Assembly (NCBI RefSeq): GCF_030382115.1
Contig: NZ_JAUDRJ010000003.1
Location: 6,782,016-6,846,015 of the forward strand
Reading direction: 5' to 3'
Length of the DNA stretch: 64,000 nt
Source: Nostoc sp. GT001
GTDB lineage: Bacteria > Cyanobacteriota > Cyanobacteriia > Cyanobacteriales > Nostocaceae
A program made the translations under genes and the position numbers. Shown here piece by piece: positions 1-64,000 of this stretch (its first letter is position 1; each line of letters starts with the position of its first letter). The notes beneath the pieces were generated by a model, which was not told the DNA's origin, ran no database searches, and was given only the letters and a program-made list of their open reading frames with translations.

Positions 1-534
1 CCTCCAATAAAAATAAATATAGCGTCAGCTTGGTTGGCGCAAGAAATTGTTGTAGATGATACAGATAGCGAACTGGAAGGCGATACAACTGGAAGTTACA
101 CCTTTGAAGAAAAGGAGCAACCACTGTTATATTCATCTTCTTCCTTACCTATAATTGCGGCAGCCACTGAGCCTTTGCCAACTCCACATTTGTATGTACC
201 AGAAGGCGAATTAATTGCTGGCAAGTCTATCATAGTGCGCGTAGTACTGCCAGAAGTACCTCTGCAAGTTGTTGTCAAGTTATGGCTTGAAGATTATCAA
301 ACTCGCTACTTACTAGATGGTCCCCATTTATTGACAAATTTACTTCCTAATGCGTCGGGAAATTTGGAAGTGATGACGCAATTAAACATTCCCTTTGGCT
401 GTTTGGAAATTCGCTTAGGAGCGATCGCACTCGATCTAACAACCCAACAGGAGAGTCACAAAGTCACAATAGTGCGAACCGTGATTCCTCCAGACTTGCC
501 AAGCTTGCAACTAGATGAACTCCTGGGTATGTAA
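1..534 (+). CDS. Hypothetical protein, C-terminal part (5' end outside window)
   Basis: The reading frame is open from base 1 and closes with TAA at 532-534, so this is the C-terminal 177 residues of a longer protein. The TTG at 34 is probably an internal codon. The visible part has an acidic, Ser/Thr-rich stretch followed by a beta-rich segment (VPEGELIAGKSIIVRVVLPE and onwards) of the kind seen in Ig-like or adhesin-type domains. There is no catalytic motif and no C-terminal membrane segment. I do not recognise the family. psaI follows 228 bp downstream on the same strand. Confidence 0.6.
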   Translation, partial: PPIKINIASAWLAQEIVVDDTDSELEGDTTGSYTFEEKEQPLLYSSSSLPIIAAATEPLPTPHLYVPEGELIAGKSIIVRVVLPEVPLQVVVKLWLEDYQTRYLLDGPHLLTNLLPNASGNLEVMTQLNIPFGCLEIRLGAIALDLTTQQESHKVTIVRTVIPPDLPSLQLDELLGM

Positions 535-761
535 CTCAGGTATGAGGGGTATTGGGTATTGGGCACAAGAGGCAGAGGTGCAGGGGGCAGAGGTGCAGAG
601 GGGCAGAGGAGAAAGAACTTGGTATTTGAACTCTCCCCTGCTCCCCTGCTCCCCTGCTCCCCATCTCCCTGTGTTAAAAATATGAAAGAATTTCAAAAAT
701 TTGGCAGGAATTGCAGTAAGCTCATCTTGAATTGTAGTGTGATTTCATAGGAACCTTTACT

Positions 762-911
762 ATGGCAACTTCTTTTTTACCTACTGTCTTGGCTAGTACT
801 TCGTACTTGTCTGCTATCTTCGTGCCCATAATTGGTTGGGTTTTGCCAGGAGCGATCTTCGCGTTTCTGTTTTTATACATTGAAAGCGATGATATCAGCG
901 ATATCAACTGA
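762..911 (+). CDS. psaI: Photosystem I reaction centre subunit VIII (PsaI)
   Basis: A 49-residue single-span thylakoid membrane protein of photosystem I that helps hold PsaL and the trimer or tetramer interface. The translation begins MATSFLPTVLASTSYLS and continues through a hydrophobic helix (IFVPIIGWVLPGAIFAFLFL) to YIESDD. This matches the PsaI pattern of a helix followed by YIE plus acidic residues. The ATG at 762 is the natural start. A hairpin with a T-run at 1123-1155 could end its transcript. It is too short for most ORF callers. Confidence 0.9.
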   Translation: MATSFLPTVLASTSYLSAIFVPIIGWVLPGAIFAFLFLYIESDDISDIN

Positions 912-931
912 TACTGATGTAGTGATTAGTC

Positions 932-1070
932 ATATCATGTCCGCCAAATTACCCATAATAAAATAACCCCACCCCCAACCCCCTCCCCGCAGGCGGGGAG
1001 GGGAGACAAAGCACAGCTTTGGCGGAGTGCGGTTCTTCGGGTTTAATAAGCAATCAAGCGGACATGATAT
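932..1070. repeat. MITE-like palindromic element, copy 1
   Basis: A 139-bp non-coding element bounded by 13-bp terminal inverted repeats: ATATCATGTCCGC at 932-944 and GCGGACATGATAT at 1058-1070. The centre is a GC-rich hairpin (CCCCTCCCCGC AGGCGGGGAGGGG). A second copy lies in the opposite orientation at 57359-57484. There is no coding capacity, so any mobility would need a transposase from elsewhere. Confidence 0.8.
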
Positions 1071-1122
1071 CATTAGTCATTTGCAAAAAACAAAGGACAA
1101 ATGACAAATGACCAAAATTAAT

Positions 1123-1155
1123 ACCGCCCATCTCATAGAGACAGGCGGTTTTTTT
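1123..1155 (+). terminator. Rho-independent-type terminator after psaI
   Basis: ACCGCC at 1123-1128 pairs with GGCGGT at 1144-1149 and is followed by a run of seven T. It is oriented to stop plus-strand transcription coming from psaI. On the minus strand it also lies just beyond psbJ, but lacks a T-run in that direction. Confidence 0.65.
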
Positions 1156-1221
1156 AACGTTGATTTCTCAACAAATGCTAGAAAGTTCTAACTTATAGTA
1201 TTCGGTTCAAACTAACTAATG

Positions 1222-1341
1222 TTAAATCGAAGAACCGAGTCCGGCGTAGGCACCATAAAAGAAAATGCCCAAGACTGTAATTATACCTAAACCTGCGATC
1301 GTAGCGACGACCCACAGGGGAATTCTCCCACTTCCAGACAC
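1222..1341 (-). CDS. psbJ: Photosystem II reaction centre protein J (PsbJ)
   Basis: A 39-residue one-helix PSII protein near cytochrome b559 that affects electron flow at QA/QB and assembly. The translation starts [17 protein letters not shown] and ends [11 protein letters not shown], the usual PsbJ ending. The start is GTG (CAC at 1339-1341 on the plus strand), preceded on the minus strand by a strong GGGAGGAG ribosome site. It is the last gene of psbE-psbF-psbL-psbJ, 71 bp after psbL. Confidence 0.93.
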
Positions 1342-1412
1342 AGCTTCTCTCCTCCCTTAACAACAAATCAACACACGTTCAATAAACAAAGACTAACAAC
1401 AAGTAGTTCCAA

Positions 1413-1535
1413 TTAGTTAAAGAAGTAACTGGAAAACAGAATCCCCAGAACGAAAACTAGTAGTAGTCCCAGGTATAGCGAAGTCCGGTTTAATTCAACC
1501 AGCTGATTATTGGGATTGGGCGATCTTTCTGCCAT
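1413..1535 (-). CDS. psbL: Photosystem II reaction centre protein L (PsbL)
   Basis: A 40-residue single-helix PSII subunit needed for QA function and dimer stability. The start is placed at the ATG at 1535, giving [20 protein letters not shown] and ending FSSYFFN, the invariant PsbL end. The frame stays open for 30 more codons upstream, but those overlap psbF and have no family similarity. It lies 8 bp after psbF. Confidence 0.95.
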
Positions 1536-1543
1536 AGTTGCTC

Positions 1544-1681
1544 CTAACGTTGAATAAATTGCATTGCGGCGATCGCGCCCAAAAAGAATACAGTTGGTAC
1601 ACCTAAAGTGTGTACTGCCAGCCATCTAACGGTAAAAATTGGATAGGTAACTGGTTGATTGATGTTGTTTCCGCTAGTCAT
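1544..1681 (-). CDS. psbF: Cytochrome b559 beta subunit (PsbF)
   Basis: A 45-residue PSII subunit that contributes one of the two haem-ligating histidines of cytochrome b559. The translation runs [20 protein letters not shown] to [10 protein letters not shown]. The RWLAVH motif places the haem ligand at His24 at the start of the single membrane helix. It sits 9 bp after psbE and 8 bp before psbL, so the genes are surely co-transcribed. Confidence 0.96.
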
Positions 1682-1690
1682 GATCTCAAA

Positions 1691-1939
1691 CTACTTTCCA
1701 ATAAATTCTTCAACTTGTTTTTTAGCTTCAAAACGGTTCTTCACAATGGGCACTTCCTGCCGCGCTGGTGTGAAATACTCGTTGGGACGGGGTGTACCAA
1801 AAGCATCATAAGCCAGTCCGGTGCTGACAAATAGCCAACCAGCAATAAATAATGCTGGGATGGTGATGCTGTGAATTACCCAGTAACGAACGCTAGTAAT
1901 AATGTCCGAAAACGGACGTTCTCCAGTGGTACCTGACAT
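1691..1939 (-). CDS. psbE: Cytochrome b559 alpha subunit (PsbE)
   Basis: An 82-residue PSII core subunit that ligates the b559 haem together with PsbF. The motif [20 protein letters not shown] places the haem ligand at His23 at the head of the membrane helix. The remaining 40 residues form the lumenal tail ending VEEFIGK. Length and ends are typical. It is the first of the four psb genes, 158 bp after ycf48. Confidence 0.97.
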
Positions 1940-2097
1940 TTAGATCCCTACCTTATACATAGAGTGTTATTGAGTTTATTATCCTACAAAGTTAAGAAAG
2001 AGTTACAAGTTGCAACGTTCTTCTCAGAAATTAGGTATGGGGCATTGGGCATTAAGCATTCTTCCCCTGCCTCCCCTGCTCCTCTGCCTCACTAAAC

Positions 2098-3117
2098 CTA
2101 AGCCGCCTCTGGGGAAGTTGTTTCAGGGTTTGGTAGATATTTGAGCAAAACGCCGCGATCGCCAATTATAAATCCCCGCTCTGGCTCTAAGAACACAATC
2201 TTGTACAAATTAGCCGCAACTTCTTCTATGTCACGGTCTTTTTCCCAGGTTTTGCCACCGTCGGCACTGCGTAGCAAATTACCGCTACCGCCACCTACCC
2301 AAATTTCATTGGGTGTACGATATGCCAAATCCAGTAAACCCCAACTGGTCGATAACTCTGGATATTGTGCCTTTTGCCATTCTTCAGGTTTAGTTGGATC
2401 GCTAAACTGAACTTGACCTCCTCTAGCTAGCAACCACAATTGCCCATTCTCCGTAAAACCCATGTTTTCTAACCGCCGAGAACTATTGCGGTTATGAGGT
2501 ACCCAAGCATCTTGCCCTGGTTCCCAAGTCGAGTAGAAACTACCCTTAGCAGAAACCGCAATATATTTACCATCAGCAGAACGTTCCAAGTTACGTACTA
2601 CACCCACTGCTGATTCCACCTGGGCTTTCCAGTTTTTACCGCCGTCTGTCGTCTTATATATGGCTCCGACATTAGTAGCCATTTCAGCTGTATTATCTGC
2701 CAGTGCCTTAACTGCGATCGGACTACCTGGTAACTTTTCGCTCAGGGGGATACGTGACCAAGAAGCACCTTCATCGGTCGTGTGTAGTAACAGTCCAGGC
2801 TCTCCGGCAATCCAGCCTTCTTTACCTGCAAAACTTACTGAGTCGAAGCGATACTTCTGCTCATCCAGTTGCAGTGTTATTGGTTTCCAGGTATTACCAC
2901 CGTCATTAGTTTCCAATAGGGTGGCATTGCTACCGACTAAGTAGCCATGCTCAAGGTTATCAGTAAAGGCAATATCCAATAAATTCGAGTCTGTTGGCAC
3001 AGAAATTACTTTCCAAGGGTTGTAGCTAACAGAGGGAACTTGGCTACAGCCTATGCACATCACGACTACTATTAACAAGGCAAATATTCGTTGCCAACCT
3101 TTCACAATTGAATGCAT
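2098..3117 (-). CDS. ycf48: Photosystem II assembly factor Ycf48 (HCF136-like)
   Basis: A lumenal seven-bladed propeller protein that binds D1 during early PSII assembly and repair. It has 339 residues and an N-terminal hydrophobic signal ending in a lipobox-like CIGC, so Cys24 is the likely lipidated residue. The body carries repeated motifs with TTDGGKNW, TNDGGNTW and SADGGKTW, the blade signature of this family, and the Arg-rich patch RNSSRRLENMG typical of Ycf48. It lies between rubA and psbE, the usual cyanobacterial order. Confidence 0.95.
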   Translation of the reverse strand: MHSIVKGWQRIFALLIVVVMCIGCSQVPSVSYNPWKVISVPTDSNLLDIAFTDNLEHGYLVGSNATLLETNDGGNTWKPITLQLDEQKYRFDSVSFAGKEGWIAGEPGLLLHTTDEGASWSRIPLSEKLPGSPIAVKALADNTAEMATNVGAIYKTTDGGKNWKAQVESAVGVVRNLERSADGKYIAVSAKGSFYSTWEPGQDAWVPHNRNSSRRLENMGFTENGQLWLLARGGQVQFSDPTKPEEWQKAQYPELSTSWGLLDLAYRTPNEIWVGGGSGNLLRSADGGKTWEKDRDIEEVAANLYKIVFLEPERGFIIGDRGVLLKYLPNPETTSPEAA

Positions 3118-3258
3118 CAGTATTTCTTAGTTATTTCTAAATTTTTGTAGAAGTTGGCAGCCAGGATGCTGTAAAGTCCTGGCTTTTTCATTTTGAATTT
3201 TGTTAGCGCAGTGTAAAGCCTTTGGTAGAGAGCGTTATTTGGAATTGCTTAAAGGCTG

Positions 3259-3594
3259 TCATTGTAAGCCGTAAAGACTGATAAAAAACAAGAACCCAAG
3301 AGCCAAAGCACCAAAAATTAGGATATTCTTTTGGGTTGGCGTTAGGTTGTTAACACCCAAACCATAACCGAGATTTTCTTTAAAGCCGGATGCAGTACCG
3401 GCAGGAGCGATGTTAGCAAAAGCGGTCTTTTTAGCAGAACAAACTGGACAGCGCCAATTTATAGGGAGTTCTGCAAAGAGTGTCCCGGAAGGAATATCAT
3501 GCTTGTCATCTCCCTTCTCAGGTTCGTAAACATAACCGCAGGCGCGACACTCGTAGCGGTCTAACACCGGAGTCTCAACAACTGGTTCGCTCAT
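3259..3594 (-). CDS. rubA: Membrane-anchored rubredoxin RubA
   Basis: A one-iron rubredoxin tied to the thylakoid membrane and needed for photosystem assembly. It has 111 residues when started at the ATG at 3594 (MSEPVVETPVLDRYE). Iron ligands come from YECRACGYVY and WRCPVCSA (two CxxC pairs), followed by a linker and a C-terminal helix (ILIFGALALGFLFFISLYG). The frame could extend 27 codons upstream, but that stretch is unlike the family. It is the first gene of rubA-ycf48-psbEFLJ. Confidence 0.93.
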   Translation of the reverse strand: MSEPVVETPVLDRYECRACGYVYEPEKGDDKHDIPSGTLFAELPINWRCPVCSAKKTAFANIAPAGTASGFKENLGYGLGVNNLTPTQKNILIFGALALGFLFFISLYGLQ

Positions 3595-3911
3595 GGCTAA
3601 GGCCTCGCAGAGAAGAAATCTTAAATATACGTTAAAAATTATGACATAATTGTTAGACTTTTCTATCACTAGCAAAAGTGAATCAAATACTTGAAGTCCG
3701 TCTGTTTCCCAGATTTCAGAAAAACCAAACAGATATAATGTAAAAGAAAGTTACGCAGTTAAGGGATTGGGCGTTGAGTAAAACAGTTCCGAGTTCCGAA
3801 AGTTCTGAGTAAAGGAGTGAGATTCCCTACTCAGCACTCAGCACTCAGCACTCAGCACTCAGCACTCAAAACTCACTACTTAAAATACTCCATAAGCGGT
3901 AGATACTCATT
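3595..3911. other. Intergenic region between divergent rubA and ndhC
   Basis: A 317-bp stretch that must hold the promoters of both the rubA-ycf48-psb cluster and ndhCKJ. Apart from the heptamer repeat at 3829-3868, I see no gene or RNA, and I cannot assign promoter boxes with confidence. Confidence 0.5.
3829..3868. repeat. Heptanucleotide tandem repeat (ACTCAGC)n
   Basis: Five exact copies of ACTCAGC followed by a partial ACTCA. This is a short tandemly repeated repetitive sequence of the 7-bp type known from heterocyst-forming cyanobacteria. It lies about 45 bp upstream of ndhC. Confidence 0.85.
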
Positions 3912-4274
3912 GTGTTTGTCCTCAGCGGTTACGAGTACCTTCTAGGCTTTTTCATCATCTGTAGCCTAGTACCTGCCTTAGCGCTCTCAGCTTCCAAGCT
4001 CCTACGACCCAGTGGTTACGCCCCAGAACGTCGCACCACTTATGAATCTGGTATGGAACCTATCGGGGGAGCCTGGATTCAGTTCAACATCCGTTACTAC
4101 ATGTTTGCTCTGGTCTTCGTCGTCTTTGATGTGGAGACTGTATTCTTGTATCCTTGGGCGGTAGCTTTCCACCGTTTGGGGCTATTGGCTTTTATTGAAG
4201 CGCTAGTCTTTATTGCAATTCTTGTAGTCGCTTTAGTTTACGCATGGCGTAAAGGAGCTTTGGAATGGTCTTGA
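3912..4274 (+). CDS. ndhC: NAD(P)H-quinone oxidoreductase subunit 3 (NdhC)
   Basis: A membrane subunit of NDH-1, used in respiration and cyclic electron flow. It has 120 residues, three hydrophobic helices, and the conserved motifs [12 protein letters not shown] and [13 protein letters not shown] between helices 1 and 2/3. The GTG start at 3912 gives [14 protein letters not shown], the usual N-terminus. The end overlaps ndhK by 10 bp, indicating translational coupling. Confidence 0.96.
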
Positions 4275-5002
4275 ATTCTAACTTAACAACCCAGGGTAAA
4301 GAACGAATCATCAACCCCATTGAGCGTACCAATGTCACTCAAGACCTTTCAGAAAACGTCATTTTGACGACGGTTGATGACCTCTACGACTGGGCGCGGC
4401 TTTCTAGTTTGTGGCCGTTGTTATTTGGTACTGCTTGCTGCTTTATTGAGTTTGCAGCTTTAATTGGTTCCCGATTTGACTTTGACCGTTTTGGGCTAAT
4501 TCCCCGTTCTAGCCCTCGCCAAGCCGATTTAATTATTACGGCAGGGACTATCACGATGAAGATGGCTCCACAACTGGTGCGTCTTTATGAACAAATGCCA
4601 GAGCCAAAGTATGTAATTGCGATGGGTGCTTGCACAATTACTGGCGGGATGTTCAGCGTTGATTCCCCTACAGCCGTTCGCGGAGTCGATAAACTGATTC
4701 CTGTGGATGTGTACTTACCTGGTTGTCCTCCCCGTCCCGAAGCAATTATTGACGCAATCATTAAGCTGCGGAAGAAAATCTCCAATGAGTCGATTCAAGA
4801 GCGGGATAAAATTAAGCAAACTCACCGCTATTACAGCACGACTCATAATTTGAAGCCAGTAGAAGAAATCTTAACTGGTAAGTATTTGCAGTCAGACACT
4901 CGCTATGCACCACCGAAGGAATTGGCGGAAGCGATTGGTATGCCAATACCACCTGCACTGCTGACAGAAAAGGCGCAAAAGGAGGAACAAACCCGTGGCT
5001 GA
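4265..5002 (+). CDS. ndhK: NAD(P)H-quinone oxidoreductase subunit K (NdhK)
   Basis: A peripheral-arm subunit holding the N2-type [4Fe-4S] cluster. It has 245 residues. The cluster ligands are visible as [10 protein letters not shown] (Cys58-Cys59), GACTITGG (Cys123) and PGCPPRPE (Cys154). The N-terminal 30 residues and the tail past about 165 are variable extensions. It overlaps both ndhC (10 bp) and ndhJ (8 bp), forming one operon. Confidence 0.97.
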
Positions 5003-5525
5003 AGAAGAATCTAAACCAGTACCAGCAGCGAAAGAAGAGGCATTGGTACAAGCGGGTAAAGTTTCCCAGTGGTTGACGGAAAATGGTTTTGACCATGAGT
5101 TTTTAGCACCAGATAAGAATGGTGTAGAGATAATTAAGGTGCTGGCAGATTTCTTGCTTCCCACCGCTACAGCCCTTTATGCTTATGGGTTTAATTATCT
5201 CCAGTGTCAAGGTGGTATTGACCTTGGCCCAGGACAAGAATTGGTGAGTATGTATCACTTGATTAAAGTCGGTGATAATAGCGATCGCCCCGAAGAAGTT
5301 CGAGTTAAGGTGTTCTTACCACGGGAAAACCCCGTAGTGCCTTCTGTGTACTGGATTTGGAAAACCGCAGATTGGCAAGAGCGCGAGTCTTACGATATGT
5401 ACGGCATTATCTACGAAGGACACCCAAATCTCAAGCGGCTTTTGATGCCGGAAGATTGGGTAGGTTGGCCTTTGCGGAAGGATTACATCTCGCCTGATTT
5501 CTACGAGTTGCAAGACGCTTATTAG
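4995..5525 (+). CDS. ndhJ: NAD(P)H-quinone oxidoreductase subunit J (NdhJ)
   Basis: A peripheral-arm subunit (30-kDa/NuoC type) of NDH-1 with 176 residues. It starts with GTG and contains the family signature [20 protein letters not shown] followed by [23 protein letters not shown]. The N-terminal 20 residues are Lys/Glu-rich and variable. It is the last gene of ndhCKJ, and a hairpin at 5588-5622 follows. Confidence 0.96.
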
Positions 5526-5536
5526 AGATTGCTGAC

Positions 5537-5564
5537 TAGAGACGCGATGAATCGCGTCTGTACA
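5537..5564. repeat. Dispersed palindrome TAGAGACGCGAT...
   Basis: TAGAGACGCGAT followed by ATCGCGTCTGTACA forms a 28-bp near-perfect palindrome. Related palindromes occur at 10022-10092 and 22851-22878, so this is a dispersed family, probably a structured REP-like repeat. Confidence 0.7.
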
Positions 5565-5587
5565 AGATAGTGGTTTCGGCAGTGATT

Positions 5588-5622
5588 AACCCCTTTCCGG
5601 TGGCGGAGAGGGGTTATGTTTT
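5588..5622 (+). terminator. Putative terminator after ndhJ
   Basis: AACCCCT at 5588-5594 pairs with AGGGGTT at 5609-5615 across a 14-base loop, followed by ATGTTTTTG. It lies about 60 bp past the ndhJ stop. Confidence 0.5.
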
Positions 5623-5630
5623 TGGTGTTT

Positions 5631-6515
5631 TTATATAACGTCAGTTGACACAATTTGCTGTAATTCATTAGCTGTATTTACAGTTTTAATTGCCTGTTGA
5701 ATTGTTTTTAATTTCTGTAAATCCGTAATTTCAGAGATTATCGGCATCAATTCTAAACCTTGATTGCCAAACTTAATTTCTAATGCTAATTCAATTCCTG
5801 AATATAACTCTTCTTTTCTTCCTCGCAGTTCTCCGCGTGCTTCTCCTCGTTCTTCCCCTTTGCTAAAAATTTCTTGATACCAAGGCGACTGCTCTAAAAG
5901 TGCCATATCCCACCTCAGAATTTGTTGAACTATTGCACTATCTAATACAAAGGTAGCAAAAAATCCTAATACTGTTTCTAGTTGATTCAATTGTTCATCT
6001 GCACGTAATATTCGCAATGCGTCCCGAATCGTAGACTCGTTATCACCTCCTTTGAGGATAGGTACAAATGGAAGTAGTGATGGTAATGGTTGTGTAAAGG
6101 CAATGTTTACATCAACTTCCCACAGGTTAATGACACGGTAATCTTGAATAGCACGTAACCCAGCAATATTTAATGCGTAACTTGTAGGTATTTCAGCATC
6201 ACTTGCCTTGAGGATATTAATTAGTACTGGATACGTTGGCAAATTATATTTTTCTTCTGCGAGTGCTGCGTAGGCACGCATCCTGCGCGGCATTTCTGGT
6301 TTATAGCGCAGTTGTAATTCGTTAAGAACGAGAAATTTTCCATACTGGGGACTTTCGACACGGATTAAAACATCACTTTCTCGACTTATCCACTGAAATT
6401 CTGAGTTGAGAATTTCGCCAGCAACAATATCAGGAATTTGCGTTACCCATTTTACCCAGTTATCAGGTGCAAGGCTAATTAAGCGTTTGGTGCTGACATC
6501 GGCGGGTTTGATCAT
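5631..6515 (-). CDS. Rpn/PD-(D/E)XK-type putative nuclease-transposase family protein
   Basis: A 294-residue soluble protein resembling the cyanobacterial Rpn / DUF4351-like group of PD-(D/E)XK proteins. These are thought to derive from DNA nucleases and often number in the dozens per genome. The candidate core is SDVLIRVESP (Asp) followed by LVLNELQLRYK (Glu-x-Gln), then a cluster of PRRMRAYAAL. Near the C-terminus are a charged helix rich in Gly-Glu-Arg (GEERGEARGELRGRKEE) and a helical tail. It stands alone, convergent with ndhJ and divergent from the next gene. The function is inferred from pattern only. Confidence 0.6.
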   Translation of the reverse strand: MIKPADVSTKRLISLAPDNWVKWVTQIPDIVAGEILNSEFQWISRESDVLIRVESPQYGKFLVLNELQLRYKPEMPRRMRAYAALAEEKYNLPTYPVLINILKASDAEIPTSYALNIAGLRAIQDYRVINLWEVDVNIAFTQPLPSLLPFVPILKGGDNESTIRDALRILRADEQLNQLETVLGFFATFVLDSAIVQQILRWDMALLEQSPWYQEIFSKGEERGEARGELRGRKEELYSGIELALEIKFGNQGLELMPIISEITDLQKLKTIQQAIKTVNTANELQQIVSTDVI

Positions 6516-6761
6516 GGGGTTGTAAAGATACTGAAAGTTATCAAATAATTGTACTTAAGACTGGATTACAGATATTTAGATTTTTGATTGGACTATTTAG
6601 GGAAAGCGTAGGCAAAGCCCGTCGTAGACATCGCACCCAATCTGAGATAATTTGAGTGCGATCGCTAAAATGCTCAGTGAGATTTCTTAGTAATCGGAAT
6701 CGCTATCTCTACCGTTGTATTTATATTTGTGGGACAATTTAATCTAAATATTTAAAGTAAT

Positions 6762-7157
6762 ATGTCAGAAACACCCCAAAACGACGGCATTTGGATTGTG
6801 ACGGATGAAGTGCCGCAAATATCGATTCCTGATGGTGCTAAAGGCGTGAGTACTAATACACGCAGTTGGGGAGACGAAACTATCAGGGAAAGTACTGGTA
6901 GCAAAGGGGTAGGAGATGCCGTTAAGGTTAGCGCTCAAACATTAGAGCAAAATATGAGTCACTTTCTTAAATTAGTGACAAGTTTATTTAGTCAAGCTGA
7001 ACAGCAAGCAAAAGTCAACTCCAAGATGCAGCTAGATGAAATTGAGTTATCGGTAGAAATTAGTGCAGATGGGGAAGTTAAATTAATTGGCAGTGGTGTC
7101 AAAGCTGGGAGTAAAGGAGCGATTAAGCTGAAGTTTAAGCGCCAAGAACCAGGGTGA
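6762..7157 (+). CDS. Trypco1-like (CU044_2847 family) protein, partner of caspase
   Basis: A 131-residue protein. The C-terminal half (about 75-131) reads KMQLDEIELSVEISADGEVK then GSGVKAGSKGAIKLKFKR. This fits the small beta domain named trypsin-co-occurring domain 1 (CU044_2847 family), proposed from comparative genomics to signal to protease effectors in bacterial conflict systems. The middle (SAQTLEQNMSHFLKLVTSLF) is a predicted helix typical of that domain. The stop lies 1 bp before the caspase start, so the two are co-translated. The family call is by eye and moderately sure; a role as sensor or adaptor is inference. Confidence 0.65.
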   Translation: MSETPQNDGIWIVTDEVPQISIPDGAKGVSTNTRSWGDETIRESTGSKGVGDAVKVSAQTLEQNMSHFLKLVTSLFSQAEQQAKVNSKMQLDEIELSVEISADGEVKLIGSGVKAGSKGAIKLKFKRQEPG

Positions 7158-7158
7158 G

Positions 7159-8844
7159 ATGGCAAAAAATTGGGCGATCGCGATCGGAATTAACCAGTAT
7201 GATTATCTGCAACCGCTAAACTATGCAAAGCGAGATGCACAGTTAATGCAGGAGTTTCTGGGGAATGAGGCAGGATTTGAGCGGATTTTCTTCTTCTCTG
7301 ATGACTCCCCTAATGTTGCTGGAAAATCGACTCGTCCAACTCGCACTAACTTGCTGCGAATCTTGCGTCAGTTATTTGACAATCCCTTTATGGAAGCAGG
7401 GGATAATTTTTGGTTTTTCTTCAGTGGTCATGGGATAAGATACGCTGACCGTGATTATCTCATGCCCTGTGATGGCGATCCAGAAGATATTGAAAACACA
7501 GCAATTGCGATTAACTTTGTCAGTGAACGTCTGCGTCGCTGTGGTGCTGATAACGTTGTCTTGATTCTGGATGCTTGTCGCAATGAAGGCAAAAAAACAG
7601 GTGAAGGAATTGGGCGACAAACCGCACAAGAAGCACGTCAGCAAGGAGTTATCAGCATTTTTTCTTGTATTCCCCAAGAGTATTCTTATGAAATTGATGC
7701 TTTACAACAAGGTGCTTTTACCAGAGCATTACTAGAAGGGTTAGGAATTCAAGGTAAATGCGCTACTGTTGAACGATTGGATCAATATCTCAAGTTTCGC
7801 GTGCCTGAACTGGTTCGCCAGTATAAGAATACAAGGCAAACGCCTTATCTTATTGCTGAACCTGTGAATAAATCCCACCTAATACTTGTGCCACGATATG
7901 CAACTCTAGTGGATATCGCCACATTGAAAAATGATGCTTACCAAGCAGAAGTAAACAGGAGTTTAGATTTAGCAGAGCAATTATGGATTCGGGTATTAGC
8001 TGCGGCTTCAGGGCAAGATATGGATGCGGTGAGAGGTTTACAAAGAATTGAGCGGTTGCGAAATAGTTCTGCAATTCCTGATTTACCTCAGCAAACAATT
8101 CTACAAGCATCTAAGTCAGTCACAAATACACCTATAAGTAAACCTTCTCAAATTCCAACTCCCAAATTAACCTCACCATCCTCTATTACTAATACTCAAA
8201 CTTCTGGCGCGGGACAATTTGCAACACCTTCAACGCCATCCAAAAAACTAATATTATCTAACTGGTCACGGCGACGTTTAATTCAAACTGCTGGATTTGC
8301 AGTTGCTGGGTTGTTTTTGACAATTGCAGTACCCCGCCTTTGGCGGTCTGATTCAGGAACAACTACACCAACACCTACACCTACTAATAATCAACCTGTT
8401 GTATCTAGTAAGCGCCTCGATCTGAAAGCATCTAATAACACAGCCACAATTAAAGATACTCTCAAAACAGATCAAATAATTAAGTACGCTTTTTTTGGAC
8501 AGAAAGGTGATAAGTTAACTGCGTTTATTGACCCCAGAAGCAGTGTTTTGCTAACAGCCTTAAGTCCCAATCAACAACCAATTGATATTAACGCCCAAAA
8601 AGTAACAGCCTATCAAGGCATATTGTTGGTTACAGGTAGATATACTATTGAGTTAACACTGGTTCCAGGAGCTGCTAAAAGCAATTACAACCTCAATGTT
8701 GCATTAGAAAAACCAGTCAAATCAACACCGACAGAAACACCCTTGCCGATTCCTACAGAGACACCTTTCCCGATTCCCACAGAGGCACCTTTGCCACTTC
8801 CGACAGAGACACCTTTGCCAATTCCTACAGCGACACCTAGGTAA
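7159..8844 (+). CDS. Caspase-family peptidase (orthocaspase) with membrane anchor and Pro-Thr tail
   Basis: A 561-residue peptidase C14-type protein. The caspase fold covers about 1-245, with the catalytic dyad visible as FFSGHG (His91) and LILDACRNEG (Cys140). A helical segment (about 250-305, ATLKNDAYQAEVNRSLDLAE) and a Ser/Thr/Pro linker follow. Next come a membrane helix preceded by SRRRLIQTAG (about 370-395), a beta-rich domain (about 418-516) that may be PPC-like, and a tail of repeated ETPLPIPT units (about 523-561). By topology the peptidase would be cytoplasmic and the beta domain periplasmic. With the Trypco1 gene directly upstream, it is a candidate effector of a protease-based defence module. 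Confidence 0.85.
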   Translation: MAKNWAIAIGINQYDYLQPLNYAKRDAQLMQEFLGNEAGFERIFFFSDDSPNVAGKSTRPTRTNLLRILRQLFDNPFMEAGDNFWFFFSGHGIRYADRDYLMPCDGDPEDIENTAIAINFVSERLRRCGADNVVLILDACRNEGKKTGEGIGRQTAQEARQQGVISIFSCIPQEYSYEIDALQQGAFTRALLEGLGIQGKCATVERLDQYLKFRVPELVRQYKNTRQTPYLIAEPVNKSHLILVPRYATLVDIATLKNDAYQAEVNRSLDLAEQLWIRVLAAASGQDMDAVRGLQRIERLRNSSAIPDLPQQTILQASKSVTNTPISKPSQIPTPKLTSPSSITNTQTSGAGQFATPSTPSKKLILSNWSRRRLIQTAGFAVAGLFLTIAVPRLWRSDSGTTTPTPTPTNNQPVVSSKRLDLKASNNTATIKDTLKTDQIIKYAFFGQKGDKLTAFIDPRSSVLLTALSPNQQPIDINAQKVTAYQGILLVTGRYTIELTLVPGAAKSNYNLNVALEKPVKSTPTETPLPIPTETPFPIPTEAPLPLPTETPLPIPTATPR

Positions 8845-9267
8845 GCATAATAGTTTTTGTCTTTTATATGTTACGAGTGTAAAAAAGTAAGTGCCACCTT
8901 AGATTGTCGCTCGGCATTGCATTGTGTTCATTTTATGATGGTTGAATTTCGCTTTTTATACCAAAGTATTGGTATAAAGGATACCGTCAATTTATTGCTA
9001 TTGAGATGTGAGTTAAGAAATGAGTGAGAGGCAATCTAATAAACTAAAGTAGATGTTGGGTTTCATTCCTCAACCCAACCTACGATTAAGTCTAATTTGG
9101 GGTTTGACAATGCCTTTAGCCTATTTGCGATCGCACTCAGCATTCGATTTTGGGATGTCAAAAGTCTCTGGAGAGGCTTCAGAAGTTAAGCGGTAGGATA
9201 TACGATTGTGGTGCGTTGTCACAAAGGTCAACGCACCCCTATTTAAAGAAGCGGCGAGTCCAAACAA
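8845..9267. other. Intergenic region with two small palindromes
   Basis: A gap of 423 bp. It holds the perfect 9-bp-arm palindrome TTATACCAA AGTA TTGGTATAA at 8956-8977 and a GTTGGGTT...AACCCAAC hairpin near 9055-9080, a motif common in cyanobacterial spacers. No open frame here looks like a gene. Confidence 0.5.
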
Positions 9268-9633
9268 TTACTTCACAGATGTCACTGTTTGCTTTACTAC
9301 TGGGCGTGGTTTCTTGCGGTCTGACCTGCGCGTTCCACCAGCCATCCCATATTCATCACTATTTTTGCCATAGCAAGATGCAACATTTAACAGCATTTGC
9401 TCAGAATAAGTATTCAACTCTCGTTCTGCTTCTATTAATGCATTGTGTGTCTTATCTACTATTATTTGTGCTTGATTATAAGCGGCTAACTTTTCTCGTA
9501 ACTCAATTACTTTAATGTTGTAAGTAGCAATTGAAAACCCATTACTAAAGTCTAACTCAGGGTTAATTGTCTGCATTCCTTCAATCCGTCGTTCAGCTTT
9601 AGTCAGTGAGATGGAGTTTCGTTTCCGTTGCAT
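9268..9633 (-). CDS. Small conserved coiled-coil protein, unknown function
   Basis: A 121-residue, strongly charged soluble protein with a central helical or coiled-coil region (KVIELREKLAAYNQAQIIVD to ERELNTYSEQML). It ends in a basic tail with YGKNSDEYGMAGGTRRSDRK. I recall similar small proteins with the KYGKNSDEYEMAGG pattern in several cyanobacteria, but no function. The ATG at 9633 is preceded on the minus strand by AGGAAAACTAT, a reasonable ribosome site. It sits inside the accessory region between the caspase and ATPase modules, on the opposite strand. Confidence 0.7.
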   Translation of the reverse strand: MQRKRNSISLTKAERRIEGMQTINPELDFSNGFSIATYNIKVIELREKLAAYNQAQIIVDKTHNALIEAERELNTYSEQMLLNVASCYGKNSDEYGMAGGTRRSDRKKPRPVVKQTVTSVK

Positions 9634-9815
9634 ATAGTTTTCCTATTTGGATTAATTTATAAATAACCCCGATTTGATACACTGAGTTATTTATATATCA
9701 TCAAGGTACGCAATAGGCAGATGCACCAGCCACAGTGAAGTTACAGAATTATAAAAGCATTGGATGGCATGAGCCAATTAGATAGATGCGGGTATATTTG
9801 CTGAAATCCGTTGAG

Positions 9816-10004
9816 AAAAGCTGGTTTTGAAGTCACAAAAGCTGGTTTTGATGTCGCAAAAGCTAGTTTTGATGTCGCAAAAGCTGGTTTTGATGTCGCA
9901 AAAGCTGGTTTTGATGTCGCAAAAGCTGGTTTTGATGTCGCAAAAGCTAGTTTTGATGTCGCAAAAGCTAGTTTTGATGTCACAAAAGCTAGTTTTGATG
10001 TCGC
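9816..10004. repeat. Tandem repeat, nine units of 21 bp
   Basis: Nine contiguous 21-bp units of the type AAAAGCTGGTTTTGATGTCG+C, with a G/A difference at the eighth base and a few other single changes. The period equals three heptamers and seven codons, so several frames stay open through it (for example a KAGFDVA heptapeptide on the plus strand). There is no convincing start, and none of the frames resembles a known protein. It most likely acts as a minisatellite, not a gene. Confidence 0.9.
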
Positions 10005-10021
10005 GGAGCTTTATTATCTCA

Positions 10022-10092
10022 TGTAGAGACGCGATTTATCGCGTCTAAAAAATTGACGCGTTAGACAGACGCGATAAATCGCCGTCTCTACA
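10022..10092. repeat. 71-bp inverted repeat of the TAGAGACGCGAT family
   Basis: TGTAGAGACGCGATTTATCG at the left pairs with the complementary right arm ending GCCGTCTCTACA, around a centre with a further GACGCG. The arms themselves are near-palindromic. It directly follows the 21-bp tandem array. Confidence 0.75.
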
Positions 10093-10256
10093 AAGAATGT
10101 ACTCGCTAATTATTCCTTGACAGACTACTAACTAATAGTAACAACAGCTACCATCGCATCGGCTGAATGGAAATGAGACGAAGCACACTAAAAATTTATT
10201 TTTATAACTAAAAATTTTATTTTATTTATATGTTAAGTAGCTTTTAGGATGTTATC

Positions 10257-10309
10257 TGTATAATCTATCATTCAGTTGAAATTATCGAATGTATAATCTA
10301 TCATTCAGT
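10257..10309. promoter_or_regulatory. Two 20-bp direct repeats, 33 bp apart
   Basis: TGTATAATCTATCATTCAGT occurs at 10257-10276 and again, identical, at 10290-10309. The start-to-start distance is 33 bp, close to three helical turns, so a bound protein would meet both on the same DNA face. Each copy contains TATAAT. They lie 219-271 bp upstream of the ATPase start and could be operator or promoter repeats; no regulator is known. Confidence 0.5.
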
Positions 10310-10527
10310 CTGATTTATTATTGACCTCTGTTACTTATTGATAGGTTAAAACTTGGAAACTAGGGCATCTCTTTTTAAGACATAACATACCGCTCACTTA
10401 GTAGTTATTTATTAACGTAATTTGAGAAGTTATGTAAGCATACTCTATCTTAGACATGACCTTAAACTTGTGCTTCAAAGATCATGAGCCATTATATGAA
10501 TAGTTAGCACGTTAACAGCACCATCCA

Positions 10528-11820
10528 ATGTCTCAAGACTTATTAAACTCCTTTCAAGAAGCATACAGTAATCTCGAACTGTTCCCGTTGATGGAACGGA
10601 ACGAAATGGAAAGATTTCGAGTCGAATATGGTGATGATTTGATTGCAGACCTGAACCAATTAGTAGAAGATAGTCCTAATGGAGATGGCAAAATTGTCTT
10701 TACAGGACATCGGGGATGTGGTAAGTCTACTTTGTTAGCTGAATTCAGCCGACAAATTCAAGATAAATATTTTGTAGTTCTCTTTTCTATTGCTGACAAA
10801 ATTGAAATGTCGGCTGTTAATCATATTAATATACTGTTTGCGATCGCAGTTAATTTAATGACAGAGGCAGAAGCCCGCAAGGTTGATATTCCGCAATCTA
10901 CTAAAGAAGCTCTTTATAAGTGGTTTGCTACCCGCACTCGTACTGAAGAATTAAATTTACAAGCAGAAGCTAGTATAGGTTTTGACCTTTTAAAGTTGAT
11001 TAGTTCTAAATTAAAAGCTGATGCAAGCGTTCGGGATGAAATTAAGCAAGAATTTGAACGCAAGTTATCAGATTTAGTTGCCAGAATTAACGAAATAGCT
11101 GCTTTAATTCAAGCTGCAACTAAACAAAACGTTTTAGTAATTATTGATGATTTAGATAAACTTGATTTAGGTAGAGTTAACGAAATTTATCGAGATAATA
11201 TTAAAGCTCTCTGTCAACCTAACTTTCAAATTATCTACACCATCCCGATCGCAGTCCTTCGAGAAACATTTATTAGCACAATTATTGCCACTGAAACCAA
11301 CGATCAAGTTGTGGCAATGCCTGTATTAAAAATATTTGATAAAGGTAAAAATCGCTTCCCAAATGCCCAACCTCGCCCGGAAGCAACAAAGATTCTCGGT
11401 GAAGTTTTACAAAAGCGGATTCCCAGTGAATTAATCGCACCAGAGACGGCTGAAAAAATTGTGATTTACAGTGGTGGCGTATTGCGAGAATTAATTCGGA
11501 TTTCTAAGGAATGTTGTCGCATTTGTTTGCGAATGATTCGGCGAAATCCTTCAGCCGAAGTTATTATTGATGATAAAATTCTTTTGCAAGCAATCAATAA
11601 AATTCGCAATGATTTTTCGATACGGTTAGGAAAAACTGATATCGATATTTTGCAGAGTGTTTATGAGCAATTTATGCCCAATGACCCCAAACAAGCAGAG
11701 TTTTTAGATTTGTTACATGGGCTGTATGTTCTAGAATATCGCACTGATGAAACTTGGTATGATGTTCATCCAATTATTATCGAAAGCTTGAGAAGACAGG
11801 GAGCCATTAATGTTAAATGA
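10528..11820 (+). CDS. AAA-type P-loop ATPase, function unknown
   Basis: A 430-residue protein. Walker A is visible as GHRGCGKST (60-68) and Walker B as VLVIIDDLDK (202-211), with a possible sensor-1 Thr in IIYTIP (235-240). The helical insert 110-200 includes a long charged helix. The C-terminal third (about 320-430) reads like a winged-helix or lid region of AAA/ORC-STAND type (GGVLRELIRISKECC; YDVHPIIIESLRR). It has no membrane segment. The last 11 bp overlap the start of the TPR gene, so the two are coupled. It resembles orphan P-loop ATPases of conflict systems; the role is not established. Confidence 0.75.
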   Translation: MSQDLLNSFQEAYSNLELFPLMERNEMERFRVEYGDDLIADLNQLVEDSPNGDGKIVFTGHRGCGKSTLLAEFSRQIQDKYFVVLFSIADKIEMSAVNHINILFAIAVNLMTEAEARKVDIPQSTKEALYKWFATRTRTEELNLQAEASIGFDLLKLISSKLKADASVRDEIKQEFERKLSDLVARINEIAALIQAATKQNVLVIIDDLDKLDLGRVNEIYRDNIKALCQPNFQIIYTIPIAVLRETFISTIIATETNDQVVAMPVLKIFDKGKNRFPNAQPRPEATKILGEVLQKRIPSELIAPETAEKIVIYSGGVLRELIRISKECCRICLRMIRRNPSAEVIIDDKILLQAINKIRNDFSIRLGKTDIDILQSVYEQFMPNDPKQAEFLDLLHGLYVLEYRTDETWYDVHPIIIESLRRQGAINVK

Positions 11821-13573
11821 GGAATTATTAGATGATGAAGGAGAAAATCAAGATGCGTATGATGATTTAATTGTTTCTATTGAAGCTCAAAAGCGGGGAT
11901 TAAATTTACTAATTGCAGTTTGCGATGATGCTAGCTTTCGAGATCAGATTATTGCTCAGTATGAAGCCGAACTACAACCCATCTTCGGTGCATATCGAGT
12001 AACTTTAGCACGTCAAGAACCAAGCCTGAAAGCTGCTCTTAACCAACTGGTACAACAAGAAGAATATCTCCGTCAGCAGAAGCCAGCGGTGATTACTGTG
12101 ACGGGTGCTGAACAATTGTATTTTCTTAGGTTGGGAAATGAGCAATCTGAGCAGGAGAAATTTTTTGGTTACTTACAGTGGACTAGGGAAGGATTGCGCG
12201 AATTTCCGTTTGCAATTGTACTTTGGGTAACTAACCAAATTTTAGTCAACCTGATTAAAAAAGCGCCTGATTTTTGGAGTTGGCGCAATGGTGTATTCCG
12301 GTTTGAATCTAAAAAGACAAATGCTATTCCTGGTAAAGAACTAGAAAATATCCGCTTTGTTTTTCGAGATACAGAATTAGCTAGCACAGATACTAATGAA
12401 ACTAATCGCTTTTTCTTACCGATTCAAGATTTACAAAGGTTAATCGAGAAAGTAGAACAAGAACGGGGAACTAAAGACCCCACCTTGGCTACTTTGTACT
12501 CAAGATTGGGCGATATTTACCACAGCAGATTAGATCGGGGTGAATCTCAAAATTATCAAGAAGAACAAGAATTAGCAATTAAATATTGGCGTCAGGCGAG
12601 TGAGTTACAAAATGAATTGGGTTTGCAGATAGACTTAGCTAATAGCCTCAACAATTTAGCAGGAATATATCGTGCAATCGGAAACTATGCTGAAGCCGAA
12701 CCCTTATATAAACAAGCTTTAGAACTGAGGAAACGCCTGTTAGGAGAAAATCATCCGGCTTTTGCCACTAGCCTGAATAATTTGGCAGGACTTTACAAAT
12801 CAACTGGGCAATATAATAAAGCGGAACTTCTATATCAACAAGCTTTAGAACTGAGAAAAAGACTATGGGGAGAAAACCATGCCGATGTTGCCGTCAGTCT
12901 GAACAATTTGGCATTACTATATGATGAACAAGGACGTTATGACGAAGCAGAACCCCTGTATTTGCAATCATTAGAACTTGAAAAACGTCTGGTTGGCGAA
13001 AATCATCTTTCTTTCGCTCTTATACTAAATAATTTAGCGCTACTTTATTATCATCAAGGACGTTACAGTGAAGCTGAACCTTTATCGCAACAAGCAATAG
13101 AATTAGATAAGCGATTTTTGGGAGAAGAAAATCCTGATGTTGCCACAGATTTGCACAATTTAGGTTTAATATACCGCGCTCAAGGACGCTACAGTGAAGC
13201 GGAATCTTTGTTTTTAGAATCATTGGAACTCAAGCAGCGTGTATTACAAAAAGCGCATCCGCTTTTAGCAGATACGATCTACGCTTTGGGTTATATGTAC
13301 AGGGAACAGGGACGTTATCATGAAGCAGAATCCTTATGTATAAAAGCCTTAGAACTTGATAAGCACCTATTAGGAGAAAATCATCCTAATGTTGCCGAAA
13401 GTCTGAATAATCTGGCAGAAATTTATCGTGCAACTGGACGTTACGGTGAAGCAAAACCGCTTTATTTGCAAGCTTTAGATATTTGCGAACGAGTCTGGGG
13501 TGTAAATCATCACCGTAGTGTTACTGTTCGTCAAAATTTAGAGAAACTTGTCACAGCAATGCAGAATAATTAA
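11810..13573 (+). CDS. TPR protein with N-terminal inactive-NTPase-like domain
   Basis: A 587-residue protein. Residues 1 to about 215 look like an alpha/beta domain with strands (LNLLIAVCDDASFRDQII; PAVITVTGAEQLYFL; FAIVLWVTNQIL) and the segment KAPDFWSWRNGVFRF. It resembles a P-loop or STAND-like fold with no Walker A motif. Residues 226-585 hold about seven 42-residue TPR units of the kinesin-light-chain type (SLNNLAGIYRAIGNYAEAEP; LLGENHP). It overlaps the ATPase by 11 bp. The architecture suggests a sensor or scaffold (TPR) working with the active ATPase. The inactive-NTPase reading is inference. Confidence 0.7.
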   Translation: MLNEELLDDEGENQDAYDDLIVSIEAQKRGLNLLIAVCDDASFRDQIIAQYEAELQPIFGAYRVTLARQEPSLKAALNQLVQQEEYLRQQKPAVITVTGAEQLYFLRLGNEQSEQEKFFGYLQWTREGLREFPFAIVLWVTNQILVNLIKKAPDFWSWRNGVFRFESKKTNAIPGKELENIRFVFRDTELASTDTNETNRFFLPIQDLQRLIEKVEQERGTKDPTLATLYSRLGDIYHSRLDRGESQNYQEEQELAIKYWRQASELQNELGLQIDLANSLNNLAGIYRAIGNYAEAEPLYKQALELRKRLLGENHPAFATSLNNLAGLYKSTGQYNKAELLYQQALELRKRLWGENHADVAVSLNNLALLYDEQGRYDEAEPLYLQSLELEKRLVGENHLSFALILNNLALLYYHQGRYSEAEPLSQQAIELDKRFLGEENPDVATDLHNLGLIYRAQGRYSEAESLFLESLELKQRVLQKAHPLLADTIYALGYMYREQGRYHEAESLCIKALELDKHLLGENHPNVAESLNNLAEIYRATGRYGEAKPLYLQALDICERVWGVNHHRSVTVRQNLEKLVTAMQNN

Positions 13574-13646
13574 AAGGAAGTAGCGATTTAAACAATCTGT
13601 GATGAAAAACCTAATGATAATGACTAAAAATGTTTGCAATATATAA

Positions 13647-13760
13647 TAGGACTTACGCATACTCTACGAATTCTCGGCGCTTTTCTCTTCGAGACGCTTC
13701 GCGAAGGCGTCTTGGCGGTTCGATAAATTAAGGTTTTTAGCAATTTTTGCGTAAGTCCTA
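13647..13760. repeat. MITE-like element with TAGGACTTACGCA ends
   Basis: A 114-bp element with 13-bp perfect terminal inverted repeats: TAGGACTTACGCA at 13647-13659 and TGCGTAAGTCCTA at 13748-13760. It encloses a GAGACGCTTCGCGAAGGCGTC hairpin. TATA-rich flanks on both sides could be a target duplication. It is non-coding and lies just upstream of the Uma2 gene. Confidence 0.75.
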
Positions 13761-13782
13761 TATAAGCTAAGGTAGGCAATTT

Positions 13783-14403
13783 ATGACTCAAGCTATACCC
13801 AAATTAGTAACCTTTGAAGATTTTGCAGCCTGGCGTCCTGAAGGTGGAAGGTATGAATTACATGATGGCGTGATTGTTGAAATGGCACAACCAGCAGGAG
13901 ATCATGAAGATATTGTCGGGTTTTTGGTTGAAAAAATTGCCGTTGAGTACGTTCGCAATGGTCTACCTTATTTCATCCCAAAAACAGCATTAGTTAAATC
14001 TGCTATTAGTCAGTCCTGCTATTCTCCAGACTTGCTATTACTCAACCGTCCTGCTTTAAAATTAGAGCCACTTTGGCAGAAATATTCTACGGTTGAGTTT
14101 GCCGATTCTATCCCTTTAGTGATTGAAGTTATTAGTACTAACTGGCGGGATGATTATTATAAAAAGCTAGGTGAATATGAACAAATAGGGATAAAAGAAT
14201 ATTGGATTGTTGATTATTTAGCTATCGGTGGTAAAAAGTTTATCGGTAATCCTAAACAACCTACTATCTCTATCTACCAATTAGTTGACGGTGAATACCG
14301 AGTTACTCAATTTAGAGGCGATGACCGCATCGTATCACCTATTTTTCCCGAACTAAACCTGATTGCTCAACAGATTCTGCAAGCTGGTAGTTCCCAGTTA
14401 TAG
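13783..14403 (+). CDS. Uma2 family (DUF820) PD-(D/E)XK endonuclease-like protein
   Basis: A 206-residue soluble protein of a family hugely expanded in cyanobacteria. Typical marks are the N-terminal TFEDFAAWRPEGGRYELHDG, the acidic site YSPDLLLLN, and IPLVIEVISTNWRDDYYKKL (E-x-S near a conserved Trp), then EYEQIGIKEYWIVD. These are the PD-(D/E)XK residues. The natural substrate is unknown. It starts 22 bp after a MITE and converges with the pstS-like gene. Confidence 0.85.
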   Translation: MTQAIPKLVTFEDFAAWRPEGGRYELHDGVIVEMAQPAGDHEDIVGFLVEKIAVEYVRNGLPYFIPKTALVKSAISQSCYSPDLLLLNRPALKLEPLWQKYSTVEFADSIPLVIEVISTNWRDDYYKKLGEYEQIGIKEYWIVDYLAIGGKKFIGNPKQPTISIYQLVDGEYRVTQFRGDDRIVSPIFPELNLIAQQILQAGSSQL

Positions 14404-14431
14404 CCGCGATCGCGCACAAGTCTATACTTTT

Positions 14432-14465
14432 AGATACCCGACCTCTTAAACAAGTCGGGTATCTC
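14432..14465. terminator. Hairpin between convergent genes
   Basis: AGATACCCGAC pairs with GTCGGGTATCT around a 12-base spacer, between the convergent Uma2 and pstS-like genes. It lacks a clear T-run on the plus strand, so it may act as a bidirectional stop or as RNA 3'-end protection. Confidence 0.45.
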
Positions 14466-14501
14466 TAGAAAGCTTGCTCAATTGTCCTTCAAATAAATCT
14501 A

Positions 14502-15590
14502 CTAGCGAACGCCGACAAAACCAGCTTGCTCAATTGCTCTTTGCCCTTGGTCAGTTAATAAAAGATTGGCATAAGCATTTCCAATCTGCTGTTCTGAACC
14601 TTTATTCTGCTTAATAATTACAAACAAATTAGCAATCATCGGATAGCTGCCATTTTTGATCGCCTGAGTATTTAGCTGGTTGCGCTGACGTGGACATTGC
14701 TCAGACGGCACTATTGGCTCCTGATACGGGGTAATTAGCTGACCAGAAGTGTTACCCAATGGTAAAGCCTTCACGCTACATTGAAAGACTACTGAACGGG
14801 CAGAAGCGTAATACACACCACCAGGGGTTTTACTGAGTTGGCGTACCGCTTCTGTAGCAGAGTAGACATATTGCACATTAGAGCCAAATGCTTGCCCCTT
14901 TAAGTCGCTATTGTTAGGGAATATTACTGTATCTGCGTCCTCTGGGCGTTGAGAAAAAGCTGTGATGGGTAGATTTGGCCCGCCGACTTGATTCCAATTA
15001 GTAATTTTCCCTAAATAAATCTGCTGCAATTGTTCAACAGTTAAACCAGGCACATTAAGTGATGGATTGACTACCACTGCTATCCCATCCATACCCACTT
15101 GACGTTGCTCAAGGGTGAAGCCTCGCTCTTTTGCCGTAGCTTTTTCTTCATCTGTGAGGGGACGGGAAGACTGAGCAAAGTCTAGTTTCCCATCAAGTAA
15201 CATCCGAATGCCGGAGCTAGAACCAGGACTACCATTAACAGGGTTTACATAACGTAATTGTAGTTCCGGGCGATCGCTCTGGATCTGAGAATCTACTAAT
15301 TGCCGAATAGATGCCCAAGCAGTACTACCTCCGTAGTTGAATGAGGCAGGGGGAACATCAGCAACTGTCTGAAAAGTTGATTCATTAGTGGATTCATTAT
15401 TAGAGACGCGATTGAAATTTTGATTAGAGGAAGAGTTAATGCTGTTGCGAGACAATAAATTTGGCTTCAATAACCACCAAAGTAATCCGCCAATAACCAT
15501 AAGTGTGAGAACTTTACCAATAATCAAACCTCTGAGAAAGAGAGAGATTTCGCTGTTAATTAAAGCTTTTCTTTGATTTGTATTGTCCAT
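14502..15590 (-). CDS. Membrane-anchored PstS-like phosphate-binding protein
   Basis: A 362-residue protein with a short cytoplasmic N-terminus, one membrane helix (about 19-42, LRGLIIGKVLTLMVIGGLLW) and a periplasmic type-II binding domain. Motifs shared with PstS are GSTAWASIRQ, GSSSGIRMLLDGKLDFAQSS and GGVYYASARSVVFQ. No pstC, pstA or pstB genes are nearby; the neighbour is a Ser/Thr kinase 161 bp upstream on the same strand. It may therefore be a stand-alone anion sensor and not a transporter part. Phosphate as ligand is inferred from the family. Confidence 0.75.
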   Translation of the reverse strand: MDNTNQRKALINSEISLFLRGLIIGKVLTLMVIGGLLWWLLKPNLLSRNSINSSSNQNFNRVSNNESTNESTFQTVADVPPASFNYGGSTAWASIRQLVDSQIQSDRPELQLRYVNPVNGSPGSSSGIRMLLDGKLDFAQSSRPLTDEEKATAKERGFTLEQRQVGMDGIAVVVNPSLNVPGLTVEQLQQIYLGKITNWNQVGGPNLPITAFSQRPEDADTVIFPNNSDLKGQAFGSNVQYVYSATEAVRQLSKTPGGVYYASARSVVFQCSVKALPLGNTSGQLITPYQEPIVPSEQCPRQRNQLNTQAIKNGSYPMIANLFVIIKQNKGSEQQIGNAYANLLLTDQGQRAIEQAGFVGVR

Positions 15591-15751
15591 ATTTTTAAAT
15601 TTTCTTTAATTGTATTTATCTTACAGGAATATCTAAGTATTTATCCTACAGTCATCTTGAAATATTTAAATTTACAGTAAATTTGTAATAGCTAGTTAAT
15701 AGCCAGTCTGATGATTGCTGTTAGATGATTAATCTTTCTAATCTAGTGAAA

Positions 15752-17005
15752 TTAAATTTGCTCTTTGGTAGTTTTTGCAATGGTGCAATTGCTTTGACAG
15801 ATTCTTCTGTTAGGTGCTGATTTAGCTAGTAGACTACTTGTATTAGTTAACGGGAACTCAACAAATCTTTCTAGAAAACTCTTGAGTGGAGTAGGTTGAT
15901 TTGGCAGCGATGTCCCCGTATTAATAAATGTGTAGATTAAAACTATTACTATCAAACTAGTGGTTGCACCAAGACCGATGCCCAGCAGCAAAATAAAGTT
16001 TCTATAAGTTAGCAAATAGCTATCATCAGCCTTGTGGTTGATGTCAGCAGATTGTGAAGAATGTGACAACGCTACATCAGAATTAAGTGCTTGTAAAGCT
16101 TCTGTGGCAGACTGATAACGCTGGTTGTAGCGATCGCGAACCATTGTATCTAAAATATTTGCCAGAGCATCACTTACCTCTGCCTTGTCGCGCCAGATAA
16201 CTTCTCCAGTACTGGGATCTTCTGGTAATTGCTCAGGTATTAGACCTGTTAAAGCTTGAATGCCAATCATCCCGACTGCATAGATATCGCTGCAAAGTTT
16301 TGGCTTTCCTTTAGCTTGTTCGCTTGGCATATAGCCAGGAGTGCCAACAGCAATTGTTAAGCCTGCTCCCAAAGCACCAATTTTCTTAATACTGCCAAAG
16401 TCAATTAGCACAATCTTTTGATCGGAGTACCGCCGCATTAAGTTTTGAGGCTTAATATCTCGGTGAATAATATCGTGTTGGTGGACGAAGGCTAACACTT
16501 CTAGGATGTCTTTTAATAAATTTAAGACTGTATTCTCTTTAAGACGCTGACCTGGGACAATTTCTTGAGTCAACGCATGACCATCAATAAATTCCTGGAC
16601 TAAATAGAAATCTCCATCTTCATTAAAATGGGCAAACAGTCTCGGAATTTGATCGTGGTCGTTGCCTAGCTGATATAAAACTTCCGCTTCCCGATCGAAT
16701 AGCTTTTTAGCGATGGGTAGAACAGCAGGGTTAGAATCTTTCGGGTGGAAATGTTTAACGACACAATGAGGTTGTCCTGGTAAATCCAAGTCAATAGCCA
16801 AGTAGGTATCACCAGAACCTCCGCTTCCTAAGTGTTTGACAATCTCAAAGCGATTCCGAAGTGTTTTTCTGTTGAGCGAGTATCTATGCCTGTTACGTGT
16901 AGCACCCCCTACTAAGTAAGTATCACCAGATTCTCCGCTTCCCATCACTTTGACAGTTTCAAAGCGACTTCGGAGTGTTTTTCTGACTAGAGGGTTCTGG
17001 CTCAT
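15752..17005 (-). CDS. Serine/threonine protein kinase with duplicated glycine loop
   Basis: A 417-residue Hanks-type kinase. The ATP loop GSGGSGDTYLA (60-70), a catalytic Lys (CVVKHFHP), HRDIKPQN, DFGSIKK and a GTPGYMPSEQ activation segment are all present, so it should be active. The first 32 residues repeat the loop region in degenerate form (RKTLRSRFETVKVMGSGESG at 8-27 against RKTLRNRFEIVKHLGSGGSG at 46-65), with the duplication also visible in DNA. A membrane helix lies near 335-360 (FILLLGIGLGATTSLIVIVL), so the C-terminus is probably periplasmic. It lies upstream of the PstS-like gene on the same strand. Confidence 0.85.
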   Translation of the reverse strand: MSQNPLVRKTLRSRFETVKVMGSGESGDTYLVGGATRNRHRYSLNRKTLRNRFEIVKHLGSGGSGDTYLAIDLDLPGQPHCVVKHFHPKDSNPAVLPIAKKLFDREAEVLYQLGNDHDQIPRLFAHFNEDGDFYLVQEFIDGHALTQEIVPGQRLKENTVLNLLKDILEVLAFVHQHDIIHRDIKPQNLMRRYSDQKIVLIDFGSIKKIGALGAGLTIAVGTPGYMPSEQAKGKPKLCSDIYAVGMIGIQALTGLIPEQLPEDPSTGEVIWRDKAEVSDALANILDTMVRDRYNQRYQSATEALQALNSDVALSHSSQSADINHKADDSYLLTYRNFILLLGIGLGATTSLIVIVLIYTFINTGTSLPNQPTPLKSFLERFVEFPLTNTSSLLAKSAPNRRICQSNCTIAKTTKEQI

Positions 17006-17580
17006 GTGGCGTATACTACTTCTTTATTTACTGACCATTCAGAGCTTGAGTGAGGTTATGGATAACTGCTTGCTGCTAGATATACTGGTATTTGCGGCAG
17101 TTAGCCATCGCGCGACCTATGTTTGGATACTTTGTTGCTTAATTGCTTGATTGCTTTGTTTAATACTCTTATAAGTATCTTAATACAAAATTAATTTATG
17201 AAACACTTCTGTAATATTATCACTTAAGTAAATTTAACACTAGTCCACAGGATTTAAACTGTGGGCAGAGAATAATTAATATTTATGAGTCAGGATGGTT
17301 ATTTGTTTTAACTGTTAAGTCTGATTACTGACAAAACCTTGAACAGTGAAATTTAAAGGCACAAATACCTTTACGGTGTTCGCCACAGTTTTGTTACCAG
17401 ATTTTAGTCGTTACTAACTGCGATCGCGTTGTCAGATCAATGTGAGTTTGACGAAAAAACTAAAAAATATCGGGTAAGTTTTTGAGTTAAATATCGAGTG
17501 ATGGTTTTTGAAGTAAATTAGTTGTAATTTTTATTTAACTTTTTTAGGCAACCGATAAATATGCGTTATCTGTAGCCATT

Positions 17581-17702
17581 AGACCTCTTGCAAAAGTGCT
17601 TTTTGCAAGAGGGGGAAAAGGGTAAAGGTTAAAGGGGAAGGGGACAATACAGAACCTTTTCCCCTTCCCCCTTACCCTTTTCCCGACTTATGCAAGAAGT
17701 CT
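17581..17702. repeat. MITE-like inverted repeat AGACCTCTTGCA...TGCAAGAAGTCT
   Basis: A 122-bp element whose ends match at 11 of 12 positions (AGACCTCTTGCA / TGCAAGAAGTCT). Purine-rich (GGGGAAAAGGGTAAAGG) and pyrimidine-rich arms pair inside, giving an almost complete hairpin. ATT flanks both sides and may be a 3-bp target duplication. Confidence 0.75.
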
Positions 17703-17764
17703 ATTGTATAAGGGTAGCACTGCTACGTCTCTACAATCTTTTTCACTGATATTTTTATTCTGTT

Positions 17765-17792
17765 AATTAAAAAAGCCCCCTAGTGGGGGCTT
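17765..17792 (-). terminator. Rho-independent terminator of the ctaCDE operon
   Basis: Read on the minus strand, GCCCCCACTAGGGGGC forms a tight hairpin followed by TTTTTT. It lies about 45 bp past the ctaE stop. Confidence 0.8.
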
Positions 17793-17834
17793 ATGAAGTT
17801 GTCCGCGTGGATTGAACAACTAATTAATTAATAC

Positions 17835-18461
17835 TTACAGTAGATACAGTAATCCGAACAAAATAATCCAAATCACGTCAACGAAGTGCCAGTAGATTTC
17901 GGCTGCTTCAATACCAAAGTGCTTTTCGTTACTATAGTGACCCGGAGTGCGCGATCGCCACAACACAGCAACAATTGCCAAAACGCCGATGGTAACGTGC
18001 AATCCGTGAAAACCAGTCAAAACGTAAAATGCACTAGCAAATAAATTGGTAGTCAAACCAAATTCCAAATGGGTATATTCATATACTTGACCTATCAAGA
18101 AAATAGCACCCATTGCAGCGGTAATTGCTAACCAGATTTGCGCACCCTTTGCATCATTCTTTTTAATAGCAGTGTCGGCATTGTGCATGACAAAACTACT
18201 AGAAATTAGATTGATAGTGTTGACTCCAGGTAATAAGAGTTCTAACTCTGGAGTACCTGCTGGTGGCCATGCAGGTAAGGTAGCACGGAAAGCCAAGTAG
18301 GCTCCGAACAGTCCCATAAAAATCATCCCTTCAGCAATCAGGAAAACATATAGTCCAAACAGGCGATGGTCTGGATGTTCTTCGTGATGACCGACAGATG
18401 CTTCTGCTGCGTGGTGATGATTCAGTTCCGTTTTAGCTGGGTCAATAGTTTGACTTTGCAT
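17835..18461 (-). CDS. ctaE: Cytochrome c oxidase subunit III (CtaE)
   Basis: A 208-residue integral membrane subunit of the aa3-type terminal oxidase with about five hydrophobic helices. Motifs include HPDHRLFGLYVFLIAEGMIF, TGFHGLHVTIG and AAEIYWHFVDVIWIILFGLL. The last of these is the classic subunit III ending. It is third in the ctaC-ctaD-ctaE operon, 105 bp after ctaD, and followed by a terminator. Confidence 0.95.
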   Translation of the reverse strand: MQSQTIDPAKTELNHHHAAEASVGHHEEHPDHRLFGLYVFLIAEGMIFMGLFGAYLAFRATLPAWPPAGTPELELLLPGVNTINLISSSFVMHNADTAIKKNDAKGAQIWLAITAAMGAIFLIGQVYEYTHLEFGLTTNLFASAFYVLTGFHGLHVTIGVLAIVAVLWRSRTPGHYSNEKHFGIEAAEIYWHFVDVIWIILFGLLYLL

Positions 18462-18474
18462 GAATTTTTATAAG

Positions 18475-18530
18475 TGGGGAATGGGGAATGGGGAATTGGG
18501 AATGGGGAATTGGGAATGGGGAATGGGGAG
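18475..18530. repeat. Heptanucleotide tandem repeat (TGGGGAA)n
   Basis: Eight near-identical 7-bp units of TGGGGAA or TTGGGAA between ctaD and ctaE. The plus strand is G-rich, and the cta transcript would carry the C/T-rich complement. Confidence 0.85.
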
Positions 18531-18566
18531 CAGAGGAGAAGAAATTCCTAGTCCCCAGTTCCCTGT

Positions 18567-20309
18567 TTATTTGCGGTCTTCTGGATTAGCGGCAACCGCT
18601 GGATCGGGTTCTGCTCTTAATACTGAGTTTGGCCCACCAGATAAGATTGGATTGGGATCATATAAAGGTACACCTTCATTAGCATGTTCCAAACCGTAGT
18701 CGTAGGGGCCTGTAGCCAGCACTGGGGTTTGATCGAAATTTTCGATCGCAGGTGGTGAGGTAGTCATCCACTCTAAGGTCAATGCTCTCCAAGGATTATT
18801 ACCAGCTTTCTCGCCGTACAACCAACTCCAAATCGCATTGATGATGAAGGGAAATGTCGAAATTGCCAGTATGTAAGAACCATAGGTGCAGATTTCGTTC
18901 AATGTGGTGAATTTGGGATCGTATTGGGCGATACGGCGATTCATGCCCATTAAACCCAGTTTGTGCATGGGTAAAAAGGTCATGTTTAGACCGACAATTG
19001 TCAAGGCAAAGTGAACCTTACCCCAAAATTCGTTTACCATCCGTCCCGTCATTTTCGGGAACCAGTGGTAAATAGCTGCAAAAATTCCTAATACGCTACC
19101 GCCAAATAGGACGTAGTGCAAGTGGGCAACCACAAAATAAGTATCGTGAACGTGAATATCAAAGGGCACTGCTGCCAACATCACGCCACTAATCCCGCCG
19201 ATTACAAAAGTGCCGACAAAGCCGATGGCAAATAACATGGCACTATTAAGCTGGATTTTTCCACCCCACATTGTTGCTAACCAGCTGAAAATTTTAATTC
19301 CTGTGGGTACGGCAATGATCATGGTGGTGATCATAAAAAACATCCGCAACCAACCGGGGATACCGCTGGTAAACATGTGGTGCGCCCAAACAATTAGCCC
19401 CAAAAAGCTAATAGCAAGAGACGAATAAGCGATCGCTTTATAGCCAAAAATTGGCTTGCGGGAATGAATGGGGATAATTTCTGAAATTGCGCCAAAGAAG
19501 GGCAAAATCATGATATAAACCGCTGGGTGGGAGTAAAACCAGAACATGTGTTGGTATACTACTGGGTCGCCCCCGCCAGTTGGGTTAAAGAATGTTGTCC
19601 CGGCAATTAAGTCAAAGGCAAGCAGAATCAAACCTGCTGCTAAGACTGGGGTTGATACCAAAACTAGGCACGAAGTGGCGAACATCGCCCAGCAGAACAA
19701 GGGCATTTTGTGAATGTCCATGCTGGGGATACGCATCTTGATCAATGTCACCAGGAAATTTATCGACCCCAAAATTGAGGACGTACCCAGCAGCAGGACA
19801 CTCATAATCCAAATGCCTTCGCCCACTTGCCCTGTCACCAAACTCAGGGGAGGGTAGGAAGTCCAACCGGCATCTGGTGCATCGCCTACCACTAAACTGG
19901 CGATTAGCAACACACCCGCAGGGGGAATCATCCAAAAGGCAACAGCATTCAGCCGAGGAAATGCCATATCTTTTGCCCCAATCATTAGGGGAATTAGATA
20001 GTTAGCAAACCCTGCCCCGGCTGGCACAATCCACAAGAAAATCATGATCGTGGCGTGCAGTGTAAACAGACTGTTGTAGACTTCCGGGGTGACAAAATCT
20101 ACCTCTGGGGTTCGCAATTCCGTGCGAACCAAATCAGCCATCACGCCGCCAATGCAGTAGAAAATAAACGAAGTGACTAGATATTGAATCCCAATCACCT
20201 TATGGTCGGTTTGAAAACCAAAGAAGTCTTGCCATTTTCTGACCCCTGGTTCCTCAAGAAGGGCGGGGATATTAGCAGCTTCTTGCAACTGAGCTTGTGT
20301 CATAGTCAT
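18567..20309 (-). CDS. ctaD: Cytochrome c oxidase subunit I (CtaD)
   Basis: The catalytic subunit of the aa3-type oxidase, 580 residues with twelve expected helices. Visible ligands and markers include FTLHATIMIFLWIVPAGAGF (low-spin haem His), WFYSHPAVYIMILPFFG (CuB and Tyr-His region), VWAHHMFTSG (CuB His-His) and HDTYFVVAHLHYVLFGG (haem a3 and a ligands). The C-terminal tail past 520 is hydrophilic. It is second in the operon, and an AGTCATT heptamer array overlaps the region just before its start. Confidence 0.97.
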   Translation of the reverse strand: MTMTQAQLQEAANIPALLEEPGVRKWQDFFGFQTDHKVIGIQYLVTSFIFYCIGGVMADLVRTELRTPEVDFVTPEVYNSLFTLHATIMIFLWIVPAGAGFANYLIPLMIGAKDMAFPRLNAVAFWMIPPAGVLLIASLVVGDAPDAGWTSYPPLSLVTGQVGEGIWIMSVLLLGTSSILGSINFLVTLIKMRIPSMDIHKMPLFCWAMFATSCLVLVSTPVLAAGLILLAFDLIAGTTFFNPTGGGDPVVYQHMFWFYSHPAVYIMILPFFGAISEIIPIHSRKPIFGYKAIAYSSLAISFLGLIVWAHHMFTSGIPGWLRMFFMITTMIIAVPTGIKIFSWLATMWGGKIQLNSAMLFAIGFVGTFVIGGISGVMLAAVPFDIHVHDTYFVVAHLHYVLFGGSVLGIFAAIYHWFPKMTGRMVNEFWGKVHFALTIVGLNMTFLPMHKLGLMGMNRRIAQYDPKFTTLNEICTYGSYILAISTFPFIINAIWSWLYGEKAGNNPWRALTLEWMTTSPPAIENFDQTPVLATGPYDYGLEHANEGVPLYDPNPILSGGPNSVLRAEPDPAVAANPEDRK

Positions 20310-20345
20310 TAGTCATTGGTCATTAGTCATTAGTCATTAGTCATT
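20304..20345. repeat. Heptanucleotide tandem repeat (AGTCATT)n
   Basis: Six units of AGTCATT, one reading GGTCATT. On the minus strand the array sits between ctaC and ctaD and touches the first codons of ctaD, in the region where the ribosome site should be. Confidence 0.85.
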
Positions 20346-20370
20346 GGATTTTGACTAAATAACATATTGA

Positions 20371-21453
20371 TTAATGGTGAACTTGATGGAGGATTTCTGG
20401 TTTAATTCCCATGTCCTTGGTATAAGGCGCAAGAAATTCATGTGGGGATAGATCGGCAGGGTTAACAGCGATCGCTTGATTTAGTGTTTCTTTGCTAGCA
20501 ACTAGCTGTTCTTGTACCCATTTATCAAAGGCTTCTTGTGGCTCAACAACTACTGGCGCTCTCATCGCACCGTGGTAGGGGCCACAAAGTTCAGCACAGA
20601 TTAGGACATAATCTCCTACTTTTTGAGGGGTGAAGCGAATCTCGCTTTGCCTACCGGGGATCGCATCTTGTTTCAGTCGGAACTCTGGAACCCAGAAGGC
20701 ATGAATGACATCGTTGGCTGTCATGCTGATTTGCACTTCTCGCCCAATGGGGACGTGCATTTCACCTGTAGTTATACCAGTTTCAGGATATGTGAAAATC
20801 CAGGCATATTGTAGACCAGTGACGTTGACTTGTAATTCTGCTGGTTTGCCTGCTTTTTCAGGAGTGCCGCCAATTGTCGGAGCAACACTACCTACACCTG
20901 GGGCATTCCGCAGTTGGGGAATTTGGTCAGCATTACGAACTTCTGCCGTAGCTGGGTCTTGCATTGCCTCATCAGATTTTTCTTGATTGAGGTTCGGTTC
21001 GGTGTCAGGAGGTGTATCGCTTAAAGTCGCAGCGATTGCGGTTCCAGGCATTGCCATTGACTCCTGACTCATCGGTGCTTCATGGATAGAATGGGGATCA
21101 AAGCCACCGATTTCGTTGTACACATCAAAGCTGTAAACAGAAATACCGATAACGATAATTGCTGGGATCGCCGTCCAGAGAATTTCTAAAGGTATATTAC
21201 CTTCAACTGGTGGGCCGTCTTCATTGTCACCTGCACGCCGACGATATCTAAATGCAGAGTAAATTAAAATACCTTCAACGAGCAGAAATATCCCTGTAGA
21301 AACGATCATCATCGCGTTGAACAGACCATCCACCAAGACGGCTTCATCAGTGGCGGCTGCTGGCAACAGACCGTGATTTTGACCGTACCAAAGGCTGGCT
21401 AGCGTTAGCACGATGCCAATGAGTAATGTCCAGATGGAACTTGGAATCTTCAC
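20371..21453 (-). CDS. ctaC: Cytochrome c oxidase subunit II (CtaC)
   Basis: Subunit II of the aa3-type oxidase, 360 residues: signal-like first helix, two membrane helices (about 40-68 and 90-110) and a CuA cupredoxin domain (about 205-310). The CuA ligands are visible as His251 (VIHAFW), Cys286, Glu288, Cys290 (CAELCGPYHGAM), His294 and Met297. A Met/Pro/Glu-rich insert of about 85 residues (118-203) separates helix 2 from the CuA domain. It is first in the ctaCDE operon, divergent from ctaA across 404 bp. Confidence 0.96.
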   Translation of the reverse strand: MKIPSSIWTLLIGIVLTLASLWYGQNHGLLPAAATDEAVLVDGLFNAMMIVSTGIFLLVEGILIYSAFRYRRRAGDNEDGPPVEGNIPLEILWTAIPAIIVIGISVYSFDVYNEIGGFDPHSIHEAPMSQESMAMPGTAIAATLSDTPPDTEPNLNQEKSDEAMQDPATAEVRNADQIPQLRNAPGVGSVAPTIGGTPEKAGKPAELQVNVTGLQYAWIFTYPETGITTGEMHVPIGREVQISMTANDVIHAFWVPEFRLKQDAIPGRQSEIRFTPQKVGDYVLICAELCGPYHGAMRAPVVVEPQEAFDKWVQEQLVASKETLNQAIAVNPADLSPHEFLAPYTKDMGIKPEILHQVHH

Positions 21454-21857
21454 GGCTTACTTAATTGAATTTACTATGTTATCTCGAAGCTACTCACTTA
21501 CTAAGGTAGTCTAGGCTGTCAGACATGGGGGACAAAGGTCTGAAATTTTTATTAATTTTTTTGGCTATTTTAGTAATTTTGAGTATGAGTTTACTATCAT
21601 ACAACGCCAAAAATAGATGCAAACCAGTGAAAAAATTTAAGAAAAAATTTAGAATGCTTAAATTAATTGTCATTAATCAATTTTTGACATCTTGAAAAAT
21701 ACCTAAAGCTTCAGGCAAAACCTTGCCAGAGTGATTCAAAGTATAAGTGAGTGCTAATCTATAAACCCTTAGCCTATACGCTAGGGTGAAGATGGGACGC
21801 TAAAAGAAAATTGAAAATTTTAAGAGATCCACCAAGAGCGGGCAGAAGGTATCCTTC
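21454..21857. other. Divergent promoter region of ctaC and ctaA
   Basis: 404 bp between the divergent oxidase operon and haem-A synthase gene. It is AT-rich with T-runs, and I see no gene or hairpin. By position it should hold both promoters, but I cannot place boxes with confidence. Confidence 0.5.
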
Positions 21858-22799
21858 ATGAGCGAATTTGTCCTACAACAACAAAATGAAGCGGCAGTTG
21901 AGCAGCAAAAGCCCAAGGAAATGATTCGTCGCTTGGTGTGGAAAATATGCATAGCCACCTTAATTTTGATGGCAATAGGCAGTGCCACCCGCGTGATGAA
22001 TGCTGGACTTGCTTGCCCAGACTGGCCCTTATGCTATGGCGAACTCGTGCCAGCCAAGCAGATGAATCTCCAGGTATTCCTGGAGTGGTTTCACAGATTG
22101 GATGCAGCTTTAATTGGTTTAAGCGCGATCGCACTCTTCGGTTTGTCCTGGTGGCATCGTCGTTTCTTACCCTCTTGGCTGCCTTGGGCATCTACATTCG
22201 CCCTGTTTTTAATCGTCTTCCAAGGCGTTTTGGGGGGACTCACCGTCACCGAACTGTTGCGGTTTGATATCGTTACCGCCCATTTAGGCACGGCGCTATT
22301 GTTTTTTAGCACCCTCTTGATTATCGGCACAGCACTCACACCCTATCAGGGGACTGGAACCGTTGGTAAGTTACCTTGGGTCAGTTTAACTGCTGCTGTT
22401 TTAGTTTACCTGCAAAGTCTGCTAGGTGCTTTGGTCGGCTCTCGCTGGGCGCTACATCAATGCCTCGGCGGTTCTCAACTTTGTACTGTAATGTACAGCC
22501 ATATTGCTGGTTTAGTGCCGCCAACAGTGGCAACCTTGGCAATGGTATTTATCTGTTGGCGGACACCAGCACTACATCCAGCCTTGCGGCGACTGGCAAA
22601 TATGGCTGGTGGGTTGTTGACGTTACAAATCTTGTTGGGATTTGCCACCTTCAAATTACATCTCCAAGTCGAACCTCTCACAGTCTCTCACCAAGCGATA
22701 GGAGCAGCTTTGCTGGGTACTTTGGTGGCTTTCACAGTTCTCGCATTGCGTGACTGGGCTACTAGCCGCGAGATCACAGTCTTGAGCAATGAGTGCTGA
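21858..22799 (+). CDS. ctaA: Haem A synthase (CtaA/Cox15)
   Basis: Oxidises haem O to haem A for the aa3 oxidase. It has 313 residues and eight hydrophobic helices in two similar halves. The haem-ligand histidines lie in LEWFHRLDAALIG, TAHLGTALL, MYSHIAGLV and VSHQAIGAAL. The motif GLACPDWPLCYGELVP is the family signature with the paired cysteines. It lies 227 bp upstream of ctaB, on the strand opposite ctaCDE. Confidence 0.95.
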   Translation: MSEFVLQQQNEAAVEQQKPKEMIRRLVWKICIATLILMAIGSATRVMNAGLACPDWPLCYGELVPAKQMNLQVFLEWFHRLDAALIGLSAIALFGLSWWHRRFLPSWLPWASTFALFLIVFQGVLGGLTVTELLRFDIVTAHLGTALLFFSTLLIIGTALTPYQGTGTVGKLPWVSLTAAVLVYLQSLLGALVGSRWALHQCLGGSQLCTVMYSHIAGLVPPTVATLAMVFICWRTPALHPALRRLANMAGGLLTLQILLGFATFKLHLQVEPLTVSHQAIGAALLGTLVAFTVLALRDWATSREITVLSNEC

Positions 22800-22850
22800 G
22801 TATGGAGTCAGAGAACAAAGGGAGTAGTGGAAGCAAGAATTCCTAACTCT

Positions 22851-22878
22851 TGTACAGACGCGATTAATCGTGTCTCTA
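22851..22878. repeat. Dispersed palindrome TACAGACGCGAT...
   Basis: TGTACAGACGCGATT followed by AATCGTGTCTCTA, a third member of the palindrome family also at 5537-5564 and 10022-10092. It is located between ctaA and ctaB. Confidence 0.65.
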
Positions 22879-23026
22879 ACTCCTAACTGAGCACTAAATT
22901 ATGGCCGCAACGGCGAGTATTGCGACCCACGCAGGTGCAGAAAATCTGTGTTTTCATTTGCCTGAAAGAGCCAGCTTGAGCGGGGGCTGCATATAAGTTG
23001 TTGAAAAATAAGGAACCAGAGCCAAA

Positions 23027-23980
23027 ATGATTGAGACTAATGTCTCTCGCCACCACGAAACATTTTTACAGGTAGTTCAAAGTTACTACCAGCTAACGAA
23101 GCCTCGGATTATTCCGTTGCTTTTGATTACCACGGCTGGGAGTATGTGGATTGCTGCTAAGGGAGAAGTAGACCCATTGCTGTTGCTAGTAACTCTCACT
23201 GGTGGCACTTTGGCTGCTGCAAGCGCCCAGACGATTAACTGTGTCTATGACCGGGATATTGATTATGACATGGAGCGGACGCGCCATCGTCCGATACCTT
23301 CGGGTAAGGTGCAGCCACGCGATGCTCTAATTTTTGCGATCGCGCTGGCGACGATTTCCTTTACACTCCTAGCAGTATTTGCCAACCTGTTAGCCGCCCT
23401 GCTAGCCTTCTCTGGCATCGTCTTTTACATTTTGGTCTATACCCACTGGCTGAAACGCCACACCACCCAGAATATCGTTGTTGGTGGAGCGGCTGGGGCA
23501 ATTCCGGCGTTAGTGGGTTGGGCTGCTGTGACGGGTACATTAAGCTGGTCAGCATGGTTAATTTTTGCCATCGTCTTTTTGTGGACACCGCCCCATTTCT
23601 GGGCTTTAGCTCTAATGATTCGGGACGATTACGCAAAGGTTGGGATACCAATGCTACCTGTGATCGAAGGTGATACGGCAACCGTGAAGCAGATTTGGTA
23701 CTATACGCTGGTGACAGTATTTGCAACTGTGTTATTGGTTTATCCTTTGGGTGCAAGTGGAATTCTTTATGCTGCGATCGCTCTAAGTCTGGGAGGATTA
23801 TTTATCCACAAATCTTGGCGGCTGTTGCAAAATCCAGAGGATCGCACTGTCGCTAGAGAGTTGTTTCTCTATTCCATCTCCTACATGATGCTGTTGTGTC
23901 TGGGAATGGTAGTTGATAGTCTTCCCGTTACCCATAATCTAATTAATGCAGCGATCAATCAGTTGCATTTTATAGCTTAG
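23027..23980 (+). CDS. ctaB: Protohaem IX farnesyltransferase (haem O synthase, CtaB)
   Basis: A UbiA-type prenyltransferase that adds the farnesyl group to haem B. It has 317 residues and about nine helices. The Asp-rich motifs are [19 protein letters not shown] and the second loop [16 protein letters not shown]. It supplies the substrate of CtaA; both feed the ctaCDE oxidase on the opposite side. The ATG at 23027 gives [15 protein letters not shown]. Confidence 0.96.
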
Positions 23981-23995
23981 GGGATGGAAAATTTA

Positions 23996-24032
23996 GCGAT
24001 CGCGTTTGGTAAAGGGGCGCGATCGCATTTTT
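23996..24032 (+). terminator. Putative ctaB terminator built from two HIP1 sites
   Basis: GCGATCGCG at 23996-24004 pairs with CGCGATCGC at 24018-24026 and is followed by ATTTTT. Two HIP1 octamers thus form the stem 16 bp after the ctaB stop. Confidence 0.55.
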
Positions 24033-24166
24033 GGAAATTAAAAAATATACATAATAATTAGAGATTGGCAGATTTGCGATTTCTACGATGGGCTACGCCT
24101 ACGCGAGTATAATTTCACTCATAACCAAATTGATTAAAAAGCTGAATGAACTTGTAAAAAATCTAA

Positions 24167-24409
24167 ATGTTGACAAATTACATTCATACAGGAATGCACA
24201 AAGCAACCTACGAGTTGCTTGAGGATGGAACTTTCTATGGTGAAATTCCAGAATGTCAGGGAGTGTGGGCAAATGCTGCAACACTAGAGGCTTGCCGGGA
24301 AGATTTGCAAGATGCTCTTGAAGGATGGATTATTTTAGGATTGCGTTTGGGTCATACTCTACCTATACTCGATGGTGTTGACCTGAATTTCACCAAAGAG
24401 ATTGCCTAA
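24167..24409 (+). CDS. hicB: HicB family antitoxin
   Basis: An 80-residue antitoxin with the partial RNase-H-like HicB fold: THKATYELL-type first strand, DGTFYGEIPECQGVWANAAT, then ACREDLQDALEGWIILGLR. It would neutralise the HicA mRNA interferase encoded next. The stop overlaps the hicA start by one base (TAATG). The order antitoxin-toxin is the reverse of classic hicAB but common in cyanobacteria. Confidence 0.9.
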   Translation: MLTNYIHTGMHKATYELLEDGTFYGEIPECQGVWANAATLEACREDLQDALEGWIILGLRLGHTLPILDGVDLNFTKEIA

Positions 24410-24627
24410 TGCCACCCTTTGGATCGATTAATCGGCGGGATCTGATTCGTTATTTGAAAGATGCAGGTTTTGATGGGCCTTACCCAGGTGGTAAGCATCA
24501 ATACATGGTGAAAGGTGAATCAAAATTAACAATTCCCAATCCGCATCAGGGAGACATCAGTTCAAGCTTACTAAATAAAATATTACGTCAAGCTAATATA
24601 AGCAGAGATGAATGGGAGGCGTTATAA
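24409..24627 (+). CDS. hicA: HicA family toxin
   Basis: A 72-residue mRNA interferase of double-stranded-RNA-binding fold. The sequence has RRDLIRYLKDAGFDGPYPGG followed by KHQYMV with the catalytic His, and the helix SSLLNKILRQANISRDEW. Translation starts on the last base of hicB, so toxin output depends on antitoxin translation. All expected residues are present, so it is probably functional. Confidence 0.9.
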   Translation: MPPFGSINRRDLIRYLKDAGFDGPYPGGKHQYMVKGESKLTIPNPHQGDISSSLLNKILRQANISRDEWEAL

Positions 24628-24696
24628 CTGTTGTAAACTTACAAAAGCGATCTCATTTCTAAAACTTCTAATTCAAAAGTGAAAATTTTTAATACC

Positions 24697-24882
24697 TTAT
24701 GATTTCAGTAAGATTATTCGCGGACGATTTTCTTCATTAGGAAAATGGCAGTGAACTGCATTACGGATCATTCCTTTTAGTGTTTTTATATCGTCAGCCT
24801 GAGTAAAAATTGACTCGGTTAAAGCTCTAGCTGTATAACCACCATCTGGATCATCTTCAACGATAAACACAATTTCAGTCAT
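24697..24882 (-). CDS. Small HicB-like protein, C-terminally shortened
   Basis: 61 residues starting MTEIVFIVEDDPDGGYTARA, then HCHFPNEENRPRIILLKS. It matches the HicB-like family often annotated, doubtfully, as a 2-oxoisovalerate dehydrogenase fragment. Members I remember continue about ten residues past this point with an HF.RE.V end, so this copy is truncated. No cognate HicA-like gene follows on its strand; the next gene downstream is the convergent hicBA pair. It may be an orphan antitoxin remnant. Confidence 0.6.
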   Translation of the reverse strand: MTEIVFIVEDDPDGGYTARALTESIFTQADDIKTLKGMIRNAVHCHFPNEENRPRIILLKS

Positions 24883-24902
24883 AGCTAATCTTTCCTTAAC
24901 TA

Positions 24903-26261
24903 CTAAATTTTATAATTTACAAGCCTTGATGTAAGGGCAGAGAGTCTTTTTCTTCTTCCATCTAATCTCATACTCCATACTGCTCTGGGTAGTTGTCCTA
25001 CCGGAGCAGCTAATGTAAATGATAGAAATTCATAAGGTTTCCAATTATTTTTAATCCGCCATCCTAGAGACTCACCGAAATATTTCCAGGTTTCCAAATC
25101 TAAGTCAGGTTTTCCCCCAACGCTGTCCCATATTTGCTTCTGGATACTAAAACCAAAGCGCCCATTACTATATTTTACCCACAAGCGATCAATAGTTAAA
25201 AGGTCTTGACAGGGAAACTCTTTTATATCTTCTACTCTGAGGTAACATTCTTTTTCTCGATGAGATATTTCAAGCATAAGCTTCCAGGTTTCTTGATCAG
25301 CTTCTCTCCATTTTCCAGATGCTAGTAGCTTTTGCAAAATTGTATAATCTATCCCTAGTGCTGAATTTAGATTATCAGCATTAAGAGCTTGTATAACCTC
25401 ATCAACAGATTGATAGCGTTCTTTCACATAATCCTGAATTAACTTATCTAAAACTTGCCCAAAGTCAGGATTAATACTTTGTGGTAAATATTTTATCCAA
25501 ATCCAGCAACCCCTGAGCGCATCATAAAGTTCATCATAACCATCTGCTTTTGGTAAACATTGCGTTAACAGCCGAATACAAGTTACGCCCAAACTATAAA
25601 GATCACTTGCAGGAAAAACTTGACCACGCATTTGCTCTAATGGTGTATATCCAGGCGTTCCTACTGTTGTGCCAACACCTACAAAAGTTTTTGTAATTTG
25701 TTTAGAAACACCAAAATCAATTAATATTAACTTGCCATCCAGACGGCGCATGATATTTTCTGGCTTGATGTCTCGATGAATTACACCGCGTTCATGAATA
25801 AACTTTAAGATAGGCAATAAATCAGTTAAAAGCTGTTTTATCTTTTCTTCGCTAAAGACTCCCTGCTGCTGCAATTCTTGTAATAAATTCTGCCCCTCAA
25901 TTAACTCTTGTACCAAATAAAGCCTTTTATCCTGTTCAAAATAAGCAATCAGGCGGGGAATTTGCGGGTGTTCTCCCAAATCATACAGACGCTTCGCTTC
26001 TTGCTTAAATAACTCCGTAGCTTTTTCAAGTGCAGCCGTTCCTTCTAATTGAGGGACAAATTGCTTAATTACGCAAGGTTCGTCTATCTTATCTACATCC
26101 CTAGCTTCATAAGTTCTGCTAAATCCACCCTCACCCAAAAGTCGTATTACCCGAAAACGGTTTCTAAATAATGGTGTGAGTATTTTTCCACACTTAATAC
26201 AAAACTTATTGTTATCAGGATTAAAAGGATTTGCACAACTAGAATTAGAACAGTAAAGCAT
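24903..26261 (-). CDS. Serine/threonine kinase with zinc ribbon and GUN4 domain
   Basis: 452 residues in three parts. An N-terminal zinc ribbon (Cys4, Cys9, Cys21, Cys24) comes first. A Hanks-type kinase (about 32-290) follows, with GEGGFSRTYEA, VIKQF, HRDIKPEN, DFGVSKQ and GTPGYTPLEQ, so it should be catalytically active. The C-terminal GUN4 domain (about 305-450) shows LLASGKWREADQETWKLML, RLWVKYSNGRFGFSIQ and GWRIKNNW. GUN4 binds porphyrins such as Mg-protoporphyrin, so the kinase may respond to tetrapyrroles; that link is inference. Confidence 0.9.
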   Translation of the reverse strand: MLYCSNSSCANPFNPDNNKFCIKCGKILTPLFRNRFRVIRLLGEGGFSRTYEARDVDKIDEPCVIKQFVPQLEGTAALEKATELFKQEAKRLYDLGEHPQIPRLIAYFEQDKRLYLVQELIEGQNLLQELQQQGVFSEEKIKQLLTDLLPILKFIHERGVIHRDIKPENIMRRLDGKLILIDFGVSKQITKTFVGVGTTVGTPGYTPLEQMRGQVFPASDLYSLGVTCIRLLTQCLPKADGYDELYDALRGCWIWIKYLPQSINPDFGQVLDKLIQDYVKERYQSVDEVIQALNADNLNSALGIDYTILQKLLASGKWREADQETWKLMLEISHREKECYLRVEDIKEFPCQDLLTIDRLWVKYSNGRFGFSIQKQIWDSVGGKPDLDLETWKYFGESLGWRIKNNWKPYEFLSFTLAAPVGQLPRAVWSMRLDGRRKRLSALTSRLVNYKI

Positions 26262-26452
26262 ATTTGGGAATATATCAGCAGATAGTGTCTATGTTCAGTT
26301 TTCCCAATTTCTGCTTACTGGGTTTCACGAGTCTTGATATTTTTGAGCGGATTTACTTCTAGTGGCGGCTACAGTCTCAAGTTACTTTTGCTAGCGTAGT
26401 GATATAAGGTTTATCGATCCCCCAGTAAGTGGCTGGAAGCAAAAGGATTAAT

Positions 26453-27328
26453 ATGGCTCATTTAAATCAGCGTCGTCCCCAAAATGTCAACGGCGATTTT
26501 TATGTAGATACTACCTGTATTGATTGTGATACCTGTCGCTGGATGGCTCCTGAAGTATTTTATGATGTTGACGATCAATCGGCTGTTTATCATCAACCAA
26601 CGAATGAGGCTGAAAGATTAACCGCACTGCAAGCACTTTTAGCTTGTCCTACTAGTTCCATTGGCACTGTTGAGAAACCAAAAGATATCAAAGCTGCTCA
26701 ACAAAGTTTTCCAATATTAGTAACAGAAAATATTTACCACTGCGGCTATCATTCTGAAAAATCTTACGGTGCTGCTAGCTATTTAATTCGACTTCCAGAA
26801 GGTAACATTTTGGTGGATTCTCCCCGGTTTACGCCGCCTTTAGTCAAGCGTTTAGAAGAACTGGGGCCAATTCGTTATATGTATTTAACTCATAAGGATG
26901 ATGTGGCAGATCATCAAAAGTTTGTCGAGCATTTTCAGTGCGATCGCATCCTCCACGTTGATGATATTACTGCGGATACTCGCAATGTAGAAATACAGCT
27001 AACTGGTTCTGAACCATTTACCTTGACTCCAGATTTATTAATTATTCCAGTTCCCGGTCACACTAAAGGACAAACAGTCCTACTTTATAAAAATAAGTTT
27101 CTCTTCACTGGCGATCATCTCGCTTGGTCAGAAAGCTTCCACCAACTAGCTGCATTCCACAATGCCTGCTGGTATTCTTGGTCAGAACAGACTAAATCAA
27201 TGCGTAACTTGGCTAATTACTCTTTTGAATGGGTGCTACCAGGTCATGGACGAAGATTTCATGCTGATAGGGAAACCATGCGGCAGCAGATGCACAAGTG
27301 TATTGAGTTGATGGAATCTTTGAATTGA
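26453..27328 (+). CDS. Ferredoxin-metallo-beta-lactamase fold protein
   Basis: 291 residues from the ATG at 26453. I prefer this start over the in-frame GTG at 26429 because AAAGGATTA lies just before it. The N-terminal part (to about 75) is a ferredoxin-like domain with TTCIDCDTCRW and a later ACPTSSIG cysteine. The rest is a metallo-beta-lactamase fold with LTHKDDVADHQ, PVPGHTKGQT, FTGDHLAW and LPGHG. Such fusions occur in cyanobacteria and plants. The substrate is unknown, and a redox-linked hydrolase is a guess. Confidence 0.85.
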   Translation: MAHLNQRRPQNVNGDFYVDTTCIDCDTCRWMAPEVFYDVDDQSAVYHQPTNEAERLTALQALLACPTSSIGTVEKPKDIKAAQQSFPILVTENIYHCGYHSEKSYGAASYLIRLPEGNILVDSPRFTPPLVKRLEELGPIRYMYLTHKDDVADHQKFVEHFQCDRILHVDDITADTRNVEIQLTGSEPFTLTPDLLIIPVPGHTKGQTVLLYKNKFLFTGDHLAWSESFHQLAAFHNACWYSWSEQTKSMRNLANYSFEWVLPGHGRRFHADRETMRQQMHKCIELMESLN

Positions 27329-27486
27329 CATTAACAAACCTAACCCCCTTCCCGATACGAAAAGCGGGAAAATTCAAAGTCTCTCTCCTTTTAGGAGAGA
27401 GATTTAGAGAGAGGTCAAACTGTATTGCATACAAACCAGAAGCGCTATAACCTGGGTTTTAGAACCCTTTTAACCAAACACGGATT

Positions 27487-28563
27487 ATGAAAAAGCTGAT
27501 CAACAAGCCGGAAGACTTTGTGCGGGAAAGTCTAGAAGGTATGGCGGCGGCTCATTCCGATTTAATTAAACTGAACCATGACCCTGCTTTTGTCTATCGA
27601 GCCGATGCACCTATACAGGGTAAAGTAGCAATTATTTCAGGTGGTGGCAGTGGACATGAACCCATGCACGCTGGCTTCGTGGGCAAAGGAATGCTTGATG
27701 CAGCTTGTCCTGGTGAGGTTTTCACTTCCCCTACTCCTGATCAAATGCTAGAAGCAGCCAAACGAGTAGATGGAGGCTCTGGTATCCTTTACATCGTCAA
27801 AAATTATAGTGGCGATGTGATGAACTTTGAAATGGCAACGGAGTTAGCCCGTAGTGAGGGCATTCGATCACTAAATATTTTGATTGATGACGATGTAGCA
27901 GTTAAGGATAGCCTCTATACCCAAGGACGTCGGGGTGTGGGAACAACAATACTGGCGGAAAAAATTTGTGGCGCTGCGGCTGAAGCAGGGTATGATTTGC
28001 CACAAATAGCAAATTTATGTCGTCGGGTAAATCTGAATGGGCGAAGTATGGGAATTGCTCTAACATCTTGTACAGTGCCAGCCAATGGAACACCAACATT
28101 TGAATTGGGCGATCGCGAAATTGAATTAGGTATCGGTATTCACGGTGAGCCAGGGACAGAACGTACAACTATTAAATCAGTAGACGAGATTACCGAAATT
28201 TTAACGCGATCGCTTATTGAGGATGCAGCATACAGCCGCACACTGCGCGAGTGGGATGAAGACAAAGGAGAATGGTTAGATGTAGAACTAACAAATCTAC
28301 CATTTGCAAAAGGCGATCGCTTATTAGCTTTCGTCAATAGTATGGGTGGAACCCCGATTTCTGAACTGTATATTGTTTACCGCAAACTCGCTCAAATCTG
28401 CGAACAGCAAGGATTGCAAATTGTGCGAAACTTGATAGGCCCTTACATCACATCTCTAGAAATGCAAGGTTGCTCCATTACCCTGCTGAAATTAGATGAT
28501 GAGATGATCCGCCTATGGGATGCACCAGTCAAAACACCAAGTTGGCGCTGGGGAATTTCATAA
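27487..28563 (+). CDS. dhaK: Dihydroxyacetone kinase subunit DhaK
   Basis: The substrate-binding subunit of PEP-type dihydroxyacetone kinase, 358 residues. It holds dihydroxyacetone through the active-site His219 (GIGIHGEPG) after [16 protein letters not shown] at the N-terminus, with [12 protein letters not shown] following. dhaL is 120 bp downstream. No dhaM (phosphotransferase subunit) is present in the window. Confidence 0.94.
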
Positions 28564-28683
28564 TTACGAACTTGTACTGAGTTTCGACTTCGCTCAACTA
28601 CCGCGTAGCCGTAAAGCCTGCGGCATAGCTACGCTTCGGGCGCAGCCTCTCGTAGAGAAAGAAGTATTACGAATTATTTTAAT

Positions 28684-29313
28684 ATGGTGAATCAAGCGCA
28701 GATATTGCAATGGTTGCAGGCTTATGCAACCGAGATAGAGCAGAATAAAGCATATTTGACAGAATTAGATGCTGCGATCGGAGATGCTGACCACGGGATC
28801 AATATGGATCGCGGCTTTAAAAAGGTAAGCGCTCAGTTACCAACTCTTACAGACAAGGACATCAGCAGCATTCTTAAAGCTGTGAGTATGACCTTAATTT
28901 CTTCTATTGGCGGTGCTAGTGGTCCTCTTTATGGCACCTGGTTTTTACGAGCCAGTACAGCAGTAGTTGGTAAGCAAGAATTAACAGAACAAGATGTTTT
29001 AGAAATACTCCAAGCAGGCTTAGACGGCGTGGTGCAACGTGGCAAAGCGCAACTAGGAGACAAAACAATGGTGGATGTGCTGTCTCCATCTGTAGCCGCT
29101 TTTGGGCAAGCTGTAGAAGAAAGTAAGGGAACGCTGGAAGCTATGCAACAGGCTGTAGTAGCAGCTCAAAAAGGGTTGCAGGAAACTATACCAATGCAAG
29201 CGAAAAAGGGACGGGCTAGCTACCTGGGAGAACGGAGTATCGGACATCCAGACCCAGGAGGGACTTCTGCTTATTTGATGTTGAAAAGTTTGTTAGGGGT
29301 ATTGGAAACCTAA
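28684..29313 (+). CDS. dhaL: Dihydroxyacetone kinase subunit DhaL
   Basis: The ADP-binding subunit that passes phosphate to dihydroxyacetone on DhaK. It has 209 residues. The metal/ADP site is seen as DAAIGDADHGINMDRGF, and SSIGGASGPLYGTWF, MVDVLSPSVAAFG and SYLGERSIGHPDPGGTS complete the nucleotide-binding barrel. It ends 10 bp before the convergent ftn2 stop. The dhaK-dhaL gap holds a palindromic fragment related to 45728-45872. Confidence 0.94.
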   Translation: MVNQAQILQWLQAYATEIEQNKAYLTELDAAIGDADHGINMDRGFKKVSAQLPTLTDKDISSILKAVSMTLISSIGGASGPLYGTWFLRASTAVVGKQELTEQDVLEILQAGLDGVVQRGKAQLGDKTMVDVLSPSVAAFGQAVEESKGTLEAMQQAVVAAQKGLQETIPMQAKKGRASYLGERSIGHPDPGGTSAYLMLKSLLGVLET

Positions 29314-29323
29314 ACATTACAAC

Positions 29324-31615
29324 TTATCTAATTATCTGATTCACAACAGATGTACTTTGAATACGCCATTTACTTCGTTCTCGAATCAAATCATACCGAA
29401 CTCGCAAATTATCGTTAGAAGAGTTTTTAAACTGACCATTTTCATATAACTGCGTCGCTTCCTTCACCGTAGCTACCACTGCGGCACGATCTGCGAATAA
29501 ATCAATTTTTTCTACAGATTCCACCTTTACGCTATGGTCGTACTTGCGGTAGCGGTTGTCAGACCTAGCTTGTTGAGCGATCGCCCGCCATTGAGACAAA
29601 GCTGAACCAGTTAAAATCTGCTCTAAATTATTAATCTCATGATTCGGCCCTAAAGCTTCGGCTTTAGTAGATAGCCAAGTGCGAATGATTTCCTCTGCCG
29701 CTGCATTTGTTAAAGGGCCATCTAATCCTTGTGGTGGACTATTTGGAGGGGGAATAGATATTGGTGGTTGATTTATTTGTACAAACAACTGTGAAGGAGG
29801 TACAGATCGTGTCGGAAAAAACAGATTTTTTAACCATCCAAAAGTTGTTGTGGCTAACACCCAGAAAACTAAAATACTCACTAAAGAAATAAACACTCTC
29901 CATACCAGCCGTGTTTTTCCTTCGATGGTGTTAGCAAAAGTTCGCCGCCGCCGAGGACGCCGAGAATAAGGACGATTATCGGGTACACGCTCCCTGATAT
30001 TAGATGGAGTAGGCTTTCTCCGCCGACGCTTTTGGTTATGAGCAGGTGTAGCACTTTTAGCTGAACCGTTCAAATGCTCCTTTGTGCCTCTGCTCGTTCG
30101 TTCAGCAGCAGGAACCTCTGATTTTACACTTCCAGATGAATTCCACATCGGTGGTGAGAAGTTTAAATGTTCTGGTGTTTCTGGTAAATCTAGGTCAGGT
30201 GTTCTGCTGTGGTTAAATTGCTTTGGAGTCCTAGTTGAATTTTTAGGGAAAGGCGAATTATTTGTCTGTGGCTGGGGAAAATTTTGGGGGTTAATTACAG
30301 CCCACTCATTAGTTGTTTCTGCATCCGTTGGCAGTGCTTCTAAATAAGCTTGTACCTGTGGGTTAGCAAAGTAATCTTTTAGAAACGCTTGCTGGTTTGC
30401 TAAATCTCGAAAATGGGGAAATACTTCGTGTTGTAACCACTGTTCTGCATATAGACACAGCCCTGGTAATAAATCTGGAGAGTCTTGAGATTTTTCGCGA
30501 ATAAAAGCTAAAGCTTCATACTCCTGACTAAGTTCTAAAACACGAGTTGCTTCTTCAGTTTGTCCCAAGAGTAACGCACATAACGACTGTTCTAAATGTA
30601 CATCTTGGCGCTTGCCCAGACGGATGAGCATTTGCCTTGCTTGACGAATTAAAGCTAGTTGCCGTTGAGCAAATCCCCGTGCTATCAAGGCATAAACAGC
30701 TAAGTAAGTGGCAACAGCAGAATTGCGTTTACTTTGGGCTTCAAATAACTTGTGCTGCTCGGCAACTGTTAAGTGGTTGCGTAACTGCTGGATAAACCGC
30801 AGAAAGTCATCTATGTTTAAACCAGAGTCATCATTATTCGTGCCATCAATCCCGCCACGATCTTCTAAGAGGTTTTGCAATAATTCTAAACCTTGGCTTC
30901 GTTCGGCAGTCTTCTCTTGAGGTAGTGCCAACAACTCCAAAATTCGATATGGTCGCAATTTATAAAGATCCGCCTGAATTTCTGCCTGGACACTGGCGAA
31001 CAACCCTTCGCGTACTAACAGTTCTTGACCAGTTTCTAGGGATATAGCGGCATTTTCATAGTGACCTTGCTGCCACTGTTCGCGACCTAATTCTAAACAA
31101 GCAAGGGCGACAGTGAGAACAACATCAGGATGTTCAGCACTTTCGTGTATTTCTTCGTCTGCTAAATTATTGCCCTTTCTTGCACTTGTAGCACCATTTT
31201 TATTTACTAGGTACGGGCGACCTAGTTTTAATACAAGTTCGTATTCCCCCAACTCCTGCAAAAGTAATAAAGCGCCAACTAATTCGTCTTGAGTAATTTC
31301 GATACCCAGACTTTGGGTGTCACTACCCCGTTTGGTGCTTTCTGGACGATTTTCCAGTGCTACTGCGGCAGCAGCAAGGTTATCAGGGTCATAGGCGTGA
31401 GCAAGATAAAGCTGATCGTAGGTACTGCGTTGTTTTGGATCTGATAAAACCACGTAAGCTTCTTCTATGAGTTGTTTACGAGAAGAAATTGCTGCCTGAG
31501 AATACTCACGTCGCGGCAATTGTACAATGCGATCGCTGTATGCTTGTCGCAATTGTTCTTCACTTGCCGCTAACGGTAGTCCTAAAATTCGGTAGTAATC
31601 TAGCGGAATTCGCAC
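29324..31615 (-). CDS. ftn2: Cell division protein Ftn2/ZipN (Arc6-like)
   Basis: A 763-residue divisome protein that anchors FtsZ at the inner membrane in cyanobacteria. It starts with a J-like domain (DYYRILGLPLAASEEQLRQA) in which the HPD motif is missing, as expected for this family. A long alpha-helical region follows, then a basic linker (about 515-560). A membrane helix (VFISLVSILVFWVLATT) comes next, and then a periplasmic IMS/Arc6-type domain with EEIIRTWLSTKAEALGPNHE and LRVRYDLIRERSKWRI. The neighbouring dhaL is convergent. Confidence 0.93.
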   Translation of the reverse strand: MRIPLDYYRILGLPLAASEEQLRQAYSDRIVQLPRREYSQAAISSRKQLIEEAYVVLSDPKQRSTYDQLYLAHAYDPDNLAAAAVALENRPESTKRGSDTQSLGIEITQDELVGALLLLQELGEYELVLKLGRPYLVNKNGATSARKGNNLADEEIHESAEHPDVVLTVALACLELGREQWQQGHYENAAISLETGQELLVREGLFASVQAEIQADLYKLRPYRILELLALPQEKTAERSQGLELLQNLLEDRGGIDGTNNDDSGLNIDDFLRFIQQLRNHLTVAEQHKLFEAQSKRNSAVATYLAVYALIARGFAQRQLALIRQARQMLIRLGKRQDVHLEQSLCALLLGQTEEATRVLELSQEYEALAFIREKSQDSPDLLPGLCLYAEQWLQHEVFPHFRDLANQQAFLKDYFANPQVQAYLEALPTDAETTNEWAVINPQNFPQPQTNNSPFPKNSTRTPKQFNHSRTPDLDLPETPEHLNFSPPMWNSSGSVKSEVPAAERTSRGTKEHLNGSAKSATPAHNQKRRRRKPTPSNIRERVPDNRPYSRRPRRRRTFANTIEGKTRLVWRVFISLVSILVFWVLATTTFGWLKNLFFPTRSVPPSQLFVQINQPPISIPPPNSPPQGLDGPLTNAAAEEIIRTWLSTKAEALGPNHEINNLEQILTGSALSQWRAIAQQARSDNRYRKYDHSVKVESVEKIDLFADRAAVVATVKEATQLYENGQFKNSSNDNLRVRYDLIRERSKWRIQSTSVVNQIIR

Positions 31616-32593
31616 AGCCTACTTCCCCTGCACCGTGATCAACATAATTCACCTAGAGCTTTCCAGCCTGTAAAACCGTGCCATAAAAATGCCGTATAGA
31701 ATTTACTCTACAAGTGTATATTGCAACAACTTGTTTTGTACCTTCCCGAAATTTTGAGTCACATTCTAGTACTAATTTTTTGCTTTCGCCTAGAAAGCCT
31801 CAATTGCTTGTTTTAATTCTTAGTATTTTTGTTTAACACAACTATTATCAGCCTTCGATACCACAAACCACAACTACCGCTTTTAATCACGGCATAATTA
31901 TTGTTGTGGCTGGAAGAATCTATTGATGATTGATTTTTTTGGGACTTTTCCACTAGATCGGTAACAAAAATACCACTATTGGGGATTTACCCTGATAACA
32001 AGAGAATGAAACTATATCATATTTTACCTTTAATTACAATTACCTATTTGGGTATTATAGATTTTTGCCTCCTTTTTTTTAAATTGTTAATGGATATGCA
32101 GAAAGCAGTCTATCTTGATTGCTAGTCTATGAAGGGGAATATTTAAGAGTGCTGAGTTTTGTTAGCGGATAGCTAAGGTTTAGCCTGTGCTGAGTTCTGA
32201 GTAAGAAGTAATGAGTAAGACGTAGTACTTGTGAATCTTTTCCTAAGTACTCACTACTCGTAACTGATTTGATGCCTAATCGGTCTAATTTTACTTTTTA
32301 CTCAGCACGGGCTGAACGCCCCGCTTCCGCTAACGGTACTCAGCACTATTTTGGTGAGAGAGAAAAACCCAAAGCGGTAAATATTGCCGTTAGAGTCAAA
32401 TCCTCACGGGGCATCATCTGAAAAGTTAAAAATCAAAAATTAAAAATTCAGCTATTCCCTAAGACCCTTTTTTGGTGCATAAATAAAGTTTGTTGAGTCT
32501 TACAAACGCTAGCCTGTTAAAAGCTGAGGTGTTATCAGACCAACTTATTTAAGACCGTAAGTTTAAGTTGTACAACAGGGATACTCAAAAATA
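31616..32593. other. Long intergenic region between ftn2 and pdhA
   Basis: 978 bp without a supported gene. It includes the 200-bp palindromic element at 32148-32347. The 31740-32110 part is AT-rich with no hairpin or frame of note. The promoters of ftn2 and pdhA must lie here. Confidence 0.5.
32148..32347. repeat. 200-bp palindromic element with AGTGCTGAGT ends
   Basis: It begins AGTGCTGAGT and ends ACTCAGCACT. Inner blocks (GTTAGCGGATAGC; CCGCTTCCGCTAAC) also pair. The same motif family recurs at 33631-33701 and, in parts, at 3829-3868, 36273-36325 and 62985-63065. Confidence 0.65.
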
Positions 32594-33628
32594 ATGGTTC
32601 AAGAGCGTACTTTACCCACATTTAATCCTGCTACTACGCATATTACAAAAGAAGAAGGATTAAGGTTGTATGAGGACATGGTATTAGGGCGCTTGTTTGA
32701 AGACAAGTGCGCTGAAATGTACTACAGAGGCAAAATGTTTGGTTTTGTCCATTTGTACAACGGTCAAGAAGCCGTTTGTAGTGGTGTTGTGCAGTCAATG
32801 CGACCGGGTGAAGATTACGTTTGCAGTACTTACCGCGACCACGTTCATGCTCTGAGTGCGGGAGTACCAGCAAGGGAGGTAATGGCAGAATTATTTGGCA
32901 AAGCCACAGGTTGCAGCAAAGGGCGCGGTGGTTCCATGCACATGTTTTCTGCCGAACATCGCTTGTTGGGTGGCTATGCTTTTGTGGCTGAGGGAATTCC
33001 TGTAGCAGCTGGAGCGGCTTTTCAAAGCAAATACCGCCGCGAAGTGCTGGGAGATAAAAATGCTGACCAAGTGACAGCTTGCTTTTTTGGCGACGGTGCA
33101 GCTAACAACGGTCAGTTTTTCGAGACACTAAATATGGCAGCCCTCTGGAAACTGCCAATTCTGTTTGTGGTCGAAAATAATAAGTGGGCCATTGGGATGT
33201 CTCACGAACGAGCCACTTCCCAACCAGAGATTTATAAAAAAGCCAGTGTCTTTAACATGGTGGGCGTGGAAGTCGATGGCATGGATGTACTAGCAGTTCG
33301 AGCCGTGGCTCAAGAAGCTGTAGCCCGTGCCCGTGCTGGTGAAGGCCCAACATTAATTGAAGCGCTTACCTACCGCTTCCGGGGTCACTCCTTGGCAGAC
33401 CCAGATGAAATGCGAAGCAAAGCGGAGAAAGAATTTTGGTTCGCCCGCGACCCAATTAAGAAGTTGGCAGCTTATTTGGTTGAGCAAAATCTGGCGGATG
33501 AGGGAGAAATCAAAGCCATTGACCGTAAAATTCAGGATGTAATCGACGATGCGGTTAAGTTCGCCGAAAGCAGCCCTGAGCCAGACCCTAGCGAGTTATA
33601 TCGTTTCGTGTTTGCAGAAGACGAATAA
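32594..33628 (+). CDS. pdhA: Pyruvate dehydrogenase E1 component alpha subunit
   Basis: The thiamine-diphosphate enzyme subunit that decarboxylates pyruvate, 344 residues. The ThDP/metal motif is [20 protein letters not shown] ending in VVENN. The phosphorylation-loop equivalent is [27 protein letters not shown] and GRGGSMHMF are also conserved. It stands alone; E1 beta and E2 are not in the window. The start gives [14 protein letters not shown]. Confidence 0.96.
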
Positions 33629-33630
33629 AC

Positions 33631-33701
33631 AGTGCTGAGTGATGAGTGGTGAGTGCTGAGTATTTTTTCTACTCAGAACTCAGCACTGCGTACTCAGCAC
33701 T
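33631..33701. repeat. Palindrome of the AGTGCTGAGT family after pdhA
   Basis: AGTGCTGAGT at the left and ACTCAGCACT at the right, with another GTGCTGAG / CTCAGCAC pair around a T-rich loop. It starts 2 bp past the pdhA stop and could form the transcript end. Confidence 0.6.
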
Positions 33702-33725
33702 CCACCTTACCCAGGACTAAAATTT

Positions 33726-34595
33726 GTGTTTAGCATTGCAGTTCAAAAGCAACAATACAAGACCTATATTCTTTCTGATGAAGCCGCTGGTTCTCAGTTA
33801 GAAGTTGTACCAGAACGCGGCGGTATCATCACCCGTTGGCGCATTCAAGGGCAAGAAATTTTTTACCTAGATACTGAACGCTTTACTCATCCTGAGTTGA
33901 GTGTTAGAGGTGGAAATCCAATTTTGTTTCCTATTTGTGGCAATCTACCAGATAATACTTACACTCATAACGGTCAAAAATATACTCTCAAACAACATGG
34001 TTTTGCCCGTGAATTGCCGTGGAAAGTAACAGAACAAGAGACTGGAGATAAAGCTAGTCTCACTCTTGTTCTTGATAGTAATGAGCAAACTAAGGCAGTT
34101 TATCCTTTTGATTTTCAACTAGCTTTCACCTACGAACTTCAAGGTAATACCCTAGAAGTCCGTCAGCAGTATAAAAACTTGTCATCTACACCAATGCCCT
34201 TTTCGGCTGGTTTCCATCCCTACTTTCTGTGTGGTGATAAAACTCAGTTAGAGCTTGAAATTCCTTCTAAGCAGTATCAAGACAATCAAACTAAGGAAAT
34301 TCACTCTTTTGACGGCAATTTTGACTTTAGCCGTGATGAAATTGATTTTGCCTTTGGACAGCTAACGAGTCAATCAGCCACCGCGATAGATCGCAGCCGG
34401 AAGTTAAAACTCACCTTGGATTATGATGATTTCTCTACCTACCTGGTATTTTGGACAGTCAAAGGCAAAGAGTTCTACTGTCTAGAACCTTGGAGTGCGA
34501 CTCGTAACTCTCTCAATACTGGTGATAACCTGACTGTGTTAGCGCCAGGAGCTAGCCACACCGCATCTGTAAGGTTGACGGCTAATTTTTTCTAA
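33726..34595 (+). CDS. Aldose 1-epimerase family protein
   Basis: A 289-residue galactose-mutarotase-fold protein. Family marks are VPERGGIITRWRIQGQEIFY, GGNPILFPICGNLPDNTY, KQHGFARELPW (catalytic His region), SAGFHPYFL and FYCLEPWSATRNSLN (catalytic Glu). It probably interconverts sugar or sugar-phosphate anomers; the true substrate cannot be read from sequence. It lies between pdhA and tRNA-Lys on the plus strand. Confidence 0.88.
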   Translation: MFSIAVQKQQYKTYILSDEAAGSQLEVVPERGGIITRWRIQGQEIFYLDTERFTHPELSVRGGNPILFPICGNLPDNTYTHNGQKYTLKQHGFARELPWKVTEQETGDKASLTLVLDSNEQTKAVYPFDFQLAFTYELQGNTLEVRQQYKNLSSTPMPFSAGFHPYFLCGDKTQLELEIPSKQYQDNQTKEIHSFDGNFDFSRDEIDFAFGQLTSQSATAIDRSRKLKLTLDYDDFSTYLVFWTVKGKEFYCLEPWSATRNSLNTGDNLTVLAPGASHTASVRLTANFF

Positions 34596-34656
34596 ACCCC
34601 TTTACAAATCTACAGATGTATATGCTATGATTGCAAAGTTGCGAAATGCAGCAAAA

Positions 34657-34728
34657 GGGTCGCTAACTCAACGGTAGAGTACTCGGCTTTTAACCGATTA
34701 GTTCCGGGTTCGAATCCCGGGCGACCCA
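34657..34728 (+). tRNA. trnK: tRNA-Lys (anticodon TTT)
   Basis: A 72-nt cloverleaf. Acceptor GGGTCGC pairs with GCGACCC, the D-stem is ACTC/GAGT, and the anticodon loop CTTTTAA gives TTT. The T-arm CCGGG-TTCGAAT-CCCGG is perfect, with discriminator A. CCA is not encoded. One mismatch (C-T) closes the anticodon stem. Confidence 0.95.
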
Positions 34729-35051
34729 TATTAGAAGTTCATTAAATAATGTAAAGAAGCGATCGCTCATCTTTGTAATTGCAGGAAGGAAAATTTGGGA
34801 TACTGGGCTACCAGAGCTACTAATTCTAGGGTAGCTAAATGTACAGCAATACAGAGCAGGTGTAGGGCATAGTACAACAGTAGAGAGCAAATATAGAACA
34901 TATTTATAGTAACTATGGCGTAAAGTTTTTCAACATAGATACACCACACTAGTTATAATTTCCTATAAGTTGAAAAAACTCTTAAGATTTAGCGTAATGA
35001 TTACGCTTCTCTCACACCGACTAGCTGACAACCACATTAGGAGGACTATCT
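34729..35051. other. Intergenic region upstream of fba
   Basis: 323 bp that should hold the fba promoter. No gene, hairpin or repeat stands out apart from one HIP1 site. AGGAGG at 35039-35044 is the fba ribosome site. Confidence 0.5.
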
Positions 35052-36131
35052 ATGGCGCTTGTACCACTGCGGCTGCTGTTGGATCACGCAGCTGAAAACG
35101 GTTACGGCATCCCAGCTTTCAACGTTAACAATTTGGAGCAGATTCAGGCAATCCTGAAAGCTGCTGTCGAGACAGATAGCCCCGTAATTTTACAAGCTTC
35201 ACGCGGCGCTCGTAATTATGCAGGAGAAAACTTCCTCCGCCACCTGATTTTGGCTGCGGTAGAAACCTATCCTCACATTCCCATTGTCATGCACCAAGAT
35301 CATGGTAATGCCCCTGCTACTTGCTACTCAGCAATTAAGAACAACTTCACCAGCGTGATGATGGATGGTTCTTTAGAAGCTGATGCGAAAACTCCCGCTA
35401 GCTTCGAGTACAACGTTAACGTTACCCGCGAAGTTGTAAACGTAGCTCATGCTTTGGGTGTCAGCGTTGAAGGTGAACTCGGTTGTTTGGGTTCTCTAGA
35501 AACTGGTGCTGGCGAAGCTGAAGATGGTCACGGGTTTGAAGGTACACTCGACCACTCACAACTGCTAACCGACCCTGATGAAGCTGTTGAATTCGTAGAA
35601 GCAACCCAAGTAGATGCTTTGGCTGTTGCCATTGGCACAAGCCACGGTGCTTACAAGTTTACTCGTAAGCCGACTGGCGAAATTTTGGCCATCAGCCGCA
35701 TTGAAGAAATTCACCGCCGTCTGCCTAACACCCACTTGGTAATGCACGGTTCTTCTTCTGTACCTGAAGATTTGCTTGCACTGATTAACCAATATGGTGG
35801 TGCAATTCCTGAAACCTACGGTGTACCTGTAGAAGAAATCCAAAAAGGCATCAAGAGTGGTGTACGTAAAGTAAATATTGACACCGATAACCGTTTGGCT
35901 ATTACTGCTGCTGTACGTGAAGCTTTGGCTAAAAAACCAGAGGAGTTTGACCCCCGTCACTTCCTCAAGCCTTCTATTACATACATGCAGAAGGTTTGTG
36001 CTGAACGCTATCAGCAATTTGGCACAGCTGGCAACGCCAGCAAGATTAAGCAAATTTCTTTGGAAGATTTTGCTGCTAAGTATGCTAAAGGTGAACTTAA
36101 CGTTGTTACCAAATCAGCGGCTAAAGTTTAA
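35052..36131 (+). CDS. fba: Class II fructose-1,6-bisphosphate aldolase
   Basis: A zinc-dependent aldolase of glycolysis and the Calvin cycle (also active on sedoheptulose-1,7-bisphosphate in cyanobacteria). It has 359 residues. Metal and substrate sites are visible as [45 protein letters not shown] and [11 protein letters not shown] strong AGGAGG ribosome site precedes the ATG by 7 bp. A clear terminator at 36204-36228 follows. Confidence 0.97.
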
Positions 36132-36149
36132 TTTTGACGACAAATAAAT

Positions 36150-36174
36150 AGGGGCATAGTTTTGCTATGCTCCT
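36150..36174. other. Hairpin in fba 3' region
   Basis: AGGGGCATAG pairs with CTATGCTCCT (one G-T pair) around TTTTG-type loop bases, 19 bp after the fba stop. It is followed by A-run, so it is not a plus-strand terminator itself; it may stabilise the mRNA end. Confidence 0.45.
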
Positions 36175-36203
36175 AAAAAACTGAGGATTTTAATGTTGTC
36201 AGA

Positions 36204-36228
36204 AACCGGGTAAACACCCGGTTTTTTG
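36204..36228 (+). terminator. Rho-independent terminator of fba
   Basis: AACCGGG, a TAAACA loop, CCCGGTT and then TTTTTG: a compact GC stem followed by a T-run. Confidence 0.85.
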
Positions 36229-36394
36229 TTTTGTTCATAAGGACTAGGAATGGGGAATGGGGCATTGGGCATTAGGAGTGCTGTTAGCGGAAAGCTAAGG
36301 TTTAGCCCGTGCTGAGTTAAGAGTTAGGAGTTTTGTTTATCTCCTTGTCTCCCTTGTCTCCTTTGTTTCCCCTGCCTCCCCTGCTCTCTACTCC

Positions 36395-37207
36395 CTAGAA
36401 CACCCGATGCTGTAAAGAGGGCATTTGACGCCGGACTTGTTCAAGCCTAGTAGGTTTGATTTCTGCGATCGCAATTCCCGGTTTTTCCCCAGCATCAGCT
36501 AAAATTACACCCCAAGGGTCGATAATGACCGCATGACCGTGGGTTAGACGACGGGCGTAGTTATTCCCCGTTTGGGCAGGAGCAATGACGTAGGCGGTAT
36601 TTTCGATGGCTCTGGCTTGTAGTAGTACTTGCCAGTGGTCTTTACCTGTAAAGGCGGTAAAAGCGGCAGGAATAAATATAACATCGGCTCCCTTATTTGC
36701 CAGATGACGATACAGTTCCGGGAATCGGACATCATAACAAATAGAAAGCCCTAGATTACCGAGTTTTTCAGAAAAATAGACGGGTGGTAGTTGTGTACCA
36801 GCCACAACCGTGCTGGATTCACGATAGGTATTGCCGTCGGGAACATCAACATCAAATAAGTGTACTTTGTAGTAGCGGGCAAGCTCTTGACCGCTGGGGT
36901 CGATGAGTAGAGTTGTGTTATAAACTTTGCCTGTATTATCTACAGGAAGTGGAAAGCTGCCGCCCAAGATCGTAACTTGAAAGCGTTGAGCCATTTTTTT
37001 GAGAAATTTTTCACTTTCAAGAGCGATCGCATCACCTTGTGCGAGTTTATCTTTTTCTTCTCCCATATAGGAAAAGTTTTCTGGCAAACCTACCAATTCA
37101 GCACCTTGACGCACGGCAAGCTCTATTAATTCTTCTGCCTGTGCCAAATTTTTATGTAAATCGGGCACACTGGTCAATTGAATAGCGGCGGCTAAATAAG
37201 ACTTCAT
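36395..37207 (-). CDS. Nitrilase-superfamily carbon-nitrogen hydrolase (Nit-like)
   Basis: A 270-residue amidase of the nitrilase fold. The Glu-Lys-Cys triad is visible as GLPENF (Glu43), YYKVHLFDV (Lys114) and LSICYDVRFPELYR (Cys157). Sequence style and length fit the Nit1/Nit2 branch, which hydrolyses omega-amides or damaged (deaminated) metabolites such as deaminated glutathione. The exact substrate is uncertain. It is a single gene in the 36-37 kb spacer region. Confidence 0.88.
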   Translation of the reverse strand: MKSYLAAAIQLTSVPDLHKNLAQAEELIELAVRQGAELVGLPENFSYMGEEKDKLAQGDAIALESEKFLKKMAQRFQVTILGGSFPLPVDNTGKVYNTTLLIDPSGQELARYYKVHLFDVDVPDGNTYRESSTVVAGTQLPPVYFSEKLGNLGLSICYDVRFPELYRHLANKGADVIFIPAAFTAFTGKDHWQVLLQARAIENTAYVIAPAQTGNNYARRLTHGHAVIIDPWGVILADAGEKPGIAIAEIKPTRLEQVRRQMPSLQHRVF

Positions 37208-37776
37208 AGATTCAACAACGAACAGTTGATTTATGGAAGATAGATTATCAAAATATATCGCTACTTCAAAATCTGTGGAACTTAATTAGAAATCCATCAG
37301 GGTTCCTTTTCTTTAACAGACTTGTTTTATTGCTGCTCTTAATCTTCCTCTGGGTTCTAGCGAACTGAATAATATTGCGATGAGTTGCGATCAAACCCTG
37401 ATAAAAGCAGCCTGATATGAATATTTCTGTATTACAGAGCAACTAAATTTATTTATTGGGGATTGTTACACCAAATTCTATACGAATCATGTTTGATTTT
37501 GTTAATTTGAATTCGGAGCGTATCCCTTTCTTAAACAAGTTACGCACAGTCTCTTGTAGACAATCAATCTACGTAACTTAGCTTTTGGTTTTTTGTTGGC
37601 GGCGAATTCGGCAGTTGTTTTCAGGTAGAAAACTCCTAAAAATATTCTGAAAGTGTATACAAATGTAAACAAGTTTGATAGACAGCAAATTTGCGCCTCT
37701 CAAACTTGTTTATGAAAATTAACTTAAAGTTAGAAAAAAATGGATAACTCAAGAGGGTTTTATTGCCGATTGAGTT
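37208..37776. other. Intergenic region between trxA and the nitrilase gene
   Basis: 569 bp with no supported gene. It holds a perfect 12-bp-arm inverted repeat, AAACAAGTTTGA at 37667-37678 and TCAAACTTGTTT at 37700-37711, about 65 bp beyond the trxA stop. It may serve as its 3' hairpin. Confidence 0.5.
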
Positions 37777-38100
37777 TCAAAGATGCTTTTCGAGAGTGGA
37801 AGCTAATGTAGTTTTAGGCACGGCGCCTACCACCATATCCACTTTTTGTCCACCCTTAAAAATCATTAATGTGGGAATGCTGCGGATGCCATATTGACTA
37901 GCAACATTAGGATTTTCATCTGTGTTGACTTTTACGACCTTGATTTGACCTTTGTACTGTTCGGAGATTTCATCGACAACAGGAGCTACCATACGGCATG
38001 GTCCGCACCAGGGTGCCCAAAAGTCAACTAAAACTGGTACATCGCTGTCGAGTACTTCTTGCTTGAAACTAGAATCGGTAACTTGTGCGGCTGTTGACAT
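37777..38100 (-). CDS. trxA: Thioredoxin A (m-type)
   Basis: A 107-residue disulfide reductase. The redox motif is FWAPWCGPC (Cys32, Cys35) with the cis-Pro in [13 protein letters not shown]. The start is set at MSTAAQVTD (38100); six more in-frame codons upstream are less likely. It is the essential m-type thioredoxin by sequence. The Yfr1 RNA lies about 120 bp upstream on the same strand, and guaB3 is beyond it. Confidence 0.95.
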
Positions 38101-38220
38101 GCCTAAAACCTTCGCCAATAATATCTGAACTTGGTGAAAATTCTACCATAGCAAAAACCTCAGCTTGGGAGTGCGAGGATGTACATTTGCAAAGAAGCTC
38201 TCTTATTTTATTTACAAACA

Positions 38221-38290
38221 TAAGGAACCGCCCGAACAGTAGTCCGGGCGGAGTGTGGTGTGAGGAGTGAACGGAAACATGCGTCTCCGC
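38221..38290 (-). ncRNA. yfr1: Yfr1 small regulatory RNA
   Basis: On the minus strand a 5' stem (GCGGA...TCCG) is followed by the single-stranded core ACTCCTCACAC, the ultraconserved Yfr1 motif that pairs with target mRNAs. A 3' hairpin then follows, CCGCCCG to CGGGCGG, ending in TTCCTT. A minus-strand TACAAT -10 box at 38298-38303 sits 7 bp before the inferred first base at 38290. The place between trxA and a guaB-type gene is the conserved Yfr1 locus in cyanobacteria. About 70 nt; ends are estimates. Confidence 0.88.
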
Positions 38291-38297
38291 TATCTCT

Positions 38298-38303
38298 ATT
38301 GTA
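38298..38303 (-). promoter_or_regulatory. -10 box of yfr1
   Basis: TACAAT on the minus strand, 7 nt upstream of the inferred Yfr1 start. No clear -35 hexamer at the usual 17-bp spacing. Confidence 0.55.
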
Positions 38304-38441
38304 AGCGACATATCGGATTTTTCCAGCAATTGTTTAGGGGCTCAGAAAAATTTATTGAAGGATTATTGGGGATTAGGGATTAGGAATTAGGATTAAAATA
38401 ACTCTTTTTCATTACCAGTCCCCAGTTCCCAGTCGCCAATT

Positions 38442-39605
38442 TTATTTCCCCATACCTAATTGTTGAGCTTTTTGGTAAACTTTGCCTTCGGTTAATAAAG
38501 AAGGTGCAATCACAACTTCCACCTGCTGCATTTCTTTAATATTTTTCGCTCCCAAAGTGCCCATACTGGTCTTTAAGGCTCCTAAAAGATTGTGAGTACC
38601 ATCATCTAGCCCTGCTGGGCCAATGAGTATTTGCTCTAAGCTACCAGTCGTAGCAACGCGAATGCGGGTGCCACGGGGCAAGACTGGGCTAGGAGTCGCC
38701 ATACCCCAATGATAACCTCGTCCTGGGGCTTCTGCGGCTCTGGCAAAGGGGGAGCCAATCATCACACCATCAGCACCACAGGCGATGCATTTGCAAATGT
38801 CGCCACCTAGGATTAAACCGCCATCAGCAATAATGGGGATATAGTTGCCAGTTTCCTTGTAGTAATCATCTCGTGCTGCGGCACAATCGGCGATCGCAGT
38901 TGCCTGTGGTACACCCACACCCAATACCCCACGAGAAGTACAAGCCGCGCCAGGCCCAATTCCCACCAGTACCCCAGCCGCCCCAGCTTTCAACAAATTC
39001 AACGTGACTTCGTAAGTTACGCAATTCCCCAACACCACAGGGATGGGCATGGAACGGCAAAATTCTGCTAAATCGAGTGGTACTAAAGACTCTGGTGACA
39101 GATGTGCAGTAGAAACTACCGTAGCTTGGACAAAAAATAAATCTGCCCCAGCTTTGGCCACTGCCTCACCATATTTACTTGCACCTACTGGAGTCGCACT
39201 CACCGCTGCAATGCCACCTTGTTGTTTAATTTCCTGAATACGTTGTTCTATTAATTCCGGTTTTATTGGTTCGGCATAGAGTTCTTGCATGAGGGCAACA
39301 AATTCATCTTTTCCCACAGAGGCAATCCGATCTAATATTGGCTCTGGGTCAGCATAGCGAGTTTGAATCCCCTCTAAATTGAGGACACCTAATGCTCCTA
39401 ACTGTGACAAACGTACAGCCATACGAACATCTACTACGCCATCCATAGCACTAGCAATTATCGGGATTTCTCGCTCAATATTGCCAATACGCCACTTAGT
39501 ATCTGCCAAACTGGGGTCTAGTGTTCTATTACCAGGGGCTAGAGCAATTTCATCTATTCCGTAAGCTCTGCGAGCTGTTTTTCCCCGCCCAAGTTGAATT
39601 TCCAC
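38442..39605 (-). CDS. guaB3: GuaB3-type IMP dehydrogenase family protein
   Basis: A 387-residue TIM-barrel protein of the IMPDH/GMP-reductase superfamily without CBS domains. The phosphate-binding and catalytic loop is [18 protein letters not shown] (catalytic Cys), followed by [20 protein letters not shown]. The N-terminus has the family's [20 protein letters not shown]. It fits the cyanobacterial/actinobacterial GuaB3 group. From memory a cyanobacterial member has been reported to have IMP dehydrogenase activity, so it would make XMP in guanine nucleotide synthesis. Confidence 0.9.
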
Positions 39606-39754
39606 GCTTTAACTTTACTCAAATCTGTTTAAGCTAGGGTATCAAATTGTGGGGAAATTTGGGGTGTTTTTTTCCCGAACCATATAAGTGACTAGTGACG
39701 GTTGTCATTAGTCATTTGGATTTTGACCGATTAAAAATCCAAAATTAGTTTGAT

Positions 39755-40324
39755 TTACCGTTTATTTTTAGCGGCATCCACACCAGTGTAACCAGTTGCT
39801 AACCAAATTATCGCTCTAGCTCCATCACGAACAGATTTTTCGATAGATTCAGGGGGTTTTTCGGAAGGAACTGGCACTGGTTTTAAATAAATACCCCGAC
39901 TGCCCAAAATAATTTCGCCAATGACACAAGCCCGGCGCATATGGAAGTCGGAAGTAATCAAATAAACGCTCTTAATGCCGCGAGCTTGCAAATCATCTAC
40001 CAAAGTAGTAAAATTAGTAACTGTATCTACTGCTTCATAATCCAAGTGTAAACGTTGAGGATCAACACCAGCTTTGGTAAACACTCTTTGAGTGAATGTA
40101 CGTGGACTGCCACCTGTAATCCAAATCGGTATATTTGGATGCTCACGAACGAATTTTGCTGTAAATTTTTCTCGCTCTAAATGTCTCGTTGAACCACCTA
40201 ACACTACAACTGCTTGCGGCTGCACAAATTGGTTTTGTACTTCTTTGTATCCCCACCACATAAATATTGGCAGGACAAAAGCCATAAAACGAAAAGATTT
40301 ATTTGTAAAGAGTAGCTTATTCAA
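39755..40324 (-). CDS. YdcF/SanA family (DUF218) membrane protein
   Basis: 189 residues with a short N-terminal membrane segment (FMAFVLPIFMWWGY) and a DUF218 domain. Marks are AVVLGGSTRHLEREKFTAKF, PIWITGGSP, DTVTNFTTLVDDLQARGIKS and LITSDFHMRRA. Relatives SanA and ElyC affect cell-envelope integrity; the enzymatic reaction is unknown. It lies alone, between guaB3 and tRNA-Arg. Confidence 0.85.
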   Translation of the reverse strand: MNKLLFTNKSFRFMAFVLPIFMWWGYKEVQNQFVQPQAVVVLGGSTRHLEREKFTAKFVREHPNIPIWITGGSPRTFTQRVFTKAGVDPQRLHLDYEAVDTVTNFTTLVDDLQARGIKSVYLITSDFHMRRACVIGEIILGSRGIYLKPVPVPSEKPPESIEKSVRDGARAIIWLATGYTGVDAAKNKR

Positions 40325-40695
40325 GGCTCAATAACTTAATTTGCTTAGTACACAATTTTCTCTGGCTATAAGAAAAAATAATTGATAGTAGAGTAGCAAA
40401 CTTCCCAAGAATCTGCCCAAATTCTGACCAAATATAATATTTGGTTGGTTTTCGTATAGCAGCGCGATTAAACGTGCCTGGAGTTTTTCCTCTAATTGAT
40501 GGATTATCCTAACCGATATCGGACGATTCATCAAAGGGTTTTAACCACTTTATATAGTAGTTCTCAATTGCACAGAATCAGCAGCCAGTTGCGTGGACGG
40601 ATATCCCGACTTGGGCGAACAGGCGTACCACTGTTAGGCGCACAGCAATGCTATTACCATATTAATTGCTGTATATATGAATTGTCTGAAGATAA
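40325..40695. other. Intergenic region before tRNA-Arg
   Basis: 371 bp. Two overlapping frames of about 70 codons exist on opposite strands, but neither shows family motifs or a ribosome site, so I do not call them. No hairpin or repeat was noticed. Confidence 0.45.
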
Positions 40696-40769
40696 CGGGA
40701 CTGGTGCGACTTGAACGCACGACCTGACGCTTAGGAGGCGTCCGCTCTATCCAACTGAGCTACAACCCC
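40696..40769 (-). tRNA. trnR: tRNA-Arg (anticodon CCT)
   Basis: On the minus strand a 74-nt cloverleaf: acceptor GGGGTTG with CAGTCCC (two G-T pairs), D-loop AGCTCAGTTGGATAGAGC, anticodon stem GACGC/GCGTC with loop CTCCTAA giving CCT, and T-arm GTGCG-TTCAAGT-CGCAC. Discriminator G; no CCA encoded. Confidence 0.94.
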
Positions 40770-40802
40770 AACTGCGAAGCATATATAATTATAGCAGTAG
40801 TT

Positions 40803-41915
<1,113 letters not shown>

Positions 41916-41920
41916 TCAGT

Positions 41921-42532
41921 ATGCGCGATCGATTCGATATCAATGATGCTTATGAAATTCTTGGGCTAAAACCCGGTGCGTCTCAGGCACAGGTGAAGCG
42001 AACTTACCGTAAACTGGTGAAAATTTGGCATCCCGATCGCTTTGTCGATCAAAGGCAAAAACAGGAAGCTGAGGAAAAAATCAAATCAATCAACGCAGCT
42101 TACAACAGGCTCAAATCTGAAAATCCATCTGAGCCTCCTATTCCTGAAAATCCATCTTCATCTTCGCCTAAAAATCCCCCAAAAATATCTGTCAATCGTT
42201 GGGATGCAGAAACTTTCTACACTTTAGGGGTAGAAAATGCTACTCAAGGAAGATATGAGGATGCGATCGCAGATTTTACCCACGCCATTCGTCTCAATCC
42301 TCACTATATTGACGCGTATAAATATCGTGGGCTAGTTTGCTCACAATTGGGATACGAATATAGAGCCGCTTCAGATTTAAATAAAGCTGCACAAATAGAA
42401 GAAGAGTTAAGAAATCCGGGGAGTACGCGTAGATCGCGATCGCCTAGATATGTATCAAAACCTAAACCTCTAGTAGAAAGATTTTGTCAGAGGATAAAAA
42501 GTTTACTGCGGCTAAATCGGCGTTGGAGATAA
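41921..42532 (+). CDS. J-domain/TPR protein
   Basis: 203 residues: an N-terminal J-domain with an intact HPD (KLVKIWHPDRFVDQ) expected to stimulate an Hsp70, a Pro/Ser-rich linker (about 68-90), and two TPR motifs (FYTLGVENATQGRYEDAIAD; DAYKYRGLVCSQLGYEYRAA). The tail is basic. It is the paralogue of the first 150 residues of the next gene, 95 bp downstream, so the pair arose by duplication. The client is unknown. Confidence 0.85.
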   Translation: MRDRFDINDAYEILGLKPGASQAQVKRTYRKLVKIWHPDRFVDQRQKQEAEEKIKSINAAYNRLKSENPSEPPIPENPSSSSPKNPPKISVNRWDAETFYTLGVENATQGRYEDAIADFTHAIRLNPHYIDAYKYRGLVCSQLGYEYRAASDLNKAAQIEEELRNPGSTRRSRSPRYVSKPKPLVERFCQRIKSLLRLNRRWR

Positions 42533-42627
42533 CCAGCGAATATAGTTGAAGACACTAGAGATGGAGATAGATAATACTTATACTTGGGAATACTAAGTGT
42601 AGTAAGACTTGGTGCTGATTTCTTAGT

Positions 42628-44124
42628 ATGAGCGATCGCTTCGATATAAATCATATTTACAATATCTTTGGGTTAAAACCAGGTGCATCTGCTGATGAGG
42701 TCAAGCAAGCTTACCGCCAGATGGCTAAGACTTGGCATCCAGATTGTTTTATTGAACCGCAGCAAAAGCTAGAAGCGGAAGAAAAAATCAAAGAAATCAA
42801 TCAAGCTTATGCAAGGTTAAAGTCTTCTCAGCCAAGTCAGACAAATCAATCTGCTTCTACTACCAAAATTGATTTAACTCCATCCAATGCTGAAAGTTTT
42901 TATAACCTGGCTATGGAGAAAGCTCAAAGAGGAAAATATAGTGAAGCAATTGAAGACTTTACCCAAGCAATTCGTCTCAACCCCAACTACTTTGAAGCTT
43001 ACAAATACCGAGGGCTTGCTTGCTCGAAACTAGGATATGAAAATAGAGCCAAGTCAGATTTGAAAAATGCCAGAGAACTGGAACTGAAACAGAAAAAAGC
43101 ACCGCCAAAGTCACCAACGCCGCCACCACCCAAATCTACATCGCCACCGCCAAAGCCACCAACGTCACCACCACCCCAACCTACATCGCAACCGCCAAAG
43201 CCACCAACGCCGCCACCTGAATCACAGTCTCAACCTTCACCGTGGAAATGTGTTCACACCCTGACTCATCTGAACTGGGTTTTTACAACTGCAATTAGTC
43301 CAGATGGGCAAACTTTGGCTAGTGGAAGTAGTGATAATACTATCAAGATTTGGCATCTCGACACAGGTAAATTACTACATACTCTCACTAGTCATACCAA
43401 ATGGGTAAGATGCCTAGCCTTTAGTCCAGATAGCCAAACTCTGGTTAGTGGCAGTGATGATAGCAGCATAATGATTTGGCAAGTATCTACAGGTAAATTA
43501 CTCAAGACACTTAAAGTACATTCAACCCCTGTTTTTTCTGTAATCATTAGTCCAGATGGTCAGACTATCCTGAGTGGCGGTACAGACACTACTATCAAGG
43601 TTTCCCATATAGACATGGGGCAGTTACTGCAAGTTCTCAAAGGTCATTCTTCCTTCATTTATTCCCTTACCACTTGCCCAAAACACCAGATTTTTGTAAG
43701 TGGCGGTGCGGATAATACCATTAAGCTATGGAATTTGAAGAGTAACAAATTGCTGCAAACTCTCACCGGGCATTCAGGTTGGGTGAGTTGTGTCGCCATT
43801 AGCCCTGATGGGCAAATTTTAGCTAGTACCAGTTATGACCAGACTATCAAGTTATGGAATATCAATACAGGTAAGCTAGTTAACACACTTGCTGGACATC
43901 ACAGTTATGTTTGGTCTGTTGCTTTTAGCCCCGATGGTCAAAATCTTGCCAGTGCTAGCGCAGACTACACCATAAAGTTATGGCACATTAGCACTGGACA
44001 ACAACTCTACACGCTGGGCAACCATTCAGATTGGGTTAACTCTGTCGCTTTCAGTCCTGATGGCAAAACTTTGGTTAGTGGTAGTCGAGATATGACCATC
44101 AAGCTTTGGCGCTGCGCTATCTAA
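42628..44124 (+). CDS. J-domain - TPR - WD40 propeller fusion protein
   Basis: 498 residues. J-domain 1-65 with HPD at 37-39 (TWHPDCF); TPR pair about 89-150; proline-rich spacer about 158-205 (PTPPPPKSTSPPPKPPTS); and seven WD40 units from about 206 to the end. Each unit carries a FSPDGQTLASGS...TIKLW-type pattern. Unit 3 (IKVSH) and unit 4 (TTCPKHQIF) are the most degenerate. Seven units make one closed propeller. It probably brings an Hsp70 partner to a protein bound by the propeller; the target is unknown. Confidence 0.88.
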   Translation: MSDRFDINHIYNIFGLKPGASADEVKQAYRQMAKTWHPDCFIEPQQKLEAEEKIKEINQAYARLKSSQPSQTNQSASTTKIDLTPSNAESFYNLAMEKAQRGKYSEAIEDFTQAIRLNPNYFEAYKYRGLACSKLGYENRAKSDLKNARELELKQKKAPPKSPTPPPPKSTSPPPKPPTSPPPQPTSQPPKPPTPPPESQSQPSPWKCVHTLTHLNWVFTTAISPDGQTLASGSSDNTIKIWHLDTGKLLHTLTSHTKWVRCLAFSPDSQTLVSGSDDSSIMIWQVSTGKLLKTLKVHSTPVFSVIISPDGQTILSGGTDTTIKVSHIDMGQLLQVLKGHSSFIYSLTTCPKHQIFVSGGADNTIKLWNLKSNKLLQTLTGHSGWVSCVAISPDGQILASTSYDQTIKLWNINTGKLVNTLAGHHSYVWSVAFSPDGQNLASASADYTIKLWHISTGQQLYTLGNHSDWVNSVAFSPDGKTLVSGSRDMTIKLWRCAI

Positions 44125-44442
44125 CAACAAATTAAAAATTTAGAGAATTGAAGCAAATTGCTAGATTTTTTGATCGATGCATTAATTGACAGTTTGATAA
44201 CATCCATCTTTGGGATACTCTTTCTCTTGATTAAGTATTAACTCTCTAAAGATTAAGTATTAACTCCCTGGAGATAGAGCCACTTGTTTGAGGGCAGAGG
44301 TTATTCTGAGATTACCAACAGTTGAGTAGCAAATAAGACTCAATATTTATCAGCAACATATATTTTCAGTTCATTAAAACCTTTTGTTTTCACAAAGCTT
44401 TAGTTCGTCAATATTTTAATCTGAGGAGTTAAATCAACGGCT
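44125..44442. other. Intergenic region with short direct repeats
   Basis: 318 bp. GATTAAGTATTAACTC occurs at 44229-44244 and again at 44251-44266 (22-bp period). Nothing else is recognised. GAGGAG at about 44424 could be the ribosome region of the next gene. Confidence 0.5.
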
Positions 44443-45177
44443 ATGTCTATTCCCAATGAACGCGAAAGCAAAAACAGTGAAGTTAAACAAGAATCTTACA
44501 CTGATATTAATGGCAATACTCAGACCCATTACACACAAACCACTGAAACAGTTAAGAACAATACAACTAATCCCAACTCTTACACTAACGGTTACGTACA
44601 TGGTCGAAATGTTGAGCGTAGCTACCAGCAAGCAGATTTAGCCCAGCGTGATGAAAACAATGCTAGTGGTGGTTTGCTGTTGGGTATTATCATTACTTCC
44701 CTGCTTGGTTTGGTTATAGGTGGGGTTTGGTACTTCAACCAGCAGAATAACGCAGCGGTTAACAATGCTGTGCCAGTCGTGGTTCCTGTTCCGAGTAAGA
44801 GCGATCCAACTCCCAGTGCATCTCCTCAACCACCAACGATAATCGAAAGAACTACGGAAGTACCTGTACCTGTTGCTGTTCCTGTTCCTGTTCCCCAACA
44901 GCAAGTTACACCTCCGTCTGCACCTCGCCAACCGGATATTAACATTACTATTCCACCCCAGCAGCCTGCGGCAGAAAAAGCACCTTCTGTAACCCAGCCA
45001 GCCCCTAAAGCGACACAAAGTCCGGCGACGAGTCCAACTACCAATACTCCGGCTTCGCAAAACGATAGTTCTACTAATACTGTTGCTCCTGGTACGAAAA
45101 GTGACACTTCTAAAACCACTACACCTCAAGGAGTAGACCAGTCAGACAGTACATCTAACAGCGGTTCTGGTCAGTAA
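44443..45177 (+). CDS. Single-pass membrane protein with Pro/Thr-rich outer part
   Basis: 244 residues. The N-terminal 75 are polar (Gln/Asn/Thr-rich; ESYTDINGNTQTHYTQTTET), then one membrane helix at 77-97 (GLLLGIIITSLLGLVIGGVW). A long low-complexity tail follows, of Pro/Val, Pro/Gln and Ser/Thr runs (PVPVAVPVPVPQQQ). It has no enzymatic motif. By the positive-inside rule the orientation is unclear. It resembles unannotated cyanobacterial envelope proteins; I do not know a function. Confidence 0.7.
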   Translation: MSIPNERESKNSEVKQESYTDINGNTQTHYTQTTETVKNNTTNPNSYTNGYVHGRNVERSYQQADLAQRDENNASGGLLLGIIITSLLGLVIGGVWYFNQQNNAAVNNAVPVVVPVPSKSDPTPSASPQPPTIIERTTEVPVPVAVPVPVPQQQVTPPSAPRQPDINITIPPQQPAAEKAPSVTQPAPKATQSPATSPTTNTPASQNDSSTNTVAPGTKSDTSKTTTPQGVDQSDSTSNSGSGQ

Positions 45178-45196
45178 AGGCTTCTGAACTTTCAGT

Positions 45197-45238
45197 CCAC
45201 TTGGTAATGTTGGCATGAATGCGAATATTACCAAGTGG
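45197..45238 (+). terminator. Terminator-like hairpin after membrane protein gene
   Basis: Perfect 12-bp arms, CCACTTGGTAAT and ATTACCAAGTGG, separated by 18 bases and followed by AACAAATTTT. It begins 20 bp past the stop codon. Confidence 0.6.
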
Positions 45239-45727
45239 AACAAATTTTAAGCAATATTTCTGAATTGTTGCGAAAAATTAATGGTATTCAAGTTTAGTAA
45301 AGGTATCTTGTAGCTAAACAAACACAATGCTAGATTAAGACCAAGGTACAAACAGGTTAAAAGTTAAACAAAAACTTTCAAGTTAGAGCCTGTGCCTCCT
45401 GCTCTAATCTTCTCGCGATCGCTATGATTGGTTGTGACATCCGTTGAATGTGTTTTTGCCTTAAGTTCAATGAGTTGTTTTGGAGGTTTTAGAACGCACA
45501 GCCAGAAAATGCCTGCCTAGTTGGAATGTAAGGATGTGCAATTCTGAGTAAAGCGATCGCGAATACTGTCCACCAAATTTTAAGTTAGCCATTTCTGAAT
45601 TCTCCAATCTTCAAGTAACCGCCCCAAGCTATTGAGATTTATCCATCGTAGCTTCAGGCGGTTTCTGCTTTGAGTGTTATGATGCATTTTTGTCATTTGT
45701 CATTTATTTAGACTAATAACCAATACT

Positions 45728-45872
45728 TCTCTACTAGAGGCTACGCCAACGACTACGCGGTAGTTGAATCTCGACTTACCTCGACTTCGCTCGGCACAAG
45801 TCGCTCGATTTCCGCACAGCGATGCACTGAGCCTGTCCTGAGCGTAGCCGTTGGCGCAGCCTCTCGTAGAGA
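45728..45872. repeat. 145-bp inverted-repeat element
   Basis: The ends TCTCTACTAGAGGC and GCCTCTCGTAGAGA match with one mismatch, and the next bases (TACGCCAACG / CGTTGGCGCAG) also pair. A fragment of the same family (CTACCGCGTAG; CCTCTCGTAGAG) lies between dhaK and dhaL near 28595-28662. Confidence 0.7.
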
Positions 45873-45923
45873 AGGGCGTAGTCGTTGTGTCAAAACTCAG
45901 TACAAGTGACCAATGACCAATGA

Positions 45924-46757
45924 CTAATGACTAACTAAGGTAATTACAGTCACTTCAGGCGGACAAAATAAACGTCCTGGTTTATAAGTTCCTAAACCAC
46001 GATTGACATATAGTTGATTTTCTTCCACCTTGTGAAAACCTTGCGCCCACTCCCAATATCGAACTACTTTTGAGCAGTCTCCTAATAAAAATGTTACCCA
46101 ACGCCGTAATTTTTTGGGAATTTGTTTGAGTAGCTTTTTGTAATAGAGTACTAGAGGGCCAATGCCCGGAATCACGATGTGACCACCGTGGGTATGACCA
46201 GATAGTTGCAAATCTACGCGCCATTGTTGCAATATCTTGGCTGTATCTGGGTTATGAGATAAAACGATGCGCGGTGTAAGCGAGTCTAGTTGATTCATCA
46301 CTGGTGCAGGGTAAAATTCCCGTGACCAATAATCAGCTAGTCCTACCAATGGTAATTCCTTTCCTAGTGGATAGGCGATTTCATTCCAAAGTACGTGAAC
46401 CCCAATGGTGGTTAACGCTTGTGTAACTTCTGATTTGGAGTGGCTGTAATAGATATCGTGGTTCCCAAGTACGGCGTAGATACCACAGCGACTTTGCAGA
46501 TGTTTGAGTCGAAGCACCAATTGATGGATTGGTGTGGGATCGTCAGTTACGTAGTCACCAGTTAATAGAATTAAATCTGGTTCAGCTTCATTAGTAAGTG
46601 CGATCGCTTTTTCTAACATATCTTCCGACAGTCGCAAACCATCATAGTGAAAATCTGACAACTGCACTAACGTTGTACCTTGTAAAGATGCAGGAAGTTC
46701 CGCAATCTTAACCGTTATTTTATCTACTCTTAAATGTCCCGTAAACAACCAATGCAT
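45924..46757 (-). CDS. Metallophosphoesterase, YkuE/YaeI-like (paralogue A)
   Basis: A 277-residue calcineurin-fold hydrolase. Metal ligands are in QLSDFHYDG, LLTGDYVTDDP, VLGNHDIYY, LSHNPD and SGHTHGGHIV, so all five blocks are intact. It starts at the ATG MHWLFTGHLR. The group includes lipid and UDP-sugar pyrophosphatases; the substrate here is unknown. It is about three-quarters identical by eye to the next gene, from which it is separated by 219 bp. Confidence 0.88.
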   Translation of the reverse strand: MHWLFTGHLRVDKITVKIAELPASLQGTTLVQLSDFHYDGLRLSEDMLEKAIALTNEAEPDLILLTGDYVTDDPTPIHQLVLRLKHLQSRCGIYAVLGNHDIYYSHSKSEVTQALTTIGVHVLWNEIAYPLGKELPLVGLADYWSREFYPAPVMNQLDSLTPRIVLSHNPDTAKILQQWRVDLQLSGHTHGGHIVIPGIGPLVLYYKKLLKQIPKKLRRWVTFLLGDCSKVVRYWEWAQGFHKVEENQLYVNRGLGTYKPGRLFCPPEVTVITLVSH

Positions 46758-46976
46758 AAGTTAACCGATACTCCTCATACCAGCGCTTACAGCTTACCAA
46801 AAATAAAAATGTAACTTGATAAAATGCAATAATTTATGTCATCTACTTCAGATACAATTAATTCATTCGATTTAAATTTTGGCGATGAAAGTAGCAGGTT
46901 ATGGCTGAGTTTGTAAGCACTCATTAGCCAGAGTACCTGCTGAAATTGCGTTCTTTTTTGTTAGATTTGGAATTAC

Positions 46977-47804
46977 CTACTCACCTTGTAGGGTGATCAT
47001 AGTAACTTCTGGGCGGCAAAATAAGCGTCCTGGGAGGTAAGTTCCCAAACCACGATTGATATATAGCTGATTTTTACCTAGCCGATGCAAACCCTGCGCC
47101 CATTCCCAATGGTTGACTACAGAAACATTTACTTCTAGAAATGGGAATCGATGCCTCACTTTTCTGGGTATTTTTTTTACAAGCTTTTCGTAAAACAACG
47201 CCGCAGGACCAATTCCAGGAATCACGATTTGACCACCGTGAGTATGACCAGATAATTGTAAATCGACTCGCCATGTTTGTAATATCTCCGCAGTATCTGG
47301 GTTGTGGGATAAAACAATGCAGGGTGTGTCGGGGTTTAGCTGGTTCATAACTGTTGCGGGGTGGAATTCCCGTGACCAATAGTCAGCCAGTCCGACGAGT
47401 GGTAATTCTTTTCCTAGTGGATAGGCAATTTCGTTCCAAAGGACGTGAATTCCAATGCTAGTAAGGGCTTCTGTAACTTCTGCTTTTGCGTGTTTATATA
47501 TATCGTGATTGCCAAGGATAGCATAGATTCCACTGCGACTTTGCAAATGTTTGAGTCGAAGTACCAGTTGGTGAATTGGCGACGGATCATCAGTTACGTA
47601 GTCACCAGTTAATAAAATTAAATCTGGTTTAGCTTCGTTAGTCACTGCGATCGCTTTTTCTAACATCTCTGCCGACAGCCGCAAACCATCGTAGTGAAAA
47701 TCTGACAACTGCACCAGCTTTTTACCTTGTAACGATGCAGGCAACCCTGCAATGTTAACCGTCAATGCTTCTGTACTCAACGGCCCAGATAACAACCAAT
47801 GCAT
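46977..47804 (-). CDS. Metallophosphoesterase, YkuE/YaeI-like (paralogue B)
   Basis: A 275-residue calcineurin-fold hydrolase. It is a tandem duplicate of the gene downstream, with the same blocks (QLSDFHYDG, LLTGDYVTDDP, LGNHDIYK, LSHNPD, SGHTHGGQIV). I start it at the ATG at 47804 (MHWLLSGPLS) because this matches paralogue A; an in-frame TTG 21 bp upstream is less likely. The region after the metal sites (PRKVRHRFPFLEVNVSVVNH) is the least conserved between copies. Confidence 0.88.
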   Translation of the reverse strand: MHWLLSGPLSTEALTVNIAGLPASLQGKKLVQLSDFHYDGLRLSAEMLEKAIAVTNEAKPDLILLTGDYVTDDPSPIHQLVLRLKHLQSRSGIYAILGNHDIYKHAKAEVTEALTSIGIHVLWNEIAYPLGKELPLVGLADYWSREFHPATVMNQLNPDTPCIVLSHNPDTAEILQTWRVDLQLSGHTHGGQIVIPGIGPAALFYEKLVKKIPRKVRHRFPFLEVNVSVVNHWEWAQGLHRLGKNQLYINRGLGTYLPGRLFCRPEVTMITLQGE

Positions 47805-48108
47805 AAAACGTTCAATAAACTTCAATCATAGCGCTTACAGCTTAACGAAACATTGTCAGTTCGTGTACAGCGACTAGTGCAAGTTATTGAAAATTTTATG
47901 AAACCTGTGGATTTTAGCTTATTGATACTTATTTAAATCAGACGTAAGTTTGGTGTTAATTTATGTCAGAGTATAGTGCATTTCTGTGAAAATCAGGGGG
48001 ATAGTGATTCATGTTACGTATATAAATCAACTATACGGTCAAAGTTTATTTATTTGGGTATACTATGTTACGTACTCCTGCATTGAAGCAAAACACCTAA
48101 AGTTGTTT
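47805..48108. other. Divergent spacer upstream of the nuclease-ParA gene
   Basis: 304 bp between divergent genes. The reading frame of the downstream gene is open for 41 codons here (from 47986), but the codons do not resemble the protein family. No repeats are seen. It is the probable promoter region. Confidence 0.45.
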
Positions 48109-49275
48109 ATGTCATCATCATTAGAGCCACAATTCATCCAGGATTTTACCCACTTTGAGCAGCACGTAGCAAAACTAATCCATAAAGCAGATTGGACAGT
48201 TGAAACTGCAAAGACCAATCAACCTGGCTACGATCTAGTAGTTAAAAAAGGAAACCTAGTTGGTGTTGTTCAGGTTAAATGGCTAAAAAGTAACGTAACA
48301 GCGCCACAGCTTTTAAAGTTTGCTGACTTTTTAGATTCTGACGAAGGCAAAAAATTTAATTTTGGTTGGTTTATAACTACAAAAGGATTTGGCGGCCCAG
48401 CATTGGCATTAATGAGAACCTGGGGTAAAGATACTAAAATTCGCTGTGGGATTGCCCATGAAAATAAGCTGGTTGGAATTGATGGTGATTACGTCATTGG
48501 TGGCAGAGGTAATCTTGAAAATTCCGAAGAAACTACGTCAAAAAAAGTTTATTTTGGAGTTTTCACCTGTAAAGGCGGAGTAGGAAAAACAACTGTAGCA
48601 GGTCATTTAGCAGGAGCATTAGCGCTGCAAGGATTTAATGTAGCACTTGTGGATTTAGACCCAGAACAAAATCTGCAAAAATTAGTAGGTGATGGGGTTT
48701 TTGTTCCCAATCCTAAAGGGGTAGGCACAACTATTCAAGTTTTTGATGGAAATGATTGGGATGAAGATGCTGCCCGTGATTGTCAAATAGTAATTTGTGA
48801 TTGCTCGCCAGCATTAGAGCGTAATCCCCCAGAGCTAGTTAAGCGATTAGATTATTGTATTATCCCAACAACCTTCAATCCACTGGGAATAAGTAAGCAC
48901 GGTAAAGTTATTCAAGATACTGTTAAAGAAATACGTGAAATCAATAATTTAGCTCATTTGTTTGTATTAGTTAACAATTTTAAAGATCCTGGTATTAAAC
49001 GCTTAAGGCTTCTTAAAGAAGTTTATTCTAATACTTATAAAGAAATTAGTAAAATAGATAAAAAATTTCATTGTATAGATCCAGAAGAAGTTTGCATTCG
49101 GACTAGCGACCTACTTTACTACTGGGGTATACATATACTCGAAAATCCAGAAAATCCTGCCAGTAGATTAGCTTTTGATCTAGTTGGCGGAAGATGCTAC
49201 CCGCGTGAAGATTTTATCAACTTAGCAGATTACATTGAAAGAGAAGCTGGTATAGGAATTCTTAGAGCTAGTTAA
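48109..49275 (+). CDS. Restriction-endonuclease-like domain fused to ParA-type ATPase
   Basis: 388 residues from the ATG at 48109 (MSSSLEPQF). Residues 12-115 match an Mrr-type PD-(D/E)XK nuclease: FEQHVAKLI (Glu17), PGYDLVV (Asp42) and GVVQVKW (Gln55-x-Lys57). After a short linker comes a ParA/MinD ATPase: deviant Walker A CKGGVGKTT (154-162), VALVDLDPEQN (178-188), a VICDCSPALERN switch and TTFNPLGISKHG. Both halves keep their key residues. I know of no characterised protein with this order. A role in plasmid/phage defence or DNA positioning is a guess. Confidence 0.75.
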   Translation: MSSSLEPQFIQDFTHFEQHVAKLIHKADWTVETAKTNQPGYDLVVKKGNLVGVVQVKWLKSNVTAPQLLKFADFLDSDEGKKFNFGWFITTKGFGGPALALMRTWGKDTKIRCGIAHENKLVGIDGDYVIGGRGNLENSEETTSKKVYFGVFTCKGGVGKTTVAGHLAGALALQGFNVALVDLDPEQNLQKLVGDGVFVPNPKGVGTTIQVFDGNDWDEDAARDCQIVICDCSPALERNPPELVKRLDYCIIPTTFNPLGISKHGKVIQDTVKEIREINNLAHLFVLVNNFKDPGIKRLRLLKEVYSNTYKEISKIDKKFHCIDPEEVCIRTSDLLYYWGIHILENPENPASRLAFDLVGGRCYPREDFINLADYIEREAGIGILRAS

Positions 49276-49461
49276 AACTGTTAAGATAATTTTACACTTA
49301 GCGATCGCTAATCTTCCTATAAAATTTTTACCAATATCTGTCCTAAAATCGAGCTTAATACAGAAATTCCTCTCTAACCTGACGGTATAGAGAGGTTGAA
49401 GGGGCTTGCTTGGGGTTAAGTCTGTATTGGACTCTACTGAGAACCTCTATAATTACAAAAC

Positions 49462-49496
49462 AGCGCCAGACTTATCACAGACTGGCGCTATTTTTT
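49462..49496 (+). terminator. Terminator after nuclease-ParA gene
   Basis: AGCGCCAG at 49462-49469 pairs with CTGGCGCT at 49482-49489 and is followed by ATTTTTT. It lies about 190 bp beyond the stop. Confidence 0.7.
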
Positions 49497-49566
49497 CAAT
49501 TTAATTCACAGTTAAAAATAGTTAAATGAATTTGTTAAATCTTTGTCATTGATTTACCGCAATTTT

Positions 49567-49839
49567 TTATACAGCACTGCGGTTGGTTAATAAATTCCAC
49601 AAGAAAACTGCGACAATTGCACCAAGAACTGCTACTGCAATACCTGGAATGCTGAGACTAGGAGCTGCTAGAGATAAAGTTCCCGTACTGAAAAATACAC
49701 CTAAACTACCGCCAACAAAAGCACCGATGATTCCTAACAATATGGTTCCTAGAATTCCGCCACCTTGATGACCGGGGTAGATAGCTTTTGCGATCGCACC
49801 AGCAATTAGACCTAAAACAATCCAAGCAAGAATATTCAT
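49567..49839 (-). CDS. GlsB/YeaQ/YmgE family small membrane protein
   Basis: 90 residues, three predicted helices, beginning MNILAWIVLGLIAGAIAKAI followed by YPGHQGGGILGTILLGIIGAFVGG. This is the transglycosylase-associated family signature of Gly-rich helices. It is probably linked to stress response, but the biochemical role is unknown. The start codon is ATG and it is a single gene. Confidence 0.9.
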   Translation of the reverse strand: MNILAWIVLGLIAGAIAKAIYPGHQGGGILGTILLGIIGAFVGGSLGVFFSTGTLSLAAPSLSIPGIAVAVLGAIVAVFLWNLLTNRSAV

Positions 49840-50293
49840 TGTTGTTAAGTTGGTAAACGTTTTTGACTTACATGTATATATTAACGATCTTCATTTTTGA
49901 CTTAATCTACCATCAGAATTAATTATGAATATCCATTAGGAATAGTTTAATTGCTACTAAGCTTTTTAACATCCAGCTTAGGACAAGTCCGCTATGGATA
50001 GCTGTGACTAGCCGTTATCTTACGATTTGCCAATGTCCTAAGCTGTCTGACCACTGCTATATCACCCATTTGAGGTAGATAGTCAATTAAAAAAAAGCTC
50101 CTAGTAGGTCTTTAACTAGGGGCTTACATAAACTATTGCTTGGTAATTGCAGTATATGCATTTTTAATTAGCTCTCTCCTCTACTAGAAGAATTAAGCTG
50201 AATTTTTAGAGACTGTCTCTAAAGTAATGTAAAGGAAGCAAAATCAGATAATTGAGACGATCGCTTATCCCTTTACAAGTTCATGTCTAGTTT
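49840..50293. other. Intergenic region with two hairpins
   Basis: 454 bp. An inverted repeat with 11-bp perfect arms (AGCTTAGGACA at 49975-49985; TGTCCTAAGCT at 50034-50044) lies upstream of the GlsB-like gene, and a minus-strand terminator is at 50090-50123. No gene found. Confidence 0.5.
50090..50123 (-). terminator. Terminator of the small membrane protein gene
   Basis: On the minus strand GCCCCTAGTT pairs with ACTAGGAGC across a short loop and is followed by TTTTTTT. It would end the transcript of the gene at 50294-50563, about 170 bp further on. Confidence 0.65.
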
Positions 50294-50563
50294 TTAATTT
50301 TTAATTGCTGCACGATCGCTGCCAATGACTTGATGGCCGATCAATGGGAACAGTCTGCGGTAAGACCAATGCATACTTAGGAAAATCAGACTTACTAAAG
50401 TCAGCAGCATGACGCCCAGAATCGTTGTATATGACTTGGTGCGCCACCAAAATTCATTTGCACTTAGTCGCACAAGCTTCCATAAGCTAGCTATATCGAC
50501 GCTTTCAGAATGGTGAATGGTGATTGGTAAGGATGCTGCTGTGTTTTGTCGTGCAATTGTCAT
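50294..50563 (-). CDS. Small one-helix membrane protein, unknown function
   Basis: 89 residues: a polar N-terminus, an amphipathic stretch (SLWKLVRLSANEFWWRT), one membrane helix at about 46-63 (TTILGVMLLTLVSLIFLS), and a tail with basic residues (YRRLFPLIGHQVIGSDRAAI). On the minus strand AAAGGAG lies 9 bp before the ATG, a strong ribosome site, and a T-run terminator follows downstream. This supports a real gene. I do not recognise a family. Confidence 0.6.
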   Translation of the reverse strand: MTIARQNTAASLPITIHHSESVDIASLWKLVRLSANEFWWRTKSYTTILGVMLLTLVSLIFLSMHWSYRRLFPLIGHQVIGSDRAAIKN

Positions 50564-50792
50564 TTTAATTACTCCTTTAAACCCAAATGCTAAGACACTA
50601 ACTTTAAACTACGGTAACACTATAGAGTTTACGTTATTTATATGTAATATCTCATAGCTTGATGCAAGAAGCAAGTTTTAAGGGGATTATGAATCGGGGA
50701 TTGGGCATTAGTATTAAAAATTAGGTATTTACTAGATTGAAAACTATTTTCTAGTCCGAGTCCCTACTCCCAGTCCCCAATTCCCAGTTAAA

Positions 50793-51425
50793 ATGCCTAA
50801 TCAAATTTGGTTATCACAGTTGCAAAAACATCGAGCGATCGCAGTTATCCGCGCCCCCCAAATCGAATTGGGGCAGCAAATGGCAATGGCTGTAGCATCT
50901 GGGGGAATGCAGCTAATTGAGATTACCTGGAATAGCGATCGCGCTGGGGAATTAATCAGTCAACTACGTTCGGAATTACCAGCCTGTATCATTGGCACTG
51001 GTACGCTATTCAATGTGCAGCAGCTAGAAGAAGCGATCGCGTCTGGGGCGCAATTCCTCTTCACACCCCATGTTGATTCGGCAATGATTCAAGCAGCACA
51101 AGAAAAAAATGTGCCGATTATACCAGGAGCTATGACTCCTACAGAAATTGTTACTGCTTGGAGTCAGGGCGCTAGTTGTGTAAAAGTGTTTCCCGTACAA
51201 GCAGTGGGAGGGATTAACTATATCAAAAGTTTGCAAGGGCCACTGGGTGAGATTCCCTTAATTCCTACTGGCGGCGTGACTCTAGAAAATGCCAAAGAAT
51301 TTTTGCAAGCTGGAGCGATCGCTGTCGGTTTGAGCGGGGAATTATTTCCCCAAAAGCTTGTCATAGAGGGAAATTGGTTAGCGATCGCAACTCAGGCAAA
51401 AAACCTAATGCAACAGTTAGGTTAA
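50793..51425 (+). CDS. eda: KDPG/KHG aldolase (Eda)
   Basis: Cleaves 2-keto-3-deoxy-6-phosphogluconate to pyruvate and glyceraldehyde-3-phosphate (Entner-Doudoroff). It has 210 residues. The Schiff-base lysine is Lys131 ([15 protein letters not shown]), Glu43 is in LIEITWNS, and [10 protein letters not shown] and [11 protein letters not shown] bind phosphate. No edd gene is nearby. The start [12 protein letters not shown] overlaps a pyrimidine-rich spacer. Confidence 0.94.
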
Positions 51426-51538
51426 CTTAGAATCAAATCATCAAACATCCACGTCTATTAAAGTAATAGATATGGAAATAAAGGTGAAACCTGATAAGTT
51501 TCTCAAGACCCCATGATTTGAGTGTGAGTGTATCTAAA

Positions 51539-52054
51539 ATGAAAAGACAAATTTCTCCTGACTGGGTGCGTCGCTTACAAGTACTCCTCACTGGTACAGC
51601 ACTGTCCTTAAGTGTTTTTACTACTACTGGAACCAGTGAAGCTTGGGCGAATTCCAAAAATCAAGTGATTGCACAAAAAATCCAGACATTACAAAAATCG
51701 GATAAGCGCTGGATTCAAATTGATCTTTCAAAGCAACGGTTAATAGCTTGGGAAGGTGACAGAGTGGTTTATGGAAGTGCTATTTCCTCTGGCAAAAAAT
51801 CCACTCCCACTCTTATTGGTACTTTTAATATTCAATCCAAGTTCAAAACTACAAGGATGCGGGGAAGCGGCTATGACGTTCCCAATGTTCCTCATGCGAT
51901 GTTTTACCAAGGCAATTACGGTATTCACGGGGCTTACTGGCATAAAAGGTTTGGTACGCCAGTCAGCCACGGCTGTGTAAATCTCGCACCTAAACACGCT
52001 AAATGGCTATTTGAGTGGGCATCGGTAGGGACACCAGTAGTTATCCAGAAATAG
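51539..52054 (+). CDS. L,D-transpeptidase, YkuD family (paralogue A)
   Basis: 171 residues from the ATG at 51539 (MKRQISPDWVRRLQVLL). An earlier TTG at 51518 is in frame but has no better ribosome site. A signal peptide runs to about residue 37 (TTTGTSEAWA), followed by a YkuD catalytic domain with IQIDLSKQRLIAWEGD and [20 protein letters not shown] (nucleophile Cys). Periplasmic; probably makes 3-3 peptidoglycan crosslinks or anchors envelope proteins. A paralogue follows 497 bp downstream. Confidence 0.9.
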   Translation: MKRQISPDWVRRLQVLLTGTALSLSVFTTTGTSEAWANSKNQVIAQKIQTLQKSDKRWIQIDLSKQRLIAWEGDRVVYGSAISSGKKSTPTLIGTFNIQSKFKTTRMRGSGYDVPNVPHAMFYQGNYGIHGAYWHKRFGTPVSHGCVNLAPKHAKWLFEWASVGTPVVIQK

Positions 52055-52551
52055 TAGGTGAAGCAACCAAAAGGCAATTTGGATAAAATCATTAATAACA
52101 ACAAATCAAGACAATTAAGTGATTCCCAGCAAGATTTTATGCTGGGAATCTTCGGAGTCCAAATTACCGAACTTGAAATAAAATATAGAAAAGGGCATTA
52201 AAGATTTGCCTAATAAATAAGCGGAAATCCTGACAATTACTGTGTGAAATTAGAAATGCAAATATGAATTCGGGGAAAGTTTGCATTTAGACATTTAAAT
52301 GACAGATTTTTTGTAAAGGTTGTCCTTTGTAATTGTTTGTTGGTAATTGGTATTAGGACTCATCATTTAATTAAGGACAAATGACAAATATACCAATTGA
52401 ATGTGGATTAGCTTAGGACTTGTCTTGAGAAGCATTAGCGGATGAATTGCGTAAATCCTCCACAGAAAGTGAGTAGTCACTCTGGAATTTGGAGTTTTCC
52501 AGAAAATTACTTCATTTCATAATTTTTGCGTAGTTTAAAAGGTGAGGCATA
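52055..52551. other. Spacer between the two L,D-transpeptidase genes
   Basis: 497 bp. It contains a hairpin with 11-bp arms (GATTCCCAGCA / TGCTGGGAATC) at 52121-52150, not followed by a T-run. No gene recognised. The second transpeptidase probably has its own promoter here. Confidence 0.5.
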
Positions 52552-53085
52552 ATGCAAACTTGGATTCCCCGTGGTGGGATTCGTTCTTCAGGAACTTTTT
52601 GTACAGGCGTGGCGCTGATGGTGGTGACTTTATTCTCTTGGTCATCGCCGTTAACAGGTACACCCAACTCGACTACAGCAACAGCCACGTCAGTCGATGA
52701 AAACAGCATCACTGTATCTAATAATATTAGCCAATCTCGCTGGATTGAAATTGATTTGTCAGAGCAACGTTTACGTGCATGGGAAGGTAATAAACTTGTT
52801 CATTCATATCGCATTTCTGGAGGTAAGCGAGCGACTCCTACACCCATAGGTAGATTTCGGATTAATTCTAAGTATCGTACTCATCGGATGCGAGGCAGAG
52901 GCTACAACATTCCTGACGTTCCTTACACAATGTATTTCTACAGAGGGTATGCCATTCACGGCGCTTATTGGCATAACCGTTTTGGGACTCCAGTCAGTCA
53001 CGGTTGCGTAAATTTACCTGTTAAGCAAGCTCGCAATCTTTACAACTGGACTTCAACAGGAACATTAGTAGTTGTGCGGAAATAA
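52552..53085 (+). CDS. L,D-transpeptidase, YkuD family (paralogue B)
   Basis: 177 residues. Signal-like helix at the N-terminus ([17 protein letters not shown]), a Thr-rich linker and a YkuD domain with [36 protein letters not shown] and the nucleophile Cys. It is about half identical to paralogue A, with the same catalytic block, so a tandem duplication is likely. GAGGCATA before the ATG is the probable ribosome site. Confidence 0.9.
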
Positions 53086-53475
53086 TTGCTAATTCGTAAT
53101 AAATATCTGCAATTTTTCCTTTGATGTATAGACGGGTGCGTTCATGGAGTTAAGCACCTGTCTATACATAATTGCTAGACTAAAAACACATTTTTGAGTA
53201 ATTGGGAACATTCTTCACTGTCTATGCTTAAAAATGGTTTGTAAGGTGTAATGGTAACAATCGCAAGCAAAGTTTTGAGATTGCCGAGCTATGCGATCGC
53301 TCCGTTGGCAATCGCAGAATTTAAACGAATCATGATATCAGGGATTGGGATTGAAACTGTCTGTAAAGGTTGAAATTAATTAAGATTTCCTTAAATATTT
53401 TTTGAAATGTCCTCTATATAAATTTTGGGGCGTAATCTTCTTAATAGAAAACTTCTATTTCTGCATTTGCTAATT
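53086..53475. other. Intergenic region upstream of the phosphorelay cluster
   Basis: 390 bp. Apart from the hairpin at 53125-53167 there is one HIP1 site, and no gene. The promoter of the histidine kinase cluster should lie here. The kinase start itself is uncertain (see next entry). Confidence 0.45.
53125..53167. terminator. Strong hairpin after second L,D-transpeptidase gene
   Basis: TGTATAGACGGGTGC pairs with GCACCTGTCTATACA (one G-T pair) around 13-14 bases, 40 bp past the stop. No T-run on the plus strand. It probably caps the 3' end. Confidence 0.5.
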
Positions 53476-55240
53476 GTGGATCATTTGCCAAACAAGTTAC
53501 CCCAAGACTTATTTAAGGATCTAAAGCGGGATTTTCAGGTGATCAATCGGGCGCTGCGGGTGTTAAGTGCCTGTACGCAAGCTGTGATTCGAGCCGTCGA
53601 TGAAGCAACGCTACTGCAAACCCTTTGTCACCTGATTACTGAAGAGGCGGCTTACCGCATGGCATGGGTTGGGTATGTTTGTCACGACGAAGCTAAGACT
53701 GTTGAACCTGTTGTCTGGGCAGGCTACGAAGCTGAATACTTGAAGACTGTGAATATTACCTGGGCAAATACACTACGAGGACAGGGGCTGACCTAGCAGG
53801 GCAATTCGATCGCGCCGGCCCATCGCCTGCCAAAATATGTTGGAAGACCCCAACTTTGCTCCCTGGCGTGAGGCGGCACAGCAACGTGGCTACCAATCCT
53901 CGCTGGTAATACCTTTATTTGATGGAGGAGAAGTTTTTGGAACTTTGAATATTTACTCCTCTGAAGCCGATGCGTTTAATCCGCAAGAATTAGCTTTGTT
54001 GACAGAACTTTCAGATAGTTTGAGTTTTGGTATCCTAGCCTTGCGGGCAAAGCAGAAACGCCAGCAGCTAGAACAGGCCCTAAAACTCTCAGAAGATAAA
54101 TTTGCCAAAGCTTTTTATAGCAGCCCGATCGCTAAAAGTATCACCACTCTCGATGAGGGACGATATTTGGATGTGAACCATAGTTTTGAGTGGCTGTTTG
54201 GGTATGTCCGAGAGGAGGTGCTAGAGCGTACAGCTTTAGAATTGCAGATTTGGCAGAAAGCAGACGATCGCCAATATATGCTTCAAGAGTTGAAATTCCA
54301 CAGAAAACTCAGAGACTATGAAGCGAAACTTCAGAAACATAACGGCGAACAAATTCTTTGCTATGTTTCGGCTGAACTAATTCAAATTGAAGAGACAATC
54401 TGTATCCTCTCTGCGATTGAAAACATTACCGAACGCAGACAGGCAGAACTGATGATTTTGCGGATCAATGAAGAGTTAGAACAGCGCGTTACCGAACGTA
54501 CTGCCGAACTGACCGAGGCGACCAAAAAATTGCAACTATTAAATCAGGAGTTGCAGCAATCAAATCAGGAATTAGAACAGTTTGCCTACGTCGCCTCTCA
54601 CGATTTACAGGAACCCTTGCGGGCGATCGCAGGATATACCCAATTACTAATGAGCGAGTATGGCGATCGCTTTGACAGCACAGCCCAATCCTACGCTAAC
54701 TTTGTGGTAGATGGGGCAAAGCGAATGCAACAACTCATTCAAGATTTGCTGGCATACTCACGGGTAGGCACTCGTGGTAAGGAATTTGTCACCACTGATT
54801 GTAATCTGGCTGTGCAGCAAGCACTACGTAACTTGCGTGTGGCGATCGCTGAAAATCAGGCTACTATCACCGTCGAACCACTACCGACGTTGAACGCAGA
54901 CCAAAATCAACTAGTGCAACTCTTCCAAAATCTGATTGGTAATGCAATTAAATTCCATGAAGACAATCACCCTGATGTTCAGATTCAAGCCACAAAACGC
55001 GATCGAGATTATTTATTCCAGGTGAAAGATAATGGTATCGGTATTTCGTCGCAATATTTAGACCAAATCTTTGAGGTATTCAAACGGCTTCACACCCACG
55101 ATGAATATCCCGGTACAGGAATTGGACTAGCCATCTGTAAAAAAATTGTAACGCGCCATAGTGGAGAAATTTGGGCTGAATCTTCCCTTGGCATGGGTAC
55201 GACATTTTATTTTACTATCCCCTGTAGTATTTATGAGTAG
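53476..55240 (+). pseudogene. GAF-PAS-histidine kinase with one frameshift in the GAF domain
   Basis: A sensor kinase of about 587 residues in two frames. Frame 1 (53476 or an earlier TTG at 53425, to TAG at 53794-53796) holds the first half of a GAF domain ending WANTLRGQGLT. Frame 2 continues with AIRSRRPIACQNMLEDPNFA, the expected next GAF residues, if base 53794 (T) is skipped. It then runs through PAS (about 54085-54440), HisKA (VASHDLQEPLRAIAGY) and HATPase (NQLVQLFQNLIGNAIKFHE; GTGIGLAICKKI). All kinase motifs are intact. The cause may be a sequencing error, a real mutation, or +1 recoding. The end overlaps the regulator gene by 8 bp. Confidence 0.75.
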
Positions 55241-55679
55241 CAATCCTAATTTACGACCCCTTGAAATTTTATTAGTTGAGGACTCTGCTAGTGATGCCAA
55301 TTTAATCATTCGCGAACTTGGCAAAGCTGAAGTTGTCCATAATTTGCATTGGGTCAAACATGGTGAGGCAGCTATAGATTATCTCTGTCATCGAGAAAAG
55401 TTTGTCGATGCCTTACGTCCCGATCTGATTTTGTTGGACTTAAACCTCCCCAGAATAGATGGTCGTGAGGTGTTGAAAATAGTTAAAGCAGATTCAGTTT
55501 TGAAACGAATTCCGATTGTAATTTTAACGACATCAAATGATGAAGAAGATGTTTTAGACTCCTATAATTTTAATGCCAATTGCTATATAACCAAACCAAT
55601 TGATATTCAGCAATTTATTCGTGTTGTTCGACTGATTGATGAGTTTTGGTTGGCTGCTGTTAAGTTACCTGATGAGTAG
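55233..55679 (+). CDS. Rcp1-like single-domain response regulator
   Basis: 148 residues, one receiver domain. The acidic pocket is in ILLVEDSASD, the phosphorylated Asp in LILLDLNLPRIDG, then VILTTSNDEED and the Lys in YITKPID. It resembles Rcp1-type regulators paired with phytochrome-like kinases, with the long insert LNLPRIDGREVLK. The start is ATG at 55233, overlapping the kinase stop by 8 bp, so the pair is translationally coupled. Confidence 0.92.
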   Translation: MSSNPNLRPLEILLVEDSASDANLIIRELGKAEVVHNLHWVKHGEAAIDYLCHREKFVDALRPDLILLDLNLPRIDGREVLKIVKADSVLKRIPIVILTTSNDEEDVLDSYNFNANCYITKPIDIQQFIRVVRLIDEFWLAAVKLPDE

Positions 55680-55716
55680 AGTTAGCCTCTACCTTTATTA
55701 AATCCCTGGTCTAATA

Positions 55717-55829
55717 CCAATACGGTTCAGTTAAGCATTGTTTTCCTCTCTCTGTTCCCTCTGTGCCTCTGCGGTTCGTTAAAAAATTGACTTTGATAAA
55801 GAGTTTTAGCCTTAACTGAACCGTATTGG
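55717..55829. repeat. MITE with 19-bp inverted ends and target duplication
   Basis: CCAATACGGTTCAGTTAAG at 55717-55735 is the exact inverse complement of the segment at 55811-55829. The direct repeat GGTCTAATAC lies at 55708-55717 and 55829-55838, which looks like a 9-10 bp target-site duplication. The centre is pyrimidine-rich and non-coding. It separates the regulator gene from the receiver-kinase gene. Confidence 0.82.
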
Positions 55830-55882
55830 GTCTAATACTTCATTTCTACCCGATATTTTCAGCCACGGAGATTCATTTTTCT

Positions 55883-57035
55883 ATGCAGCAAGAATCTATT
55901 CAAGTTTTATTAGTAGAAGATAGCATTACAGATGCCCTCTTGTTTGAACGCGTGTTCTTCCGAGCAGCGACCTAGTGATTGGAAACTAGTTCATGCAAAG
56001 CGGTTGAGCGAGGCTATTAACTATTGCTGTACGAAATCCTTCCATCTGGCATTGCTCGATCTACGGTTGCCTGATTCTGAGGGATTGGCAACTATATCAC
56101 GGTTGCATCAAGTGATTCCTGACATTCCAATTATTATTTTGACCGTATCTGATGATGAAGAATTAGCCTTGGAAGCGATGGCACAGGGGGCACAGGATTA
56201 TCTGGTGAAAGATCAGGTGACGATCCAACTTTTGCGGCGTAGTATTCGGTACGCAATGGAGCGATCGCAAATTCTCCAACAACTCAAAAATCGGGAACGA
56301 GAAGCATTAGATGCACTGGATAAAGAACGGGAATTAAACCAGCTTAAGTCCTACTTTGTTTCAATGGTATCCCATGAATTTCGGAATCCGTTAAGTGTAT
56401 TACGAGTTTTGAGTGAAGTGCTACTCCACTATGATAGCAACCTGACTGTGGAGAAGAAAGAAACTTATTCTCAACAGATAAGTACAACAGTTAACCACAT
56501 GTGTCAACTTCTGGATGAAGTGATCTTGTTGGGAAAAGTTGATACAGGGAATTTTGAAATTGAATTAAGTCAACTTCATCTCCAAGAATTTTGTGAGGAG
56601 TTAATCGCCTCTTTGGAATATAGCGATAAGAATCAACATTCCATCATTTTAGATTTTCAGTCAAATTTACATCTAATAGAATTGGATGCTGCTCTTTTAA
56701 GGCATATCCTTTCCAATCTCATTTCAAATGCACTGAAATATTCTCCATCTGGTAGTGAAGTTCGAGTTGAAGTCAGTTGCCTAAATGATAAAGTGAAGTT
56801 TTGTGTTAGCGATCGCGGTATTGGTATTCCTGAAACCGATCGGCATCGATTATTTGAAACCTTTAGCCGTTGCAACAATGTTGGAAAAATTCAAGGAACT
56901 GGGCTGGGGTTGGCGATTGTTAAACGTTGTGTTGATTTATATACAGGAGAAATTTCTATTGAAAGCCAAGTTGGTATTGGTACTAACGTTACAGTATTAT
57001 TACCAATAGGAAATTCTGCGTTCCGCGAAAATTAA
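55883..57035 (+). pseudogene. Receiver-histidine kinase hybrid with one frameshift
   Basis: The natural start is ATG at 55883 (MQQESIQVLLVEDSITDALL), which ends at a TAG at 55973-55975 after GCGACC. Skipping base 55973 joins it to the main frame (SDWKLVHAKRLSEAI), which continues through the receiver Asp (LALLDLRLPDSEG), a helical linker, HisKA (FVSMVSHEFRNPLSVLRV) and HATPase (LSNLISNALKYSPSGSE; GTGLGLAIVKRCVDLYTG). The downstream part alone is 367 residues but lacks the first receiver strand and acidic pair. The frameshift site is the same GACCTAG as in the first kinase. Confidence 0.75.
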
Positions 57036-57055
57036 GCGAGAAAACACACACCCAA

Positions 57056-57163
57056 GCAGATATGATGATTGCTGCTACTGCTCAAATTCATCAATTACTC
57101 TTAGTAGCTTCCAATATCCGCGATTTTTACGGTTGCGGTATCCCACTTTTAAATCCTTTTAGG
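57056..57163 (+). pseudogene. Remnant of a VapC-type PIN toxin gene (C-terminal end only)
   Basis: The frame at 57056 reads ADMMIAATAQIHQLLLVASN then IRDFYGCGIPLLNPF, the classic end of VapC toxins (D-x-x-IAATA...LVT-N-x-DF...G...NPF), including the third and fourth acidic positions. Everything N-terminal is missing; upstream is the kinase gene end. The frame stays open to 57238, but the part past NPF belongs to a repeat element. It is therefore a gene remnant, not a working toxin. Confidence 0.7.
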
Positions 57164-57190
57164 GATTTCCAAGAAATAAATTATTCAATT

Positions 57191-57591
57191 TTGTGGGGTG
57201 GGCAACATGACATTGGTGTCAACTTAAGCTGGAAATAGCTTATCTGTTGGCTTCCATGCCCGCCCGGAAATAAATTTTCGGGCTAATAGCTTAAGTCTAC
57301 TGAAGTAGACTGGAGATTTTTGGTGCTATTTAGTCATCTTCAGATGACTTTAGCGATGATATCATGTCCGCTTGATTGCTTATTAAACCCGAAGAACCCC
57401 ACCCCGCCAAAGCTGTGCTTTGTCTCCCCTCCCCGCAGGCGGGGAGGGGTTATTTTATTATGGGTAATTTGGCGAACATGATATGAGACGGGAATTGAAA
57501 TTCCCGGCGGACAAGCGGTTTCGCGTTAAGTTGACACCAATGGCAACATGAGCGCCCCTAATCATGGGCTATCGTGTCGCCCACCCCACAA
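57191..57591. repeat. Large inverted repeat enclosing other repeats
   Basis: The left arm TTGTGGGGTGGGC (57191-57203) pairs with GCCCACCCCACAA (57579-57591). The inner block TTGGTGTCAACTTAA (57213-57227) pairs with TTAAGTTGACACCAA (57526-57540). Between them lie two hairpins and MITE copy 2, so this looks like repeats inserted in repeats. Confidence 0.7.
57359..57484. repeat. MITE-like palindromic element, copy 2
   Basis: Opposite in orientation to the copy at 932-1070. It starts ATATCATGTCCGCTTGATTG and ends GGCGAACATGATAT, with one changed base in the right end. It is 126 bp because some central bases are missing. The GC-rich central hairpin is kept. Confidence 0.8.
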
Positions 57592-57634
57592 GAAATAGTT
57601 GGATATTTTTTTATTTGGAAGTCCCATTAGTTAA

Positions 57635-59233
57635 CTAACTCAACTGTGCCACAAGTTGATTCTCCAAAAGTGTGTCATTCGTTAACAAGTCTTCAACCGT
57701 GATTCGTAAAAAGCGTTGTTCATCAACTTGAAAGAGGATTTTAATACGATCGCTTCCAGGATACCCGGCTGGTGTCAGTTGGGCAATTGTCCTCGCGCCT
57801 TCTTGATCGTTGAGGGGTTTGACGCTGGTTTCACTACTGTCCATACGGCGAGTAATTAAGCGATCGCCATCAAAATAAACCTCAGTACTACCTGTATCTG
57901 CTCCCAATTCTCCCATAATTAGTTCAATGCTGGGCTGATTTTCTACAGAAGCGCCTAAGACTAATTCCACTGCTTGACTCATTGGGTATGCCTGTCCAGC
58001 TTTAATTAAAGAATGCCATTTGTGACGCTGATTGCGACGATCCCAGTAGCGGATACCATAACTATGGTAAAGAAAGTCTTTGATTTGTATCCCTTGTGCT
58101 AACTGTAATGCACCTTGAGCGATCGCTTCAAAGGGACGTTCGCAACGGATTTTTTCTGGCTCAAAATACTGTTTGATCCATGTCTGCACTGCTGGCAATT
58201 GCACTGTCCCACCAACTAACAAAACTGCATTAATATCTGGAAGTTCTATCCCTTGCCGTCTTGCTTGCTGCAACAGTGTTGTCATCGACTCATCCAATAA
58301 CTCAAAAAAAGCGTGTTCTTTGAGGATATTTTCAAAAGTGTCGCGGTTTAGTTCCAGTTCATAACTTTCAAATGTCTCATCGTCAAAATAAACTTCACTA
58401 GCTTGATTTTGGGTTGATAGCTGAATTTTTACCCGTTCTGCCAATCTTGTTGTCAAGGGACTTACTGCCAACTCTTGAGTTTTGGCAAAGTAATCTACTA
58501 ACCAGTTGTCAATATCAGTACCGCCCAGATTTTGCCCAGCTTTCGCCAATACACGGGCAGTTTTGACTTTTTGTTTGGAATCTTCAGCCAGAGACTTATT
58601 ACCCCACTTGAGGATAAATCCTAACGGCTTGGTTGTTGCTTGGACACCTCGATCCAGCCGCACAAGGGACAAATCCAAAGTACCACCACCAAAGTCAATC
58701 ACCAAGAGATTTTCTTGATCTGCCAAGCCATAACCCAAGGCGGCGGCTGTGGGTTCATCCAGCATTCGCACTTGTTCGACGGGAAGGGCTTGACAAACTT
58801 TTCCCAACCAGTGACGATAAGCTTCAAAACTGTCAACGGGTACAGTTAACACTAAAGAGTCTAACCCTCCTTCCAGGGGTGCTAGTTGTTCAATTACTTG
58901 AGTAAGGAACCATTGCCCGACTTGTTCAAAGGTGACAATTTGCCCATCTAATTCTGGTAAGAAACCTTGGATATCTGCACCAATACCGCGTTTGAAGCTG
59001 CGGAAAAATCGCGTTTCGCCTTTGAGGTCAAGACCGCGATCGCGTACTTGTTGCCCGACTAAGACTTTATTTTGGGCTGCGTCTTCAACATAAACCAAGC
59101 TGGGAATCAGTGGCGGATTGAGACTTTGTTTAATTGATAAGCCTGGTAGAGTCAGGGTTTCTGGCTGCTGGGTTACAGGGTTCCAACGAGCAATGACTGT
59201 GTTGCTAGTACCAAAATCGATTGCGATCGCCAT
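57635..59233 (-). CDS. Hsp70 family protein (DnaK-like ATPase)
   Basis: 532 residues with an actin-like ATPase core: AIDFGTSNTVIARW, LDEPTAAALGYG, LLVIDFGGGTLDLSLVRL and AVLLVGGTVQLPAVQTWI. The substrate-binding part after about 390 is short and unlike DnaK, and there is no EEVD-type lid. It probably acts as an atypical chaperone; cyanobacteria have several such proteins. The partner is not obvious, though J-domain genes lie 15 kb away. Minus strand, single gene. Confidence 0.9.
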   Translation of the reverse strand: MAIAIDFGTSNTVIARWNPVTQQPETLTLPGLSIKQSLNPPLIPSLVYVEDAAQNKVLVGQQVRDRGLDLKGETRFFRSFKRGIGADIQGFLPELDGQIVTFEQVGQWFLTQVIEQLAPLEGGLDSLVLTVPVDSFEAYRHWLGKVCQALPVEQVRMLDEPTAAALGYGLADQENLLVIDFGGGTLDLSLVRLDRGVQATTKPLGFILKWGNKSLAEDSKQKVKTARVLAKAGQNLGGTDIDNWLVDYFAKTQELAVSPLTTRLAERVKIQLSTQNQASEVYFDDETFESYELELNRDTFENILKEHAFFELLDESMTTLLQQARRQGIELPDINAVLLVGGTVQLPAVQTWIKQYFEPEKIRCERPFEAIAQGALQLAQGIQIKDFLYHSYGIRYWDRRNQRHKWHSLIKAGQAYPMSQAVELVLGASVENQPSIELIMGELGADTGSTEVYFDGDRLITRRMDSSETSVKPLNDQEGARTIAQLTPAGYPGSDRIKILFQVDEQRFLRITVEDLLTNDTLLENQLVAQLS

Positions 59234-59400
59234 ATTTTATATTTATTCTCTCGCACAAAGATGCCAAAGCTGCTTTATTTGTGATTATTCTCCATAACCC
59301 ACCAACAATGCAATTAATGATCTAAGGGCAGTTTAATAAAATCAAGAATGCGATGCCTAGATTAGCTACGCTTACGCAAAAAATTATTTGGCGAAACTCC

Positions 59401-59435
59401 TCCTAACTCCTAACTCCTAACTCCTAACTCCTAAC
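59401..59435. repeat. Heptanucleotide tandem repeat (TCCTAAC)n
   Basis: Five exact copies of TCCTAAC just downstream of the 59449 gene on the minus strand. It belongs to the same class of 7-bp arrays as 3829, 18475 and 20304. Confidence 0.85.
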
Positions 59436-59448
59436 TCTTGATGTAAGC

Positions 59449-59688
59449 TCAATCTTCATTCCGTAACTGCCAGACTGCACCAAAAGCAGCCCCAGCCCCA
59501 GCTAATAATCCAGTACTCATTCCTTGGATAGTTTTTTGGAATGGATCTTGGGTTAGGCACTCACTTGTAACCTTACTGTCTTCCAGGCAGAGACTACTTT
59601 CTGCCCAACCAGCAGTACCTCCTAAAATTACACCAGTGATACTACAGGAAACAATTAGCAGCAGAAGACGTTGTGTTTTTCTAGCCAT
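59449..59688 (-). CDS. Small secreted or membrane protein, unknown
   Basis: 79 residues. It starts with a signal-like helix (RLLLLIVSCSITGVILGGTAG, AWAES cleavage pattern) and ends in a second hydrophobic stretch (GLLAGAGAAFGAVWQL). Two Cys (SLCLEDSKVTSECL) may form a disulfide in the periplasm. Family not recognised, though similar small proteins occur in Nostocales. Start ATG at 59688. Confidence 0.6.
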   Translation of the reverse strand: MARKTQRLLLLIVSCSITGVILGGTAGWAESSLCLEDSKVTSECLTQDPFQKTIQGMSTGLLAGAGAAFGAVWQLRNED

Positions 59689-60476
59689 AGATGGATGTTT
59701 TACTCAATTTTGTATTTTAGACTTTAGACTGGGTTAGTGTGTAAATACACTTGGTTTAAATAAAAAATTTTAGATTTTTCCATACTTGAGCCACTGTTTA
59801 ACCGGGCTGCTTCAGCAAAATTATAAATCTAAAATTCTGTCAAAGGTTGGCAAAAGTTGGAAATTTTAGTTGACTCTTAACTACTTTACACATCCAAGCA
59901 GCAGATGTCAGCTGGTTTATGGCTCAAGAGGCTAACTCATGTGTATCGCTGTAGTGGTCTGTCTTGATATTGATGGGTAGGACTTTAGTCTTGAGAAAAC
60001 AAGGACTAAAATCCTTACTAGAAATCCTCAAAACTAGTTTGACGTAGTATTCGGTGAGTTACTGTCCACGGATGCTCAAAAAGCATTTAATCAATCTTCA
60101 AGTTGAAAGGCAAGCGAGCGTAGACCCCCTGTGGATCGTTCATCTTTTGCAGAATCTCTACTTCCTGTTGTAATTTCTGAAATTCAGCGGTGGGGGATTG
60201 GATTGTTTGAGTTGCGTCCCCTCAATTCCCAAAGCAGTCCGCGCTTCTGGTGTTGCCCGCCTAAAAAAGCGTTCTCCTGATTACGACCTTGGCAAGGCCA
60301 ACTCATCCGCCTCGCTGTTCAAATTAGCCTATTTAGGCAAAACTCTAATAAAACAAAAAAAATCTGTGTATTTAGATACTTTTTAGAGATTTTTTTCATA
60401 AATGTCATGTTATTGTAACTTAAGCAAAGCCTTGCTCAGTCAATTCAAGGAGTCATGAGTATCGAGTGGTTGATTC
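59689..60476. other. Intergenic region with sppA fragment
   Basis: 788 bp. It contains a hairpin at 59978-60017 (TAGGACTTTAGTCTTG and CAAGGACTAAAATCCT, one mismatch) and the degenerate copy of the sppA 3' end at 60087-60281. No intact gene was seen. Confidence 0.6.
60087..60281 (-). pseudogene. Degenerate copy of the sppA 3' end
   Basis: About 195 bp closely match 61111-61305, the last codons of sppA on the same strand: shared blocks include GGATCGTTCATCTTTTGCAG, AATCTCTACTTCCTG and TTTCTGAAATTCAGCGGTG. There are scattered substitutions and indels (for example an extra base near 60193) that break the frame. It is separated from the real sppA end by 0.83 kb holding the HPP gene. It is a duplicated fragment, not a gene. 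Confidence 0.85.
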
Positions 60477-61034
60477 ATGATCGATAGTAAAAAAGTTCGG
60501 TTGAAGTGGCAAAATTATTGGTTTAAAACCTTTGGTAGATGGCGCTCGTGTCCGCTAACCTGTCCAATAGAAAGACCTCATCATCGGCATGTTTTTTGGA
60601 GTTGGATCGGTAGTTTTTTAGCCATCACAGCAACGTCCTACCTTGCTGTCAAAACTAATTCTCCTTTGCTGATGGCTCCTTTTGGTGCTACAAGTGTCTT
60701 GATATTTGGTGTCCCTGATAGTCCTTTGGCTCAACCTCGTAATGTCATTGGGGGTAATCTTTTAGCTGCTATAGTGAGTCTGATAATTCTGCATTTTTTC
60801 GGTTCCTCTCCCTTGGCAATGGGAATGGCTGTTTCTAGTGCGATCGCAATTATGCAGTTTACCGGAACTGTACACCCACCTTCGGGTGCTGTTGCATTAG
60901 TCGTTATGATGACGAAACCGGACTGGCAATTTCTGCTAACACCTGCCTTTGAGGGATCGATGATTCTAGTGCTATGCGCTGTGATCTTTAATAATTTAGC
61001 AGCAGAAAGGACGTATCCAAAGCACTGGTTATAA
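60477..61034 (+). CDS. HPP family integral membrane protein
   Basis: 185 residues, four to five predicted helices, with the eponymous TGTVHPPSGAVALVV and FGATSVLIFGVPDSPLAQPR. Plant and cyanobacterial HPP proteins have been linked to nitrite transport in chloroplasts and cells; whether this copy does so is unknown. A tiny in-frame-shifted ORF (60454-60486, ten codons, after AAGGAG) overlaps its start and could couple translation. It lies between two copies of the sppA 3' end. Confidence 0.85.
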   Translation: MIDSKKVRLKWQNYWFKTFGRWRSCPLTCPIERPHHRHVFWSWIGSFLAITATSYLAVKTNSPLLMAPFGATSVLIFGVPDSPLAQPRNVIGGNLLAAIVSLIILHFFGSSPLAMGMAVSSAIAIMQFTGTVHPPSGAVALVVMMTKPDWQFLLTPAFEGSMILVLCAVIFNNLAAERTYPKHWL

Positions 61035-61110
61035 CATTAATTTCTAGAGCAAAATTAATCGTATCAAGTACAAAATGTAGGGGCAATTCATGAGTTACCC
61101 CTACAAAAAA

Positions 61111-62946
61111 TTACTCAATCTTCAAGTTAAAAGGCAAACGGGCGTAAACTCCTTGCGGATCGTTCATCTTTTGCAGAATCTCTACTTCCTGTTGTAATTT
61201 CTGAAATTCAGCGGTGAGGGGATTGGCTGATTTGAGTTGCGCCCCCTCAATGCCTAAAGCAGTCCGCGCCTCTTCTGTTGCCCGCCCAAAAAAGCGTTCT
61301 CCGAAGCTGCTAGTGCGAGGATATTCTTGCACTTCCCAGTCTTCTCCTAGTTTCGCTTGTTTGGCAGTGTATGCGATCGCAGTATTCAAACCACCAATTT
61401 CATCCACTAAACCAATTTCTTTGGCTGCCTCACCCGACCAAACCCTTCCTTGGGCAATTTCTGCTACTTTTTGTTCTGGGAGTTTCCGACCTTGAGAAAC
61501 TTTATTCAGAAACATACTATAAATCCGGTTAACACTGCGCTGATAAATTTCTAACTCTTGAGGCGATTTCGGACGCGAAACTGTTTGACTATCAGCATAG
61601 CGCCCGGTTTTCACCGAATCCCAAGTAATACCATTATTATTGGCCAGCTTTTCCCCATTGAATAGCACCCCAAACACACCTATTGAGCCTGTAATGGTAT
61701 TTGGTTCGGCAAAAATGCGATTAGAGTCGCTAGCAATCCAATAACCACCAGAGGCGGCGACATCACCCATTGATACTACAACTGGTTTTACCTCACGAGT
61801 TAATTTCACTTCTCGCTGCATGACTTCGGCTGCGGTAGCGCTACCACCAGGACTATTAATTCGTAATACAACAGCCTTCACATCTTTATCTTGTCGTAGT
61901 CTGTTGAAGATTTTCGCAAAGCGATCGCCTCCTACTTGCCCATCTTCTCCTTTACCATCGACAATCTCGCCCTCAGCATAAACAACGGCAATTTGATTTT
62001 TGGAGTTACGTTCTACACCCAAAGATTTACCAGAAACTTGTGCGTAGCTACTCAGGCTAATTTGTCGAAATGTTTTGTCTTCTTTATCGCTATTTGTAAA
62101 CTTTTTCAAGTCAGCGACAACTTCATCGGGGTATTGTACTTGATCGACTAAACCGCTAGTTTTGGCTTGTGTGGCTTCTAGTAAAGATTGATTATCTGCG
62201 ATCGCTTGCAACTTATTGGGTTCAATTTTCCGACTTCCGCCGACAGCAGTGCGCCACTCTCCCCAAACATCATCCAACAATTTCTGAGTTTGTTCGCGGT
62301 TTTCTGGACTCAACTTGTTGAGAATAAACGGTTCAACGGCTCCCTTAAATTTCCCGACTCGCACGACTTGAACACCAATGCCATACTTCTGTAATGCTCC
62401 CGTTAAGAACATTGGTTGTGAACTCAAACCGTTGACTTCCATCATTCCCAGAGGATTAAGGACAATGGAATCTGCCACTGAACTCACGTAATATTCCTTT
62501 TCACTCCAATCACTGCCATAGGCAACAATCTTTTTTCCCGCAGCGCGAAACTCCTCTAGCGCTTTCCGAATTTCTTTTAGAGAGGCATAGCCAACATTAC
62601 CAGCTTGGCTTGTGTTAGTTGCATCCAAGTAGATCCCGACAATGCGCGGATCGCGTCGCGCCTTTTCCAAAGTTTCTACAACTTTGCGGAGTGCCATTCT
62701 ATCTTCATCGACACCTGATATTGTGTTTTGAAACAGTTGCCCTGAACTAGGCTCGCCATCAGTAATTTTCATTGACAAGTCAAAAACCAACACTGACTTA
62801 TTTTTCACATTTGGCCCAGTATCTTTAGACGAGCTAGCAGCCAATATCAGCAAGAACAGTCCAGTGGTTCCCAGACCAGCGAAAATAATTAGTCCTAGTA
62901 AAGTGCCAACTAAACTAGCAAAAGTTTGTTTGATAAAATTACGCAT
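61111..62946 (-). CDS. sppA: Signal peptide peptidase SppA, long (67K) form
   Basis: A 611-residue membrane-bound serine protease (S49) that degrades cleaved signal peptides; in cyanobacteria it is also linked to light acclimation. It has an N-terminal membrane helix (LVGTLLGLIIFAGLGTTGLF) and two tandem S49 domains. The catalytic Ser lies in MGDVAASGGYWIAS in the second domain, and NSPGGSATAAEVMQREV precedes it; the general-base Lys is expected in the first domain near YGSDWSEKEYYV. Minus strand; the C-terminal tail ends KLQQEVEILQKMNDPQGVYA and LPFNLKIE. Confidence 0.93.
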   Translation of the reverse strand: MRNFIKQTFASLVGTLLGLIIFAGLGTTGLFLLILAASSSKDTGPNVKNKSVLVFDLSMKITDGEPSSGQLFQNTISGVDEDRMALRKVVETLEKARRDPRIVGIYLDATNTSQAGNVGYASLKEIRKALEEFRAAGKKIVAYGSDWSEKEYYVSSVADSIVLNPLGMMEVNGLSSQPMFLTGALQKYGIGVQVVRVGKFKGAVEPFILNKLSPENREQTQKLLDDVWGEWRTAVGGSRKIEPNKLQAIADNQSLLEATQAKTSGLVDQVQYPDEVVADLKKFTNSDKEDKTFRQISLSSYAQVSGKSLGVERNSKNQIAVVYAEGEIVDGKGEDGQVGGDRFAKIFNRLRQDKDVKAVVLRINSPGGSATAAEVMQREVKLTREVKPVVVSMGDVAASGGYWIASDSNRIFAEPNTITGSIGVFGVLFNGEKLANNNGITWDSVKTGRYADSQTVSRPKSPQELEIYQRSVNRIYSMFLNKVSQGRKLPEQKVAEIAQGRVWSGEAAKEIGLVDEIGGLNTAIAYTAKQAKLGEDWEVQEYPRTSSFGERFFGRATEEARTALGIEGAQLKSANPLTAEFQKLQQEVEILQKMNDPQGVYARLPFNLKIE

Positions 62947-63037
62947 TAGTTATTTAGTTATTAGTTATTGGGCAAAACAGTTTCGTTAGCGGTAGCGCGG
63001 CATTGAGCCAGTTCTGAGTAAAAAAGTGAGATTCCCC

Positions 63038-63065
63038 ACTCATTACTCATTACTCATTACTCAAC
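63038..63065. repeat. Heptanucleotide tandem repeat (ACTCATT)n
   Basis: Three copies of ACTCATT followed by ACTCAAC, between sppA and fni. It is part of a longer stretch related to the AGTGCTGAGT family (TTAGCGG; GTTCTGAGT). Confidence 0.7.
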
Positions 63066-63113
63066 ACTCTTGAGGAGCATTGGGCATTTACAAATGACAA
63101 ATGACCTATCTAC

Positions 63114-64000
63114 TTATTCTATGCGCTGTAAACTGCCAGAGTGCTTTAACTGATACAAGGTGGCATTGCCAGTACAAAATAAGACTGTGGTGATTTCAGC
63201 GATTAATACTTCAGCGAGTTCGGCTACTGCTGTCTCTGATGTTGCTGCTGCTTGTAAGAAAGGCATTGCTAAACCAGCTATATCTGCTCCCAAGGCGATC
63301 GCAGCTGCAACATCCAATCCATGACGCAAACCTCCCGAAGCAATTAAGGGCACATCTGGTGCGATCGCTCTAATAGTTGTAATGCACTCTGCTGTTGGTA
63401 AACCCCAATCGGCAAACGTCCTTCCTAGGCGACGCTGCAATGGATTTTCTGCCCGTTCGCTTTCTACTTTTGCCCAAGAAGTACCGCCCGCACTAACGAC
63501 ATCAATTGCTGCTACTCCAGCGGCGATGAGTTTGTTGGCGATCGCTGCTGAAATGCCGTTACCAACTTCCTTTGCAATCACGGGTACTGGTAATTTTGAG
63601 CATAATATAGAAATCTTGTCAAGCAAACCCCGAAAATTAGTGTCACCTTTGGGTTGAATGCACTCTTGTAAAGGGTTAATGTGTAAAATCAGGGCATCAG
63701 CCTCTAAGATATCAACTACCCGCAAACATTCATCTAAGCCGTACTTGTAGTTAAGTTGCACAGCCCCCAAGTTTGCAAGTAGCAGAACGTCAGGGGCATA
63801 CTTGCGGACAGCAAAAGTATCAGCCACCTGGGGTTTTTCCACCGCTACGCGCTGGGAACCGACACCCATTGCAATTTTGTAGTGTTGTGCTACTTGGGCC
63901 AAACGTTGGTTAATGATTGCGGCTTGTTCTGTTCCGCCAGTCATGGAAGAAATTAATAAGGGTGCGTCAAGGTGTTTCCCCAAAAAAGTTGTACTGATAT
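63114..64000 (-). CDS. fni: Type 2 isopentenyl-diphosphate delta-isomerase (5' end outside window)
   Basis: An FMN-dependent enzyme that interconverts IPP and DMAPP in the MEP isoprenoid pathway. The frame is open to base 64000, where it reads [15 protein letters not shown]; about 55 N-terminal residues lie outside. Motifs include [60 protein letters not shown] and [18 protein letters not shown], matching FMN and substrate sites. The start at 63983 would be internal. Confidence 0.94.

Follow-up and report, generated by a model that had tools for sequence, protein, structure and literature searches.

In the 64,000-nt stretch of the Nostoc sp. GT001 genome analyzed here (referred to as the window), a small gene encoding a Pepco protein lies 1 bp upstream of a gene encoding a predicted membrane-anchored caspase. 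Pairing of Pepco with a caspase is far above chance and is restricted to one caspase clade bearing the catalytic His/Cys dyad, and the window caspase has undergone a domain exchange that gave it a C-terminal end of the kind found on a protein kinase that GT001 also encodes. We interpret the pair as a caspase switch that would be regulated by Pepco, anchored in the membrane, and equipped with a captured envelope-sensing domain, a reading to which we assign a probability of roughly 0.55.

Pepco and caspase genes in the window

The first gene of the pair (positions 6762 to 7157, plus strand) encodes 131 amino acids and the second (7159 to 8844, plus strand) encodes 561 amino acids. The TGA stop codon of the former occupies positions 7155 to 7157 and the ATG codon of the latter begins at 7159, and both ORFs and the 1-bp spacing agree with the initial annotation. 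The larger protein combines an orthocaspase-type p20 domain, a predicted membrane anchor, and a kinase-type C-terminal domain. Its p20 domain (7168 to 7857, plus strand) matches Pfam Peptidase_C14 (PF00656) with an E value of 2.7e-27 over residues 4 to 233, is modeled by AlphaFold with a pLDDT mostly above 90, and contains the His/Cys dyad by which orthocaspases are recognized, with His91 in an FSGHG motif and Cys140 in a DACRN motif. A membrane helix (approximately residues 374 to 392; 8278 to 8334, plus strand) is predicted from hydropathy alone: the top hydrophobic window of the protein starts at residue 374, just after an RRR motif, and has a mean Kyte-Doolittle value of 1.81. The protein ends in a Pro/Thr tail of ETPLPIPT repeats (8725 to 8838, plus strand), encoded by overlapping 24-nt repeats at positions 8728 to 8847. 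The dyad, the single hydrophobic helix, and the Pro/Thr tail that had been described before are thus all present in the 561-aa ORF.

The small protein matches the Pepco family (PF24393) over its whole length (E value of 1.4e-36 for residues 10 to 127; 125.8 bits, with the cut-off at 27), and a genome-wide search returned it as the sole Pepco match in GT001. The initial annotation had called this protein Trypco1-like, an assignment that had to be abandoned because Pfam yielded no match to Trypco1 (PF19493) at an E value of ≤1, an outcome that the annotation itself had named as refuting its interpretation. When the Pepco profile (62 sequences) was compared with the Trypco1 profile (27 sequences) by hhalign, a probability of 10% (P value of 0.003) was obtained, which leaves remote kinship possible while excluding membership in Trypco1. 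It had further been stated that Trypco1 was defined beside trypsin- or caspase-type effectors; the available parts of PMC7159879 bear out trypsin and not caspase, the domain having originally been defined there as trypsin-co-occurring, not caspase-co-occurring. Trypco1 matches lie at three places in the GT001 genome, none of them the small gene. Two of the three have a caspase gene next to them that is encoded on the opposite strand (C3:5254488-5255896 and C3:7269644-7270652; loci L002, L003, L012, and L013), so that Trypco1 can sit beside caspases too. EACC1 was also rejected as the identity of the 5′ gene, which is Pepco, and the caspase scored 73.1 bits against the EACC1-associated caspase model NF047832, below its cut-off of 140. 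No trypsin-like peptidase was found among the six proteins scanned between positions 5631 and 13573 of the window, nor did these six include a MoxR ATPase, a vWA protein, or VMAP.

AlphaFold modeled Pepco from 54 sequences with a mean pLDDT of 68, as a strand, a low-confidence stretch (residues 17 to 49), a second strand, a 30-residue helix, and three further strands. A Foldseek search of the PDB with this fold gave no match at an E value of ≤0.001, and the best PDB match by sequence had an E value of 0.39. Further downstream in the window, positions 10528 to 13573 hold overlapping genes for an AAA_16/KAP-like ATPase and a TPR protein, which also stand behind the Pepco-caspase pair in Nostoc relatives; an AAA gene is present at 11 of the 80 named loci described below. 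Between the caspase and AAA genes lies a tandem 21-bp repeat, AAAAGCTGGTTTTGATGTCGC (9795 to 10046), that is present at some orthologous loci too.

Pepco as the partner of one caspase clade

We searched 291 genomes of the order for Pepco and found it in 75 of them at an E value of ≤0.001 (73 above the cut-off). A total of 110 places were listed, the 9 weakest of which were left out, and the order set consisted of 100 fetched loci and the window (101 loci). A caspase ORF was counted as adjacent when it lay on the same strand and started between −100 and +900 bp from the Pepco stop codon. By this rule, a downstream caspase ORF is present at 88 of the 101 Pepco loci (window counted), with five of the 88 being fragments of <140 aa, and 66 of the 83 caspases of at least 240 aa start between −12 and +20 bp from the Pepco stop codon. 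The named set, comprising the top 80 among 169 named loci (each with a cyanobacterial title, and 6 of them also in the order set), has a caspase ORF in the adjacent position at 66 loci, 59 of these ORFs being at least 240 aa long; the remaining 14 loci include contig ends, CHAT neighbors, a remoter caspase (L199), and remnants. The two genes are therefore conserved as neighbors across cyanobacteria, and the initial annotation, which a lack of such conservation would have refuted, stands on this point.

The 13 exceptions in the order set include three loci (L089, L090, and L093) at which, according to Pfam, a CHAT-plus-GUN4 protein adjoins Pepco instead of a caspase; CHAT is a caspase-fold protease domain. 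L090 and L093 are identical to L220 and L221, and a CHAT-type protein, judged by eye, also follows Pepco at L238. The caspase lies upstream of Pepco at L082 and L124 and is convergent to it at L062, and at L052 two copies of an ORF that we read as a transposase stand between the two genes. No caspase was found nearby on the Pepco strand at L075, L095, L102, L121, L122, and L142. L121 and L122 are situated about 10 kb apart in one genome, where two Pepco-like stretches of equal score each precede the same 114-aa ORF, one of them continuing from an mnmE reading frame; this looks like a duplicated stretch. Pepco without an intact caspase was found at L177, L178, L198, L201, L227, L231, and L243, and loci at which Pepco persists next to a truncated or internally deleted caspase, or with no caspase at all, are L177, L178, L186, L193, L194, L195, and L225. 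A non-cyanobacterial pair with reversed gene order is carried by a Rhizobium jaguaris plasmid (L351), in which the Pepco gene (E value of 1.4e-22) follows, after about 60 bp, a caspase gene that ends in FGE-sulfatase.

For the reciprocal test, caspase matches with an E value of ≤1e-30 in 120 genomes were binned by their identity to the window p20 domain. Pepco lies directly upstream of 25 of the 30 matches with at least 50% identity (window counted), of 5 of 15 with 42 to 49% identity, and of 0 of 58 with less than 42% identity. The five misses in the highest bin are accounted for by one Pepco on the other side, one contig edge, one 95-residue fragment, and two orphans (L303 and L304), which are intact close caspases without an adjacent Pepco. 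The His/Cys dyad is present in all 82 Pepco-linked p20 domains tested (window not counted). At the same positions, 18 unlinked relatives with 38 to 44% identity, fetched from 68 unlinked caspases below 50% identity, carry Tyr/Asn (17 relatives) or Val/His (1 relative). Nine other Peptidase_C14 matches in the GT001 genome are without Pepco, and since eight of them have His/Cys (the ninth has Tyr/Ser), active caspases of other clades get by without it, which speaks against a general rule. With Tyr/Asn at the dyad, 17 of the 18 unlinked relatives match the YN-type pseudo-orthocaspases named in the available parts of PMC6426788 and PMC8283722. Unlike the window caspase, such relatives lack the His/Cys dyad, an upstream Pepco, and helices of the type formed by residues 246 to 304.

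These residues constitute a three-helix segment behind p20 (7894 to 8070, plus strand) that is helical in the AlphaFold model. A profile of the segment, built from linked caspases with the window among them, matches 72 of 82 linked caspases (window counted), whereas the segment is missing in the other 10; it matches 0 of the 18 distant relatives that lack Pepco and both orphans, the two close relatives without it. We infer that residues 246 to 304 are a candidate docking site for Pepco: the way in which Pepco tracks both the dyad-bearing clade and these helices points to binding at that place, by which proteolysis would be either restrained or licensed. The distance matrices of Pepco and p20 are correlated as well (Mantel test, r = 0.60 for 78 pairs, a value reached by 0 of 1,000 shuffles), although this correlation could stem from shared ancestry alone.

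A kinase-type end at a variable locus

The C-terminal ends of the linked caspases differ widely. Among 82 of them, 40 carry an FGE-sulfatase (C-type-lectin-like) module and 24 carry GUN4, while SAVED, nSTAND, response regulator, RDD, and other domains occur on single caspases; one protein may score twice in these counts (e.g., L101). At 11 of the 48 named loci whose caspase ORF is closed and spans 440 aa or more, a second copy of the caspase 3′ end lies behind the stop codon, at a distance of 167 to 201 bp or, in L200, of 380 bp. The loci with such template-repeat-like copies are L174, L175, L176, L184, L189, L190, L196, L200, L206, L213, and L232; at L175, for example, the 3′ end and its copy occupy positions 8070 to 8204 and 8396 to 8530. 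Adenine stands in the copy at 147 of the 171 in-gene mismatches (pooled, 86%) and in the gene at 7. Counted per pair and including 20 bases past the stop codon, the adenine share exceeds 80% in 5 of the 11 pairs and amounts to 62 to 79% in the other six. The available parts of PMC7517822, in which orthocaspase-like peptidase domains are reported on retroelement-variable proteins, give >80% adenine-directed mismatches as the criterion for a diversity-generating retroelement. The adenine-directed copy is an apparent signature of such an element in these 11 of 48 relatives. Near seven of the copy-bearing loci, a crude motif scan for a reverse transcriptase-like ORF gave the AAA gene only, from which we would guess that the reverse transcriptase acts in trans. 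The sole diversity-retroelement-type reverse transcriptase motif seen among the relatives lies at L341, in the genome of L190.

Fifteen named loci are syntenic with the window, having genes of the ndhK and ndhJ types (identified in the window by Pfam Oxidored_q6 and Complex1_30kDa) upstream of Pepco, and ten of these also have the downstream AAA gene. At 11 of the 15 loci the caspase ORF is complete and has the lectin-type GFRVVA motif at its end, and Pfam finds FGE-sulfatase in both syntenic caspases scanned (L175 and L181); of the other loci, two have lost the caspase and two run off the contig. The beta domain of the window caspase was found at 0 of the 15 syntenic, 0 of the 80 named, and 0 of the 100 order Pepco loci. 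Tested as a variable protein of a diversity-generating retroelement, the window allele has neither a lectin-like variable region nor a template repeat, and the searches behind the window caspase, one of them without a positive control in its own genome, found no template repeat there.

In place of the lectin-like end, the window caspase contains a kinase-type segment (8358 to 8838, plus strand) that is identical in 393 of 485 alignment columns (81%) to the C3:2475762 gene of the same genome, which encodes a protein kinase (Pfam Pkinase, E value of 2e-35). The match spans the PT linker, the beta domain (67% amino acid identity), and the same ETPLPIPT repeats, and the odd outer domain pointed out in the initial annotation is real and corresponds to the C-terminal end of this kinase. 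Orthologous DNA ends at positions 8358 to 8381 (L176, L181, L187, and L189) and resumes at 8838 to 8840 in L186 and L180, and later in other orthologues, which gives the domain exchange its approximate breakpoints. The beta domain itself occurs in 71 of 120 genomes searched, and among 29 other beta-domain loci, 22 show a kinase signature, 0 a caspase, and 7 are undecided. The breakpoints and the kinase match indicate that the caspase kept the hydrophobic segment it already had and that its outer part most likely came from the kinase, and we infer that the transfer ran from kinase to caspase. Such a swap would imply that the C-terminal ends of both proteins face the periplasm.

The presumably periplasmic beta domain (8413 to 8712, plus strand) is PliG/PPC-like in its sequence profile. 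A profile of 25 relatives matches the structure of PliG (4dzg) with an E value of 8e-8 and three related chains, namely, two named lysozyme inhibitors and one Gifsy-1 prophage protein, with values of 0.0045 to 0.011. Pfam PPC matches 4 of the 25 members weakly (best E value of 0.015), and AlphaFold models the window domain as strands with low confidence (pLDDT of about 42 to 62). PliG is a periplasmic inhibitor of g-type lysozyme; the window domain resembles it by sequence profile but forms the C-terminal module of a larger protein.

A proposed caspase switch and its alternatives

Pfam Pepco with a neighboring caspase is the same kind of pair as that in the window, where the caspase bears in addition a kinase-type C-terminal domain. 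In the EACC1-caspase system, as presented in the available parts of PMC7159879, a small 5′ gene is paired with a 3′ gene whose N-terminal caspase is constant, often membrane-bound, and followed by variable C-terminal domains; the two systems have this layout in common but differ in the 5′ gene, which is Pepco and not EACC1 in our pair, and in host, the EACC1 system being mainly actinobacterial and ours cyanobacterial. The orthocaspases of cyanobacteria covered in the available parts of PMC8283722 and PMC7517822, some of them diversified by retroelements, share the p20 His/Cys dyad and, with the relatives of the window caspase, the FGE-sulfatase or GUN4 ends, whereas a Pepco partner is not mentioned in those parts and the window allele has a PliG/PPC-like and no lectin-like end. 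Our literature search, with subscription papers mostly outside it, returned no paper joining Pepco, caspase, and cyanobacteria, none with PF24393, and one general review for orthocaspase and abortive infection. Within this literature, the association of Pepco with the active clade and the kinase-to-caspase swap at a variable locus are new, while the parts are of known kinds.

In the reading that we favor, Pepco and an active p20, encoded side by side, would be the constant parts, with Pepco most likely docking on p20 and the helices that follow it and thereby controlling proteolysis; such regulation of the caspase is plausible. The C-terminal part of the caspase would be an exchangeable input domain, and in GT001 the PliG/PPC-like domain and its Pro/Thr stalk have been swapped in behind the membrane helix. 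Anchored in the cytoplasmic membrane, the protein would hold its protease inside the cell and expose its beta domain to the periplasm; an envelope event sensed on the outer side would then unleash p20 on proteins of the cytoplasm and lead to death or arrest. The death or arrest outcome and a phage trigger are suggested by the company that such proteases keep in the available parts of PMC7159879, and by analogy with this company a role in conflict or abortive infection is plausible.

A narrower version of this explanation, which we hold only tentatively, is that the pair is an abortive-infection antiphage module in which a phage component or phage-made envelope damage triggers the caspase and the cell dies. 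It would agree with the caspase-centered conflict systems, both two-gene and ternary, that the available parts of PMC7159879 describe in multicellular prokaryotes, with the SAVED domain on one linked caspase and nSTAND, HD-CE, or iHD-CE on others, and with the lectin-like ends that bear a retroelement-diversification signature at 11 of 48 loci; however, no phage record matches the locus, and PADLOC assigns only a generic caspase model to the gene pair. It is rather doubtful that the pair is a stress or developmental protease switch apart from phage, serving filaments under, for instance, envelope, light, or tetrapyrrole stress. The GUN4 input domains of 24 of 82 linked caspases and the kinase-type C-terminal domain of the window caspase point in that direction, yet the exchange of input ends and the apparent retroelement diversification resemble an arms race and not housekeeping, and Pepco is present in only 75 of the 291 order genomes. 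We regard it as unlikely that the two genes form a toxin-antitoxin pair, with Pepco as an antitoxin-like inhibitor of the caspase and no sensor switch. Pepco has been kept at loci with a missing or damaged caspase (L177, L178, L193, L194, L195, and L225), and the dyad-less relatives that were fetched have no upstream Pepco, as this explanation would have it; but the loci that kept Pepco came from a Pepco bait, so that Pepco loss is under-sampled, two intact orphan caspases exist, and the exchangeable C-terminal domains are left unexplained. It is hardly credible that the kinase-caspase fusion is a dead relic or was created by an assembly error: although this genome is the sole one to show the fusion among the 80 named and 100 order loci, its frame is open, its dyad is intact, orthologous DNA resumes cleanly downstream (8838 to 8840) in two relatives, and a segment that is 81%, and not approximately 100%, identical to the kinase is neither a recent duplicate of the kinase gene nor the product of a mis-join with it.

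The Pepco-regulated, membrane-anchored switch could be extended, as a speculation that we consider improbable, to an immune-receptor-like chassis of filamentous cyanobacteria, in which an invariant, Pepco-gated executioner protease would carry its outer sensor as a plug-in, subject either to hypermutation by a retroelement, in the case of the lectin-like end, or to replacement as a whole. In GT001, the kinase-derived PliG-like domain would then bind periplasmic muralytic enzymes, and lysins of phages or predators would fire the caspase.

Orthocaspases feature widely in the discussion of programmed cell death in bacteria, as its agents, and the pair described here addresses the question of what switches them. 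Pepco emerges as a constant partner that tracks one catalytically intact clade, and the locus offers a defined candidate docking segment together with a natural domain swap, by which the caspase at one locus has a variable lectin-like end in relatives and a kinase-type outer domain in GT001. The constant Pepco partner and the domain swap suggest that in these proteases the C terminus may be the input and p20 the output.
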